Both the position numbers and the translations under genes were made by a program. A stretch of 64,000 nucleotides of DNA, taken from contig NZ_FMTP01000001.1 of NCBI RefSeq assembly GCF_900100155.1, positions 682,001 through 746,000 on the forward strand. Direction: 5' to 3'. Of this stretch, positions 1 to 64,000 are shown piece after piece (the first letter of the stretch is position 1; every line of letters begins with the position of its first letter). The notes beneath the pieces are model-generated. The model searched no databases. It was not told the DNA's origin and worked only from the letters and a program-made list of their open reading frames with translations. The DNA comes from Ancylobacter rudongensis (GTDB lineage Bacteria; Pseudomonadota; Alphaproteobacteria; Rhizobiales; Xanthobacteraceae).

Positions 1-691
1 ATTTGTGGAAGCCGAGCCACAGGCCGAAGCGGTCGGAGAGCGAGACTTTTTCCTCCACCGCTTCGCCGGGATTGATCGCGGTCGAGCGCTCATTCTCCAC
101 CATCTCGCGCGCCAATATGTGGCGCCGGTTGGAGGTGGCGTAGAAGATCACATTCTCCGGGCGCCCCTCGATGCCGCCTTCCAGCACCGCCTTCAGCGAT
201 TTGTACGAGGTGTCGTCGGCGTCGAAGGACAGGTCGTCGCAGAAGATGACGAATCGGAACGGCGCCGGCCGCACCAGGCTCATCAGCGCCGGCAATGTCT
301 CGATGTCCTCGCGGTGAATTTCCACCAGCTTGAGCGGCGGCTTGCCCTCGCGCGCCATCTCGGCGTTGACCGCGGCGTGAGCCGCCTTGACCAGCGAGCT
401 CTTGCCCATGCCGCGCGCGCCCCACAGCAGGGCGTTGTTGGCCGGCAGGTCGCGGGCGAAGCGCAGCGTGTTGTCCATCAGCAGGTCGCGGGTGCGCTCG
501 ATTCCCTTGAGAAGCTCCATCTCGACCCGGCTGACTCGCGGCACCGCTTCAAGCCGGCGCTCGTCGGCGTGCCAGATGAAGGCGTCGGCCTGGGTGAAGT
601 CGGCGGTGGCGGCGCGGGCGGGGGCAAGGCGTTCGAGCGCCTCGGCGATGCGGGTGAGAACGACGCCGAGATCGGCCGGTGTGTGGGTCAT
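1..691 (-). CDS. DUF815-family P-loop ATPase (partial, C-terminus beyond window)
   Basis: The first 230 codons are visible, starting at the ATG at 691-689; the C-terminal part lies off the left edge. A Walker A motif GARGMGKSS sits at residues 91-99. It is followed by a Walker B-like segment (FVIFCDDL) and an ATSNRRH stretch resembling sensor 1 of AAA-type ATPases. This layout matches the DUF815 family of bacterial ATPases, whose cellular role is poorly defined. The gene diverges from yajC across about 195 bases. Family assignment is good; no substrate or partner can be read from the sequence. Confidence 0.85.
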   Translation of the reverse strand, partial: MTHTPADLGVVLTRIAEALERLAPARAATADFTQADAFIWHADERRLEAVPRVSRVEMELLKGIERTRDLLMDNTLRFARDLPANNALLWGARGMGKSSLVKAAHAAVNAEMAREGKPPLKLVEIHREDIETLPALMSLVRPAPFRFVIFCDDLSFDADDTSYKSLKAVLEGGIEGRPENVIFYATSNRRHILAREMVENERSTAINPGEAVEEKVSLSDRFGLWLGFHK

Positions 692-801
692 GATGGGCTC
701 CTCCGCCTGCGGGAATAGCCATTGCGCCGGCGCACGACAAGCAGAACCGTAACGTCTGGTACGCCATAGCGCGCCTGTGACCCCGCTGCGGCCGACGGCG
801 T

Positions 802-829
802 TTGCATTCGGCGGGAGCGTCAGTATAGT
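802..829 (+). promoter_or_regulatory. Putative sigma70 promoter of yajC-secDF
   Basis: TTGCAT (802-807) and TATAGT (824-829) are separated by 16 bases and lie about 57 bases upstream of the yajC start. The -10 is close to consensus. Read by eye; no transcript data. Confidence 0.5.
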
Positions 830-885
830 CCGCGCCGCTTCGCCGGGCCTTTCGCCCGCCTTCGATCGACGGACAAGGAACCGAC

Positions 886-1227
886 ATGTTGATTACGCCC
901 GCCTATGCGCAGGCCGCCCCCATGGGCGGCGGTACCGACATGCTGATGTCGCTGCTGCCTTTCGTGCTGATCTTCGTGATCATGTATTTCCTGATTCTGC
1001 GCCCGCAGCAGAAGAAGGTGAAGGCGCACCAGGAAATGGTGAAGAGCGTTCGTCGCGGCGACACCGTCGTCACCACGGGCGGGCTGATCGGCAAGGTCTC
1101 GCGGGTGATCGACGACAGCGAGATCGAGCTGCAGGTGTCGGAGGGCGTGAAGATCCGCCAGCTGCGCGGCATGATCTCCGAGGTTCGCGCCAAGGGCGAG
1201 CCGGCCAAGGAAGATACCGAGTCCTGA
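886..1227 (+). CDS. yajC: Preprotein translocase accessory subunit YajC
   Basis: This 113-residue protein has one transmembrane segment (about residues 20-40) followed by the basic RPQQKK motif and a small cytoplasmic domain, the standard YajC plan. YajC associates with SecDF and YidC at the SecYEG channel. The ATG at 886 has an AAGGA ribosome binding site 6 bases upstream. secD and secF follow on the same strand 49 bases downstream, so the three genes probably form one transcription unit. Confidence 0.96.
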   Translation: MLITPAYAQAAPMGGGTDMLMSLLPFVLIFVIMYFLILRPQQKKVKAHQEMVKSVRRGDTVVTTGGLIGKVSRVIDDSEIELQVSEGVKIRQLRGMISEVRAKGEPAKEDTES

Positions 1228-1276
1228 GCGCTGACCTCTTGCGGCCGTAACCGCTCGGGCGGCCGGAAGGAACCCC

Positions 1277-2875
1277 ATGCTTTACTTCTCGAAATGGAAG
1301 GCGTTCGCGATCCTGGCGGTCTCGGCCATCATCTGCTTGATGGCCGTGCCCAGCCTGCTGTCGCAATCCGCCTATGACAGCCTGCCCAGCTTCCTCCAGC
1401 GCAAGATCGTGCTGGGCCTCGACCTTCAGGGCGGGTCCTACATCGTCCTGCAGGTCGACGCCCAGTCGGTGCGCAAGATCCGCCTAGAGCAACTGCGCGA
1501 CGACGCGCGCCGCGTCCTGCGCGATGCCAAAATCGGCTATACCGGCCTTGCCATCCAGGGCGAGGCGGTCGAGGTGCGGATCCGCGAGGGTCAGGATGTC
1601 GAGGCGGCGCTGACCCAGCTGCGCACGCTGGCGCTGCCGATCGGCGGCGCGATGGCGACCGCCGGACAGCTCGACACCGATGTCTCGCGCGATGGCAACA
1701 CCATCGAGCTGGCACCGACCTCGGCCGGCGTCCAGGCTCGCACCATCCAGGCGGTGTCGCAGTCGATCGAGATCATCCGCAAGCGCATCGATCAGCTCGG
1801 CACCACCGAGCCCTCGATCCAGCGCCAGGGCGCCGACCGCATCCAGGTGCAGGTGCCGGGCCTGCAGGACCCCTCGCGGCTGAAGGCCCTGCTCGGCCAG
1901 ACCGCGCAGCTGACCTTCCGCCTCGTCGACAACACGATGAGCCCGCAGCAGGCGCTGCAGGGCCGCGCCCCGGCCGGGACGGAAGTCCTCACCTCGCAGG
2001 ACAACCCGCCGGTTCCCTATCTGATCGAGCAGCGCGTGCTGGTCGCCGGCGAGGACCTCACCGACGCGCAGCCGGGTTTCGACCCAACGACGCGCGAGCC
2101 GGTCGTCACCTTCCGCTTCAACACCAATGGCGCCCGCCGCTTCGCCGAGGCGACGCAGGCCAATGTCGGGCGGCCCTTCGCCATCATCCTCGACAACCGC
2201 GTTATCTCCGCGCCGGTGATCCGCGAGCCGATCCTCGGTGGCTCCGGCCAGATCAGCGGCAATTTCACCGTGCAGGAAGCGAACGACCTCGCCATCCTGC
2301 TGCGCGCCGGCGCCCTGCCGGTGCCGCTCCAGGTGGTGGAGGAGCGCACGGTCGGTCCGGGCCTCGGCGCGGATTCGATCCGGGCCGGCCTCATCGCCTC
2401 CATCGTCGGTGCGACGCTGGTCGCGCTGTTCATGGTGGCGACCTATGGCCTGTTCGGCGTCATCGCCAACATCGCGGTCGCGATCAATGTCGGTATGATC
2501 TTCGGCGTGCTGGCCATGCTCGGGGCGACGCTGACCCTGCCCGGCATTGCCGGCGTGGTGCTCACCGTGGGCATCGCGGTGGATTCCAACGTGCTGATCT
2601 ATGAGCGCATCCGCGAGGAGGCGAGGGCGGGGCGTTCGGCGATTTCGGCCATTGATGCCGGCTTCTCCCGCGCGCTGGCGACCATCCTCGATTCGAACAT
2701 CACCACCTTCATCGCGGCGGCGGTGCTGTTCTATGTCGGCTCCGGCCCGGTGCGTGGCTTCGCCATCACCTTCGGCATCGGCATCATGACCACCGTCTTC
2801 ACCGCCTTCACGCTGACCCGCCTTATGGTGGCGCTGTGGGTGCGCTGGCAGCGCCCCCAGCGCGTGCCGATCTAA
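1277..2875 (+). CDS. secD: Protein translocase subunit SecD
   Basis: SecD is an RND-family partner of SecYEG that uses the proton motive force to help complete protein export. The 532-residue product has an N-terminal membrane segment (about residues 8-28) and the diagnostic GLDLQGG motif at 47-53. A large periplasmic P1 domain follows, then a C-terminal block of five membrane segments (about 365-525) containing the GIAVDSNVLIYERI signature. Length is normal. A GGAAGGAA-type ribosome binding site precedes the ATG. secF starts 17 bases after the stop. Confidence 0.98.
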   Translation: MLYFSKWKAFAILAVSAIICLMAVPSLLSQSAYDSLPSFLQRKIVLGLDLQGGSYIVLQVDAQSVRKIRLEQLRDDARRVLRDAKIGYTGLAIQGEAVEVRIREGQDVEAALTQLRTLALPIGGAMATAGQLDTDVSRDGNTIELAPTSAGVQARTIQAVSQSIEIIRKRIDQLGTTEPSIQRQGADRIQVQVPGLQDPSRLKALLGQTAQLTFRLVDNTMSPQQALQGRAPAGTEVLTSQDNPPVPYLIEQRVLVAGEDLTDAQPGFDPTTREPVVTFRFNTNGARRFAEATQANVGRPFAIILDNRVISAPVIREPILGGSGQISGNFTVQEANDLAILLRAGALPVPLQVVEERTVGPGLGADSIRAGLIASIVGATLVALFMVATYGLFGVIANIAVAINVGMIFGVLAMLGATLTLPGIAGVVLTVGIAVDSNVLIYERIREEARAGRSAISAIDAGFSRALATILDSNITTFIAAAVLFYVGSGPVRGFAITFGIGIMTTVFTAFTLTRLMVALWVRWQRPQRVPI

Positions 2876-2892
2876 GAAAGGCGAGCATTTCC

Positions 2893-3858
2893 ATGCGTCT
2901 GCTCCGCATCGTTCCGGACGACACGACTTTCGACTTCATCCGCTTCCGGCGGATCAGTTTCCCGATCTCGGCCCTGCTGTCGATCGTGGCGCTGGTGGCG
3001 TTCTTCACCATGGGTCTGAACTTCGGCATCGACTTCAAGGGCGGCACGCTGCTTGAAGTGCGCTACGCCAACAACACGCTGAACATCGCCGATGTCCGCT
3101 CGCGCCTGGAGACGCTCGATCTGGGCGAGGTGCAAATCCAGGAGATCGGCGGCGATGGCGAGGTGCTGATCCGCGTCGCCCAGCAGCCGGGCGGCGAGCA
3201 GGCGCAGCAGGTGGTGGTCGGCAAGGTGCGGGCCGCTCTCGGCGAGGGGGTCGAGTATCGCCGCATCGAGGTGGTGGGCCCGCGCGTGTCGCAGGAACTG
3301 CTCAGCTACGGCATTGTCGGGCTGATGATGGCGGTGTTCTGCATCCTCATCTATCTGTGGTTCCGCTTCGAGTGGCAGTTCGCGCTCGGCGCCTCGATCG
3401 CCAATTTCCACGACATCGTGCTCACCATCGGGTTCATGGCGATCTTCCAGATCGACTTCGACCTGACCAGCGTCGCCGCCCTGCTCACCATTCTGGGCTA
3501 CTCGCTGAACGACACCATCGTCATCTATGACCGCATCCGCGAAATGCTGCGGCGCTACAAGAAGATGCCGACGGAAGAGCTGCTCAACGCCTCGATCAAC
3601 TCCACCCTGTCGCGCTCGGTCATCACCCATGTGACGGTGACGCTGGCGCTGCTGGCGCTGGTGCTTTTCGGCGGCCGGGCGATCCACTCCTTCTCGGTGA
3701 CGATGATGTTCGGCGTGGTGCTGGTCGGCACCTACACCTCCATCTTCATCGCCTCGCCGCTGCTGATCTATCTCGGCGTCTCGACCCGGGCGATGGCGGA
3801 GAAGGCGGAGAAGGAAGCCAAGAGCGGCCACGCCAAGGCGGAACGCCTCGCGCCGTGA
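2893..3858 (+). CDS. secF: Protein translocase subunit SecF
   Basis: SecF pairs with SecD in the SecDF-YajC complex of the inner membrane. The 321-residue product carries the GIDFKGG motif at residues 45-51 and a C-terminal set of membrane segments with the SLNDTIVIYDRIRE signature. The reading frame is open further upstream into secD, but the ATG at 2893, preceded by AAAGGCGAG, fits the family N-terminus and avoids a 40-base overlap. The next gene starts 31 bases downstream. Confidence 0.97.
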   Translation: MRLLRIVPDDTTFDFIRFRRISFPISALLSIVALVAFFTMGLNFGIDFKGGTLLEVRYANNTLNIADVRSRLETLDLGEVQIQEIGGDGEVLIRVAQQPGGEQAQQVVVGKVRAALGEGVEYRRIEVVGPRVSQELLSYGIVGLMMAVFCILIYLWFRFEWQFALGASIANFHDIVLTIGFMAIFQIDFDLTSVAALLTILGYSLNDTIVIYDRIREMLRRYKKMPTEELLNASINSTLSRSVITHVTVTLALLALVLFGGRAIHSFSVTMMFGVVLVGTYTSIFIASPLLIYLGVSTRAMAEKAEKEAKSGHAKAERLAP

Positions 3859-3889
3859 GCGCGGGCGGACCTAAGCGGGGGATGGGCTG

Positions 3890-4267
3890 ATGGCGACGCC
3901 CGATGCCCATCTGCCCTACCAGGTGCCGATCGACGGCTATGGCCGGGGCGCGTTCCACTTCGCCGGCATGGCGTCGGCGGGCTCGATCCTGGCGCTGCCG
4001 TCCGGCATCCACGCCTGGGCGCCGCGTGTGCCTGATGAGATCGATGCGGACGCGCTGGCGCGCGTTCTCGCCGAGGCCGCCGGCATCGAACTCCTGCTGA
4101 TCGGCACCGGGGTGGACCCCTGGCCGCTTCCCGATGCCCTGCGCTGGCAACTGCGCGATGCCGGTCTTTCGGTCGATACCCTGCCTACACGCTCGGCCGC
4201 CTCGACCTATAATGTGCTTCTGGCGGAAGGCCGTGCGGTTGCCGCCGCGCTCCTCGCGCTGCCCTGA
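3890..4267 (+). CDS. Mth938-like (DUF498) domain protein, NDUFAF3 family
   Basis: This 125-residue soluble protein has the features of the Mth938/DUF498 fold: the opening PIDGYGRGAFHFAGM segment, a central GIELLLIGTG strand-turn, and a closing segment where the family's conserved ST/RTAASTYNVLLAEGR is seen. The human family member NDUFAF3 is a mitochondrial complex I assembly factor. The bacterial members are not biochemically assigned. The ATG at 3890 has a GGGGGATGG ribosome binding site. The gene lies between secF and a phytoene synthase-like gene, an association that supports a membrane-assembly role by inference. Confidence 0.85.
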   Translation: MATPDAHLPYQVPIDGYGRGAFHFAGMASAGSILALPSGIHAWAPRVPDEIDADALARVLAEAAGIELLLIGTGVDPWPLPDALRWQLRDAGLSVDTLPTRSAASTYNVLLAEGRAVAAALLALP

Positions 4268-4306
4268 GCCACCGCGCCGTCCCTCGCCAATTTCCGGACC
4301 GAAGAC

Positions 4307-5179
4307 ATGAGCCGGCCGAGCCTGACCACGGACACGGACTATTGCGCGGCGCTGGTGCGCGATCTCGACCGCGACCGCTATGTCGCCGACCTCTTCGCGC
4401 CGGCCGAGCGGCGTGGCGCGCTGTTCGCGCTCCATGCCTTCAATGTCGAGGTCTCGCGGGTGCGCGAGGCGATCACCAACCCGCTGGCCGGGGAGGTGCG
4501 CCTGCACTGGTGGCGCGAGGCGCTGGCCGGCGGGGCGCGCGGCGATGTGCAGGCCAACCCGGTGGCGGCGGCGCTGCTCGCGGCGATCGAAACACACCGC
4601 CTGCCGCGCGCGAGCCTGGAGGCGCTGCTGGAGGCCCGGCAGTTCGACCTCTATGACGACCCGATGCCGACGGTGAACGATCTCGAAGGCTATGCCGGCG
4701 AAACCTCCTCGGCCCTGATCCGCCTTGCCGCGCTGGTGCTGGCGCCGGCGGCAGGCGCGGCCTCCGCCGAGGCGGCCGGCCATGCCGGGGTGGCCTATGC
4801 GGTGACGGGGCTGCTGCGGGCCTTTCCGGTGCATGCGCGGCGCGGCCAGTGCTATCTGCCGCTCGATCTGCTGACCGCGCACGGGCTGACGCGCGAGGAT
4901 GCCGTGTCGGGGCAGGTGAGTCCGGCGCTTCATCAGGTACTGAGCGCGCTGCGGGCGCTGGCGCGCCGGCACCATCAAGCCGCGATGAAGGCGCTGGCCG
5001 GCGTCGACCCGGCCGAATTGCCGGCCTTCCTGCCGCTAACGTTGGTGCCGGGCGATCTTGATCGCATGGAACGCCCGCACGATCCGTTCATGGCCGTCCC
5101 GGCGGCGCCCGCGCTCTCCCGCCTGTGGCGGCTCTGGCGCGGCGCCGCGGCGCTCAGGAAGGCCGTGAAGGCCCCCTGA
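4307..5179 (+). CDS. Squalene/phytoene synthase-family protein lacking catalytic Asp motifs (NDUFAF6-like)
   Basis: The 290-residue product has the all-helical squalene/phytoene synthase fold, as judged by the segments ALFALHAFNVEVSRVR, EVRLHWWREAL, YAGETSSALIRL and RRGQCYLPLDLL. Active family enzymes carry two Asp-rich metal-binding motifs, DDxxD near the first segment and a DxxxD before the RGRxYLP motif. Here the equivalents read NVEVS and FPVHA, so isoprenoid synthase activity is unlikely. The HAFNVE segment resembles NDUFAF6, the non-catalytic complex I assembly factor. The gene ends 12 bases from convergent kdsA. Confidence 0.85.
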   Translation: MSRPSLTTDTDYCAALVRDLDRDRYVADLFAPAERRGALFALHAFNVEVSRVREAITNPLAGEVRLHWWREALAGGARGDVQANPVAAALLAAIETHRLPRASLEALLEARQFDLYDDPMPTVNDLEGYAGETSSALIRLAALVLAPAAGAASAEAAGHAGVAYAVTGLLRAFPVHARRGQCYLPLDLLTAHGLTREDAVSGQVSPALHQVLSALRALARRHHQAAMKALAGVDPAELPAFLPLTLVPGDLDRMERPHDPFMAVPAAPALSRLWRLWRGAAALRKAVKAP

Positions 5180-5191
5180 CGCGGCGTTGGC

Positions 5192-6040
5192 TCAAGCGGC
5201 ACGGTCCTTGGCGATGCGGTCGAACGCCTGGAGGCGGGCGACAAGGGCCTCGAACTGGTTCAGCGGCACCATGTTGGGGCCGTCGGACGGCGCCTTGTCC
5301 GGATCGGGATGGGTCTCGATGAACACGCCGGCGACGCCGACCGCCACCGCCGCCCGCGCCAGCACCGGCACGAATTCGCGCTGACCGCCGGAGGAGGTGC
5401 CCTGCCCGCCGGGCTGCTGCACCGAATGGGTGGCGTCGAAAATGACCGGGGCGCCTGTGGTCTCGGCCATGATCGGCAGCGCCCGCATGTCGGTAACGAG
5501 GGTGTTGTAGCCGAAGGACACGCCGCGCTCGGTCACGAGCACGTTCGGATTGCCGCCCTCGATGAGCTTGGCGACGACGTTCTTCATGTCCCAGGGCGCC
5601 AGGAACTGCCCCTTCTTCACATTGACCACCCGGCCGGTGGCGGCGGCGGCGATGAGCAGGTCGGTCTGGCGGCAGAGAAAGGCGGGAATCTGCAGGACGT
5701 CGACCACTTCGCCGACCGGCGCGCACTGGTCGTTCTCATGCACGTCGGTCAGCACCGGCATGCCGTAGCGCTCGCGAATCTCGGCGAAGACCGGCAGGGC
5801 GGCGGAAAGGCCCATGCCGCGCGCGCCCTTGATCGAGGTGCGATTCGCCTTGTCGAACGAGGCCTTGAACACCACGCCGACATTGAGCCGGGTGGCGATC
5901 TCCTTGATCGCGGCGGCGCATTCGAGCGCGTGGTCGCGGCTCTCCATCTGGCAGGGGCCGGCGATCAGCGCCAGCGGCAGGTCATTGCCGAAGCGCACAT
6001 CGCCGATGGAAACCACGGAATTGGCGCCTGAGCCGCTCAT
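5192..6040 (-). CDS. kdsA: 3-deoxy-8-phosphooctulonate synthase
   Basis: KdsA condenses phosphoenolpyruvate with D-arabinose 5-phosphate to make Kdo-8-phosphate, the first committed step of Kdo synthesis for lipopolysaccharide. The 282-residue product shows the family signatures AGPCQMES near the N-terminus, [17 protein letters not shown], and the C-terminal [18 protein letters not shown] segment. Length matches the family. It lies 28 bases downstream of kdsD on the same strand, so two consecutive Kdo pathway steps are co-transcribed. Confidence 0.97.
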
Positions 6041-6068
6041 GAGATGTTCCTCGGGTAGGGCGCGGGGG

Positions 6069-7091
6069 TCAGACGACGCCGGCGCGCAGAATGTCGTGAA
6101 TGTGGAGGATGCCGACCGGCTTGCCCTCCGTCACCGCGAAGACGACGGTGATCGGGACCGGCCGCCGGTTCATCAGGCCAAGCGCGGCGCTGGCGAGTTC
6201 CAGCGGATCGACCACGAAGGGCGAGGAAGTCATCACCTTCTCCACCGGCGTCACCAGAAGCTCGCCGCTCATATGGCGGCGCAGGTCGCCATCGGTGACG
6301 ATGCCGGAAAGGCGGCCGGCGCCATCGACCACGCCGCAGCAGCCGAAGCGCTTGCCGGTGATCTCGATCAGCACCTCGCTCATCGGCGTGCCGAGCCGCA
6401 CCAGCGGCATTTCCGCCTCCTGATGCATGATGTCGGCGACCTTCAACAGCCGCGCACCGAGCTTGCCGCCGGGGTGGAACACGCGGAAGTCGGAGGCCGA
6501 AAAGCCCCGGCGTTCGAGCAGCGCCACGGCGAGCGCATCGCCGATGGCGAGCTGCATCAGGGTGGAAGTGGTGGGGGCGAGCCCGTTCGGGCAGGCTTCC
6601 TCGACGCGCGGCAGCACCAGCGCCACATTGGCGGCGCGGCCGAGCGTGCTTTCGGCGCTGGAGGTGATGGCCACCAGCGGTACGGCGAAGCGACGCGCAT
6701 AATGCACGATGTCGCCGAGCTCGGCGGTCTCGCCCGACCAGGAGATGGCCAACAGCACGTCGTCCGGCGTCACCATGCCGAGGTCGCCATGGCTGGCCTC
6801 GGCGGCGTGGAGAAAGAGGGCCGGGGTCCCGGTGGAGGCGAGGGTGGCGGCGAGCTTGCGCCCGATATGGCCGCTCTTGCCCATGCCGGTGACGATGACA
6901 CGGCCGCGCGCGCCCTCGATCAGTCCGATCGCGGCTTCCACCGCGTCTCCAAGTTCCACCTCGATCGCGGCGCTCAGCGCCGCCAGGCCCTTGGCCTCGA
7001 TGGTGAGGGTGCGCAGCACCCGCTCGCGCAATCGGTCATCCCGCGCGGGCGCGGCTGCGGCTGAGTGTGTCTGAGGCTGGGCGGTGCCCAA
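6069..7091 (-). CDS. kdsD: Arabinose-5-phosphate isomerase (KpsF/GutQ family)
   Basis: The enzyme converts D-ribulose 5-phosphate to D-arabinose 5-phosphate, the substrate of the neighbouring kdsA product. A SIS domain ([15 protein letters not shown], then [10 protein letters not shown]) is followed by two CBS domains ending in [12 protein letters not shown] chose the TTG at 7091-7089 because AAGGGAG lies 7 bases upstream, giving 340 residues. A GTG at 7139 would add 16 residues but has no ribosome binding site. kdsA follows 28 bases downstream. Confidence 0.93.
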
Positions 7092-7286
7092 GGTAGGTCT
7101 CCCTTGCTCATGGCGACCGGGCACGTTGCGCCCGGACACCCGTCAGCGCCACGCAGCGCGTCAATAAGCGCCAAACGCCCGCGATGCAATGGAGCGACCC
7201 GCCGATGGACGAGCGGCGACCTACGGAACCGGCCATACCTCCCGCACGTTGGGGGGCGCGGACGGCCGCGGCGAAAGGTCTGGACA

Positions 7287-8396
7287 ATGAATATGGGGCG
7301 CGACGGGGCCAACGGGACGGGGGCTCCCGCGGGGGTGACGCTGACGGAAAAGCGCAGCGAGTGGCTGTGGCGGCGGCTCTCACAGGTTGCCATGATCGCC
7401 ATCGCCGTGGTGGTGGTCGGGGCGGCCTTGGTTGCGGCGCGCCCGGTGCTGGTTCCCATTGTCGCCGCCGTCATCATCGGCAGCGTCATCGGCCCGGCGA
7501 TCGAGGGCCTGTCGCGCCGGGGCGTGCCGACCTGGCTCGGTTCCATGCTCATGGTCGTCGGCATTGCCGGGCTGGTCTATGCCCTGGCGGCGGCGCTGGC
7601 CGGGCCGCTCGCCGATTGGACGGCGCGGGCGCCGGAGATCGGCGAGACGCTGCGCGAACGTTTCGCCTCGCTCAAGCCCGCCATCCGAACCGTCGCCTCG
7701 GTGTTCGAATCGATCCAGTCGATCGGCCGGGTGGCCGCGCCGCCCATGGTGGTGGAGGTGGCCGATTCGCAGATGCTGGGCAGCATGGTGGCGCTGGTGA
7801 CGCCGGTGATCGGCCAGTTCATCCTCTTTCTCGGCTCGCTGCTGTTCTTCCTTGCCGGCCGGGTGCAGATCAAACGCCGGGTGGTGCAGGTGATGACCCC
7901 GCGCAAGACGCGGCTGGCGGCGCTGCGGGTCTTCCGCGAGATCGAGGAAAGGCTCGGCGCCTATCTCCTCACGGCCACCTTCATCAATATCGGCCTCGGC
8001 ATCGCAACCGGCCTGATGACCTGGGCGCTCGGCCTGCCCAATCCGCCGCTCTGGGGCGTGCTGGCCGGCGTGCTGAACTATGTTCCCTATGTCGGGCCGG
8101 CGGTGACGACGCTGATTCTGGCCATGGCAGGCGTCGTCTCCTTTCCCGGCCTGCTGCCGGGCCTGCTGCCGGCGGCGGCGTTTCTGGTCATCACCAGCAT
8201 CGAGGGACAGTTCCTGACCCCGCTGATCATTGGCCGCCGTGTGTCGCTCAATCCCTTTGCCGTCTTCCTGTCCATGGCCTTGTGGACCTGGCTGTGGGGG
8301 CCGGCGGGAACCTTCCTCTCCGTGCCACTGCTCATTGCCACTATGGCGCTTGGCGATAGCCTGCTGTCCAAAAGCCGGCCGCAGCTGCCGGGCTGA
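7287..8396 (+). CDS. AI-2E family transporter (PerM-like permease)
   Basis: This 369-residue polytopic membrane protein belongs to the AI-2E/PerM family. A pair of N-terminal helices (VVVVGAALVAARPVLVPIVAA) is followed by a soluble insert at about residues 110-160. The C-terminal membrane block contains GVLAGVLNYVPYVGP and EGQFLTPLIIGRRV, both typical of the family. Substrates are mostly unknown; members have been linked to autoinducer-2 export or sodium/proton exchange. The ATG at 7287 with GAAAGG upstream is preferred; the frame is open further upstream but lacks family sequence there. Divergent from kdsD. Confidence 0.88.
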   Translation: MNMGRDGANGTGAPAGVTLTEKRSEWLWRRLSQVAMIAIAVVVVGAALVAARPVLVPIVAAVIIGSVIGPAIEGLSRRGVPTWLGSMLMVVGIAGLVYALAAALAGPLADWTARAPEIGETLRERFASLKPAIRTVASVFESIQSIGRVAAPPMVVEVADSQMLGSMVALVTPVIGQFILFLGSLLFFLAGRVQIKRRVVQVMTPRKTRLAALRVFREIEERLGAYLLTATFINIGLGIATGLMTWALGLPNPPLWGVLAGVLNYVPYVGPAVTTLILAMAGVVSFPGLLPGLLPAAAFLVITSIEGQFLTPLIIGRRVSLNPFAVFLSMALWTWLWGPAGTFLSVPLLIATMALGDSLLSKSRPQLPG

Positions 8397-8436
8397 GACT
8401 ATTCACAGGCTGTTCACAGGCCGGGCGCTCCCGCGC

Positions 8437-8464
8437 TTGACACCTGCGAGAGCGTGCCTTAACA
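8437..8464 (+). promoter_or_regulatory. Putative promoter of tRNA-Asp
   Basis: A perfect TTGACA (8437-8442) is followed after 16 bases by TTAACA (8459-8464), 43 bases before the mature tRNA 5' end. The -10 match is partial. A nonamer TTCACAGGC is directly repeated at 8402-8410 and 8413-8421, just upstream. Confidence 0.5.
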
Positions 8465-8507
8465 CCCGGCCACTCGCTGCGGGGCCCGGTGCTTCCGACC
8501 CGCGCAG

Positions 8508-8584
<77 letters not shown>

Positions 8585-8783
8585 TCCCTTGCGATGGACC
8601 TGCCGGACGAGATTGAATTCCCGGCTTTATTTCCTTTTCTTCGAAACTCCGTCGACGCCTGATCTCTGATGATCTTCTGCCGCAGGGCCGCGCCATGCAG
8701 GCGTGTTTCGGCGCCGCGCCGGCTTTTATGCGCGCGGATGGCCTGATAGATTCACGCGAGGCGTTGCGAGCGAGGTAGGGCGC

Positions 8784-9056
8784 ATGATGAAAGCATTCCC
8801 GTCGGCCAGCCTTCTGGCCTCCGTGCTGCTGTTGGCCGGCGCTGGCGTGCCGGCGTTCGCCCAGGACACCATGACCCCGCCGCCGGGGCAGGCCTCGCCC
8901 AGCCCCTTCATCAACAGCGTCGGCCCGGATGCGCCGCAGCCGCAGACCGGCGAGCTGGTGCCGCTGCCCGGTCCGCCGCCCGAGGGCAAGGCGGCCGAGA
9001 TCAAGCTGCCCGATTGCGCGCCACCTAATTGCGGCACGCCGCAGATCATGGAATAG
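8784..9056 (+). CDS. Small exported Pro-rich hypothetical protein
   Basis: The 90-residue product begins with a clear signal peptide: positively charged start, hydrophobic stretch ASLLASVLLLAGAGV and an AFA cleavage motif near residue 26. The mature part is about 64 residues, rich in Pro and Gly, and contains two cysteines (PDCAPPNCG). I do not recognise a domain. A GAGGTAGG ribosome binding site 5 bases upstream of the paired ATGATG supports translation. Probably periplasmic; function unknown. Confidence 0.72.
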   Translation: MMKAFPSASLLASVLLLAGAGVPAFAQDTMTPPPGQASPSPFINSVGPDAPQPQTGELVPLPGPPPEGKAAEIKLPDCAPPNCGTPQIME

Positions 9057-9397
9057 GCCCGGCAACCTCGCGACATGCCGGCTGACGCCCGGGCGCGGGG
9101 AGGGGATCGCGGCCCGGCCCCGCTTGCTTTGCCTGGGCTATCCCGCAGGAGAGCCCGTGCCGGCCGGGCGCGGCCATGCCCTGAGCGGCTCGCTGAATGG
9201 CGCTTTCCGGACTCCGTCGCCCATGCGGTGGGGCAAGGCCCCATTGCCGCGTGGAGGTGCGCCAGCGCCGTTGCGAGCCAACGTCCTGCCTAAAAAATCA
9301 CAGCGTCAGGAGGCGATTGTCTGTGTGACAATGACATGACCGCTCGTGTAGCGTGGTAGCGGCATACTCGGTGCGGATGGTGATTCAAGAGGCGGCC
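9057..9397. other. 341-base intergenic region upstream of the AGCS symporter
   Basis: No gene is supported here. Its only notable element is the 17-base palindrome at 9316-9332. No clear -35/-10 pair was found by eye. Confidence 0.5.
9316..9332. promoter_or_regulatory. Palindromic operator candidate upstream of the AGCS symporter
   Basis: ATTGTC and GACAAT form a perfect 6-base inverted repeat around TGTGT, 66 bases before the symporter start. This size and symmetry suit a dimeric transcription factor such as a GntR or Lrp-type regulator. No regulator gene is adjacent, so its identity is unknown. Confidence 0.35.
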
Positions 9398-10816
9398 ATG
9401 GATTCGATCATCGATTTTCTGAACACCATCTTCTGGGGCTATGTGCTGATCTATGGCCTGCTGGCAGTGGGGGTCTATTTCACCATCCGGCTCAAATTCC
9501 TGCAGATCGTGCATTTCCCCGAGATGATCCGTTCGGTCCTGGGGTCGAGTGAAACCGATCATGCCGGCATCACGCCGTTCCAGGCGCTCTGCACCAGCCT
9601 CGCCTCGCGCGTCGGCACCGGCAATATCGCCGGCGTGGCGGTGGCGCTTTATCTCGGCGGGCCGGGAGCGATCTTCTGGATGTGGGTGGTCGCCTCGCTC
9701 GGCATGGCCACGGCCTTCGCCGAAAGCACGCTGGCCCAGCTCTACAAGATCAAGGACGCGGACGGCCATTATCGCGGCGGTCCCGCCTTCTACATGGCCA
9801 AGGGCCTCAAGGCGCCGTGGGCCGGGTCGATCTTCTCTGTGTGCCTGATCCTCTCCTTCGGCCTCATTTTCAATGCGGTGCAGGCCAATTCGATCGCCGA
9901 CGCGATGGAAGGCGCCTTTGGCGCGCCCAAGCTCGCCACCGGGCTGGTCATCGCGGTTCTCACCGGCGCCATCATCTTCGGCGGCATCGCCGCCATCGCC
10001 CGGGTGGCCGAGATCGTCGTGCCGTTCATGGCGGCGGGCTATCTCGGCATGGCGCTGTTCGCCGTGGCGATGAACGTCAGCGAAGTGCCGGCCATGTTCT
10101 CGCTGATCATCGCCAGCGCCTTCGGCTTCGCGCCGGCGGCCGGCGGCGTTGCCGGCTCGGTCGCGGCGGCGATGCTCAACGGGGTGAAGCGCGGCCTGTT
10201 CTCCAACGAGGCGGGCATGGGCTCGGCGCCGAACATCGCCGCCGTCGCCACGCCTGATCCGCATCACCCGGTGAGCCAGGGCTTCGTGCAGGCGCTGGGC
10301 GTGTTCATCGACACCATCCTCATCTGCACCGCGACCGCGTTCCTGATCCTGCTGTCGGGCCTGCTGGAGCCGGGCTCCGGCCTCACCGGCACCCAGCTCA
10401 CCCAGGCGGCGATGACGCATCATATCGGCTGGGCGGGGAGCTATTTCGTCGCCGTGGCGATCTTCTTCTTCGCCTTCACCTCGATCATCGGCAACTACTC
10501 CTATGCCGAGGGGGCGCTGGTCTATCTCGGCATTGGCAGCCATGCCGGGCTGGCGGTGCTGCGGCTGGCGGTGATGGTGATGGTGGTGTGGGGCGCGCAC
10601 GAATCGGTGGCGACGGTGTTCAACGCCGCCGACGCCTCGATGGGGCTGATGGCGACGGTCAACCTCATCGCCATTGTCCTGCTCTCGGGACTCGTGTCGC
10701 GGCTGACCCGCGATTATCTGGAGCAGCGGCGGGCCGGCAAGAAGCCGCGCTTCACCGCCGCCTCCATGCCCGAACTCACCGGCCAGATCGACGCCGACAT
10801 CTGGAACCGACCCTGA
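9398..10816 (+). CDS. AGCS-family alanine/glycine:sodium symporter
   Basis: The 472-residue product is a polytopic inner-membrane protein with the AGCS signatures SRVGTGNIAGVAVAL and GGPGAIFWMW in the N-terminal third. GLFSNEAGMGSAPN and the IGNYSYAEG segment lie further on. Family members import small neutral amino acids such as alanine or glycine with sodium. The ATG at 9398 has AGAGG upstream and gives the usual N-terminus before the first membrane segment. The gene stands alone; a hairpin follows its stop. Confidence 0.92.
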   Translation: MDSIIDFLNTIFWGYVLIYGLLAVGVYFTIRLKFLQIVHFPEMIRSVLGSSETDHAGITPFQALCTSLASRVGTGNIAGVAVALYLGGPGAIFWMWVVASLGMATAFAESTLAQLYKIKDADGHYRGGPAFYMAKGLKAPWAGSIFSVCLILSFGLIFNAVQANSIADAMEGAFGAPKLATGLVIAVLTGAIIFGGIAAIARVAEIVVPFMAAGYLGMALFAVAMNVSEVPAMFSLIIASAFGFAPAAGGVAGSVAAAMLNGVKRGLFSNEAGMGSAPNIAAVATPDPHHPVSQGFVQALGVFIDTILICTATAFLILLSGLLEPGSGLTGTQLTQAAMTHHIGWAGSYFVAVAIFFFAFTSIIGNYSYAEGALVYLGIGSHAGLAVLRLAVMVMVVWGAHESVATVFNAADASMGLMATVNLIAIVLLSGLVSRLTRDYLEQRRAGKKPRFTAASMPELTGQIDADIWNRP

Positions 10817-11321
10817 GCCGACGGCGCACGCCACAGCGCCTGCCGCAGCGGCTTGCGCCGCCGGCAGGCGCTTGCGCTTATCAAAGTGGGCGAATTGTCC
10901 CACCTGCGCCGGCAGAGGGGCGATGACCGGCGCGCCGGACGCCTCGCTTCCGGTCGCCAAGCGCCGGGCGGGGCTCTGTCCGCCCCCGGCCGGCCACTGG
11001 CCCTGCAGCCATGCGTATCAAGCTACCGAAGCCCTCCAGGCCTTCCGCCGCGTTGTATCTACGGGCGCCTTCGCGCGGCGCCGCCGATTGAGCGGCAAAT
11101 CCTGTTGTTTGGCGCTATTTTACGGGCGCTTTCGGGAGGATGCGCTGGCGCGCGGCCGCCGTCCGCGCAAGGTGTGAATTCTGTATACCAGACCTGCGCG
11201 ATTGCCAGCGGATGCCCTTGCCTCGGTCCGGGCGGTGCGTTAAGCCTGCCGCGTGCTTTGAATATTTCGCAACTGCGATTGCACGACCGATGACCTATCC
11301 TGGCCCGGGAGGATCCCATCC
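10817..11321. other. 505-base intergenic region upstream of the nuo operon
   Basis: No coding region is supported. It holds a strong GC hairpin at its left end, probably the symporter terminator. It must contain the nuo promoter, but I could not identify a convincing -35/-10 pair. Short open frames here have no family resemblance or ribosome binding sites. Confidence 0.5.
10835..10872 (+). terminator. Possible terminator hairpin after the AGCS symporter
   Basis: An 11-base perfect stem (AGCGCCTGCCG with its complement at 10862-10872) closes a 16-base loop, 18 bases after the stop codon. The downstream tail TGCGCTTATC has few T residues, so termination may be partial or Rho-assisted. Confidence 0.45.
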
Positions 11322-11687
11322 ATGAGCAACCTGCTTCAGGATTATCTGCCCGTCGTGATCTTTATTGGCGTGTCGGGATTCATCGGCATCGCCCTTCTGG
11401 TTGCGCCGTTCCTGGTCGCCTTCAGCCGGCCCGACCCGGAGAAGATGTCGGCCTATGAATGTGGCTTCAATGCGTTCGACGATGCGCGCATGAAGTTCGA
11501 CGTACGGTTCTACCTGGTCGCCATTCTCTTCATCATCTTCGATCTGGAAGTCGCCTTCCTGTTTCCCTGGGCGATCACATTCGGGGAGCTCGGCAATTTT
11601 GGCTTCTGGTCCATGATGGTGTTCCTCTTCGTACTCACCATCGGTTTTGTCTACGAGTGGAAGAAGGGAGCGCTCGAATGGGATTGA
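11322..11687 (+). CDS. nuoA: NADH-quinone oxidoreductase subunit A
   Basis: First gene of the nuo operon for respiratory complex I, which couples NADH oxidation to quinone reduction and proton export. The 121-residue protein has three membrane segments and the family motifs KMSAYECGF and [22 protein letters not shown], the loop that undergoes the active/deactive change in complex I. A GGGAGGAT ribosome binding site precedes the ATG. It overlaps nuoB by 10 bases. Confidence 0.98.
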
Positions 11688-12256
11688 GCGCGCATAGCCC
11701 TCTCGTCGCCCCGGCGGCCAAGGGTATCATCGACCCCAATACCGGCCGCCCGGTGGGCGCCACCGATCCGTTCTTCGTCGAGGTCAATGCGGAGCTCGCC
11801 GACAAGGGCTTCCTCGTGACCGCGACGGATGACCTCATCAACTGGGCCCGTACCGGCTCGCTGATGTGGATGACCTTCGGCCTCGCCTGCTGCGCGGTCG
11901 AGATGATGCAGACCTCGATGCCGCGCTACGACGTGGAGCGGTTCGGCTTCGCGCCGCGCGCCTCGCCGCGCCAGTCCGACGTCATGATCGTCGCCGGCAC
12001 GCTGACCAACAAGATGGCGCCGGCGCTGCGCAAGGTCTACGACCAGATGCCGGAGCCGCGCTACGTCATCTCCATGGGCTCCTGCGCCAATGGCGGCGGC
12101 TACTACCACTATTCCTATTCGGTCGTGCGCGGCTGCGACCGCATCGTGCCGGTGGACATCTACATTCCCGGCTGCCCGCCGACCGCAGAGGCCCTGCTGT
12201 ACGGCGTGCTGCTGCTGCAGAAGAAGATCCGCCGCACCGGGACGATCGAGCGCTGA
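11678..12256 (+). CDS. nuoB: NADH-quinone oxidoreductase subunit B
   Basis: NuoB is the peripheral-arm subunit that carries the terminal 4Fe-4S cluster N2 next to the quinone site. The 192-residue product contains the adjacent cysteines of CCAVEMM, then GSCANGGG and [11 protein letters not shown], which supply the remaining ligands. The ATG at 11678 lies inside the end of nuoA, with AAGGGAG 8 bases upstream, so the two are translationally coupled. The frame is open further upstream within nuoA but without homology. Confidence 0.98.
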
Positions 12257-12270
12257 GGGTTCGAGGCGAT

Positions 12271-12885
12271 ATGGACGAGACGCTGAAAGAGCTGGGCGTG
12301 CATGTGAAGGAATCGCTTCCCGACGCGGTCGAGGAAGTGATTGTGTCCTATGGCGAGCTGACGCTGGTGGCGTCGGCTCCCGAGGTCATCAAGGTGCTGA
12401 CCTTCCTGCGCGACGACCCGTCCTGCCGCTTCGTGAGCTTCATCGACATTTGCGGTGTCGACTGGCCGCAGCGCGAGAAGCGCTTCGACGTGGTCTATCA
12501 CCTGCTGTCGCCGACGCTGAATGCCCGCATCCGCATCAAGGTCGAGACCGACGAGACGACGCCGGTCGCCTCGGCCACCTCCGTCTTCGCCGGCGCCTTC
12601 TGGTTCGAGCGCGAGGCGTTCGACATGTACGGCATCCTGTTCTCCGGCCATCCCGAACTGCGCCGCATCCTCACCGATTACGGCTTTGACGGCTATCCGC
12701 TGCGCAAGGACTTCCCGACCACCGGCCTCGTCGAGGTGCGCTATGACGACGAGCGCAAGCGCGTGGTCTATGAGCCGGTGAAGCTGGCGCAGGAATTCCG
12801 CAGCTTCGACTTTCTCTCGCCATGGGAGGGGCCGGACTACGTGCTCCCCGGCGACGAGAAGGCAACCACCCCGAAGGCGGGCTGA
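12271..12885 (+). CDS. nuoC: NADH-quinone oxidoreductase subunit C
   Basis: NuoC (30-kDa subunit) is part of the hydrophilic arm that contacts NuoD. The 204-residue product carries the family core [24 protein letters not shown]-like segment, [13 protein letters not shown] and the [23 protein letters not shown] motif. It is a separate gene and not fused to nuoD as in Escherichia coli. The ATG at 12271 has GAGG upstream and follows nuoB by 14 bases. Confidence 0.97.
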
Positions 12886-12900
12886 GGTGAGGTCCGAGCG

Positions 12901-14100
12901 ATGAACGCACCCGGCAAGATCGACCCCAACGTCCGCAACTTCCAGATCAATTTCGGCCCGCAGCACCCTGCGGCGCACGGCGTTCTGCGCCTCATTCTCG
13001 AACTCGACGGCGAAATCGTCGAGCGCGTCGACCCGCATATCGGCCTTCTCCATCGCGGCACCGAGAAGCTGATCGAGGCCAAGACCTATCTGCAGGCGGT
13101 GCCCTATTTCGACCGGCTCGACTATGTCGCGCCGATGAACCAGGAGCACGCCTTCTGCCTGGCGATCGAGCGCATGCTCGACATCACCGTGCCCAAGCGC
13201 GGCCAGCTGATCCGCGTGCTCTATTCCGAGATCGGCCGCATCCTCTCCCACATGCTGAACGTGACCACGCAGGCGCTCGACGTCGGCGCGCTCACCCCGC
13301 CGCTGTGGGGCTTCGAGGAACGCGAGAAGCTGATGATGTTCTATGAGCGGGCCTCCGGCTCGCGCATGCACGCGGCCTATTTCCGCCCCGGTGGCGTCCA
13401 TCAGGACCTGCCGCGCGCGCTGGTCGAGGACATCCTCGCCTGGACCAAGACCTTCCCCGGCTTCATGGACGATCTGGAAGGCCTGCTCACCGACAACCGC
13501 ATCTTCAAGCAGCGCAATGTCGATATCGGCATTGTCAGCCTGGAAGACGCCTGGGCGTGGGGCTTCTCCGGGGTGATGGTGCGCGGCTCGGGCGCGGCCT
13601 GGGATCTGCGCAAGTCGCAGCCCTATGAGTGCTATGACGAGCTGGAATTCGACATTCCGATCGGCAAGAACTGCGACAATTACGATCGCTACTGCATCCG
13701 CATGGAAGAGATGCGGCAGTCGGCGCAGATCATGCGCCAGTGCTGCGAGCGCCTGCTGAAGGAAGCCGGCCCGGTCTCGGCGGTCGACAACAAGATCGTG
13801 CCGCCCAAGCGCGGCGAGATGAAGCGCTCGATGGAAGCGCTCATCCACCATTTCAAGCTCTACACGGAAGGCTTCCACGTTCCCGCCGGCGAGGTCTACG
13901 CCGCAGTGGAAGCCCCCAAGGGTGAGTTCGGCGTCTATCTCGTCGCCGACGGCACCAACAAGCCCTATCGCTGCAAGATCCGCGCACCCGGCTTCGCGCA
14001 TCTTCAGGCGATGGATTTCCTGTGCCGCGGCTACATGCTCGCGGACATTTCGGCGATCCTTGGATCGCTGGATATCGTGTTCGGTGAAGTGGACCGCTGA
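12901..14100 (+). CDS. nuoD: NADH-quinone oxidoreductase subunit D
   Basis: NuoD (49-kDa subunit) forms the quinone-binding cavity together with NuoB. The 399-residue product has the signature [14 protein letters not shown] at its start and [12 protein letters not shown] shortly after, both conserved in complex I and related hydrogenases. It ends with the [19 protein letters not shown] sequence typical of the subunit. A TGAGGTGAGG ribosome binding site overlaps the nuoC stop. Confidence 0.98.
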
Positions 14101-14136
14101 TCCCTCGGGGACGCGGTTCGATCGGAAGGGTACGGC

Positions 14137-15015
14137 ATGTCTGTCCGTAGGCTTGCTCCAAAAGAGGTTCAGCCCGAGAGCTTCGCGTTCACGGACGAGA
14201 ATCTCGCCTGGGCCGAGAAGACCATCGCGAAATTTCCGCCCGGCCGGCAGGCCAGCGCGGTGATTCCGCTGCTCATGCGCGCGCAGGAGCAGGCGGGCGG
14301 CTGGGTCTCGGAGCCGGCGATGCGCTATGTCGGCGACATGCTCGGCATGGCGCCGATCCGCGTCTATGAGGTCGCCACCTTCTACACCCAGTTCCAGCTG
14401 CAGCCGGTCGGCAAGCGGGCCCATATCCAGGTGTGCGGCACCACGCCCTGCATGCTGCGCGGGGCCGGCGACCTGATCAAGGTCTGCAAGAGCCGGATCC
14501 ATGAGGAGCCGTTCCATCTCTCCGCCAGCGGCGATCTGTCGTGGGAAGAGGTGGAATGCGCCGGCACCTGCGTCAACGCGCCGATGATCCAGGTGTGGAA
14601 GGACGTCTATGAAGACCTGACGCCGGAGGATCTGGAGAAGATCCTCGACGCCTTCGAGCGTGGCGAACATCCCGCGCCCGGTCCGCAGAATGGCCGCCAC
14701 ACCTCCGCGCCCGTCACCGGGCTGCGGGTGCTGACGGCGCCGGAACTGTTCGATGGCTCGATGGTCGGGCAGGGTGCCGGCCTTGCGCTCGCCCGCGAGG
14801 CGCTCGCCGCCAAGGCCAAGGGCGAGGCGGCTCCCGATGCCCCGCCGCCGGCCGCCGCGGCTGCCGCGCCGCCGCCGCCGCCCAAGAGCGACCCGGCTCC
14901 CGCCGCCGCCCCCGCCGCCAAGGCGGTCGAGGCCGCTGGCGAAGCCGACAAGGAGAAGCCGAAGAAGCCTGTTGCCCCGCCGCCCGGCAAGGCGACGGAC
15001 CCGAAGGCGGAATGA
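14137..15015 (+). CDS. nuoE: NADH-quinone oxidoreductase subunit E with Ala/Pro/Lys-rich tail
   Basis: NuoE carries the 2Fe-2S cluster N1a of the NADH-input module. The thioredoxin-like domain has the four ligands in CGTTPCML and [10 protein letters not shown]. The product is 292 residues, well above the usual 160-220. The extra length is a C-terminal segment from about residue 225 dominated by alanine, proline and lysine, with runs such as [10 protein letters not shown], and probably disordered. Some rhizobial NuoE proteins also have long tails, so this is a lineage feature of unknown role. Confidence 0.96.
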
Positions 15016-15025
15016 GGAGCGAACC

Positions 15026-16327
15026 ATGCTTGCCGACAAGGATCGCATCTTCACCAATATCTATGGCCACCATGACTGGGGGCTGCAGGGCGCGCTGAAG
15101 CGTGGCTCGTGGGACGGCACCAAGCTGTTCCTCGATGCCGGCCGCGATTTCATCATCGAGCATATGAAGGCCTCGGGCCTGCGCGGGCGCGGTGGCGCCG
15201 GCTTCCCGACCGGCCTCAAATGGTCGTTCATGCCCAAGAACAATGACGGGCGCCCGCACTATCTCGTCGTCAATGCCGACGAGTCCGAGCCGGGCACCTG
15301 CAAGGACCGCGAGATTCTGCGCCACGACCCGCATCATCTGGTCGAGGGCTGCCTGATCGCCGGCTTCGCCATGGGCGCGCACACAGCCTATATCTATGTG
15401 CGCGGCGAGTTCATCCAGGAGCGCGAGCACCTGCAGGCGGCGGTCGACCAGGCTTATGAGGCGCGCCTCATCGGCAAGAACAACGTGCATGGCTGGGACA
15501 TGGACATCTATGTCCACCATGGCGCCGGCGCCTATATCTGCGGCGAGGAAACCGCGCTGCTGGAGAGCCTTGAGGGCAAGAAGGGCCAGCCGCGGCTGAA
15601 GCCACCTTTCCCGGCCAATGTCGGCCTCTATGGCTGCCCGACGACGGTGAACAACGTCGAATCCATCGCGGTCGCCCCTACCATCCTGCGGCGCGGCGCG
15701 TCGTGGTTCTCCTCCATCGGCCGGCCGAACAATGTCGGCACCAAGCTGTTCGGCATTTCCGGCCATGTGAACACGCCCTGCATCGTCGAAGAGGCGATGA
15801 GCATCCCGTTCAAGGAACTGATCGAGAAGCATGGCGGCGGCGTGCGCGGCGGCTGGGACAATCTGCTGGCCATCATCCCCGGCGGCGCGTCGTGCCCGAT
15901 CATCCCGGCCGACCAGTGCGAAGACCTGATCATGGACTTCGACGGCTGCCGCGCGGTGAAGTCGAGCTTCGGCACCGCCGGCGTGCTGGTGATGGACAAG
16001 TCCACCGACGTGGTGAAGGCCATCGCCCGCATCTCCTATTTCTTCCGGCACGAGAGCTGCGGCCAGTGCACCCCCTGCCGCGAGGGCACGGGCTGGATGT
16101 GGCGCGTGCTCGACCGCATGGTCGAGGGCCGGGCGCAGAAGCGTGAGATCGACCTGCTGCTGCAGGTCACGACCCAGGTCGAGGGCCACACCATCTGTGC
16201 GCTCGGCGACGCGGCGGCGTGGCCGGTGCAGGGCCTGATCCGGCATTTCCGTCCCGAGATCGAAAGGCGGATCGACCAGTATTCGGCGAACCCGCATTCC
16301 GACCCGGTGCCGGTGGCGGCGGAGTAA
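15026..16327 (+). CDS. nuoF: NADH-quinone oxidoreductase subunit F
   Basis: NuoF binds FMN and NADH and carries 4Fe-4S cluster N3, the electron entry point of complex I. The 433-residue product shows the nucleotide-binding segment [31 protein letters not shown], and the cluster ligands in [13 protein letters not shown]. The start at 15026 is preceded by GAGGAGCG, 10 bases after the nuoE stop. The frame runs open upstream inside nuoE, but that sequence is the shadow of the low-complexity tail. Confidence 0.98.
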
Positions 16328-16336
16328 GAGAGCATC

Positions 16337-18415
16337 ATGGCCAAGATCATCGTCGACGACATCGAGCTTGATGTTCCGCCGGAGTTCACGCTGCTCCAGG
16401 CTTGCGAGGCGGCGGGCGCGGAAATCCCGCGCTTCTGCTTCCATGAGCGGCTGTCCATCGCCGGCAATTGCCGCATGTGTCTGGTTGAGGTGAAGGGCGG
16501 CCCGCCCAAGCCCACCGCCAGCTGCGCGATGAATGTGCGCGACCTGCGCCCCGGCCCCAATGGCGAGCCCCCCGTCGTGCTCACCAAGAGCCCGATGGTG
16601 AAGAAGGCGCGCGAGGGGGTGATGGAGTTCCTGCTCATCAACCACCCGCTCGACTGCCCGATCTGCGACCAAGGCGGCGAGTGCGACCTGCAGGACCAGG
16701 CCATGGCCTATGGCGTGGACACGTCCCGCTATGCCGAGAACAAGCGCGCGGTCGAAGACAAATATATCGGCCCGCTGATCAAGACCTCGATGACCCGGTG
16801 CATCCAGTGCACCCGCTGCGTCCGCTTCACCACCGAAGTCGCGGGTGTGGCCGAGCTTGGCGCCATCGGGCGCGGCGAGGACATGGAGATCACCACCTAT
16901 CTGGAGGCGGCGCTGTCCTCCGAGCTGCAGGGCAATGTCGCCGATCTCTGCCCGGTCGGCGCGCTGACCCAGCGCCCCTATGCCTATCACGCCCGCCCGT
17001 GGGAACTGTCAAAGACCGAATCCATCGACGTGATGGACGCGGTCGGCTCCAATATCCGCGTCGACACGCGCGGTCGCGAGGTCATGCGCGTCCTGCCGCG
17101 TCTCAATGAGGACGTGAACGAGGAGTGGATCTCCGACAAGACCCGCTACATCTGGGACGGTCTGAAGACCCAGCGCCTCGACCGCCCCTATGTGCGGGTC
17201 GGTGGCAAGCTGAAGGTCGCGAGCTGGCCGGAGGCCTTCGCCGCCATCGCCGCCCAGGTGAAGGGCGTGCCGGGCACCCGCATCGGCGGCCTGGTCGGCG
17301 ACCTCGCCTCGGTGGAAGAAGCCTTCGCGCTGAAGGCGCTGCTCGCGGCGCTCGGCTCGTCCAGCATCGACTGCCGCCAGGACGGGGCGAAGCTCGACCC
17401 CGCGCTCGGCCGCGCCAGCTATCTGTTCAACGCCACCATTGCCGGCATCGAGCAGTCGGATGCGCTGCTGATCATCGGCTCCAACCCGCGCCTTGAGGCG
17501 AGCGTGCTCAATGCCCGCATCCGCAAGCGCTGGCTGCAGGGAGGCTTCCCGATCGGCCTGATCGGCGAGCCGGTCGACCTGACCTATCCCTATGACTATC
17601 TCGGCGCCGGCTCCGACACGCTGGCCGACCTTCTCGCCAGCGGCAGCTTCGCCGAGACGCTGAAGGGCGCCAAGCGGCCGCTGATCCTGATCGGGCAGGG
17701 CGCTCTCGCCCGTGCCGATGGCGCGGCGGTGCTGGCGCTGGCCGCCCGCGTGGCGGAGGCGGTCGGCGCGGTGACGGAAGGCTGGAACGGCTTCTCCGTG
17801 CTGCACACGGCGGCCTCCCGCGTCGGCGCGCTCGATATCGGCGCGGTGCCGGGCGAGGGCGGGCTGGACGCGGTGGCGATGACCAATGCCGGCGGGGTCG
17901 ACGTGCTGTTCGCGCTCGGCGCCGACGAGATCGACATCGCCCCGGGGGCCTTCGTGGTCTATCTCGGCACCCATGGTGATCGCGGCGCCCATCGCGCCGA
18001 CGTCATCCTGCCAGGCGCCGCCTATACCGAGAAGTCGGGCACCTATGTGAACACGGAAGGGCGGGCGCAGATCGCCAACCGCGCCGCCTTCCCGCCCGGC
18101 GAGGCGCGCGAGGACTGGGCTGTGCTGCGCGCCCTGTCCGACGTCGTCGGCCATCGCCTGCCTTTCGACACGCTGGCGCAGCTGCGCGCGGCGCTCTATG
18201 CGGCGCATCCGCATCTGGCCCGGATCGACCATGTGACGCCGGCGGACCCGGCGGCCGTGGCCGCGCTGGCCGCGTCCGGCGGCACGCCGGCGAGCGGGCC
18301 GTTCCGCGGTGTCGTCACCGATTTCTATCTCACCAATCCGATCGCACGCGCGTCCGCCGTGATGGCCGAATGCTCCGCGCTCGCGTCCAGCCGCCACGCG
18401 GCGGCGGCCGAGTGA
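16337..18415 (+). CDS. nuoG: NADH-quinone oxidoreductase subunit G
   Basis: NuoG is the 75-kDa subunit carrying several iron-sulfur clusters of the hydrophilic arm. At 692 residues it has the N-terminal 2Fe-2S domain ([17 protein letters not shown]), the [15 protein letters not shown] cluster motif, and [17 protein letters not shown] for further clusters. A long degenerate molybdopterin oxidoreductase-like region follows. It starts 9 bases after nuoF. The ribosome binding site is weak (AGAGAG), consistent with translational coupling. Confidence 0.98.
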
Positions 18416-18428
18416 GGGGAGGGAGCAC

Positions 18429-19463
18429 ATGACCGAAACAAGCTGGTTCGACACGCTGATCCAGGTGCTCATCATCGTCGCCCAGAGCCTCGCGCTGCTG
18501 GTCGGCCTGCTGATCATCGTCGCCTATGTGCTGCTGGCCGACCGCAAGATCTGGGCGGCGGTGCAGCTGCGTCGCGGCCCCAACGTGGTCGGGCCGTTCG
18601 GCCTGTTCCAGTCCTTCGCCGACCTGCTGAAGTTCGTGCTCAAGGAACCGGTGATCCCGGACGGTGCCAATAAGGGCGTGTTCCTGCTGGCGCCCTTCGT
18701 CACCTGCCTGCTGGCGCTGGCCGCCTGGGCGGTGGTGCCGATCGATGCCGGCTGGGTGGTGGCCGACATCAATGTCGGCGTGCTCTACATCTTCGCGATT
18801 TCCTCGCTCGGCGTGTACGGCACCATCATGGCCGGCTGGGCGTCGAACTCGAAATACCCGTTCCTGTCGGCGCTGCGCGCGGCGGCGCAGATGGTGTCCT
18901 ACGAGGTCTCGATCGGCTTCGTCATCGTCACCGTGCTGCTCTGCGCCGGCTCGCTGAACCTGACCGCCATCGTCGAGGCGCAGAACACGTCATGGGGCAT
19001 CCTCGGCTGGTACTGGCTGCCGCTGTTCCCGATGTTCGTGATCTTCTTCATCTCGGCGCTGGCCGAGACCAACCGCCCGCCCTTCGATCTGGGCGAAGCG
19101 GAATCGGAGCTGGTGGCCGGCTTCATGGTGGAGTACGGCTCCACCCCGTACATGATGTTCATGCTCGGCGAGTATGTGGCGATCATGACCATGTGCGCGC
19201 TGACCACCATCCTGTTCATGGGCGGCTGGCTGCCGCCTGTGCCGGTGGCGCCCTTCACCTGGGTGCCGGGAATCATCTGGTTCCTGCTCAAGGTCCTGCT
19301 GGTGTTCTTCATGTTCGCCATGGTGAAGGCGATGGTCCCGCGCTACCGCTATGACCAGCTCATGCGCCTCGGCTGGAAGGTGTTCCTGCCGATCTCGCTG
19401 GCGATGGTGGTGATCGTGGCCTCCGTTCTGCACTTCAGCGGCCTGTCGGCTGCGGGGGGATGA
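18429..19463 (+). CDS. nuoH: NADH-quinone oxidoreductase subunit H
   Basis: NuoH links the hydrophilic and membrane arms and contributes to the quinone chamber. The 344-residue polytopic protein has the [20 protein letters not shown] signature, [21 protein letters not shown], and the [21 protein letters not shown] loop that lines the quinone tunnel. A strong GGGAGGGAG ribosome binding site sits 3 bases upstream of the ATG. It is followed one base after the stop by a small extra gene. Confidence 0.98.
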
Positions 19464-19464
19464 G

Positions 19465-19728
19465 ATGGATGAGGGCACGCTCCAGGCCCTGATGGAAGCG
19501 TCCGCCGTCGGTTGGGCGGGCGCGGCTGCGGGTGCGGTCTTCGGCGCACTCGAATGGTTCATTCTGCCGGGGGTCGTCGAGACGTCGATCCGCGGTTCCA
19601 AAGAGGCCCGCAAGCTGAATCCTGACCAGCTGGCGGGAGTGATTTCGTGGTGGAAGACCGTTATCCGCGTCTTCGCCGTTTCGATGCCGCTGGTGGGCTT
19701 CGGCCTTGCCGCGGCCATGGCCGATTGA
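19465..19728 (+). CDS. Small two-span membrane protein embedded in the nuo operon
   Basis: This 87-residue open frame sits between nuoH and nuoI, starting one base after the nuoH stop and ending 10 bases before the nuoI start. The tight packing argues it is translated. It has two likely membrane helices (about residues 13-35 and 66-85) joined by a charged loop ([15 protein letters not shown]). GGGGGATGAG upstream can serve as ribosome binding site. It matches none of the 14 canonical Nuo subunits that I know. It may be an accessory or assembly protein of complex I; that is inference from position. Confidence 0.75.
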
Positions 19729-19738
19729 GGAGAGCGAC

Positions 19739-20227
19739 ATGAGATTGGACCTGGCCGCACGCCAGCTGCTGCTCACCGAGTTCGTCTCGGCGTTCTTCCT
19801 GGCGATGCGCTATTTCTTCAAGCCGAAGGCGACGATCAACTATCCCTTCGAGAAGAACCCGGTGTCGCCGCGCTTCCGTGGCGAGCATGCGCTGCGCCGC
19901 TATCCCAACGGGGAAGAGCGCTGCATCGCCTGCAAGCTGTGCGAGGCGATCTGCCCGGCGCAGGCCATCACCATCGAGGCCGGCCCGCGCCGCAATGACG
20001 GCACCCGCCGCACCACCCGTTACGACATCGACATGGTGAAGTGCATCTATTGCGGCTTCTGCCAGGAGGCCTGCCCGGTCGATGCCATCGTCGAGGGGCC
20101 GAATTTCGAATTCGCCACCGAGACGCGCGAAGAACTGTACTACGACAAGGCCAAGCTGCTCGCGAATGGCGACCGCTGGGAGCGCGAGATCGCGCGCAAC
20201 ATGGCGCTGGACGCGCCGTACCGTTGA
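19739..20227 (+). CDS. nuoI: NADH-quinone oxidoreductase subunit I
   Basis: NuoI is a ferredoxin-like subunit with the two 4Fe-4S clusters N6a and N6b. The 162-residue product has [12 protein letters not shown] (Cys 62, 65, 68, 72) and [12 protein letters not shown] (Cys 102, 105, 108, 112). The opening helix ([20 protein letters not shown]) anchors it to the membrane side. The ATG at 19739 follows GGAGAG by 4 bases and gives the usual N-terminus. Confidence 0.98.
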
Positions 20228-20247
20228 GCGCGCAGGGGGCTGGGAAC

Positions 20248-20340
20248 GTGAAGACCGAAACGATACGGGCCGCCAAGGCCCTTCGCGCCGCGACCGCCGG
20301 GATGGCGGGCGCCGGTATGACTGGGGGGTGCCGGGCATGA
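20248..20340 (+). CDS. Possible 30-codon micro-ORF coupled to nuoJ
   Basis: A GTG at 20248 opens a 30-codon frame ending in a TGA that overlaps the nuoJ ATG as ATGA (20337-20340). An AGGGGGC sequence lies 8 bases upstream of the GTG. It fills most of the 109-base gap between nuoI and nuoJ, the longest gap in the operon. It could be a short leader that feeds ribosomes into nuoJ, or a chance frame in GC-rich sequence. No family match. Confidence 0.3.
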   Translation: MKTETIRAAKALRAATAGMAGAGMTGGCRA

Positions 20341-20942
20341 GCCTCGCCGCGCTGTTCTTCTATCTCTTCGCCGGGGTCGCCGTGGCCTCGGCCTTCATGG
20401 TCATCGCGTCGCGGAACCCGGTCCATTCGGTGCTGTTCCTGATCCTGACCTTCGTCAACGCCTCGGGCCTGTTCATCCTGATCGGCGCCGAGTACATCGC
20501 GATGCTGCTCATCGTGGTCTATGTCGGCGCGGTGGCGGTGCTGTTCCTGTTCGTGGTGATGATGCTCGACGTCGATTTCGTCGAGCTGCGCCAGGGCTTC
20601 CTGCAATATCTGCCGGTCGGCGTGCTGGTCGGGTTTATCTTCCTCGCCGAACTGGTGCTGGTGGTCGGTTCCTGGACCTTCGGCGCCGGCGTCACCGGCG
20701 CCGTCACCTCGGCCGCGCCTGAAGTGTCGAACGCGGTGGCGATCGGCCGGGTGCTGTACACGGACTATGTCTATTTCTTCCAGGCGGCGGGCTTCATCCT
20801 GCTGGTCGCCATGATCGGTGCCATCGTGCTGACGCTTCGCCACAAGGAGAACGTCAAGCGCCAGAGCATCCCGGTCCAGAACGCGCGCACCAAGGCGATG
20901 GCGATCGACGTCGTCAAGGTGCCTTCCGGCAAGGGGCTCTGA
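20337..20942 (+). CDS. nuoJ: NADH-quinone oxidoreductase subunit J
   Basis: NuoJ is a membrane-arm subunit with five predicted helices. The 201-residue product has the characteristic VASAFMVIASRNPVHSVLFL, FILIGAEYIAMLLIVVYVGAVAVLFLFVVM region containing the pi-bulge helix (TM3), and a C-terminal TDYVYFFQAAGFILLVAMIGAIVL helix. The frame is open upstream, but the ATG at 20337 starts the conserved membrane protein. It overlaps a possible micro-ORF stop and is followed by nuoK after 3 bases. Confidence 0.97.
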   Translation: MSLAALFFYLFAGVAVASAFMVIASRNPVHSVLFLILTFVNASGLFILIGAEYIAMLLIVVYVGAVAVLFLFVVMMLDVDFVELRQGFLQYLPVGVLVGFIFLAELVLVVGSWTFGAGVTGAVTSAAPEVSNAVAIGRVLYTDYVYFFQAAGFILLVAMIGAIVLTLRHKENVKRQSIPVQNARTKAMAIDVVKVPSGKGL

Positions 20943-20945
20943 GCC

Positions 20946-21254
20946 ATGGCGATCGGCCTTCCGCACTATCTGACCGTCGCGGCGATCCTGTTCACGCTCG
21001 GCACGCTCGGCATCTTCCTCAACCGGAAGAACGTCATCGTCATACTGATGTCGGTGGAACTCATCCTGCTGGCGGTGAACATCAACCTCGTCGCCTTCTC
21101 GATCTTCCTCGGCAACATCGTCGGACAGGTCTTTGCCCTGTTCGTGCTGACGGTCGCCGCCGCCGAGGCCGCCATCGGTCTCGCCATCCTCGTGGTGTTC
21201 TACCGCAATCGCGGGTCGATCGCCGTCGAGGACATCAACACCATGAAGGGCTGA
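20946..21254 (+). CDS. nuoK: NADH-quinone oxidoreductase subunit K
   Basis: NuoK is a three-helix membrane-arm subunit related to MrpC of cation antiporters. The 102-residue product shows the family order [41 protein letters not shown] with the conserved membrane glutamates, and [22 protein letters not shown]. It starts 3 bases after nuoJ and ends 10 bases before nuoL. Confidence 0.98.
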
Positions 21255-21264
21255 GCGGGCATTC

Positions 21265-23196
21265 ATGTACCAGGCGATCGTATTTCTCCCCCTTGTCGGC
21301 TTCCTCATCGCCGGCCTGTTCGGCCGGCTGATCGGCGCACGCGCCTCGGAGCTGGTCACGACCGGGCTGCTCGTCATCTCCGCCTTCTTCGCGTGGATCG
21401 TGTTCTTCCAGACCGCCTTTGGCGGCCAGTCGGGCACTGTCGAGCTGTTCACCTGGATGGCGTCGGGTAAGCTCGACGTCACCTGGGCGATCCGTGTCGA
21501 CACGCTCACCGCCGTGATGCTGATCCTCGTCACCACGGTGTCCTCGCTGGTGCACCTGTACTCCATGGGGTACATGCACGAGGACCCGAGCCGGCCGCGC
21601 TTCTTCGCCTATCTCTCGCTCTTCACCTTCGCCATGCTGATGCTGGTGACGAGCGACAACCTCGTGCAGCTGTTCTTCGGCTGGGAGGGGGTGGGCCTGG
21701 CCTCCTATCTGCTGATCGGCTTCTGGTATGACAAGCCGTCGGCCTGCGCCGCGGCGATGAAGGCCTTCATCGTCAACCGCGTCGGCGATTTCGGCTTCGC
21801 GCTCGGCATCTTCGCCATCTACCTGATGACCGGCTCGGTCGCCTTCGAGCAGGTGTTCGCTGCCGCGCCGTCGCTGATGGACAAGAACATCCTGTTCCTC
21901 GGCCATGAGTGGCACGCGCCGACGGTGATCTGCCTGCTGCTGTTCATCGGCGCCATGGGCAAGTCGGCGCAGCTCGGCCTGCACACCTGGCTGCCGGACG
22001 CGATGGAAGGCCCGACCCCGGTCTCCGCCCTCATTCACGCCGCGACCATGGTGACGGCCGGCGTGTTCATGGTGGCGCGCATGTCGCCGCTGTTCGAACT
22101 GTCCCCGATCGCGCTCAACGTCGTGCTGTTCGTCGGCGCCTCCACCGCCTTCTTCGCGGCGACGATCGGCTGCGTGCAGAACGACATCAAGCGGGTGATC
22201 GCCTATTCCACCTGCTCGCAGCTCGGCTACATGTTCACCGCGCTCGGCACCGGCGCCTATTCGGTCGGCGTGTTCCACCTGCTCACGCATGGCTTCTTCA
22301 AGGCGCTGCTGTTCCTTGCCGCCGGCTCGGTCATCCACGCGATGCACCATGAGCAGGACATGCGCCACATGGGCGGCCTGTGGCGGAAGATCCCGTTCAC
22401 CTACGCCACCATGCTGATCGGTGGCCTGGCGCTGACCGGCTTCCCCTTCACGGCCGGCTATTTCTCCAAGGACGCGATCATCGAGACCGCCTTTGTCAGC
22501 CACAGCCCCTTCGCCACCTATGCCTGGGTGATGACGGTGGCGGCGGCGGCGCTTACCGCCTTCTACACCTGGCGGCAGATGTTCATGACCTTCCACGGCA
22601 AGACGCGCGCGGACCACCACACCTTCGACCACGCGCATGAATCGCCGCTGACCATGCTGATCCCGCTCGGGGTGCTCTCGCTCGGCGCGCTGTTCGCCGG
22701 CATGATCCTCTACCCGTACTTCGTCGGGCACGATGTGGATCACTTCTTCCGCGAGTCGATCTTCATGGCCTCGGACAACAAGATCCTCGAGGAGATGCAC
22801 CACATTCCCGCCTGGGCGAAATGGGCCCCGACGGTGATGATGGCGATCGGCTTCGCCGTCGCCTACTGGATGTACATCGCCAACACGGCCGTTCCGAAGG
22901 CGCTCGCCAAGCAGAACGACGTGCTGTACCGCTTCCTGCTCAACAAGTGGTACTTCGACGAGATCTACGACTTCCTGTTCGTGCGCCCGACCATGTGGCT
23001 CGGCAACTTCCTGTGGAAGCAGGGCGACGTGCGGGTCATTGACGGCTACGGCCCGAACGGCGTCTCGGCCCGCGTCATCGACGTGACCAACCGCGTCGTG
23101 CGCCTGCAGACCGGCTATCTCTACCACTATGCCTTCGTGATGCTGGTGGGTGTCGCGGCCTTCATTACCTGGTTCATGTTCGGGGGCGCGCACTGA
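21265..23196 (+). CDS. nuoL: NADH-quinone oxidoreductase subunit L
   Basis: NuoL is the distal antiporter-like subunit of the membrane arm, with a long lateral helix at its C-terminus. The 643-residue product has the [19 protein letters not shown] segment, [29 protein letters not shown] and the discontinuous helix regions expected for proton translocation. Length is normal. The stop overlaps the nuoM start as TGATG at 23194-23198, so the two are translationally coupled. Confidence 0.98.
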
Positions 23197-24710
23197 TGTA
23201 TGAGTGGCCCATTCTCTCCGTCGTCACCTTCCTGCCGCTGGTCGGTGCGCTGCTGATCGTTCTGATGATCCGCGGCGACGATGAGGTTGCCAAGCGCAAC
23301 GCCCGCTGGGTGGCGCTGTGGGCGACCCTTGTCACCTTCGTCATCTCGCTGCTGCTGCTGTTCGGCTTTGACCCGTCGAACCCGGACTTCCAGTTCGTCG
23401 AGTACCAGGCCTGGCTCGGCGATGTCGCCGCCTACCGGATGGGCGTCGACGGCATTTCGCTGCCCTTCGTGCTGCTGACGACGCTGTTGATGCCCATGTG
23501 CATTCTCGCGAGCTGGGACGCGATCCAGCACCGCGTGAAGGAGTACATGATCTGCTTCCTGGTGCTCGAAACGCTGATGATCGGCACCTTCTCCGTCCTC
23601 GACCTGCTGCTGTTCTACTTCTTCTTCGAGGGCGGCCTGATCCCGATGTTCCTCATCATCGGCATCTGGGGGCATGGGCGTAAGGTCTACGCGGCGTTCA
23701 AGTTCTTCCTCTACACGCTGGCCGGCTCGGTGCTGATGATGCTCGCCATCATGGCCATCTACTGGCAGGCGGGCACCACCGACATTGCCGTGCTGCTGAA
23801 GCACGATTTCCCGGAGGGCATGCAGTACTGGCTCTGGATCGCCTTCTTCGCCTCTTTCGCGGTGAAGATGCCGATGTGGCCGGTGCATACCTGGCTTCCC
23901 GACGCGCATGTCGAGGCGCCGACGGCGGGTTCGGTGATCCTGGCGGCGATCATGCTGAAGATGGGCGGCTACGGCCTGCTGCGCTTCTCGCTGCCGATGT
24001 TCCCGGACGCCTCGGCCTATTTCGCGCCCTTCGTCTTCACCCTCTCGGTGATCGCGATCATCTACACCTCGCTGGTCGCCCTGCGGCAGGAGGACATGAA
24101 GAAGCTGATCGCCTACTCCTCCATCGCCCATATGGGCTATGTGACGATGGGCATCTTCACCCTGACCCAGGAAGGCATCCAGGGCGCGGTGTTCCAGATG
24201 GTCAGCCACGGCTTCGTCTCGGGAGCGCTGTTCCTGTGCGTCGGCGTGCTCTATGACCGCATGCACACCCGCGAGATCGCGGCCTATGGCGGCCTCGTCT
24301 TCCGCATGCCGGTCTACGCCACGCTGTTCATGGTGTTCACCATGGCCAATGTCGGCCTGCCGGGCACGTCGGGCTTCATCGGCGAGTTCCTGACCCTGCT
24401 CGCCGCCTTCGGGCGCAACACCTGGGTGGCCTTCCTCGCCACGACGGGCGTCATCCTTTCCGCCGCCTATGCGCTCTGGCTCTATCGCCGGGTCGTGTTC
24501 GGCGCGCTGGAGAAGGAAAGCCTGAAGAACATCCGGGACGTGAACCCGCGCGAGCTGGCCACGCTGGTTCCGCTGCTGTTCTTCACCATCCTGTTCGGCG
24601 TCTGGCCGCAGCCGATCCTCGACGCCTGCAATGTCGCGGTGAACGCGATCGTCGCGCGCGCCGATGTTGCCGCCGGCGCCATCAAGGCCGCCGCGCTGGT
24701 GCTGCCTTGA
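23196..24710 (+). CDS. nuoM: NADH-quinone oxidoreductase subunit M
   Basis: NuoM is the second antiporter-like proton-translocating subunit. The 504-residue product carries [20 protein letters not shown] with the conserved membrane glutamate, the [26 protein letters not shown] signature and [13 protein letters not shown]. It begins on the last base of the nuoL stop and is followed by nuoN after a 31-base gap. Confidence 0.98.
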
Positions 24711-24741
24711 TCCGACACATGACCATCGCGGAGCCCGTCCA

Positions 24742-26169
24742 ATGACCCTCACCCTCGCCGCGCTCGGCCCCGCGCTGCCCGAACTGCTGCTGGCCTTCTC
24801 CGCCCTGGCGCTGCTGATGTTCGGTGCCTTCGCCGGCCCGAAATCGACCGATACGGTGAACGGGCTGGCGCTGGCCGCCCTGTTCGCGGCGCTGGTGCTG
24901 GTCCTGCTGGGCCCCACCGATGCGACGCTGTTCAACGGCGCGTTTCATGTCGACGCCTTCGGCCGGTTCATGAAGGTGCTGGCGCTGCTCGGCGCGGGCG
25001 GCACGCTGGCCATGTCGGTGGACTGGCTGAAGGCCGAGAAGCAGGACCGCTTCGAATACGCGATCCTGGTGCTGCTCTCGACCCTCGGCATGATGATGCT
25101 GATCTCGGCCGGCGACCTGATCGCGCTCTATATGGGCCTCGAACTGATGAGCTTGGCGCTCTATGTGATCGCGGCCAACAACCGCGATTCCGTGCGCTCC
25201 ACCGAGGCCGGCCTGAAGTACTTCGTGCTCGGCGCGCTGTCCTCCGGCATGCTGCTCTACGGCGCCTCGCTGATCTATGGCTTCACCGGCTCGGTGAATT
25301 TCGCCCAGATCGCACAGGCCGCCCGCGAGCCCTCGCTCGGCCTGATCTTCGGCATCGTCTTCATGTTCGCCGGCCTGTGCTTCAAGGTCTCTGCGGTGCC
25401 GTTCCACATGTGGACGCCCGACGTCTATGAAGGCGCGCCCGCGCCCGTGACGGCGTTCTTCGCCTCGGCGCCGAAGGTGGCGGCGATGGCGGTGTTCGTG
25501 CGCTTCGCCATGGAGGCGCTGCCCAACGTCACCCACCAGTGGCAGCAGATCATCGTCTTCGTCTCCATCGCCTCGATGGCGCTGGGTTCGTTCGGCGCCA
25601 TCGGCCAGCGCAACTTCAAGCGCCTGATGGCCTATTCCTCGATCGGCCATATGGGCTTCGCGCTGGTCGGCCTCGCCGCCGGCACCGAGCAGGGCGTGCA
25701 GGGCGTGCTGGTCTACATGGCCATCTACATGGCGATGACGCTCGGCGCCTTCGCCTGCATCCTGTCGATGCGGCGCAAGGACGGCATGGTCGAAACCTAT
25801 GACGAACTTGCCGGCCTTGCCCACACCAGCCCGGTGAAGGCGTTCATGCTGGCGGTGCTGATGTTCTCGCTCGCCGGCATTCCGCCGCTGGCCGGCTTCC
25901 TCGCCAAGTACTACGTGTTCCTGGCGGCCATCGAATCCGGCCTCTACGCGCTCGCCGTCATCGGCGTGCTCACCAGCGTCGTCGGCGCCTTCTACTATCT
26001 GCGCATCGTCAAGATCATGTATTTCGACGAGCCGGCGGCGCCCTTCGAGCCGATGCGTTCAGAGCCGCGGGTGGTTCTCGCCGTGTCGGGCACCTTCACC
26101 CTGCTGTTCTTCGTGTATCCGGCCCCGCTGATCGCGGCGGCGGGCGTGGCGGCACGGGCGCTCTTCTGA
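24742..26169 (+). CDS. nuoN: NADH-quinone oxidoreductase subunit N
   Basis: NuoN is the antiporter-like subunit closest to the hydrophilic arm and the last nuo gene here. The 475-residue product has [15 protein letters not shown]-type sequence, [27 protein letters not shown] and [14 protein letters not shown]. The ATG at 24742 gives the family N-terminus; the frame is open into nuoM. birA starts 2 bases after the stop, so the operon continues into it. Confidence 0.97.
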
Positions 26170-26171
26170 GA

Positions 26172-26927
26172 ATGGCGCCCACGCCGGTTGCTACGCCGGT
26201 CGTCCGTTTCGATACGGTCGGTTCGACCAATGAAGTCGCCCTTGCCCGGGCGGGCGGCGTGGCCCCGTGCTGGTTCGTCGCCGAGCGGCAGACCGGCGGG
26301 CGCGGCCGGCGCGGCCGGCCCTGGGCCTCGGAGCCGGGCAATCTCTACGCCTCGCTGCTGCTGGTGGATGCCGGCCCGGTGCCCCGCCAGCCCGAGCTGT
26401 GCTTTGTCGCCGCGCTGGCACTTTATGATGCCGTGCGCGCCGTTACCGGCATCGACCCCTTGCGCATTGGCCTGAAATGGCCGAACGACGTGATGATCGA
26501 CGGTGCGAAGCTCGCCGGCATCCTGCTTGAGGGGGCCGTGCCGCCGGGTGGCCGGGCGGCGACGGTGATTGGCTTTGGCGTCAATTGCGCGCACCATCCG
26601 GCCAACACGCCCTATCCGACGACGGATCTTGCCGCTTCCGGCTATCCGACCGACCCGCCCGCTTTGCTCGCCGCGCTCGACGCGGCGATGGGTGAGCGGC
26701 TTGCCGAATGGGAGCGCGGCGCGGGATTTGCCCGCACCCGCGAGGCCTGGCTGCGCCGGGCAAGCGGCCTTGGCAAGGCCGTGACCGCGAGGCTTGGCAG
26801 CCGCGAGGTCGAGGGAGTATTCGAGGCGCTCGATTTTTCGGGTGCCATGGTGCTGCGCCGTACCGACGGCGTGCGCGAGACGATCAGCGCCGGCGACGTG
26901 TTTCCCACGTCCGCCGCGCCAGTGTGA
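26172..26927 (+). CDS. birA: Biotin--[acetyl-CoA-carboxylase] ligase
   Basis: BirA activates biotin with ATP and attaches it to biotin carboxyl carrier proteins. The 251-residue product has the catalytic core motifs FDTVGSTNEVA, AERQTGGRGRRGRPWAS and LKWPNDVMIDGAKLAGILLE. There is no N-terminal DNA-binding domain, so it is a monofunctional ligase and not a repressor of biotin genes. It follows nuoN by 2 bases and is followed by RNase J after 11 bases, an order I recall from other alphaproteobacteria. Confidence 0.95.
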   Translation: MAPTPVATPVVRFDTVGSTNEVALARAGGVAPCWFVAERQTGGRGRRGRPWASEPGNLYASLLLVDAGPVPRQPELCFVAALALYDAVRAVTGIDPLRIGLKWPNDVMIDGAKLAGILLEGAVPPGGRAATVIGFGVNCAHHPANTPYPTTDLAASGYPTDPPALLAALDAAMGERLAEWERGAGFARTREAWLRRASGLGKAVTARLGSREVEGVFEALDFSGAMVLRRTDGVRETISAGDVFPTSAAPV

Positions 26928-26938
26928 AAGGCAGGAAT

Positions 26939-28627
26939 GTGAGCAAGTGGCCGGACGAACTGGTCTTCGCTCCCCTTGGTGGGGTCGGCGAGATCGGGAT
27001 GAATCTCGGACTTTACGGTCTGGGGCCACGCAACCGGCGCAAATGGCTCGCGGTCGATCTCGGCATCTCCTTCGCGCCGCCGGAAGTGCCGGGCATCGAT
27101 CTGATCATGCCGGATGTCGCCTTCCTCGAACGCGAGGCGGAAGCGGGCAATCTGGTCGGTCTGGTCATCACCCACGGGCATGAAGACCATATCGGGGCGC
27201 TGGTCGACCTGTGGCCGCGCCTTGGCTGCACGGTCTACACCACGCCCTTTACCCACGCGCTCGCCGAGGCGCGGCGCCTGGGCGAGCCTGGGGCGCCCAA
27301 GATTCCCTTCCACATCGTGCCCACCGGCGGGCGCACCAGCATCGGCCCGTTCGATGTCGAGTTCGTGCCGGTGGCGCATTCGATTCCCGACAGCCACGCG
27401 CTCGCCATCCGCACCTCGCTGGGCATGGTGGTGCATACGGGCGACTGGAAGATCGACCCGACCCCGGTGGTCGGCAATGTGACCGATCCCGTGCGCTTCT
27501 CGGCGCTGGGCGATGAGGGCGTGCGCGCGGTCATCTGCGATTCCACCAACGCCATTCGCGACGGCATCTCGCCGTCGGAAGTCGATGTGCAGAAGGTGCT
27601 CACCGAGATGATCGGCGCCGCGCCGAACCGGGTGGCGGTGACGACCTTCGCCTCCAATGTGGCGCGCATCCGTTCCATCGCCGAGGCGGCGATGAAGAAC
27701 GGCCGCGAGGTCGTGCTGGTCGGCCGGGCGATGGAACGGGTGATCGGGGTGGCACGCGAGCAGCACATGCTCGACGGCCTGCCGCCGTTCCGTTCCGCCG
27801 ACGCCTATGGCTTCCTGCCGCGCGACAAGGTGGTGGCCATCCTCACCGGCAGCCAGGGCGAGCCGCGCGCGGCGCTGGCGCGCATCGCCGATGACGATCA
27901 TCCCGAGATCGCGCTGTCGCCGGGCGATCATGTGATCTTCTCCTCGCGCACCATCCCCGGCAATGAGCGGCCGGTGAACCGCATCATCAACGCGCTGATC
28001 CTGCAGGGGGTGAAGGTCATCACCGACCGCGACGGGCTCGTGCACGTCTCCGGCCATCCGCGTCGCGGCGAGATGGAGCAGATGTACCAATGGCTTCGCC
28101 CGCAGGTTTCGGTGCCGGTGCATGGCGAGCCGCTGCACCTGCACGAGCATGCCGAGCTGGCCCGCCGCATGGGCGTGCGCGAGGTGATCCGGCTGGTGGA
28201 CGGCGATGTGGTGCGCCTGATCAGCGCCGATCCCTCGCAGGGTGCCGAGGTGATCGAGGAGATCCATTCCGGCAAGCTCTATAAGGACGGCCAGGTGCTG
28301 GTCGGCGCCGACGACCCGGCGATTGCCGAGCGCCGGCGCCTGTCCTTCAGCGGGTTGGTCTCGGTCGCCATCGCCATGTCGTCCAAGGGCGAGGTGGTGG
28401 GAGATCCGATGATCGACCTCTCCGGCCTGCCGCGCCTCGGCCTCGGTGGCACGCCGCTCGACGAGGTGGTCGAGGACGCGGTGCTGAACTGCCTCGACGG
28501 CCTGCCCAAGGGCCGCCGGCGCGACCCGGACGCGGTGGCGGAATCGGTGACGCGAGCAGTGCGCGGCCAGATCAACGCCGCCTGGGGCAAGAAGCCGCTC
28601 TGCCATGTGCTCGTCATCACGGTATGA
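26939..28627 (+). CDS. rnj: Ribonuclease J
   Basis: RNase J is a metallo-beta-lactamase fold nuclease with 5'-3' exonuclease and endonuclease activity in RNA processing and decay. The metal-binding motif HGHEDH is at residues 79-84. VVHTGDWKID and the C-terminal beta-CASP segment (AVTTFASNVARIRS, SSRTIPGNE, HVSGHP) follow. I placed the start at the GTG 26939, 11 bases after birA, giving 562 residues, a normal length. An upstream in-frame GTG overlaps the birA stop, and longer extensions would overlap birA deeply. Confidence 0.94.
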   Translation: MSKWPDELVFAPLGGVGEIGMNLGLYGLGPRNRRKWLAVDLGISFAPPEVPGIDLIMPDVAFLEREAEAGNLVGLVITHGHEDHIGALVDLWPRLGCTVYTTPFTHALAEARRLGEPGAPKIPFHIVPTGGRTSIGPFDVEFVPVAHSIPDSHALAIRTSLGMVVHTGDWKIDPTPVVGNVTDPVRFSALGDEGVRAVICDSTNAIRDGISPSEVDVQKVLTEMIGAAPNRVAVTTFASNVARIRSIAEAAMKNGREVVLVGRAMERVIGVAREQHMLDGLPPFRSADAYGFLPRDKVVAILTGSQGEPRAALARIADDDHPEIALSPGDHVIFSSRTIPGNERPVNRIINALILQGVKVITDRDGLVHVSGHPRRGEMEQMYQWLRPQVSVPVHGEPLHLHEHAELARRMGVREVIRLVDGDVVRLISADPSQGAEVIEEIHSGKLYKDGQVLVGADDPAIAERRRLSFSGLVSVAIAMSSKGEVVGDPMIDLSGLPRLGLGGTPLDEVVEDAVLNCLDGLPKGRRRDPDAVAESVTRAVRGQINAAWGKKPLCHVLVITV

Positions 28628-28756
28628 AGACCCGGCCGGGAGCCCGCATGCGCGGCCAGTGAGCGACTGACGCGCGCTGTGCGTACTCCCTCAGTACCGC
28701 AGCCTCACGCCTCGGGAGAGCGCTCCCGGGGCAGGCTGAACGGGGAGGGGACTTGC

Positions 28757-29161
28757 ATGATCGGCCGTCTGAACCACGTCGCCATCGCCGTGCCGGATCT
28801 CGATGCGGCGATCGCCACCTATCGCGACACGCTGGGGGGCGAGGTGTCCGCCATTGAGCCGCAGGCCGAGCATGGCGTGAACACGGTCTTCGTCACGCTC
28901 CCCAATACCAAGATCGAATTGCTCGGCGCGCTGGGCGAGAACTCGCCGATCGCGAAGTTCCTCGAGCGCAATCCCGAGGGCGGCATTCACCATCTGTGCT
29001 ACGAGGTCGAGGACATCCTCGCCGCCCGCGACCGTCTGCTGGCGGCGGGCGCGCGGGTGCTGGGCTCGGGCGAGCCGCGCCTCGGCGCGCATGGCAAGCC
29101 GGTGCTCTTCCTGCACCCGAAGGATTTTCTCGGCACGCTGGTCGAGCTGGAACAGGCGTGA
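28757..29161 (+). CDS. mce: Methylmalonyl-CoA epimerase
   Basis: The enzyme interconverts (R)- and (S)-methylmalonyl-CoA in propionyl-CoA catabolism. The 134-residue VOC-fold product shows LNHVAIAVPDLDAAIATYRDTLG at the start. GGIHHLCYEVEDI supplies further metal-site residues, and the typical HPKDFLGTLVELEQ ends the protein. The ATG at 28757 has GGGAGGGG upstream. It precedes a DUF1467 gene by 9 bases, a pairing I recall from many alphaproteobacteria. Confidence 0.95.
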   Translation: MIGRLNHVAIAVPDLDAAIATYRDTLGGEVSAIEPQAEHGVNTVFVTLPNTKIELLGALGENSPIAKFLERNPEGGIHHLCYEVEDILAARDRLLAAGARVLGSGEPRLGAHGKPVLFLHPKDFLGTLVELEQA

Positions 29162-29170
29162 GGCAGCACC

Positions 29171-29446
29171 ATGGGCGTCGGTACCTATATCGCGATCTAT
29201 TTCATTGTCTGGTGGGTGGTGATCTTCGCCGTGCTGCCCTTCGGCGTGCGCTCCCAGCATGAGGACGGCACCGTCATCGACGGCACCGAGCCCGGCGCCC
29301 CGCAGCGCCCGCTGCTGCTGCGCAAGGCGCTGGTGACCACGGTGGTGGCGGCGGTCATCGTGCTGCTGTTCGCCTGGCTGGTGGAAACCGAGCGGCTGCG
29401 CCTCGACATGTTTCCGATGCCGTTCAACCTCTATGAGCTGAAATAG
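29171..29446 (+). CDS. DUF1467 family small membrane protein
   Basis: The 91-residue product has two membrane segments (about residues 5-24 and 55-74) separated by a loop with EDGTVIDGTEPGAPQRP. The FIVWWVVIFAVLPFGVRSQHE opening is typical of DUF1467, an alphaproteobacterial family of unknown function. It starts 9 bases after mce and is closed by a strong hairpin 42 bases after its stop, so mce-DUF1467 form a unit. Confidence 0.9.
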   Translation: MGVGTYIAIYFIVWWVVIFAVLPFGVRSQHEDGTVIDGTEPGAPQRPLLLRKALVTTVVAAVIVLLFAWLVETERLRLDMFPMPFNLYELK

Positions 29447-29874
29447 CCGGCGCGCCGCCCGTCTTTCCGGAATCGAGGCAAAAAAAGAGGCGGGACCGAG
29501 GTCCCGCCTTCCTTGTCTGGCCGCCCGCACCTGATTCCGCGCCGTTTCGACGTCTGCCAGGGGGCTTTCTTAGCCGTCATTCCTCCCGAGACCTGGACCG
29601 ATCTGCACGCTTTGGAAGCGTTCAGCGGACCTCTTTCTAGAGGCCGGCACCATAAAGCAGAAAATACGGCCTTGTCATCCTTGCGTCGCAATAGAGCCAT
29701 GGTGCATTGCAACAGAATTGGGCGCGCCAGCCCGCCAACGCCCGAAACGCAGGCAGTTCGCGCCGCTGCGGTGCGCGAGGCATGCGCTAGGGCTTGTCTT
29801 TTGTTGGACGATCCGGTTTCACTCCGCCATCGCCGCCGCGCTGCCGATCCCGGCCGAATCGTGAGTTTCCGCTG
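29447..29874. other. 428-base gap between the DUF1467 gene and proS
   Basis: Contains the mce-DUF1467 terminator at its left end. The remainder should hold the proS promoter and leader. I see no gene with a credible ribosome binding site and no recognisable riboswitch or T-box. Confidence 0.5.
29488..29513 (+). terminator. Intrinsic terminator after the DUF1467 gene
   Basis: A perfect 9-base stem, AGGCGGGAC (29488-29496) and its complement (29501-29509), closes the loop CGAG. The plus-strand tail is TCCTTGTCT. A run of A residues (29480-29486) on the other side would give a U tract in the opposite direction. Confidence 0.8.
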
Positions 29875-31197
29875 ATGCGCCTGTCCCGCTACTTCCTTCC
29901 CATCCTCCGCGAAGTCCCGAAGGAAGCGGAAATCGTCTCGCACCGCCTCATGCTGCGTGCCGGCATGGTGCGCCAGGAGGGCGCCGGCATCTATGCGTGG
30001 CTGCCGCTGGGCAAGCGCGTGCTGGACAAGATCTGCAACGTCATCCGCGAGGAGCAGAACCGTTCCGGCGCCATCGAGATCATGATGCCGACCATCCAGT
30101 CGGCCGATCTCTGGCGCGAGAGCGGCCGCTATGACGACTATGGCAAGGAGATGCTGCGCATCAAGGACCGGCACGAGCGCGACATGCTGTTCGGGCCGAC
30201 CAATGAGGAGATGCTCACCGAGATCGTCCGGGCCTATGTGAAGTCCTACAAGGATTTGCCGCTGAACCTCTACCACATCCAGTGGAAGTTCCGCGACGAG
30301 GTGCGCCCGCGCTTCGGCGTCATGCGCTCGCGCGAATTCCTGATGAAGGATGCCTATTCGATCGACCTCGATTTCGAGAGCGCGGTCGTCGCCTATAACC
30401 GCATGTTCGTCGCCTATCTGCGCACCTTCGCCCGGCTCGGGCTGAAGGCGATCCCGATGGTGGCCGATACCGGCCCGATCGGCGGCAATCACAGCCATGA
30501 ATTCATCATCCTCGCCTCGACCGGCGAGAGCCAGGTGTTCTGCCATTCCGACTATCTCGGCATGGACACGCCGGAAGAGGGCGTGGACTTCCAGGACCCG
30601 GCGGCTCTGCAAGAGATCGTGAACCGCTGGACCAGCCTTTATGCGGCCACGGAAGAGAAGCATGACGAAGCTGCCTTCGCGGCGATTCCCGACGCGCAGC
30701 AGGTGTCGGCGCGCGGCATCGAGGTGGGTCACATCTTCTATTTCGGCACCAAATATTCCGAGCCGATGGGCGCCAAGGTGACGGGCCCCGATGGCGTGGA
30801 GACGCCCGTGCACATGGGCTCCTACGGCATCGGCCCCTCGCGTCTCGTCGCCGCCATCATCGAGGCGTCGCATGACGAGAACGGCATCATCTGGCCGGAG
30901 GCGATCGCGCCGTTCCGTGTCGGCCTCTTGAACCTCAAGGTGGGCGATGCGGCGACGGACGAGGCCTGCGAGGCGATCTATGCCGAGCTGACCGCGCGCA
31001 ATGTCGACGTTCTGTACGACGACACGGCGGAGCGGCCCGGCTCGAAATTCGCCACCGCCGACCTGATCGGCCTTCCCTGGCAGATCATCGTCGGCCCCAA
31101 GGGGCTGGCGGCCGGCACGGTGGAACTCAAGCGGCGGGCGGATGGCACGCGCGAGACGCTGACCATCGCGGCGGCGCTGGAGCGCATTATCGGTTGA
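29875..31197 (+). CDS. proS: Prolyl-tRNA synthetase (short alphaproteobacterial form)
   Basis: ProS charges tRNA-Pro. The 440-residue class II synthetase has motif 2 ([21 protein letters not shown] region), the proline pocket and motif 3 ([13 protein letters not shown]), then the anticodon-binding domain. It lacks the roughly 180-residue editing insertion of Escherichia coli ProRS. That is normal for alphaproteobacteria, which edit Ala-tRNA-Pro with a separate protein. The ATG at 29875 matches the family start MRLSRYFLP, though it has no clear ribosome binding site. Confidence 0.96.
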
Positions 31198-31246
31198 TCT
31201 CGGGACGCGCGCGGCCGATCAGGGCCGGGCGAGGGGCGGAGCAGGC

Positions 31247-32581
31247 ATGGCAGCCAAGAGCGCAGCGCGTCGGGTAAAGGCAGCAAAAACAAAGTCCGCG
31301 ACGGCGCAGGCCGGCGACGAGCCGACAGGCTCGAAGCCGTTCAGCGCCTTCGAGTGGATGCTGTCGCTGCGCTATCTCCGGGCGCGCCGCAAGGAAGGCT
31401 TCATCTCGGTCATTGCCGGCTTCTCCTTTCTCGGCATCATGCTCGGCGTGGCCACGCTCATCATCGTCATGGCTGTGATGAACGGCTTCCGCACCGAGCT
31501 TCTGTCGAAGATCCTCGGCCTGAACGGCCACATGCTGGTGCAGCCGATCGACGGCCCGCTGACCGATTACGACGCCGTGGCCAAGCGCATTGCCGGCGTG
31601 CCGGGCGTGACGCTGGCGGTGCCGCTGGTGGAAGGGCAGGCGCTGGCCTCCTCCGCCTTCAATGCTGGCGGCGTGCTGGTGCGCGGCCTCTCCGAGGCCA
31701 GCCTGCGGGCGCTCCCGGCCATCGGCGCCAATATCCGTGCCGGCACGCTGGAGGGCTTTGACGAGGGTTCCGGCATCGCCATCGGCAAGCGGCTGGCCGA
31801 CCAGCTCTCGCTGCAGGCGGGCGACAACCTGACGCTCGTTGCCCCGCGCGGCGCGGTGACGCCGATGGGCACGACGCCGCGGATCAAGGTCTACAAGATC
31901 GCGGCGGTGTTCGAGATCGGCATGTCGGAATATGACAGCGCCTTCGTCTTCATGCCGCTGGCGGAGAGCCAGGCCTATTTCAACAAGGATGGCGACGTCA
32001 CCGCGATCGAGGTCTATGTCGACAATCCCGACGATGTCGAGCGCTACCGCCCCTTGGTGCAGGCAGCGGCGGAGCGGCCGATCTACATCGTCGACTGGCG
32101 CCAGAGAAACGCCACCTTCTTCAACGCGCTTCAGGTGGAACGGAACGTGATGTTCCTGATCCTGACGCTGATCGTGGTGGTGGCCGCCTTCAACATCGTG
32201 TCGGGCCTCAACATGCTGGTGAAGGACAAAGGCCGCGATATCGGCATCCTTCGCACCATGGGGGCGACGCGCGGGGCGATCATGCGGGTCTTCCTCGTCA
32301 CCGGCGCCGCCATCGGCGTCGTCGGCACGCTGGCCGGCTTCCTGCTGGGCCTTGTCGTGTGCCTGAATGTCGAGGAAATCCGCCAGTTCATTTCGTGGAT
32401 CACCGCGACCGAGCTGTTCTCGCCGGAGCTCTATTATCTCAGCCGCCTGCCGGCCGAGCTGAATGCCGGCGAAACCGCGACCGTCGTGCTCATGGCTCTC
32501 GTTCTGTCCCTTCTCGCTCCGCTCTACCCGTCCTGGCGTGCCGCGCGCCTCGATCCGGTGGAAGCGCTGCGCTACGAATAG
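31247..32581 (+). CDS. lolC: Lipoprotein-releasing ABC transporter permease (LolC/E family)
   Basis: This is the membrane subunit of the LolCDE-type complex that extracts outer-membrane lipoproteins from the inner membrane. The 444-residue product has one N-terminal membrane helix (about residues 56-78) after a basic cytoplasmic tail, a large periplasmic domain, and three C-terminal helices of the FtsX domain ([20 protein letters not shown]). Only one permease gene is present, as in many alphaproteobacteria, implying a homodimer. lolD follows after 11 bases. Confidence 0.94.
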
Positions 32582-32592
32582 GAAGGCGCGCC

Positions 32593-33300
32593 ATGGCAAC
32601 CTCACCGTCGACCCTTCCCCCGCGCGCCGCTCTCCACCTCGAAGGCGTCGAGCGCCGCTATGTCCAGGGCGAAGGCACGCTGGAGATCCTGCGTGGTGCC
32701 GACTTCACCGTGCTGGAAGGTCAGTCGGTGGCGCTGGTGGCGCCATCCGGCACCGGCAAGTCGACGCTGCTGCACATTGCCGGCCTGCTGGAGCACCAGG
32801 ACGCCGGCGAGGTGTTCATCGGCGGCACCGCCACCGCCGGGCTGTCCGATGCCGAGCGCACGCGCATCCGCCGCACCGGGGTCGGCTTCGTCTACCAGTT
32901 CCATCATCTGCTGCCGGAATTCTCGGCGCAGGAAAATGTCATGCTGCCGCAGATGATCCGCGGCCTGTCCCGCCGCGAGTCGGCGTCGCGGGCGAAGGAA
33001 CTGCTCAGCTATCTCGGCCTCGCCAAGCGGCTTGAGCATCGCCCCGGCGAACTCTCCGGCGGCGAGCAGCAGCGCGTCGCCATCGCCCGCGCGGTCGCCA
33101 ACGCCCCGCGCGTGCTGCTGGCCGATGAGCCCACAGGCAATCTCGACCCCCACACCGCCGACCATGTGTTCCACGCCCTGTCGCAGCTGGTGGAGGCCAC
33201 CGGGCTGGCGGCTGTTATCGCCACCCATAATCTTGAACTCGCCTCCCGCATGCACCGGCGCGTCACCCTGCGGGAGGGGCAGGTCGTCGAACTCGCCTGA
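32593..33300 (+). CDS. lolD: Lipoprotein-releasing system ATP-binding protein LolD
   Basis: LolD is the ATPase of the lipoprotein exporter. The 235-residue product has Walker [10 protein letters not shown] (residues 50-58), a Q-loop ([16 protein letters not shown], typical of the MacB/LolD group), signature [14 protein letters not shown] and Walker [13 protein letters not shown]. The ATG at 32593 has GGAAGGCG upstream. It ends 91 bases before the first LexA box of the downstream SOS promoter. Confidence 0.96.
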
Positions 33301-33391
33301 GCGCGGGGCGGGGCCGGGCGGCTGGCGCGGGGCGTTTGCGATTCGGCGCGGACGGCACTGGGACTGTTTTCGTTTCGTCAACCATGAACTG

Positions 33392-33406
33392 GAACGAAAG
33401 AAGAAC
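33392..33406. promoter_or_regulatory. LexA box 1 (GAAC-N7-GAAC)
   Basis: GAACGAAAGAAGAAC is a perfect match, on the opposite strand, to the alphaproteobacterial LexA motif GTTC-N7-GTTC. It lies just upstream of the -35 of the micropeptide promoter and 46 bases (centre to centre) from box 2. Confidence 0.75.
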
Positions 33407-33411
33407 ACGGG

Positions 33412-33439
33412 TTGATTGCGGGGATAAGCGGGGTAATGT
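33412..33439 (+). promoter_or_regulatory. Putative promoter of the SOS micropeptide
   Basis: TTGATT (33412-33417), 16-base spacer, TAATGT (33434-33439). LexA box 2 begins on the -10 element and box 1 ends 5 bases before the -35, a layout suited to repression. Confidence 0.6.
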
Positions 33440-33452
33440 TCTCTCTATGTTC
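33438..33452. promoter_or_regulatory. LexA box 2 (GTTC-N7-GTTC)
   Basis: GTTCTCTCTATGTTC is a perfect alphaproteobacterial LexA box overlapping the -10 element and the expected transcription start, 13 bases before the micropeptide ATG. Confidence 0.8.
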
Positions 33453-33465
33453 TAGGGAGGTCGAC

Positions 33466-33564
33466 ATGATCCGTGTTCTTGTCCAGGAAACCGCCGCTCT
33501 CGCGTCCATCGCTCTGTTCGTCGCCATGATCGGCCTGTGGGCCGGGGTCATCACCGGCGTCTGA
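33466..33564 (+). CDS. 32-aa single-span membrane micropeptide under LexA control (SidA-like candidate)
   Basis: The frame encodes 32 residues: a short N-terminus (MIRVLVQE) and one hydrophobic helix (about residues 9-30) ending in ITGV. A near-perfect ribosome binding site, AGGGAGG, lies 5 bases upstream of the ATG, and two LexA boxes flank and overlap its promoter. The Caulobacter checkpoint peptide SidA is a 29-residue LexA-regulated inner-membrane protein that blocks division through FtsW. Size, topology and control match; sequence homology is not shown. The gene lies 225 bases upstream of dnaE. Confidence 0.78.
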   Translation: MIRVLVQETAALASIALFVAMIGLWAGVITGV

Positions 33565-33582
33565 AGGCTCCACGCTTGGGGT

Positions 33583-33703
33583 CTGAGGCATGAAGGCCAA
33601 AGGCCTTCAGCCTGACGCATGAAGGTCTCCGACCTTCAGCCTGTGGCATGAAGGCAGAGGCCGTCAGCCTGAGGCGCGAAGGCCAAAGGCCTTCAACCTG
33701 AGG
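33583..33703. repeat. Four tandem palindromic hairpin repeats between the micropeptide and dnaE
   Basis: Units of 28-29 bases lie at 33583-33610, 33611-33639, 33640-33667 and 33668-33696, followed by a partial unit (CCTGAGG). The consensus is CCTGAGGCATGAAGGCC, then AAA, then GGCCTTCAG. Each unit folds into its own hairpin. Unit 2 changes both arms together (AAGGTC/GACCTT), keeping the pairing, which points to selection or conversion on RNA or cruciform structure. No T tracts follow. Confidence 0.85.
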
Positions 33704-33789
33704 ACAGCGGGGAGGAAGACCCCGCAAGGGTGGACGCCGCCCGGATGGGCGCCCACCATGTCACCCTTCGAGTCGCGGGAGGATCAGAG

Positions 33790-36700
33790 ATGGCGCAGGC
33801 GGATGTCGGTTTCGTGCATCTCCACGTCCATTCCTCCTTCTCCCTGCTGGAGGGCGCGCTCAGCATCGGCAAGCTGGCCGATCTCGCCAAGAAGGACCGC
33901 CAGCCGGCGATCGCGCTGACCGACACCGGCAATCTGTTCGGCGCGCTGGAATTCTCCGAGAAGATGGCCGGCGCCGGCATCCAGCCGATTCTCGGCTGCG
34001 CCGTGGCGGTGGATTTCCCCGGCACCGCGCCGCGCGGCCCCGCCGGGCAGGAGCGCCCGCGCATCGTCCTCCTCGCCGCCAGCGAGGAGGGATGGAAGAA
34101 CCTGATGGAGCTGGTGTCGCGCTCCTTCCTCGACACCGCCTCCGACGGCGCCCCCCACATCAAGGCCGACTGGCTGGACGGGCGCGCCTCCGGTCTGATC
34201 GCTCTGACTGGCGGTCCCTTCGGTCCGATCGACCGGGCGCTGGCGGCCGGCAGCGCCGACCATGCCGAGCAGCGGCTCGTCGCGCTCCGGGACCTGTTCG
34301 GCGACCGGCTTTACGTGGAGATTCAACGCCATGGCGTCGCCGAGGAACGCCGGGTCGAGCCGGCGCTGATCGAGCTCGCCTACCGGCTCGACCTGCCTCT
34401 GGTCGCCACCAACGAACCCTTCTTCGCCGCGCAAGATGATTACGAAGCCCACGACGCCCTGATTTGCATCGCCGAAGGCCGCCTCGTCGCCGAGGCCGAC
34501 CGCCGGCAGCTCACGCCCGATCACCGTTTCCGCACCCGCGCCGAGATGGCCGAGCTGTTTTCGGACTTACCGGAAGCCCTTGCCAATACGGTGGAAATCG
34601 CCCAGCGCTGCGCCTACCGCCCGCGCACCGTCAAGCCGATCCTGCCGCGCTTCACCCGCGACCGCGACGAGGCGGAGGAATTGCGGTTGCAGGCGGAGGA
34701 GGGGCTGCGCAACCGGCTGGCGGTCCATGGCACCACGCCCGGCTTGAGCGAGAAGGACTATGAGGACCGGCTGGCGTTCGAGCTCAGCATCATCGAGAAG
34801 ATGAAGTTTCCCGGTTACTTCCTCATCGTGTCGGACTTCATCAAATGGGCGAAGGCACAGGGGATTCCGGTAGGTCCGGGCCGTGGTTCGGGCGCCGGCT
34901 CGCTCGTCGCCTATTCGCTCACCATCACCGATCTCGACCCGCTGCGCTTCGGCCTTCTGTTCGAGCGCTTCCTGAATCCTGAGCGCGTGTCGATGCCGGA
35001 CTTCGACATCGACTTCTGCCAGGAGCGCCGCGACGAGGTGATCCGCTACGTGCAGCAGCGCTATGGGCGCGACCAGGTGGCGCAGATCATCACTTTCGGC
35101 ACGCTGCAGGCGCGCGGCGTGCTGCGCGATGTCGGCCGGGTGCTGGAAATGCCCTACGGCCAGGTCGACAAGCTCTGCAAGCTGGTGCCGCAGAACCCGG
35201 CCAATCCGGTGACGCTCAAGCAGGCGATCACCGACGAGCCGCGCCTGCAGGGCGAGAGCGACGCCAACCCGGTGGTGAAGCGCGCCTTCGACATCGCCAC
35301 CCGGCTGGAAGGGCTCAACCGCCACGCCTCGACCCACGCCGCCGGCATCGTCATCGGCGACCGGCCGCTGTCGCAGCTGGTGCCTCTCTACCGAGACCCG
35401 CGCTCGGACATGCCGGTCACCCAGTACAATATGAAATGGGTCGAGCAGGCGGGGCTGGTCAAGTTCGACTTCCTCGGCCTGAAAACCCTCACCGTCCTGC
35501 AGACGGCCGTGCGCCTCGTCGCCCAGCGTGGAATCAGGCTCGACCTGTCGACCATCCCGCTGGACGATAAGAAGACCTACGACATGCTGACCCGCGGCGA
35601 GACGGTCGGTGTGTTTCAGGTGGAAAGCGCCGGCATGCGGCGCGCGCTGGTCGACATGAAGCCGGACCGGCTGGAGGACATCATCGCGCTCGTCGCCCTG
35701 TACCGTCCGGGCCCGATGGCGAACATCCCGGTCTATTGCGCGGTCAAGAACGGGCAGGAGAAGGCCGCCTACGCCCACCCGGCGTTGGAAGCCAGCCTGA
35801 AGGAGACCTACGGCGTCATCATCTACCAGGAACAGGTGATGCAGATCGCCCAGACCCTGTCCGGCTATTCGCTCGGCGAAGCCGACATGCTGCGGCGCGC
35901 CATGGGCAAGAAGATTCGCGCCGAGATGGACCAGCAGCGCGCCCGCTTCGTCGATGGCGCGGTGGAACGCGGGGTGCCCAAGGCCAAGGCCTCCGAGATC
36001 TTCGACCTGCTCGCCAAGTTCGCCGATTACGGCTTCAACAAGAGCCACGCGGCGGCCTATGCGCTGGTCTCCTACCAGACCGCCTATATGAAGGCGAACT
36101 ATCCCACCGAGTTCATGGCCGCCTCCATGACGCTGGACATGGGCAACACCGACAAGCTGGCCGAATTCCGCCAGGAATCGCAACGTCTCGGCATCGAGGT
36201 GGTCCCGCCTTCAGTGAACCTCTCGGGGCGCGAGTTTGCGGTGAAGGATGGGCGCATCCTCTACGCCCTTGCCGCCATCAAGGGCGTTGGCGGTCACTCG
36301 GTGGAGGCGATCGTCGAGGCGCGCGGCGAGCGGCCGTTCGCCAGCCTTGCCGACTTCGCCTCGCGCATCAACGCCAAGGCGTTGAACAAGCGGACGATGG
36401 AGAGCTTGGTCAGCGCCGGTGCCTTCGATGCGGTGGAGAGGAATCGCGCCCGGGCGCAGGCGGCGATCGATTTCATCCTCGCCCATGCCGCATCTGTCGG
36501 GGCGGAGGCGGCGTCGGGGCAGGGCAACATGTTTGGTGGACCGTCGGTTGCGGCGGATCTGCCGATCCCCAATGCCGCGCCCTGGCTTCCGGCGGAGAAG
36601 CTGCAGCGCGAATATGACGCCATCGGCTTCTTCCTCACGGGCCACCCGCTCGACGATTACGGCAAGGCGCTGGATAGGCTGCGGGTGCAGCGCTGGACCG

Positions 36701-37224
36701 ACTTCACCCGATCGGTCCGCGCCGGTTCCATGGCGGGTCGCCTTGCGGCCACGGTGGTGAGCCGGCAGGAGCGGCGCACCAAGAGCGGCAACAAGATGGG
36801 CATCGTCGGTCTGTCGGACCCGTCCGGCCAGTTCGAGGCGGTGCTGTTCTCCGAAGCGCTGGCGCAGTACCGCGAATTGCTGGAGCCGGGCAAGGCGCTG
36901 CTGCTGCAGGTCTCGGCCGAACTGCAGGGCGAGGATGTGAGGGCGCGCATCCAGACGGTGGAGCCACTCGACCAGGCCGCGTCGAAGATGCAGAAGGGCA
37001 TGCGCGTCTTTCTGCGCTCGCCCGAACCGCTGGAAAGCGTGGCCACCCGGCTTGGTTCGCTTGGCGGTGGGCGCGGCGATGGCGAGGTGTCGCTGGTGCT
37101 GCTGCTCGGCGAGCGTGGCGATACCGAGGTCGAGGTGAAACTGCCCGGCCGCTTCAGCCTCTCCCCGCAGATCGCCGGTGCGCTGAAGGCGGTTCCCGGC
37201 GTCGAGATGGTGGAGATGGCGTAG
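33790..37224 (+). CDS. dnaE: DNA polymerase III subunit alpha
   Basis: DnaE is the replicative polymerase catalytic subunit. The 1144-residue product opens with the PHP domain (HLHVHS at 10-15) and has PGRGSGAGSLVAYS. The catalytic PDFDIDF motif is at 403-409, with KFDFLGLKTLTVL, a helix-hairpin-helix segment and a C-terminal OB fold (MAGRLAATVVSRQERR). I use the ATG at 33790, with GGGAGGATC upstream; a GTG at 33730 would add 20 residues without family sequence. It is the normal-length replicative form and not the shorter error-prone DnaE2. Confidence 0.97.
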   Translation: MAQADVGFVHLHVHSSFSLLEGALSIGKLADLAKKDRQPAIALTDTGNLFGALEFSEKMAGAGIQPILGCAVAVDFPGTAPRGPAGQERPRIVLLAASEEGWKNLMELVSRSFLDTASDGAPHIKADWLDGRASGLIALTGGPFGPIDRALAAGSADHAEQRLVALRDLFGDRLYVEIQRHGVAEERRVEPALIELAYRLDLPLVATNEPFFAAQDDYEAHDALICIAEGRLVAEADRRQLTPDHRFRTRAEMAELFSDLPEALANTVEIAQRCAYRPRTVKPILPRFTRDRDEAEELRLQAEEGLRNRLAVHGTTPGLSEKDYEDRLAFELSIIEKMKFPGYFLIVSDFIKWAKAQGIPVGPGRGSGAGSLVAYSLTITDLDPLRFGLLFERFLNPERVSMPDFDIDFCQERRDEVIRYVQQRYGRDQVAQIITFGTLQARGVLRDVGRVLEMPYGQVDKLCKLVPQNPANPVTLKQAITDEPRLQGESDANPVVKRAFDIATRLEGLNRHASTHAAGIVIGDRPLSQLVPLYRDPRSDMPVTQYNMKWVEQAGLVKFDFLGLKTLTVLQTAVRLVAQRGIRLDLSTIPLDDKKTYDMLTRGETVGVFQVESAGMRRALVDMKPDRLEDIIALVALYRPGPMANIPVYCAVKNGQEKAAYAHPALEASLKETYGVIIYQEQVMQIAQTLSGYSLGEADMLRRAMGKKIRAEMDQQRARFVDGAVERGVPKAKASEIFDLLAKFADYGFNKSHAAAYALVSYQTAYMKANYPTEFMAASMTLDMGNTDKLAEFRQESQRLGIEVVPPSVNLSGREFAVKDGRILYALAAIKGVGGHSVEAIVEARGERPFASLADFASRINAKALNKRTMESLVSAGAFDAVERNRARAQAAIDFILAHAASVGAEAASGQGNMFGGPSVAADLPIPNAAPWLPAEKLQREYDAIGFFLTGHPLDDYGKALDRLRVQRWTDFTRSVRAGSMAGRLAATVVSRQERRTKSGNKMGIVGLSDPSGQFEAVLFSEALAQYRELLEPGKALLLQVSAELQGEDVRARIQTVEPLDQAASKMQKGMRVFLRSPEPLESVATRLGSLGGGRGDGEVSLVLLLGERGDTEVEVKLPGRFSLSPQIAGALKAVPGVEMVEMA

Positions 37225-37745
37225 CGTTCGGCCCGGTTTCGCCGGACACTGAGCGCGAGGCCCGCTGGCGCGGCTATGCGCGCGGACGTCTTCGCATCGC
37301 CGGAGCCATCGAGGCGGCGCGCTCCACTCTCAAGAGTACATCCCGCCGTTTAGCCCGGCGGTGCCGCGAACAGGATTCGCGCCGCGTTCATCGGCCGCTG
37401 ACATCCGCGCCCGCGCGGCATGGGGCTCGATCGACCCTCCCGGCCGCCTGCCGGGCCCGCTTGCCGCCAGACTTCATGCTCGAACGGCGCTTCGACGGCG
37501 GGCTGGGCCTGCGGGTGCGCGACCGGGGAACCCCAGGCTCCCATTCGGCGATACCCATCGGAGAAGGCCGATCAACTAAGAATTGAAAATGGGTGAGTTA
37601 AGTATGTCGGGGGCTGCAATTTGTGTCCCGCTATTTCCCGATTATTTCTATATGGTTTCATGATGCCTTTTTCGTGATTTTTGCTTGATCTTTGTAGGGA
37701 ATGCCGTTGTTTGCCGCCAGAGGGACATGAGGGACAATCAGGACG
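37225..37745. other. 521-base intergenic region with AT-rich half
   Basis: No gene supported. The left half is GC-rich like the rest. From about 37577 to 37720 the sequence turns markedly AT-rich (for example TTATTTCTATATGG and CTTTTTCGTGATTTTTGC), unlike any other part of the window. This suggests foreign origin or a promoter/leader of the sulfotransferase gene. Confidence 0.6.
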
Positions 37746-38606
37746 GTGGTGTTCAAGGGATCTGAAACACGGCGGGCAATTCTAATTCTGGGCATGCACA
37801 GGAGTGGCACGTCGGCGCTGACGCGGACGGTCAATCTTCTTGGGGCCGCCACGCCGCAGACATTGATGGGCGCGACCTCGGGAAACCTGCGCGGTCACTG
37901 GGAATCGAAGCCGATCGTCGATTTGAACGACGAGATTCTCGCCGCGTGCGGGCACAGGTGGTACTCGCGCGGCCGGATCGTCGAGTCGCCGAGCAAGGTA
38001 GTGCGCGCCAATGGCATGTGGCAGCGGCTGCGTGACACGCTGGACAGCGAATTCGGCGGCGCTTCGACGGTCGTGTTGAAGGACCCCCGCGTCAGCCGGC
38101 TGGTTCCACTCTACCGCGAGGCGCTGACAGAAGCTGGCTATGCAGTGGAAGCCGTCCTTACGCTGCGCAACCCGCTGGAAGTTGCCCAGTCGCTGGCGCG
38201 TCGCGACGCCATGGAGCCCCGCCGGGCACTTGCTCTATGGATGCGCTACACGCTGGATGCGGAACGCGGCACGCGCGGCCTGCCCCGGGCTCTGGTCGTC
38301 TACGACGCTCTGCTTGAGGATTGGCGGGGTACGACTGGCCGGATGAAGCAGCAGCTTGGCGGCTACTGGCCCGAGGTGACGCCGGAGGTCGCCGCCGCAA
38401 TCGACGAGTTCCTTAGCCCGACCCTCCGCCATCACGTTATCGCGGTGCCTGGGGCCGGACTCGGGCGTTCGGCTATCGCGGGTCTGCTGTATCGCGACAT
38501 GGCCCGTGCCCTGATCGATGCCCCGTCTTCCACGCCGGGCTTTCTTGCCTCCGCCTTGGCTGAGTGGAGCCTGCGCGCCAGTCGCTCGTCTGCCCGTCGG
38601 GTGTAG
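37746..38606 (+). CDS. Sulfotransferase-family protein
   Basis: The 286-residue product begins with a P-loop-like segment GMHRSGTSAL (residues 16-25), the 5'-PAPS binding motif of sulfotransferases. VVLKDPRVSRLVPLYREA and LRNPLEVAQSLARRD follow, corresponding to the 3'-phosphate binding region. It would transfer sulfate from PAPS to an unknown acceptor, perhaps a cell-surface glycan or lipid. The GTG at 37746 is the first start; the ribosome binding site is weak. The gene stands alone between dnaE and rpsB behind an AT-rich leader, so it may be acquired. Confidence 0.8.
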   Translation: MVFKGSETRRAILILGMHRSGTSALTRTVNLLGAATPQTLMGATSGNLRGHWESKPIVDLNDEILAACGHRWYSRGRIVESPSKVVRANGMWQRLRDTLDSEFGGASTVVLKDPRVSRLVPLYREALTEAGYAVEAVLTLRNPLEVAQSLARRDAMEPRRALALWMRYTLDAERGTRGLPRALVVYDALLEDWRGTTGRMKQQLGGYWPEVTPEVAAAIDEFLSPTLRHHVIAVPGAGLGRSAIAGLLYRDMARALIDAPSSTPGFLASALAEWSLRASRSSARRV

Positions 38607-38619
38607 GCGCGACGCGGAC

Positions 38620-38648
38620 TTGCCACGGAGACCGCACTCCCCTATAAG
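38620..38648 (+). promoter_or_regulatory. Putative sigma70 promoter of rpsB-tsf
   Basis: TTGCCA (38620-38625), 17-base spacer, TATAAG (38643-38648). This leaves a leader of about 135 bases before rpsB, in keeping with autogenous control by S2 known in other bacteria. Confidence 0.6.
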
Positions 38649-38788
38649 CCGCGCCATTCCGCACGCGGACTCGCGGCCGGACGCCCATTGTCACGACGTG
38701 ATGCGGGCTCCAGTGCCGCTCCGGTGCCGTAAGCCGAATTCCTCGGCACGGCCATGTCCGCGGAGGCCCAACCGGACGAGAGACGACA

Positions 38789-39787
38789 ATGGCGCTCCCT
38801 GACTACACCATGCGCCAGCTCCTGGAAGCTGGCGTGCACTTCGGGCATCAGTCCCACCGCTGGAACCCGAAGATGGCCCCGTTCATTTTCGGCACCCGCA
38901 ACAACATTCACATTCTCGACCTGGCCCAGACCGTGCCGGCGCTTCACCGCGCCCTGCAGGCTGTCTCCGACACCGTGGCCCGTGGTGGTCGCGTGCTGTT
39001 CGTCGGCACCAAGCGCCAGGCCGCCGATGCCGTGGCGGATGCCGCCAAGCGCTCGGCCCAGTACTATGTGAACTCCCGCTGGCTCGGCGGCATGCTGACC
39101 AACTGGAAGACCATTTCCCACTCCATCGCCCGCCTGAAGAAGCTCGAAGAGCTGCTCGCGGCCGGCGAGGGCGTCGGCTACACCAAGAAGGAGCGCCTGA
39201 CGCTCCAGCGCGAGAAGGAAAAGCTCGATCGCGCGCTCGGTGGTATCCGCGACATGGGCGGCATTCCCGACCTGCTGTTCGTCATCGACACCAACAAGGA
39301 AGACCTCGCGGTCGCCGAGGCCCGTCGCCTTGGCATTCCGGTCGCGGCGATCCTCGACACCAATTGCGATCCGGACGGCATCGCCTTCCCGGTTCCCGGC
39401 AATGATGACGCTGGCCGCGCGATCAACCTCTATTGCGACCTCGTCGCCCGCGCCGCCATTGACGGCATCGGCCGCTCGCATGGCGATCTCGGCATCGACA
39501 TCGGCGCCTCCGAGGCTCCGATGGTTGAAGACCTGCCGGCCGAGACCGCCTGGACGAGCCTCGAATCGCTCTCGGGTCCGCGCGGAATCGCCGACGACCT
39601 GAAGAAGCTGACCGGCGTGTCGCCCGCGATCGAGAAGCAGCTGACCGACCTCGGGATCTTCCATTTCTGGCAGATCGCCGCGCTCAACGCCGACGACGCT
39701 CACCGTCTTGGCGAAGAAGTCGGCCTGCCGGGCCGTGTCGATGGCTGGGTGGCGCAGGCCAAGGAGTTGACCGCCGAGGTCGAGTGA
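38789..39787 (+). CDS. rpsB: 30S ribosomal protein S2 with C-terminal helix-hairpin-helix-like extension
   Basis: The core (about residues 1-228) is a standard S2, with [25 protein letters not shown] and [15 protein letters not shown]. The protein is 332 residues, about 90 longer than typical S2. The tail at about 268-328 ([17 protein letters not shown], then [13 protein letters not shown]) resembles small helix-hairpin-helix-like modules that I recall at the C-termini of other rhizobial proteins such as L21 and NuoE. S2 sits on the 30S platform, so the tail would be solvent exposed. tsf follows. Confidence 0.97.
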
Positions 39788-39840
39788 CCCCGGCGTCCGC
39801 TTCGCGACGGCGTCACATTTCGGCGCCAAGCATTGTATCG

Positions 39841-39874
39841 CACGGCCGGCCCGGATTCCCTCCGGCCGGCCGTG
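39841..39874 (+). terminator. Hairpin between rpsB and tsf (attenuator or processing site)
   Basis: An 11-base perfect stem, CACGGCCGGCC (39841-39851) with its complement at 39864-39874, closes a 12-base loop. There is no T tract, so it more likely attenuates or marks processing than terminates fully. It may set the ratio of S2 to EF-Ts. Confidence 0.45.
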
Positions 39875-39910
39875 TCGTCGATTGACACAGAGATCGTTGA
39901 GGAACGGAAC

Positions 39911-40834
39911 ATGGCCAACATCACCGCGGGCATGGTGAAGGAGCTGCGCGAGAAGACCGGCGCCGGCATGATGGACTGCAAGGCCGCGCTGACCGAGGTG
40001 GACGGCGACATCGAGGCCGCCATCGACTGGCTTCGCAAGAAGGGCCTCGCCAAGGCCGCCAAGAAGGCTGGCCGCGTCGCCGCCGAGGGCCTTATCGGCC
40101 TCGCCGTGTCGGGAACGACGGGCGTTGTCGTCGAAGTGAATTCCGAGACCGACTTCGTCGCCCGCAACGAGCAGTTCCAGCAGCTGGTGCGCGATATCTC
40201 CACCGTCGCGCTCGGCGCCGAGGACGATGTCGAGGCGCTGAAGGCGGCGGCCTACCCGGCCGGTGCCACCGTTGCCGACGCCATCAACACCGCCGTCGCC
40301 ACCATTGGCGAGCATATGAACCTGCGCCGCTCCAAGAAGCTCTCGGTTTCGGCTGGCGTCATCGGTTCCTATGTCCATGGGTCGGTCGGCGAAGGCCTCG
40401 GCAAGATCGGCGTTCTGGTCGCGCTCGAGTCGGAAGGCAAGGCGGATGAACTCGCCGCCCTCGGTCGCCAGATCGCGATGCATGTCGCGGCGGCCAACCC
40501 GCAGGCGCTCGACTCCTCCAGCATCGCCGAAGACGTGATCGCGCGCGAGAAGGGCGTGCTTGCGGAGAAGGCCAAGGCTTCCGGCAAGCCCGATAACGTG
40601 GTCGAGAAGATCGTCGAGAGCGGGCTGAAGACCTATTTCAAGGAAGTCACGCTGGTCGAGCAGGCCTTCATCCATGACCCGTCCAAGACGGTCGCCCAGG
40701 CGGTGAAGGAAAGCGAAGGCAAGGTCGGCGCGCCGATCAAGCTGGTCGGCTTCGTCCGCTTCGGCCTCGGCGAGGGCGTCGAGAAGCAGGAAAGCGACTT
40801 CGCCGCCGAAGTCGCCGCTGCCGCCGGCGTCTGA
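39911..40834 (+). CDS. tsf: Translation elongation factor Ts
   Basis: EF-Ts recycles EF-Tu by GDP/GTP exchange. The 307-residue product starts [24 protein letters not shown], the family N-terminal UBA-like segment, and has the [10 protein letters not shown] motif that contacts EF-Tu. Length is normal. The ATG at 39911 has GAGGAACGG upstream; an in-frame start at 39833 would enter the rpsB-tsf hairpin. A strong terminator follows 22 bases after the stop. Confidence 0.98.
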
Positions 40835-40856
40835 GCGCGATCTCACGTTGATAAGT

Positions 40857-40892
40857 CACGCCGGGCCGCCCACGGGCAGTCCGGCGTGTTTT
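40857..40892 (+). terminator. Intrinsic terminator after tsf
   Basis: CACGCCGG (40857-40864) pairs with CCGGCGTG (40881-40888), with a further inner CCC/GGG pairing, followed at once by TTTT. It closes the rpsB-tsf unit before pyrH. Confidence 0.85.
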
Positions 40893-40935
40893 ACTGTGCG
40901 CGCCGTCGCGAGTCGCGCCAAGCCAGAGGTGCCCC

Positions 40936-41667
40936 ATGTCGATCCCTGAGCCGCACGGCGCCCTTTATGGGCGTGTCTTGGTCAAGGTGTCCGGTGAGGC
41001 GCTGATGGGGAACGAAGCTTTCGGGCTGCACTGGCCGACCATCGAGAACATCGCGCAGGATCTCGTCGAGGCGCGTTCGACGGGTTGCGAGATCGCCGTG
41101 GTCGTCGGCGGCGGCAATATCCTGCGTGGCGCCAGCGTGGCCGGGCAGGGGCTCGACCGTGCCACTGCCGACCATATGGGCATGCTGGCGACCGTGATGA
41201 ACGCGCTGGCGCTGGAGAAGGCGGTCGAGAAGGCCGGCGTTCCCGCCCGTACCCTCTCCGCCATTCCCATGCCGACCATCTGCGAGCCCTATGCCCGCCA
41301 GACCGCCTCGCGCCATCTGGCGCGCGGGCGTGTCGTGCTTCTGGCCGGCGGTACCGGCAACCCCTATTTCACCACCGATACCGGCGCCGTGCTGCGCGCC
41401 GCCGAGCTTGAATGCGACGCGGTGATGAAGGCGACCAATGTCGATGGCGTCTATACCGCCGATCCCAAGCGGGACCCCTCGGCGCGGCGCTATGAGCGAC
41501 TCACCCATGATGAGGCGCTGGCGAAGGACCTCAAGGTGATGGATGCTGCCGCCTTCGCCCTGGCGCGGGAGGCGAAGCTGCCGATCGTCGTCTTCTCGAT
41601 CCGAGAGCCTGGGGCGATTGCTGCCGCCATCCGTGGCGAGGGACGCGCGACGACGGTGGCGCCCTAG
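40936..41667 (+). CDS. pyrH: UMP kinase
   Basis: PyrH phosphorylates UMP to UDP in pyrimidine nucleotide synthesis. The 243-residue amino acid kinase-fold protein has [10 protein letters not shown] at the start, [31 protein letters not shown] and [13 protein letters not shown]. An AGAGG ribosome binding site precedes the ATG. It is the first gene after the tsf terminator and is probably transcribed with frr, uppS and cdsA. Confidence 0.97.
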
Positions 41668-41808
41668 CGTTCGTGCGAAGCGGCCCGGCGTCCCCATGCG
41701 CCGGGCGCGGTTGTCGCGTAAGGCTTGCCATGGGCGCCGTTAGGTTGGATAAGCCGCCAACCGGCGCCCGTCGGCCTCGGGCCGGCTGATGAATGAATGA
41801 GGTTCGTG

Positions 41809-42372
41809 ATGAGCACTGGTCCGATCGACATTGCCGATATCAAGCGCCGCATGACGGGCGCGATCTCCGTTCTCAAAACCGAGCTTTCGGGCCTGCGGAC
41901 TGGGCGTGCATCGGCCAGCCTGCTGGAGCCGATCCAGGTCAATGCCTATGGCAGCAACATGCCGCTCAACCAGGTTGCCTCGGTGAACGTGCCGGAGCCG
42001 CGTCTGCTGTCGGTGCAGGTGTGGGACCGCGGCATGGTGGCGGCGGTCGAGAAGGCCATCCGCGATTCCAATCTGGGCCTCAACCCTCAGACCGAAGGGC
42101 AGGTTCTGCGCGTGCGTATTCCCGAGCTGACGCAGGATCGCCGCCAGGAACTGGTCAAGGTCGCGCATAAATACGCCGAGGCCGCGCGCGTTTCCGTGCG
42201 CCATGTGCGTCGCGACGGCCTCGACACCATCAAGAAGGCCGAAAAGGACGGCGAGATGAGTTCCGACGACCTGGACCGGCTCGCCGATCAGGTTCAGAAG
42301 GCGACGGACCAGTTCATTGCCGAAATCGACCAGGTCGTCGCCGCGAAGGAAAAGGAAATCCTCGCGGTCTAG
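41809..42372 (+). CDS. frr: Ribosome recycling factor
   Basis: RRF splits post-termination ribosomes together with EF-G. The 187-residue product matches the family: [28 protein letters not shown], then [15 protein letters not shown] and [19 protein letters not shown] chose the ATG at 41809, with GAGG 6 bases upstream; an ATG at 41797 would add four residues. A GC-rich 8-base stem-loop (41683-41706) lies in the pyrH-frr gap. Confidence 0.97.
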
Positions 42373-42395
42373 TCGGCGGGCGCCAGGGAGGCTCC

Positions 42396-43181
42396 GTGAA
42401 CATTGCAAGGCGTGGCGAGGCCTCAGGTGCCGCCATCGAGACCATCGGGGGTGAGGCGACCTCGCCCTGCCCGGTGCCGCGCCACGTCGCCATCATCATG
42501 GACGGCAACGGCCGCTGGGCGAAAAGCCAGGGCCTGCCGCGCTTCGAGGGGCACCGGCGCGGGGCAGAGGCGGTGCGCCGCATCGTCGCCGACGCCAGGG
42601 ATCTCGGTATCGAGGCGCTGACGCTCTACAGCTTCTCCAGCGAGAACTGGTCGCGTCCGGAGCGGGAGATCGGCGAGCTGATGGGGCTGCTCAAGCGCTT
42701 CATCCGCTCGGACCTCAAGGAGCTTCACGCCAAGAATGTCCGCCTGCGCATCATCGGCGAAGGTCATCCCACAGATAGCGAAGTCCAGACCCTGTTCGAC
42801 GAGGCGCAAGCGCTGACCCGCGACAATACGGGTGTGCGGCTCACCGTGGCGTTCAATTACGGCTCGCGCGGCGAGATCGCCCGTGCGGCGCAGGCTCTCG
42901 CGCGGCAGGTCGCAGCGGGCGAGATTCGCGCCGAGGACATCACTACCGAGCGTTTCGCCGAGGCACTGGACACGGCCGGTCTGCCGCCGCTCGACCTGAT
43001 GATACGCACCAGTGGCGAGCAGCGCCTGTCGAATTTCCTGCTGTGGCAGGCCGCCTATGCCGAGTTGGTGTTCCTGCCGGTCTATTGGCCGGACTTCAAC
43101 CGGAGCTGGCTGGAGCGGGCGCTGGGCGAATATCGCCGGCGCGAACGGCGCTTCGGCGGCGTCGATGCCGGGGAAAGCTGA
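42396..43181 (+). CDS. uppS: Undecaprenyl diphosphate synthase
   Basis: UppS makes the C55 lipid carrier for peptidoglycan and O-antigen synthesis. The 261-residue cis-prenyltransferase has the catalytic MDGNGRWA segment (Asp 36), [21 protein letters not shown] and the C-terminal [22 protein letters not shown]. It starts at a GTG (42396) with GGGAGG upstream. Its 3' end overlaps the cdsA start by 17 bases. Confidence 0.97.
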
Positions 43182-44007
43182 GCCGTTGCGGATCGGAGAG
43201 GATTTTCTGCCGCGCCTAGGCTCGGCGCTCGTGCTCGGGCCGTTTGTCATGCTGGTGGCGGTGGTCGGCGGCTGGGCGTTCAGCACGCTGGTTGCGCTCT
43301 CTGCCGTGATCCTGCTGTGGGAATGGCTGCGGATGATCGGCGCCAAGCCGCGCACGCCGCTGCTGGTCATTGGCGGCGCCGCTCTGGTCGGGGCGATCCT
43401 GTTGCTCGCCATCCGTCCACCTCCGGCCGCCATCGGCATGGTGGTGCTGGGCGCGATTACTGCGGCGCTCGTGGCCCGCTCGAATCGGGAGCGGCGGACC
43501 TGGGCGCCGTTCGGCGTGCTCTATGCCGGTGCGCTGGCGTTGCCGACCCTCGTCCTGCGCGACGATGGCTCTTTCGGGCTTGTCAGCCTCGTGTGGCTGC
43601 TCGCTGTCGTCTGGTCGACGGATATTGCCGCTTATTTCTGCGGCCGCCTCATCGGCGGCCCCAAGCTTTGGCCGCGGGTCAGCCCCAACAAGACCTGGGC
43701 CGGCTCGCTCGGCGGAGCGTTCTTCGGCATGCTCGCGGGCATGGCAACGCTGCATCTGGCCGGCGTGGAGACCGCCTTGCTGGCCGCGCCTATCGCGCTA
43801 CTGGCGAGCTTTGCCAGTCAGGGCGGCGACCTGTTCGAATCGGCGATGAAGCGGCGTTTCCAGGTGAAGGATTCCAGCCGACTGATCCCCGGCCATGGCG
43901 GGCTGATGGACCGGCTCGACGGCTTCATCGCGGCGGCGGCGCTGGCGCTGCTGATCGGACTGATCCGCGCGCCGGACGCTCCGGCCCGCGGGTTTCTGCT
44001 GTGGTGA
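43165..44007 (+). CDS. cdsA: Phosphatidate cytidylyltransferase
   Basis: CdsA makes CDP-diacylglycerol, the precursor of all membrane phospholipids. The 280-residue polytopic protein ends with the CTP-transferase signature region, seen here as [15 protein letters not shown]-like ([12 protein letters not shown]) and [25 protein letters not shown]. The ATG at 43165 lies inside the end of uppS, so translation is probably coupled. rseP, and not dxr, follows. Confidence 0.95.
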
Positions 44008-44152
44008 TGCGCACCTTCGAGGCCCGGGAAGCGGCGGCGTATATTGGCGCCGCAATTTCGGGGCTCGTGCCGCATTTTGCTCACCTTCGCCTTAAACGCT
44101 GCTTATGGAACAAGAGGCGCGCCCGTCGGCGTGCGTGTCTGGGAAATCGCTG

Positions 44153-45298
44153 ATGGAACTTCTTGCCTCGATGGGCGGCACTGCGAGCTGGCTGCTCGGC
44201 TATGTCGTGCCGTTTCTGTTCGTGCTGACGATCGTGGTGTTCTTCCACGAACTGGGCCATTTCTGGGTGGCGCGGCGGGCCGGGGTGAAGGTGGTGGCGT
44301 TCTCGATCGGGTTCGGCCCCGAGATCGTCGGCTTCAATGACCGGCACGGCACGCGCTGGAAGCTCTCGGCCATTCCGCTGGGCGGCTACGTCAAGTTCCT
44401 CGGCGATGAGAACGCGGCCAGTGCCCCCGACCGTGGCGCCATCGCCCATATGAGCGAGAGCGACCGCCGCGAGAGCTTCTTCCACAAATCGGTCGGCGCC
44501 CGGGCGGCGATCGTGGCGGCGGGGCCGATCGCCAATTTCATTCTCGCGATTGTCATCTTTGCCGGGCTGTTCATGACGGTGGGCCGGCAGGTGACGACGC
44601 CGCAGGTCGACGCCGTGCAGGCCGGCAGTGCCGCCGAGCGCGCCGGCTTCCAGCCCAGCGACGTCATCCTGACCATCAATGGCGATCCCATCGATTCGTT
44701 CGGCGACATGCAGCGCATCGTCAGTGCCAATGCCGGCGAGCCGCTCGCCATCGAGGTCGAGCGGGGCGGGCAGCGACTCACCCTTGAAGCCACGCCGGAC
44801 CTGCGCGAGGTCACCGACACCTTCGGCAATGTCCATCGGATCGGTGTGCTCGGCATCTCCCGCGATACCGGGGGAGGGCAGGTCCGCACCGAGCGATTCG
44901 GCCCGATCGAGGCCGTGACCCAGGCGACGACGGAAGTGTGGTTCATCGTCGACCGCACCTTCAGCTATCTCGGCGGCGTGGTGACGGGCCGTGAGCGGGC
45001 GGACCAGCTGGGTGGCCCCATCCGCATCGCCCAGGTTTCCGGGCAGGTCGCGACCTTCGGAATCGCCGCCTTACTGCAACTTGCCGCCGTTCTGTCGGTA
45101 TCGATCGGACTTCTTAACCTCTTTCCGGTACCGCTTCTGGATGGCGGACACCTGCTTTTCTACGGCATCGAGGCGCTGCGCGGCCGACCGCTCAGCGAAC
45201 GGGCCCAGGAGGTGGGTTTCCGCATCGGTCTGGCGCTAGTCCTGATGCTGATGCTGTTTGCGACGTGGAACGATATTCTCAATATATCAAAATCTTGA
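44153..45298 (+). CDS. rseP: RIP metalloprotease RseP (site-2 protease family)
   Basis: RseP cleaves transmembrane substrates such as anti-sigma factors. The zinc-binding HELGH is at residues 32-36 within the first membrane helix. A PDZ domain (VQAGSAAERAGFQPSDVILTINGDPI) sits in the middle, and FPVPLLDGGHLLFYGIEALRGRP completes the active site near the C-terminus. I use the ATG at 44153 (381 residues); an ATG at 44105 would add 16 residues. Alphaproteobacteria often carry dxr just before it, but not here. Confidence 0.95.
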   Translation: MELLASMGGTASWLLGYVVPFLFVLTIVVFFHELGHFWVARRAGVKVVAFSIGFGPEIVGFNDRHGTRWKLSAIPLGGYVKFLGDENAASAPDRGAIAHMSESDRRESFFHKSVGARAAIVAAGPIANFILAIVIFAGLFMTVGRQVTTPQVDAVQAGSAAERAGFQPSDVILTINGDPIDSFGDMQRIVSANAGEPLAIEVERGGQRLTLEATPDLREVTDTFGNVHRIGVLGISRDTGGGQVRTERFGPIEAVTQATTEVWFIVDRTFSYLGGVVTGRERADQLGGPIRIAQVSGQVATFGIAALLQLAAVLSVSIGLLNLFPVPLLDGGHLLFYGIEALRGRPLSERAQEVGFRIGLALVLMLMLFATWNDILNISKS

Positions 45299-45368
45299 GC
45301 TGGATTCGGGATGGCGTTGCCGAGGCGCCACGCCGTCCGGAAAAGGCACTGAAAACGGCAGGTCCGGT

Positions 45369-45396
45369 TTGCAGGCTCTGGAAAAGTCTGTATCAA
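45369..45396 (+). promoter_or_regulatory. Putative promoter of bamA
   Basis: TTGCAG (45369-45374), 16-base spacer, TATCAA (45391-45396), in the gap after rseP. Transcription from here would start near 45403, so the bamA start must lie downstream, supporting the ATG at 45487. Confidence 0.5.
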
Positions 45397-45486
45397 ACGG
45401 AGTGCAGGGTGAGGAGTGTCGCCGGGTGCGCGCCTAGAGGTGTGCAGTCGGACGTCTCCCAGAACAACGGTAAGGTTGCGCACCAA

Positions 45487-47925
45487 ATGGCTCGTTCCCG
45501 GTTCGTGAGTAGATTGGCCTCGGTTGTCGGCTTTGCCCTTCTGGTGGCGGTCGGCAGTGTTTCGGGTGCCGTCATGGCGCCCGGGGTGGCCATGGCTCAG
45601 TCGGCGAATTCGATCGTCGTCGAGGGGAATCAGCGCGTCGATGCCGATACCATCCGCTCTTATTTCCAGCCCGCTCCCGGTCAGTCACTGACGCCCGCCA
45701 AGATCGACGAGGCGCTTAAGTCGCTCTATGCCACGGGGCTTTTCTCCGACGTCACGATCAGCAACCGCGGTGGGCGGATGGTCGTCACGGTCGTCGAGAA
45801 CCAGGTGATCAACCGCGTGGCGTTCGAGGGCAACAAGAAGGTCAAGGACGACCAGCTGGCGCTCGAAGTTCAGTCCAAGGCCCGCAGCCCGCTGTCCAAG
45901 ACGACGGTGCAGGCCGACACCCAGCGCATCATCGACGTATATCATCGTGGCGGCCGCTACGACGTGCGCGTCGAGCCGAAGATCATCGAGCGCGGCCAGG
46001 GTCGTGTCGATCTGGTGTTCGAGATCACCGAGGGCGACAAGTTGGGCGTGGCCGAGATCAAGTTCGTCGGCAACAAGGCCTATTCGGAATACAAGCTCAA
46101 GGAAGAGATCACGACCACGGAGACCAACTGGCTCTCCTGGCTGAAGAACACCGACATTTATGACGTCGACCGCATCAACACCGACCAGGAACTGCTGCGC
46201 CGCTTCTACCTCAAGCACGGCTACGCCGATTTCCGCATCATCTCGGTGACGGCCGATCTCGATCGTGCGCGCGACGGCTTCGTCCTCACCTATGTGATTG
46301 AGGAAGGTCCGCAGTATCGGATCGGCACGGTCGATGTCGTCACCGGCATCAAAGATGTCTCGATCAACGACCTACGCGCCGCCCTGCGGGTCGCGCCCGG
46401 TCAGGTCTATAATGCCGAGCTGGTCGAGAAGTCGGTCGAGAACGCCACGATCGAGGTCTCCAAGTCGGGCTATGCCTTCGCCCAGGTCCGTCCGCGCGGC
46501 GACCGCAATGTCGAAGCGCGCACCATCTCGCTGGTCTTCGCCGTTGAGGAAGGTCCGCGCGTCTATGTCGAGCGGATCGAGATCCGCGGCAACGTCCGTA
46601 CCCGCGACTGGGTCATCCGTCGCGAGTTCGATTTCGCCGAAGGCGATGCCTATAACCGCGTGATGGTGGATCGTGCCGAGCGCCGCCTGCGCAATCTCGG
46701 CTACTTCAAGGACGTGAAGATCACCAATGAGCCGGGCACCGCGCCCGACCGCATCATCCTTGTGGTGACGGTCGAGGATCAGCCCACCGGCGAGTTCTCG
46801 GTCTCGGGCGGCTACTCGACCTCGGATGGCTTCATCGGCGAAGTGGCGATCTCGGAAAAGAACTTCCTCGGTCGCGGCCAGTATGTCCGTCTTGCCGGCC
46901 AGCTCGGCGAGAACGTGCAGGGCGCCGATTTCAGCTTCACCGAGCCGTATTTCCTCGATTACCGCATCGCCGCCGGCTTCGACCTGTTCTGGAAGACCAC
47001 CAGCGCAACCAGCTACAGCCAGTACGACACGGAGACGGCGGGCGGCACGTTGCGCATCGCCCTGCCGCTGACCGACGAGCTGACGCTGGGCCTGCGCTAC
47101 ATGCTGTCGCAGAAGGAAATCTCGGTCAGCATTGAGGATGAGGTCTTCAACGACGTCTCCTGGGCGCTGCTCGAAATCAACAACCAGTCGATCATCACCT
47201 CGGCGGTCGGCTACACGCTGTCCTACAACATGCTCGACGATAACCGGAACCCGTCCAACGGCTACCTACTCGAGCTGAAGCAGGACTTCGCTGGTCTGGG
47301 CGGTGACACCACCTATATCCGCACCACCTTCGACTCTCGCTTCTACACCCCGATCGTCGGCGACTTCGTGCTGATGCTGCGCGGCCAGGTCGGCAATGTG
47401 GCCGGGTGGGGCAACGAGGATCTGCGCATCACCGACAACTTCTTCAAAGGTCCCGACCTCGTCCGCGGCTTCGCTCCGAACGGCATCGGCCCGCGCGACC
47501 TGGCCTCCGGCTATCTCGGCGAGGATACGGACGCGCTCGGCGGCACGATGTACTGGGGCACATCGGCGGAAATCCAGTTCCCGCTCTCCTTCCTGCCCAA
47601 GGATTTCGGCCTGAAGGCGGCCGTATTCGCCGATGCCGGCTCGCTCTGGGACTATCAGGGTAACACCTCGTTCCCCAACATCGCTGGCTTGCCTTCGGTG
47701 GATAATCCGAACTACACCGACTGTAGTGTCATTGCCGGCTCCTCCACCAAGGGTCTTGCAAATGTCTGCGTCGCCGACAGCGACAGCATTCGCTCCTCGG
47801 TCGGTGTCAGCCTGATCTGGTCCTCGCCCTTCGGTCCGCTGCGCTTCGACTATGCCTGGGCGCTGACCAAGGAATGGTATGACGAGGTGCAGCAGTTCCG
47901 CTTCAGCGGCGGCACCCGCTTCTGA
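45487..47925 (+). CDS. bamA: Outer membrane protein assembly factor BamA
   Basis: BamA inserts beta-barrel proteins into the outer membrane. The 812-residue product has a signal peptide (cleavage after about residue 37, AMA-Q), five POTRA domains (about 40-440, beginning [15 protein letters not shown]) and a C-terminal 16-strand barrel. The barrel contains [13 protein letters not shown] and ends in FRFSGGTRF with a terminal phenylalanine. The open frame begins at 45265, but the signal peptide starts at the ATG at 45487. lpxD follows after 88 bases. Confidence 0.97.
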
Positions 47926-48013
47926 TAAGCTCCACCCCATTGTACAGCACGGCGGTCCGGTCATCCGGGCCGCTTGTGCGTTTGGGAAACGGCACGGCAG
48001 TCGACAGGCGGCG

Positions 48014-49102
48014 ATGAACGATCCCTTCTTCTATTCCGCGCCGGTGCCGCTGACGCTGGCCGAGATCGCCGCGCTCCTCGGCGGTCCGCTCGGCGAGGCG
48101 GTCGCTAGCGCGCCGGCAGTGCGGATTTCCGGCGTGGCCTCGCTCGAAGAAGCCGGCCCCGCCGATATCGCCTTCATGGACGGCGCCCGCCATGTGCCGG
48201 CGCTGCGCGAGACACGGGCCGGCGCCTGCCTCGTCACCGAACGCTTCGCCGCGCATGTCCCGCACGGCACGGTCGCGCTCTGCGTGGCCAAGCCCCATGC
48301 GGCCTTCGTCACCATCGCCCGCAGGCTCTATGCCGGCAGCCTGCAGCCGGGCTCGATGTTCGGCCATGCCGGCATCGCCGCCGGTGCCGTGGTGCATCCG
48401 CAGGCGCGTCTCGAGGCGGAGGTGACGGTGGACCCGGGCGCGGTGATCGGCGCCGGCGCAGAAATCGGCAGTGGAACGGTGATCGCCGCCGGGGCGGTGA
48501 TCGGTCCCGGCGTCCGCATCGGGCGGCAGTGCTCCGTCGGCGCCGGCGCGACGCTGCAGCACGCGCTGCTCGGCGACCGGGTCATCGTCCATCCCGGGGC
48601 GCGGATCGGGCAGGACGGTTTCGGCTATGTCGGCAGCGCGAAGGGGCATGCCAAGATTCCGCAGATCGCCCGGGTGATCCTGCAAGACGACGTGGAGATC
48701 GGCGCCTCGACGACGATCGACCGGGGCGGGCTACGCGACACGGTGATCGGCGAGGGCACCAAGATCGACAATCTGGTGCAGATCGCGCACAACGTGGTCA
48801 TCGGGCGCCACTGCATCATCGTCTCACAGACCGGCATCGCCGGCAGTGCGACGCTGGGGGATTTCGTGATGCTGGGCGGGCAGGTCGGGGTCATCGGCCA
48901 CGTCCGTATCGGCGACGGCGCTCGCATCGCCGCGTCCAGCAATGTGAAGGACGACGTGCCGCCTGGTGTCGAATGGGGCGGCTCACCCGCCAAGCCGATG
49001 CGCGAGTGGTTCCGCGAGGTGATGGCACTGCAGCGTCTGGGGCGCGGCGAAGGAACAGGTTCTGGACGGCGCTGCGTCGCCGGCGAACAACAGGGACAGT
49101 AG
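48014..49102 (+). CDS. lpxD: UDP-3-O-acylglucosamine N-acyltransferase
   Basis: LpxD adds the N-linked hydroxyacyl chain in the third step of lipid A synthesis. The 362-residue product has the N-terminal uridine-binding domain and a central left-handed beta helix of hexapeptide repeats ([14 protein letters not shown]). The acceptor-site segment [12 protein letters not shown] contains the catalytic histidine. It lies between bamA and fabZ, the usual order. Start at ATG 48014 with AGGCGG upstream. Confidence 0.97.
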
Positions 49103-49105
49103 GGG

Positions 49106-49594
49106 ATGGACGTGCAGGAGCAGGCCACAGTTGAACCCACGGCGCTGGGTGCCGCCGATATTCAGCGCATCCTGGCGACGCTTCCGCACCGCTACCCGTT
49201 CCTCATGGTCGACCGGATCGTCGGCATTGAGGGCGACAGGAAGGCGGTCGGGATCAAGAATGTCTCGGCCAATGAACCGCATTTCCAGGGCCATTTCCCG
49301 GACAATCCGGTCATGCCCGGCGTGCTCATCCTTGAAGGCATGGCGCAGACGGCCGGCACCATCTGCCTGCTGAACCGCCCGGAGGAGGGCGCGCCCTCGC
49401 TCGTCTATTTCATGACCATCGATAAGGCCAAGTTCCGCAAGCCGGTTCTGCCGGGGGATGTGCTTGAGTATCACATGACCCAGATGACCAAGCGGCGGAA
49501 CATGTGGTGGTTCCGTGGCGAGGCCAAGGTGGACGGACAGATCGTCGCCGAGGCGGAAGTGGGCGCGATGATCGCCCGCGGGGAGCGTAAATGA
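49106..49594 (+). CDS. fabZ: 3-hydroxyacyl-[acyl-carrier-protein] dehydratase FabZ
   Basis: FabZ dehydrates beta-hydroxyacyl-ACP in fatty acid elongation and competes with LpxA for hydroxyacyl substrate. The 162-residue hot-dog fold protein has [13 protein letters not shown], and [22 protein letters not shown] with the catalytic His and Glu. It starts 3 bases after lpxD with TAGGGG upstream and overlaps lpxA by 4 bases. Confidence 0.97.
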
Positions 49595-50424
49595 GCGAAA
49601 CCGAGGCGAGGATCGACCCGCTGGCGCGTATTGAGGCGGGTGCCGTTCTGGGCGCCGGCGTCGAGATCGGACCCTTCTGCACGGTGGGGCCGAATGTGGT
49701 GCTCGGGGCGGGTGTGAGGCTGATCTCGCATGTCGCGATAAGCGGTCACACGACCATTGGCGAGGGGTCGACGATCTATCCCTTCGCCTCGCTCGGCTTC
49801 GCGCCGCAGTCGCTCGGCTATAAGGGCGAGCCGACACGGCTGGTGATCGGCCGCAACTGCACCGTCCGCGAGCATGTGACGATGAACACCGGCACCGCTG
49901 GCGGTCATCAGGAGACGGTCGTTGGCGATAATTGCCTGTTCATGGTGAACAGCCATGTCGCGCATGACTGCATCGTCGGCAACAACGTGATCTTCGCCAA
50001 CAACGCGACCCTTGCCGGCCATGTGAGCGTGGGCAACAACGTGTTTCTCGGCGGCATGGCGGCGATCCATCAGTTCGTCCGCATCGGCGACAACGCCATT
50101 GTCGGCGGCCTGTGCGGGCTGCAGCACGATCTCATTCCGTTCGGCGCCATGATCTATGGCCGCAGCGGACTCGGCGGGCTGAACATTATCGGCATGAAGC
50201 GCCGGGGCCTCGGCCGGCCGCAGATTCATGCGCTGCGCGCCGCCTATCGCGAGCTGTTCTACTCCGCCGGCACGCTGGGTGAGCGCGCCGCGCGGGTCGC
50301 CGAGCGCTATGCCGACGACGCCAATGTCATGCATGTCGTCGATTTCGTCCGCAATGGCGGCAAGCGCCGTCTGACCGTGCCCGACGATACGGCCGACCAT
50401 GTCGCCGAACCCGACGCCGCCTGA
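49591..50424 (+). CDS. lpxA: UDP-N-acetylglucosamine acyltransferase
   Basis: LpxA transfers a hydroxyacyl chain to UDP-GlcNAc, the first step of lipid A synthesis. The 277-residue beta-helix protein has the hexapeptide repeats [19 protein letters not shown], the [11 protein letters not shown] segment with the catalytic His, and [12 protein letters not shown] at the helical C-terminus. The start overlaps the fabZ stop (ATGA), so the two are coupled. Confidence 0.97.
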
Positions 50425-50455
50425 GGCGCGGTCCTCGTCGGGGGAGGGTGGGTCT

Positions 50456-51307
50456 ATGGGCGCGCCGCTGGCCATCATCTGCGGCGGCGGGGCCTTTCCC
50501 CTCGCCGTGGCCGAGGGCGCCCGGCGGGCGGGGCGCGAGGTGGTGCTGTTTCCGGTGCGCGGCTTTGCCGATGCCGCGTTCGAGGCCTGGCCGCATGTCT
50601 GGATCTCGCTCGGCCGCTTCGGCTTCCTGAAGAGCGAACTGCGCCGCCGGGGCTGCCGGGACGTCGTCTTCATCGGCAATGTGCTGCGCCCGCGCATCCG
50701 CGACCTGCGGCTCGACTGGGCGACCGTCCAGCTGCTGCCGCGTGCCTTTGCCCTACTGCGCGGCGGAGACGATTATCTGCTCACCGGCCTGGGCCGGTTG
50801 ATGGAGGAGTCGGGGTTCCGTCTCGTCGGCGCGCATGAAGTGGCGCCGGAAATTCTCATGCCCGCCGGCCAGCTCGGCGCCGTGGCGCCCGATGCCGCCG
50901 CGCGCGAGGACATTGCCCGCGGGCGCGACGCACTGGCAGTGATGGGACCGCTGGACATCGGCCAGGGGCTGGTGGTGATGAACCGCCATGTCGTCGCGGT
51001 CGAAGCGGCCGAGGGCACCGATCTCATGTTGGCCCGGGTCGCCGAGTTGCGGGGCAATGGGCGCATCAAGATGCCGGCGCGCTGCGGGGTGCTGGTGAAG
51101 CGACCCAAAACGGGGCAGGATTTGCGGATCGACCTGCCGTCCTTCGGTGCCCGCACGGTAGAAGGCGCGGTGCGGGCCGGACTGGCGGGCATCGCGCTCG
51201 AAGCCGGTGGCGTCATCGTCGCCGACAGTGCGGCGCTGCTCCGGCTCGCCGACCAGGCGGGCCTGTTCATCCTTGGTTTCGAGCGCGAGGGGGCGCAGGG
51301 TTCATGA
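50456..51307 (+). CDS. lpxI: UDP-2,3-diacylglucosamine pyrophosphatase LpxI
   Basis: LpxI hydrolyses UDP-2,3-diacylglucosamine to lipid X, replacing LpxH in alphaproteobacteria. The 283-residue product has the N-terminal IICGGGAFPLAVAEGA, and the C-terminal catalytic DUF1009 domain with GTDLMLARVAEL, KRPKTGQDLRIDLPSFG and GLAGIALEAGGVIV. The ATG at 50456, with GGGGAGGG upstream, gives the family start; an ATG at 50399 would overlap lpxA. It overlaps lpxB by 4 bases. Confidence 0.96.
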   Translation: MGAPLAIICGGGAFPLAVAEGARRAGREVVLFPVRGFADAAFEAWPHVWISLGRFGFLKSELRRRGCRDVVFIGNVLRPRIRDLRLDWATVQLLPRAFALLRGGDDYLLTGLGRLMEESGFRLVGAHEVAPEILMPAGQLGAVAPDAAAREDIARGRDALAVMGPLDIGQGLVVMNRHVVAVEAAEGTDLMLARVAELRGNGRIKMPARCGVLVKRPKTGQDLRIDLPSFGARTVEGAVRAGLAGIALEAGGVIVADSAALLRLADQAGLFILGFEREGAQGS

Positions 51308-52479
51308 GCGGCCCCGCTCCGCTCGACGTGTTCATCGTTGCCGGCGAAGAATCGGGCGATGTGCTGGGCGCCGGGCTGATGGCGGAGCTGACAGCGCTCC
51401 ATGCCGGCGCGGTACGCTTTCGCGGCGTCGGCGGCGCCCGCATGCAGGCGCAGGGCCTGGTGCCGCTCTTCCCCATGGAGGACATCACCGCCATGGGCTT
51501 CGCCCAGGTGATCGGCGGCCTGCCGCGCATCCTGCGGCGCATGGGCGAAACGGCGCGGGCCATCGTCGCCCAGCCGCCGGATATTCTGGTGATGGTCGAC
51601 GCGCCTGATTTCACCCATCGCGTCGCTCGCAAGGTGCGGGCACGCCTGCCGAAGCTGCCGATCGTCAAATATGTCGCGCCAACCGTCTGGGTCTGGCGTC
51701 CGGGCCGCGCCAAGGCGATGGCGCCGGATTTCGATCGCGTGCTGGCGCTGCTGCCCTTCGAGCCCGAGGCAATGCACGCGCTCGGCGGGCCGCCGACCAC
51801 CTATGTCGGCCACCCGCTGCTGGGTGAGCTGACCACGCTGAGGCCGAGCGCCGAAGAGGCGGCGCGGCGTGCGTCGCCACCGCCGGTGCTGCTGGTACTG
51901 CCCGGCAGTCGCCGTGCCGAACTGGCACGCCTCGGCGCGACCTTTGGTGAGGTGCTGGCACGGCTCACGGCTGAGCTGCCCGATCTCGATCTGGTGCTGC
52001 CGACCCTGCCGGGCCGGCGGGCGCAGGTCGAGGAGATGGTGGCGTCCTGGCCGGTCAAATCCCGCATTCTGGTCGAGGATGAGGACAAGCGTGCCGCCTT
52101 CCGGGTGGCACGGGCGGCGCTGGCCGCCTCCGGCACTGTAACGCTGGAACTGGCGCTGGCCGGTGTTCCGACGGTGGCGGCCTATCGGGTGCCGTGGCTG
52201 GAAGGGCGCATCGCGCCCTTCTTCATCCGGGTGAAGACGGCGATCCTGCCCAATCTCATTCTCGATGAACCCGCGATGCCGGAATATCTGCAATGGCACA
52301 TCGACCCGCCGGCGATGGCCGCGCAACTGGCGCGGCTGATCGTAGGCGGGCCGGAGCGCGAGGCCCAACTCTCCGCCTTCGCGCGGCTCGACGCTGTCAT
52401 GGGCGAGGGTGAGCCGCCGAGCCGGCGGGCGGCGAGGGCGGTGCTGGAGACGCTGGCGGCAAGGCGCAGCGTCGCGTGA
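51304..52479 (+). CDS. lpxB: Lipid-A-disaccharide synthase
   Basis: LpxB joins lipid X to UDP-2,3-diacylglucosamine to form the lipid A disaccharide. The 391-residue GT-B glycosyltransferase has FIVAGEESGDVLGAGLM at the start, FRGVGGARMQAQGL, KYVAPTVWVWRPGRAKAM, and VLPGSRRAELARL in the nucleotide-binding half. It is the last gene of the lpx cluster, coupled to lpxI by an ATGA overlap and closed by a bidirectional terminator. Confidence 0.97.
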   Translation: MSGPAPLDVFIVAGEESGDVLGAGLMAELTALHAGAVRFRGVGGARMQAQGLVPLFPMEDITAMGFAQVIGGLPRILRRMGETARAIVAQPPDILVMVDAPDFTHRVARKVRARLPKLPIVKYVAPTVWVWRPGRAKAMAPDFDRVLALLPFEPEAMHALGGPPTTYVGHPLLGELTTLRPSAEEAARRASPPPVLLVLPGSRRAELARLGATFGEVLARLTAELPDLDLVLPTLPGRRAQVEEMVASWPVKSRILVEDEDKRAAFRVARAALAASGTVTLELALAGVPTVAAYRVPWLEGRIAPFFIRVKTAILPNLILDEPAMPEYLQWHIDPPAMAAQLARLIVGGPEREAQLSAFARLDAVMGEGEPPSRRAARAVLETLAARRSVA

Positions 52480-52501
52480 AGCGCGCAGCAAGCCTCAAAT
52501 G

Positions 52502-52539
52502 AAAATCCCCGCCAATCCGGTCCGGATGGCGGGGATTTT
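52502..52539. terminator. Bidirectional terminator between lpxB and gltA
   Basis: AAAATCCCCGCC (52502-52513) pairs perfectly with GGCGGGGATTTT (52528-52539), and the inner ATCCGG/CCGGAT can extend the stem. The A and T runs at the outer ends supply a U tract in both directions, fitting two convergent genes. Confidence 0.88.
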
Positions 52540-52570
52540 GGTTTCTGGCGGTCTGCCGGCGCTCAGGCGC

Positions 52571-53878
<1,308 letters not shown>

Positions 53879-54007
53879 GCGGGGTCTCCCTAAACCTTGA
53901 GAACCGGATCTGAAACGGATCGCGTCTTTTGCGGGGGCCGCGCCTGCCTTGCGGCAATGTGCAGCGGAGACCGGGGGGGTCCCACGGCGGCCCATGGTCA
54001 AAGTCGT

Positions 54008-54047
54008 AGCGGTTTCGATCCGCCCTCGCAAGCGCAGCGAAACCGCT
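54008..54047. promoter_or_regulatory. Long inverted repeat between gltX and gltA
   Basis: AGCGGTTTCG (54008-54017) is the exact reverse complement of CGAAACCGCT (54038-54047), separated by 20 bases. It lies 130 bases upstream of gltA. There is no T tract, so it may be an operator or a processing stem, not a terminator. Confidence 0.4.
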
Positions 54048-54114
54048 CCCGCATTGCGGCCGGCAGGCCGGGCAGCCGCCTTTTCCGGCGGGCTCGGCTA
54101 CCTCGGGGAAGGCG

Positions 54115-55551
54115 TCACGCCGGCGCGGAAGCACCCGTCTGGTCGGCGATCCGTGCCAGCGATTCCTCCCGACCCAGCACGGCGAGGACATCGAAAATGC
54201 CGGGCGAGGTGGTCTTGCCGGTCACGGCGGCACGCAGCGGCTGGGCCAGCATGCCGAGCTTCACCCCCTGCGCCTCCGCCACCGCCCGCACGGCCGCCTC
54301 GGTCTCGGACGCGCTCCATTCCGCTACCTCGGCAAGCGCCGCCGCCGCCGCCGCGAGCAGGCGGCGCGCCTCGTCGGTCAGCAGGGCCTGCGCCTTCTCC
54401 TCCAGCGGCAGAGGCCGCTCCCGCCAGATATAGGCCGAACTTTCAATGAGTTCGAGAAGGGTCTTAGCGCGCTCCTTCAGTCCCGGCATGGCGGCGAGCA
54501 GCTGGGCGCGGCGCTCGGGCGTCAGCGCGGCGGCGATGGCGGCGCCGTCGGGAATATGCGGCAGCAGGGCGTCGATGGCCTCGATCAGCTCGGCATCGGG
54601 GGCCGAGCGGATATACAGGCCGTTGATGTTCTCCAGCTTGGCGAAGTCGAAGCGTGCCGCCGAGCGGCCGACCCGGTCGAGATCGAACAGGCGGGTCATC
54701 TCTTCGGTGGAGAAGATCTCCTGGTCGCCATGGCTCCAGCCAAGGCGCACGAGGTAGTTGCGCAGCGCCGCGGGCAGGTAGCCCATGGCGCGATAAGCAT
54801 CGACGCCCAGCGCGCCGTGGCGCTTGGAGAGCTTCGCCCCGTCCGGCCCATGGATCAGCGGGATGTGCGCCATCTTCGGCACCCCCCAGCCCAACGCATG
54901 GTAGATCTGCGTCTGGCGCGCAGCATTGGTGAGGTGATCGTCGCCCCGGATGATGTGGGTGACGTTCATGTCGTGGTCGTCCACCACCACCGAGAGCATG
55001 TAGGTGGGGGTGCCATCGGAGCGAAGCAGGACGAGGTCGTCGAGGTCCTTATTGGGAATCACCACGCGGCCCTGGACGAGATCGTCGATGACGGTCTCGC
55101 CCTCGGTCGGCGCCTTCAGCCGGAACACCGGCTTGCGGTCGGCCGGTGCCTCCGCCGGGTCGCGGTCGCGCCAGCGCCCATCATAGCGCGGCGGGCGGCC
55201 TTCCTTGCGGGCGGTCTCGCGCATCTCCTCAAGCTCCGCCGCGCTGGCGTAGCAGGGATAGGCGCGGCCGGCGGCGATCATCTGCTCCACCGCCTCGCGG
55301 TGCCGCTCGGCCCTGGCGAACTGGTAGATGACCTCGCCGGACCAGTCGATGCCGAGCCATTTCAGCCCGTCGATGATGGCGTCGATCGCCTCCGGGGTGG
55401 AGCGCTGGCGGTCGGTGTCCTCGATGCGCAGCAGCATGGTGCCGCCCTTGGCGCGGGCATAGAGCCAGTTGAACAGCGCGGTACGGGCGCCGCCAATGTG
55501 CAGGAAGCCGGTGGGCGAGGGGGCGAAGCGGGTAACGACGGTCTCGGACAT
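54115..55551 (-). CDS. gltX: Glutamyl-tRNA synthetase
   Basis: GltX charges tRNA-Glu. The 478-residue class I synthetase has [21 protein letters not shown] (HIGH motif), [15 protein letters not shown] and the KLSKRHG form of the KMSKS motif. An anticodon-binding C-terminal half follows. The ATG at 55551 matches the family N-terminus; the frame is open 44 codons further without homology. Alphaproteobacteria often have two GltX paralogs, and I cannot tell whether this one discriminates against tRNA-Gln. It diverges from the comEC-like gene. Confidence 0.95.
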
Positions 55552-55733
55552 ATCTCTTCCGTCTGCGCCGGAGGGACGGCGGCGAAGCGTGGCGGGCGCG
55601 GAGCGTGCGTGTACCATAGGTGTGCGACGCGGGAAAAGCGGGCCTTCCGCCGGGGCCGGACCGCAAGGGGCCGCGCGCCGCACGACAAGGCAGCAGGGCA
55701 GGGCAGCGAAACACGCGCAAGGGGCATCGGGGG

Positions 55734-58112
55734 ATGCACGAGCCGCCGCAGCTGGGGCCGGGAGACGCGCCGCGTCCGCGCGCGCGGACGGTTGTGCTCG
55801 GCCAGCGACAGGCGAGGGGGCATCCGGACAAGTGGCGCCTGCCGGATCTGTCTCTGGCAGGGCTCTGGCAGGGCGCGGCGACGGCGCTGACGCGCGAGCT
55901 CGACGACCGGCGCGGCTTCCTGTTCCTGCCGATCGGCTTCGCCGCCGGGGCCGCGCTCTATTTCGCCGCGCCGCAGGAGCCGCTGCCCTCTGCCGGCTTC
56001 GTGCCGGCCCTCGCCTTTGCCGGTCTCGCCCTTCTGGCGCGGGCGCGGCCCTTCGCCTTCCACCTGCTGGCGCTACTGGCGGTGATCGCGGCCGGTTTCG
56101 CCGTGGCGGCGCTGCAGGTTCAGCTCATGGCGCATCCGGTGCTCGGCACGACGCTGAACGCGGTCGAGGTGCGCGGCTATGTCGAGGCGGCGGAACTGCG
56201 CCCGCGCGGCAGCCGCATCACCCTGGCCGTCACCGGGATGGAGCGTGCCCGGGAGGTGCCGACGCGCGTTCGTGTGACGCTCGCCGGGCGCGAACCGCCC
56301 GCGGTGGGCAGCCATGTGACGCTGCGCGCCACGCTCGGTCCCCCGCCCGGGCCGTCCTATCCCGGCGGCTTCGATTTCGGCCGGGCGATCTGGCTCGATG
56401 GCATCGGCGCCACCGGCTATGCGCTCGGCCGGCCGCAGCTGCGCCCCGCATCTGTCGCGCCGCCGCCAGGGTTGGCCCTGACCACCTGGCTCGACGGTAC
56501 GCGGCGCGCCATCGCGGCGCGCATCCGCGCGGCGCTGCCGGGGGAGGAGGGCGGCGTCGCGGTCGCCCTCGTAACCGGCCTGCGCGATGCAGTGCCGGAA
56601 TCGATCGAGGAGAGCATGCGGATCTCCGGCCTGTCCCATGTGCTGTCGATCTCCGGCCTGCACATGGCGCTGGTGGCGAGCACCGTGTTCTTCCTGGCGC
56701 GGGCGCTGCTGGCGTTGATGCCCGATCTCGCGCTCCACCGCCCGATCAAGGCCTGGGCCGCGCTGCCGGCCATGTTGTCCGCCAGTTTCTACCTCCTGCT
56801 CTCCGGGGCCGAGGTGCCGACCCAGCGTGCCTATCTGATGACTTTGCTGGTGCTCGCCGGCATTGTGCTCGGCCGGCCGGCGCTGACGCTGCGGACGCTG
56901 GCGGTGGCGGCGCTGGTGCTGCTGGCGCTGTCGCCCCGGGCGGTGCTCGATCCCGGCGCGCAGATGTCGTTCGCCGCGACGCTCGGGCTGATCGCGGCCT
57001 ATGAGCGCTTCGGCTTCCTCATCACCCTGCCCTCCGCCAGGGCGGGGCGCTGGCTCGGGATGCCGGCGCGCTATGTCATGGCGCTGGTGCTGGCCTCGCT
57101 GGCGGCGGGCCTGGCGACGGCGCCCTATGCCGCCTACCATTTCCAGCGGCTGGCGCCGCTCAGCCTACTGGCCAATCTCGCGGCCATGCCGGTGGTGTCG
57201 TTCATCGTCATGCCGGCGGGACTTGCCGGCTCGATCCTGATGCCGTTCGGCTGGGACGATCCGGCTTGGCGGCTGATGGGCTGGGGCCTCGCCCGCATGC
57301 GCGACATTTCCGACCTGGTCGCCGCGCTGCCCGGCGCCGACCGCGGCGTGCCGGCCATGCCGGCGGCGAGCCTGGTGCTGGTCAGTCTCGGGCTCATCGT
57401 GCTGTGCCTCGCGCGGACAAGGCTGGTCCTCGTCGCGCCGTTGCTGGCGCTCGCCGGCATCGTCACGGCCGCGACAGCGCCGCGTCCCGACCTTCTGGTC
57501 GATGCCGAGGCGCGTACGGTGGCGGTGCGGGGCAGGGACGGCGCGCTCGCCTTCATGGGCGACCGCGACACGGGGGTGGCCGGGCGCTTCGCGGTCGAGC
57601 AATGGCTGAGCGCGGACGGGCAGCGAGGGCGTTTCGGCGCCAGGGACCTGACCGCAGCGGCCGCCTGCGATCCGCTCGGCTGCACGCTTCCCCTGCCCGA
57701 TGGGCGGCTGGTGGCTCTGTCCCGCGATCGGGATTCGCTGGAGGATGATTGCCGCCTGGCAGCGGTGCTGGTGACGCCCTTCGCGCCGCCGCTCGACTGC
57801 GCGGCGACGGTGGTCCACCGCGATGCGCGCACCGCCATTGGCGGCGTGGCCGGCACATTGATGCCGGATGGCAGCCTCGCTCTCGCCAGCGCCCGCCCAG
57901 TGCAGGGAACGCGGCCCTGGGAGCCGAAAGCCCCGCGTCCGCCGCCGCTCACTTCCGAGCCGGGCGTAGGTGCCTTCTCGTCGCCCGGGAGCAAAAAACC
58001 ATCCTGGCAAGTCGCTACGCCGCCACCCGGAGCCTCTGGCCTTGCCGAGGCGAATGCCGCACCGCCCTTGTCCTCGTCCGAAACGGCGCCGGCCGACGAC
58101 GATGCTCAGTAA
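55734..58112 (+). CDS. comEC: ComEC/Rec2-family membrane protein with degenerate C-terminal domain
   Basis: ComEC forms the inner-membrane DNA uptake channel in competent bacteria. The 792-residue product has an N-terminal DUF4131-like region and a polytopic core with [27 protein letters not shown] and [16 protein letters not shown], typical of the family. The C-terminal part (about 610-700) aligns in position with the metallo-beta-lactamase domain of full ComEC but lacks the HxHxDH metal motif. It ends in a Pro/Ser-rich tail. The stop overlaps convergent lexA by 7 bases. Whether it supports transformation is unknown. Confidence 0.85.
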
Positions 58113-58801
58113 CGGCGGAACAGGCCGACCAGCTTGCCCTGGATGCGCACCCGGTCCGGTCCGAAAATGCGGGTCTCATAGGCCGGGTTGGCGGCCTCAA
58201 GCGCCACCGAGGCGCCCTTGCGGCGCAGGCGCTTGAGCGTGGCTTCCTCGTCATCGATCAACGCGACGACGATCTCGCCGGTGCTGGCGGCGTCGCATTT
58301 GCGGATCAGCGCCAGATCGCCATCGAGAATGCCGGCCTCGATCATCGAATCGCCGCGCACTTCCAGCGCGTAATGCTCACCGCCCGACAGCATTTCCGGC
58401 GGCATGCCGATGGTGTGGTCGCGCGACTGGATGGCGGAAATCGGTGTGCCGGCGGCGATACGGCCCATAACCGGGATCGATACCACGCGGCGGTCCCCAT
58501 CATCGTCCGAGGACGGGCGCACCTTGCCGAGATTGCCCTCGATGACATTGGGGGAAAAGCTGCGGGCAGGCTTTGGCGGCTGCGCATCCTCGGGCAGGCG
58601 GACCACTTCCAGGGCGCGGGCCCGGTTCGGCAGGCGGCGGATAAAGCCGCGCTCTTCCAGTGCCGTGATCAGCCGGTGGATGCCGGACTTCGAGCGCAGG
58701 TCCAGTGCTTCCTTCATTTCCTCGAATGAAGGGGGCACGCCGTCCTGCTGGAGGCGTTCATTGATGAACAGGAGCAGCTCATGCTGTTTGCGGGTGAGCA
58801 T
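58106..58801 (-). CDS. lexA: SOS transcriptional repressor LexA
   Basis: LexA represses SOS genes and cleaves itself when RecA is activated. The 231-residue product has an N-terminal winged helix ([30 protein letters not shown]) and the cleavage site Ala117-Gly118 in RIAAGTPI. The catalytic Ser152 (GDSM) and Lys190 (TLKR) complete the S24 protease site. The ATG at 58801 is preferred over an adjacent TTG at 58804. A LexA box sits in its own promoter. Confidence 0.97.
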
Positions 58802-58853
58802 CAAGAGAACCCCGTCTGCCGGCCGATGCCGGAACGAAACAAATCACGAACAA

Positions 58854-58882
58854 AGACTAGCCGTTCTTATTGTGTTCCACAA
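58854..58882 (-). promoter_or_regulatory. Putative lexA promoter
   Basis: On the minus strand TTGTGG (58882-58877), 17-base spacer, TAGTCT (58859-58854), about 53 bases before the lexA start. The LexA box occupies the spacer. Confidence 0.55.
58863..58877. promoter_or_regulatory. LexA box of lexA (GTTC-N7-GTTC)
   Basis: GTTCTTATTGTGTTC is a perfect alphaproteobacterial LexA motif lying between the -35 and -10 of lexA, indicating autoregulation. It shares the motif with the two boxes at 33392-33452. Confidence 0.82.
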
Positions 58883-59024
58883 TGGGTAAAGGGAGGCTAA
58901 ACGCCCGCCGGAGCGCTGCAATCACGCAGCTGGCTGACGAATCGCGGCGTCGGAGGCGCACTTCGAGCCGCTGGCAGGTTCGATGCGAGGGGCTAGCCAG
59001 TGCAGGGCGAATCGGTGGGGGCTG

Positions 59025-59738
59025 TCACAGCGTCTGGGCGTATTGCTCATAGGCGTCGTGGACGATGGCGATGTGGTCGCGCATCGCGGCGGCCGCACCG
59101 TCGCGATCGCCGCGCAGGATCGCCGTCGTCACCCGCTCATGCTCAGAATGCGAGAGTGCCAGCCGTCCCAGCGCGCGGAACTGGGCCCGGCGGAAGGGCG
59201 AGAGCCGGCGGCGCGTGCCGAGCGTCAGCTCGATCAGATAGTCATTGTGGCTACCGGCATAGATCGAGGTGTGAAAAAGCTCATTGGCCTCGCGATAGGC
59301 TGAGAAATCGCCCAGTCGCATGAGTTCGCCCATGTCGGCGTGCAGGCGTTCCAGTTGCTGGCGCTCCGGCGGGGTCATGTTGAGCGCGCTGAGGCCGGCG
59401 CACAGGGCTTCCAGCTCGGCCATCACCTCGAACATGTTCTGCAGACGCGCCACGCTGGGGCGTGCCACCACGGCGCCGCGATGGGGGCGGGCATCGACCA
59501 GGCCGGAGGCGACCAACTCGCGCAGCGCTTCGCGCACGGGGGTGCGCGAGACGCCGAAGCGGGCGGCGAGGGCGGTCTCGTCGAGGGCGGTGCCGGGTGG
59601 CAGCGTGCCGCGCGTGATCTCGTCGGCCAGCTGCATGCGCAGCTCCTCGGCGCGCGTCATGCGCAAGGGGCGTGCGCCGGTGGGTCGTGCGCCGGTGGTT
59701 GGCCGATTTAGGGGCAGGCGGACAGGCAGCACCGACAT
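59025..59738 (-). CDS. GntR-family transcriptional regulator (FCD subfamily)
   Basis: The 237-residue product has a winged helix-turn-helix at about residues 28-95 (DETALAARFGVSRTPVREALREL). An FCD ligand-binding domain follows, whose metal-site histidines are seen in NELFHTSIYAGSHN, SHSEHERV and AMRDHIA. FCD regulators usually respond to organic acids. ATG 59738 is used; a GTG at 59747 and an internal ATG at 59660 are alternatives. It is 84 bases downstream of an HpxZ-like gene and may regulate it. Confidence 0.88.
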   Translation of the reverse strand: MSVLPVRLPLNRPTTGARPTGARPLRMTRAEELRMQLADEITRGTLPPGTALDETALAARFGVSRTPVREALRELVASGLVDARPHRGAVVARPSVARLQNMFEVMAELEALCAGLSALNMTPPERQQLERLHADMGELMRLGDFSAYREANELFHTSIYAGSHNDYLIELTLGTRRRLSPFRRAQFRALGRLALSHSEHERVTTAILRGDRDGAAAAMRDHIAIVHDAYEQYAQTL

Positions 59739-59822
59739 GAGCAACACACGGATAGTCGGGCGCGCCCGAACACCGGACGGCCGGTGGCATCTTTAGCCGC
59801 CGCGCCGGTCATCACCAAGAGG

Positions 59823-60203
59823 TCATAGGGGATCGTCAATCACGCTGACATGGGCGGCGACGACCTTCCAGCCGTCGGGGGTCCGCATCCAGGTCTGCAT
59901 CTGCCGGCCGACACGGCCGGGCGCCCGCCGGAACAGGGTGGAGGCCACCGCCATGTCACGGCCATAGGTGGTGATGACGGTACCGTCCAGCGCGCGCTCC
60001 AGCCCGGCGGGCGAGCGCGCGGCGCGAAAGGCGCGGATGGCCTCAATGCCATAGAGGTTCTCAGCCCCGCCATAGCGGATGGTGCGGGCATCGTCCCAGA
60101 ACAGCGCGTCGAGTTCGGCCACATCATTGCCGACCAGCGCCCGCTCATAGCGTTCGAAGGCGGCGCCTACCTCGGCCATCACCTCGGGAAGATCGATCTC
60201 CAT
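59823..60203 (-). CDS. HpxZ/AtzH-like NTF2-fold protein (DUF3225)
   Basis: The 126-residue product matches the AtzH-like/DUF3225 family of SnoaL-type folds, with [30 protein letters not shown] and the closing SVIDDPL. HpxZ is associated with oxalurate and other ureido compound breakdown, and AtzH-type proteins with s-triazine/biuret pathways. No amidase partner gene is present here. The ATG at 60203 has AAGGGG upstream. It sits between moeA and a GntR gene, so it may be controlled by that regulator. Confidence 0.82.
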
Positions 60204-60260
60204 GCGCGGCCCCTTGTCTCGCTGGCGAAGGCCTGAGCACACAGGCGCGCAGTGGCCGCG

Positions 60261-61481
60261 TCAATCCTCCAGCCGCAGAATCTCACACATCTCGCCAGCC
60301 GCGGCCGCCGGGGCGTGCGGGCGGCGGACGAGGAGGACATCGGCGCGGGCGAGATTGCGCAGCATGGAGCTGTCCTGCACCGGCAGCGCCCGCACCAGCG
60401 GCACGCCCTCGGCATGGCCGACGATCTCCGCGCGCTGGAAGTCCATGCGCTGCTCGTTCGCCTTCACATCTCCCGCCAGCCGCGCCGGCTCCAGCTCGGG
60501 ATGCGCCGGCACCTCCAGCCCCTGCAGCGCCTTGATGAGCGGCACCAGGAACAGCAGCGCGCAGACATGCGCCGAGACCGGGTTGCCGGGAAGCCCGAGC
60601 ACCTGCGTGCGCGTCGCGGCAGAGCGGCCGAACATCAGCGGCTTGCCGGGACGCAGCGCGATGCGGTGGACCGCGAGGTCGACCCCTTGGGCGGTCAGGG
60701 CCGGGGCGATCAGGTCATGGTCGCCGACCGAGGCGCCGCCCGTCGTCACCAGCACGTCGAAGCCGCCATCGAGGGCGGCGCGCACGCCCGCCTGCGTGGC
60801 CTCCATCGTGTCGGGCAAGATGCCGAGATCCGTCACCTCAGCCCCGGCGGCGCGGGCTAGCGCGGCGACCGAATAGAGATTGGAGACGATGACCTGGTGG
60901 GCGGCGGCGCCTGTGCCCGGTCGCACCAGCTCGTCGCCGGTGGAGAGCATGGCGACGCGCGGGCGGCGGGCGACACTTACCGTGTCGACATCGCCAGCCG
61001 CGACCAGAGCGAGATCGCGGGCGCGCAGGCGGTGTCCGGGCGCCAGCAGCACCTCACCGGCGGCGAAGTCGCCCCCGGCGCGGCGGATGTGGCGGCCGGG
61101 CGTGGCGGCCTCGGTGAGGGTGATGGCATTGCCCTCGCGGCGCGTATCTTCCTGGATGATGATGGAATCGGCGCCCTCGGGCAGCACGGCGCCGGTGAAG
61201 ATGCGGACCGTGGTGCCGGGCGCGACGCGGCCGGCATAGGGCCGACCGGCGGCGGATTCGCCAATAAGCTCAAGAGTGGCGGGCACGCTCGATGCGTCCA
61301 GTGCCCGTAGGGCGTAGCCGTCCATGGCGGAGACATCGGCGCCCGGCGTGGTGCGGCGGGCAATCACCGGGGCGGCCAGCACCCGACCGTCGGCCTGCTC
61401 CAGCAGGACGGTCTCACTGCCCAGTGGCGCGGCGGTGGAGAGCAGGAGGGCCAGCGCCTCCTCGACCGGGATCAGCGCCAT
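60261..61481 (-). CDS. moeA: Molybdopterin molybdotransferase (MoeA/Glp)
   Basis: MoeA inserts molybdate into adenylated molybdopterin. The 406-residue product has the MoeA order: DVSAMDGYALRALD, IFTGAVLPEGADSIIIQED, VAMLSTGDELV and TTGGASVGDHDLIAPAL, followed by the C-terminal domain IV. The ATG at 61481, with GAGGAG upstream, starts the family N-terminus MALIPVEEAL. It follows moaC by 10 bases. Confidence 0.96.
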   Translation of the reverse strand: MALIPVEEALALLLSTAAPLGSETVLLEQADGRVLAAPVIARRTTPGADVSAMDGYALRALDASSVPATLELIGESAAGRPYAGRVAPGTTVRIFTGAVLPEGADSIIIQEDTRREGNAITLTEAATPGRHIRRAGGDFAAGEVLLAPGHRLRARDLALVAAGDVDTVSVARRPRVAMLSTGDELVRPGTGAAAHQVIVSNLYSVAALARAAGAEVTDLGILPDTMEATQAGVRAALDGGFDVLVTTGGASVGDHDLIAPALTAQGVDLAVHRIALRPGKPLMFGRSAATRTQVLGLPGNPVSAHVCALLFLVPLIKALQGLEVPAHPELEPARLAGDVKANEQRMDFQRAEIVGHAEGVPLVRALPVQDSSMLRNLARADVLLVRRPHAPAAAAGEMCEILRLED

Positions 61482-61491
61482 GGCTTTCTCC

Positions 61492-61977
61492 TCAGTCCGC
61501 CTGCCAATGGCCGGAGCGTCCACCGGATTTTTCCAGCAGCCGCACCTTCTCGATCCGCATGAAGCGATCGACCGCCTTGGCCATGTCGTAGACGGTGAGG
61601 CAGGCGACGGTGACGGCGGTCAGTGCTTCCATCTCGACGCCGGTCTGGCCGCTGGTGCGGACCGTGGCGCGGACGACGAGGCCGGGCAGGGCCGGGGCGG
61701 GCTCGATCTCCACTGCGACCTTGGAGAGCAGGAGGGCGTGGCAGAGCGGGATCAGTTCATGGGTACGCTTGGCCGCCATGATGCCGGCAAGGCGCGCGGT
61801 GCCGATCACGTCGCCCTTTTTGGCATTGCCGGAGAGGATGAGGTCGAGCGTCTCCGCCCGCATCACCACCTCGCCCTCGGCAACCGCAACGCGATCCGTG
61901 ACCTGCTTGTCGGCGACATCGACCATGTTGGCGGCGCCGGCGGCGTCGAGATGGGTCAGGCGGGGCGCGTCGGACAT
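61492..61977 (-). CDS. moaC: Cyclic pyranopterin monophosphate synthase
   Basis: MoaC completes cyclic pyranopterin monophosphate formation, the first step of molybdenum cofactor synthesis, after MoaA. The 161-residue product has [45 protein letters not shown] and the [20 protein letters not shown] segment. It starts 3 bases after trpC and is followed by moeA after 10 bases, so cofactor genes are transcribed together with tryptophan genes, an order I recall from other alphaproteobacteria. Confidence 0.97.
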
Positions 61978-61980
61978 GGA

Positions 61981-62796
61981 TCAGCCGGCCGCGCGCGCGG
62001 GCAAGGTGGGGGCGAGCAGGGTGCGCGTCGCGTCCGCCACATCCGCCTGCCGCATCAGGCTCTCGCCGACAAGGATGCAGTTGATGTTCACCTGCGCCAG
62101 CCGGGCGATATCGTCCGGCGTGAAGATGCCGCTTTCGCCGACGATGATGCGGTCGGCGGGGATGCGCGGGGCGAGGCGCTCGGACGTTTCCAGCGTCACC
62201 TCGAAATTGCGCAGGTTGCGGTTGTTGATGCCGACGAGCCGCGCCGGCAGCTTCAAGGCCCGGTCGAGCTCGGCGTCGTCATGCACCTCCACCAGCGCGT
62301 CCATGCCGAGGCCGTGCGCGGTCTCGACGAGGTCGAGCGCCAGCGCATCTTCGACCGAGGCCATGATGACGAGGATGCAATCGGCGCCCCAGCTGCGCGC
62401 CTCGAACACCTGGTAGGTGTCGTAGAGGAAATCCTTGCGCAGCGCCGGCAGCGAACAGGCGGCCCGGGCGGCGACGAGGAACTCCGGCGCGCCCTGGAAG
62501 GAGGGGCGGTCGGTAAGCACGGACAGACACGCCGCCCCGCCTTCCTCATAGGCCCGGGCCAGAGAGGGCGGGGCGAAATCGGCGCGGATCAGCCCCTTGG
62601 AGGGGCTGGCTTTCTTGATCTCGGCGATCAGCGCGGTGGTGCCGGCGGCGATCTTCGCCTCGATCGCCTTGAGGAATCCACGCGCCGGGGGCTGCGCCTC
62701 GGCAGCAGCGCGCACGCCGGCGAAAGGCCGCTCGCGTTTGGCGGTGGCGATCTCCTCGCGCTTATAGGCGCCGATCTTCTCCAGAATGTCGGCCAT
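61981..62796 (-). CDS. trpC: Indole-3-glycerol phosphate synthase
   Basis: TrpC closes the indole ring in tryptophan synthesis. The 271-residue TIM barrel has [72 protein letters not shown] and [13 protein letters not shown], all family signatures. It is a separate gene and not fused to trpF. It lies 9 bases after trpD and 3 bases before moaC. Confidence 0.98.
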
Positions 62797-62805
62797 GCCG
62801 CGCTC

Positions 62806-63831
62806 CTATTCCGCCGCTGCGAGGGCGGAGGCCGCGACCAGCCGGTCGAGCGCCGCCGCCGCATGGCCGCCCGTCAGGCTGGCGCGCGCCAGTTCCAGTC
62901 CGGCGCCGAGTTCGTCGACCTTGCCGGCAACGACCAGCGCGGCGGCGGCGTTGAGCAGGGCGACATCGGCATAGGCGCTCGGCTCGCCATTGAGCACCGC
63001 GCGCAATGCCAGCGCATTGGCGGCGCCGTCGCCGCCCTTCAGCGCTTCCGGCGTGGCGCGGGTGAGGCCGAACGTCTCCGGCGCGATCTCAAAGCTGCGA
63101 ATGGCGCCGTCCTTCAGTTCGGCGACATGGGTCGGGCCTGTGGTGGTGATCTCGTCGAGGCCGTCGGAGCCGTGGACCACCCAGGCGCGGGTCGAGCCGA
63201 GCGTGCGCAGCACCTCGGCGATGGGCTCGACCCAGCCTCGGGCGAACACGCCGACCATCTGCCGGGTGACGCCAGCGGGGTTGGACAGCGGGCCGATCAG
63301 GTTGAAGATGGTGCGCGTGCCCATTTCCACCCGGGTCGGGCCGACATGCTTCATCGCCGGGTGATGGGCGGGGGCGAACATGAAGCCGATGCCGGCCTCG
63401 CTGATGCACCGGGAGATGGCGGCTGGCGACAGGTCGATCGTCACGCCAAGCGCCATCAGTACGTCGGCGGCGCCGGACTTCGAGGAGAGCGCGCGGTTGC
63501 CATGCTTGGCCACCGGCACGCCCGCGCCGGCGACGATGAAGGCGGCGCAGGTGGAGATGTTGTAGGAGCCGGAGGCGTCGCCCCCGGTGCCGACCACGTC
63601 CACAGCGTCGGCCGGCGCGTCCACCCGCAGCATCTTGGCGCGCATGGTGGAAACGGCGCCGGCGATTTCCTCGATCGCCTCGCCCCGCACCCTGAGCGCC
63701 ATGAGGATGGCGCCGATCTGCGAGGGCGTCGCCTCGCCCGACATCATCACGTCGAAGGCGGCGGCGGCTTCCGCCCGCGTCAGAGTGGTGCCGGTCGCCA
63801 GCTTGCCGATGATGGGCTTGAGGTTGTCCAT
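62806..63831 (-). CDS. trpD: Anthranilate phosphoribosyltransferase
   Basis: TrpD transfers phosphoribose from PRPP to anthranilate. The 341-residue product has the PRPP-binding GTGGD at residues 81-85, [39 protein letters not shown] and [14 protein letters not shown]-like sequence. I use the ATG 63831, which gives the usual [11 protein letters not shown] start. A GTG at 63867 overlaps the trpG stop as GTGA and would add 12 residues; it may be the true initiation point by coupling. Confidence 0.96.
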
Positions 63832-63863
63832 GTGGCCCTGCGTCCCCGCCTGTTGTGCCGCGC

Positions 63864-64000
<137 letters not shown>

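Follow-up and report, generated by a model that had tools for sequence, protein, structure and literature searches.

The 489-bp gap upstream of dnaE in the window (the whole 64,000-nucleotide stretch of Ancylobacter rudongensis DNA analysed here) carries a 32-codon frame that is a protein-coding gene under purifying selection. This gene is a probable orthologue of Caulobacter sidA, and its family seems to extend across the order and, more sparsely, across the class. SidA itself is described as a 29-residue inner-membrane protein which, among the division inhibitors that the SOS response induces in Caulobacter, is the main one; it acts via FtsW and interacts with both FtsW and FtsN (PMC4211646).

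The gene order in this part of the window is a lolC/E-type permease gene, a lolD-like gene, the 489-bp gap, and dnaE. Upstream, the conserved neighbour is the lolD-like ABC ATPase gene (32593–33300, forward strand, start approximate), for which the best NCBIfam model is LolD, matched over residues 93–310 of 313 and under the curated cut-off. Downstream, the conserved neighbour dnaE encodes the alpha subunit of the replicative polymerase and occupies 33790–37224 on the forward strand, its ATG having been picked within a frame open from 33730. The gap itself contains two perfect 15-bp LexA boxes, a putative promoter, a ribosome site, and the 32-codon frame. Box 1 (GAACN7GAAC; GAACGAAAGAAGAAC; 33392–33406, forward strand) lies just 5′ of a putative −35 element, TTGATT (33412–33417, forward strand), which is followed at a distance of 16 nt by a putative −10 element, TAATGT (33434–33439, forward strand), and it is this −10 element that box 2 (GAACATAGAGAGAAC; 33438–33452, reverse strand) overlaps. 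The ribosome binding site GGGAGG (33455–33460, forward strand) stands 5 nt before the ATG at 33466, and the frame (33466–33564, forward strand) closes with the stop codon at 33562–33564 to give the product MIRVLVQETAALASIALFVAMIGLWAGVITGV. An earlier, sequence-only reading of this DNA had pointed out the two perfect boxes in opposite orientation, the promoter spacing, the ribosome site, and the 32-codon frame, all of which we could confirm in the sequence. A generic sigma-70 scan did not list the TTGATT-N16-TAATGT promoter; a TTGA is kept at this position (±1), 26–27 nt before box 2, in 26 of 29 genus loci. Likewise, GAGGTC occurs shortly 5′ of the ATG in 24 of the 29 (counted by eye). Further along, at 33569–33703 between peptide and dnaE, there are four copies of a 15-nt motif with a spacing of 28–29 nt. 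Short apparent palindromes between these copies were seen by eye only, the repeat tool giving no inverted pair, and no intrinsic terminator was listed in the same interval.

The perfect LexA-box pattern occurs five times in the window as against an expected 0.98, and none of 100 shuffles reached five. Genome-wide, there are 93 occurrences versus 47 for the reversed pattern, so that a single box is often a matter of chance. Two boxes whose starts are 46 bp apart within a promoter, and which are kept throughout the genus, are not. In the same genome, lexA and recA carry the same kind of box as the micropeptide gene. The presumed repressor gene lexA (58112–58798 by extent of the model match, reverse strand; TIGR00498, over cut-off) has one of the five perfect boxes of the window, at 58863–58877 (forward strand), about 65 bp upstream of the match, which serves as a control for the box sequence, and recA (C7:511017-511982) has one about 120 bp upstream. 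We also observed that lexA with its box (58112–58877) is situated some 21 kb downstream of dnaE in the window, and by locus numbers lexA (CC1902) and dnaE (CC1926) are near each other in Caulobacter too (PMC1839093).

The frame behaves as a gene throughout the genus. A search with the peptide found matches in 45 of 61 genomes at E ≤ 1, among them 28 of 29 congeners, all at an E-value of 2.7e-8 or better. The sole congener with no peptide match (G021) is an assembly 91% complete and 8% contaminated in which dnaE was likewise not found. Two perfect LexA boxes precede the frame at every one of the 29 genus loci (28 congeners plus the window), and at 28 of these loci dnaE lies inside the 1.5 kb examined, the exception being G016. 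Among the 27 distinct nucleotide sequences, compared over the first 31 codons, mean pS was 0.385, mean pN 0.108, and mean pN/pS 0.28, with none of the 351 pairs having a pN equal to or above pS; variable sites by codon position numbered 17, 5, and 26 of 31. The peptide has one hydrophobic stretch, predicted to span the membrane, with a best 17-residue Kyte-Doolittle mean of 2.29, and its earlier description as almost one transmembrane helix is a fair one. No Pfam or NCBIfam family matched it at E ≤ 0.001.

To compare the gene with sidA, we placed sidA relative to dnaE in Caulobacter. In C. crescentus, sidA is given as CCNA_02004 (PMC10769358), dnaE as CC1926 (PMC1839093), and recN as ccna_02062 (PMC12700426). 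As recN is CC1983 in the other numbering, the offset of 79 puts dnaE close to CCNA_02005, and hence near sidA, although only approximately, because uvrA gives an offset of 83. Moreover, in four of four genomes named Caulobacter sp. (reached via an RsaA query; two are MAGs), a perfect LexA box is followed by a 29-residue peptide, MIR(V/I)ARESLALVSVA(G/S)FVWMMCTVA(Q/N)LVA, that ends shortly before dnaE. In the genus of one of these, the peptide is matched at E ≤ 1 in 60 of 61 genomes, and of 30 loci taken, the 29 that were readable by motif all have a DnaE N-terminal motif 45–71 nt 3′ of the peptide. Here, a box within 120 nt is perfect at 13 of the 29 loci and has at most one mismatch at all 29 (control, 1 of 29). 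By its length, place, box, and genus, this peptide would be SidA, the genomes being other than C. crescentus, which enters by its locus numbers.

In the window, the traits of SidA recur as follows. The peptide, at 32 residues against 29, has a single predicted span; a LexA-controlled promoter is indicated by the two perfect boxes; and the gene stands just upstream of dnaE, as does sidA of C. crescentus by locus numbers. In a small alignment, the window and Caulobacter peptides have in common an acidic residue at position 7–8 and a Phe in the span. As differences, the window peptide shares only about one residue in three with the Caulobacter peptides that we read (34% identity in that alignment), and the window has two perfect boxes in opposite orientation. 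At the window locus, lolD is directly upstream of the peptide. Pairwise BLASTP of the two peptides gave no alignment at E ≤ 100, so that, with an identity of 34%, the case for homology comes from the profile and the gene place.

From 54 peptides belonging to the window's order (an alternative-frame ORF, L154, having been left out beforehand), we built a profile, which scores the Caulobacter peptides at 24.2–25.7 bits. In control searches, 25.7 bits was reached by none of 5000 full shuffles (highest 18.3; 36 were without a score) and by one of 5000 span-only shuffles (25.8), while none of 143 hydrophobic segments from window frames came up to it (highest 10.6; four without a score). When each profile member was left out in turn, seven of the 54 scored below the Caulobacter peptide. 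Twelve peptides from the class gave 5.6–28.3 bits, six of them between 5.6 and 10.9. With shared place, LexA box, length, and profile match taken together, orthology is the best reading, and the window gene is a probable sidA orthologue. The proposal of the sequence-only reading that this is a counterpart of Caulobacter SidA is thereby supported, and in the stronger form of an orthologue.

Beyond the genus, five of seven other genomes of the family (G030 to G036) have the peptide before dnaE together with at least one perfect box, and in the remaining two, G030 and G035, peptide and perfect box are both missing from the DNA upstream of dnaE, where G030 shows three one-mismatch LexA sites. For the order and class, we read the dnaE-upstream DNA of 110 of 138 order genomes with dnaE and of 60 of 113 class genomes, three of the 113 belonging to the order and not being counted in the class. 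These regions were picked by hand mostly by score, and the shares that follow are not unbiased estimates. A perfect box occurs within 600 bp upstream of dnaE in 64 of the 110 order regions, compared with three for the reversed-pattern control. Of these 64, 55 have a qualifying frame (24–46 residues, single-span, beginning with ATG, with a ribosome-site-like motif, and starting 15–130 nt after the box), as opposed to none on the opposite strand, whereas such a frame occurs anywhere in just six of the 46 regions with no box. In the class, the perfect box was seen in 16 of 60 regions (control, two), leaving 44 sampled dnaE regions with none, and the frame in 11 of the 16 (opposite strand, none) and in one of the 44. 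With one mismatch allowed, the contrast between box and control becomes weaker, at 90 versus 44 of 110 for the order and 32 versus 18 of 60 for the class.

The peptide sequences diverge strongly across the order. They align along a common pattern in which the N-terminus is short, most members have an acidic residue around position 7–8, the span opens with an Ala-rich stretch and contains a Phe, and a Trp is often found near the end. The family profile matches 51 of 140 order genomes, and in the class search it matched 17 of 143 genomes at E ≤ 0.1. Among these 17, only the matches of the window and G201 precede a dnaE that was found, and G201 is itself a member of the order. With so few class matches before dnaE, it is the combination of place, box, and span that carries the family beyond the order. 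On this evidence, the arrangement of LexA box, single-span micropeptide, and dnaE seems to be repeated across the order and, less densely, in the class. The sequence-only reading had itself held that a frame and boxes unconserved in relatives would speak against it, and conservation is what we saw, in the genus as in the order.

In Sinorhizobium meliloti, ribosome profiling is reported to have detected a translated sORF25 in the dnaE1 5′-UTR (PMC10117765). An S. meliloti record has two perfect LexA boxes before dnaE and a frame of 28 residues, to which the profile gives 35.5 bits, and we consider, from place, that sORF25 is probably the same gene as this SidA-like frame, the two having been matched by position and not by letters. 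At that locus (L273), the frame lies at about 4771–4857, the box starts are 11 bp apart, and no gene is listed; the 3.7-Mb record is labelled plasmid pSymB, yet carries dnaE and proS. The lack of a listed gene at the site agrees with the earlier suggestion that such frames are too small for most gene callers, albeit the gene table concerned is stated to be incomplete. The terms "SidA", "SOS", and "LexA" are absent from the main text of PMC10117765.

As for the relationship with dnaE, adjacency is conserved, and we found no support for a regulatory link in the sequences read. It is the peptide, rather than dnaE, that the boxes seem to serve. In G016, a copy of 97% identity is kept together with both boxes, and no dnaE was found in the 8.7 kb that follow (in one assembly); in G030 and G035, the DNA before dnaE lacks peptide and perfect box alike. 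The same observations lend no support to the earlier idea that the position beside dnaE ties replication stress to division arrest. The locus concerned in G016 (L353, G016:C1:1789000-1798500) is one in which the peptide has been parted from dnaE in a single congener. Co-regulation of dnaE by the same boxes is a reading that we did not adopt, because peptide and perfect box are missing together in G030 and G035 and because box-bearing regions with no frame are few, being nine of 64 in the order and five of 16 in the class.

A more specific tie to dnaE would be that the frame encodes a leader peptide (uORF), the translation of which adjusts dnaE, and that dnaE is raised through LexA once damage has occurred. 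The conserved place before dnaE speaks for this, as does the reported translation of sORF25, for which the S. meliloti authors hint at a uORF role in the dnaE1 5′-UTR, such a role being suggested for some ORFs of this kind (PMC10117765). Nonetheless, we regard it as extremely unlikely, and rejected it mainly on G016 and on the further copies of the peptide described below, which are conserved in sequence even where no dnaE match is present, so that the peptide is not always in cis to dnaE. Selection acts on the amino acids, moreover, and the distance to dnaE varies, from 45–71 nt in the Caulobacter genus (to the DnaE motif) to 225 bp in the window (from peptide stop to ATG). A TisB/DinQ-type peptide would be another matter, namely a LexA-controlled single-span product that lowers the membrane potential and slows growth with no divisome target. 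TisB of Escherichia coli is a LexA-controlled single-span micropeptide, and TisB and DinQ act on the membrane potential; the window peptide resembles them in size class, in its one predicted span, and in its apparent control by LexA. In E. coli, DinQ is described as a member of the SOS regulon and as a peptide with one span that is toxic (PMC3567139). We judge this reading very unlikely, given the gene place in common with Caulobacter sidA and the profile similarity, and also no Rfam family matched at 33250–33850, even if an undescribed antisense RNA would escape such a scan.

There is also the prospect that this is a SidA relative which in this order acts in trans on another partner, for example a protease of the envelope or, as many of these bacteria grow from the pole, the machinery of polar growth. 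The strong divergence of the peptides across the order fits with such a change of partner, and we examined FtsW with regard to the substitutions A31K, F145L, and A246T, which are reported to suppress SidA in Caulobacter (PMC4211646). The FtsW of a Caulobacter genome that we read has A31, F145, and A246 at exactly those numbers. In the FtsW of the window genome, Ala and Phe are found at positions 31 and 145, as in Caulobacter, which counts for the preferred explanation given below, and a Ser, which would favour the change of partner, at position 246. Against it, the Ala at position 31 is kept in five of six aligned proteins (the window genome included; two of the six are from Caulobacter), with Ser in the other, a weak argument as A31 may be conserved for other reasons. 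The A31 suppressor is reported to have acted on SidA and not on DidA (PMC4211646). Overall, we see a different partner as improbable.

Our preferred explanation, which we hold to be highly probable, is that the window gene is sidA, is induced in the SOS response, and arrests division via the FtsW/FtsI/FtsN complex. Accepting the gene as the sidA of this Hyphomicrobiales-type genome, LexA would sit in undamaged cells on the two boxes that flank or overlap the promoter and so keep the gene off. Upon DNA damage, RecA would inactivate LexA and the peptide would be made, whereupon it would enter the inner membrane as one helix and hold the septal FtsW/FtsI/FtsN complex inactive, with division waiting for repair. 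The boxes, frame, purifying selection, gene place, profile similarity, and boxed lexA and recA genes on which this builds were all seen directly. LexA control, the division block, and the interaction with FtsW and FtsN are carried over from the Caulobacter publications, and by this analogy we infer that in the present genome, too, the peptide is induced, translated, and inserted into the membrane, and that it has this target and arrests division. Comparable inhibitors are known elsewhere. YneA of Bacillus subtilis and SosA of Staphylococcus aureus, which we liken to the window peptide by description only, are larger and have parts outside the cytoplasm. An interaction with FtsW is reported for YneA (PMC13396833), which like SosA (PMC6851548) is described as an SOS-induced division inhibitor. 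Caulobacter's own DidA is similar in being a small, single-span, DNA-damage-induced division inhibitor, but differs in its length of 71 residues, in being outside SOS control, and in having FtsN as the partner with which it is reported to interact (PMC4211646).

Copies of the peptide also occur away from dnaE. Ten of 29 congeners have a further match elsewhere in the genome, with E-values from 9.6e-8 to 0.22 (in G029, it covers 21 residues only), and four such copies that were tested score 16.3–44.1 bits with the profile. In the 5-kb stretches around these ten copies, there is no perfect LexA box near the frame and no dnaE match. SidA-like peptides of about 30–34 residues with no perfect box were noted at L031, L032, L035, L039, L040, and L043 to L047, and at L308 and L309 (at 4368). 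We scanned the neighbour proteins at six of the ten loci (L031, L032, L039, L040, L043, and L046) and identified phage-type neighbours, among them CI/S24-type repressors, a Cro/C1-type regulator, DUF1643 and DUF2303 proteins, dNMP phosphatases, a sliding clamp of phage type, and a DNA-binding domain of LexA type. L039 and L043, where a single protein apiece supports this, have the thinnest evidence. A ProQ/FinO protein is encoded just upstream of the peptide at L031 and L040, and, with the L031 ProQ-type protein as query, two IMG/VR viral contigs (45 and 59 kb) were recovered in which the peptide overlaps the end of the ProQ-type gene. A tblastn search of the phages collection with two phage-type peptides gave no match. 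Most simply, the further copies would be prophage copies. One could thus picture SidA as an ancestral alphaproteobacterial SOS gene beside dnaE, with no Pfam or NCBIfam family, of which temperate phages took copies, dropped the LexA boxes, and put the gene into their early regions, downstream of an early gene of ProQ/FinO or other type. The division stop would then be timed by the phage and not by the damage state of the host; to us, the case for and against this scenario is evenly balanced.

SidA itself is known, and the newer part here is its wide reach and the phage copies. The SidA work that we found was all in Caulobacter, and our literature search, partial in its coverage, gave no description of SidA outside this genus or in phages, which is a weak indication as the original SidA paper and Erill 2004 may note relatives. 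If the gene does extend across the order and further, these bacteria, nitrogen-fixing symbionts included, would gain a named candidate for their SOS division checkpoint, one that lies outside the Pfam and NCBIfam families and can be deleted in one step. It would likewise offer a reading for a translated and unexplained ORF of S. meliloti. Moreover, the phage copies with no LexA boxes, if they are what they appear to be, would represent a case of a phage using a checkpoint peptide of its host.
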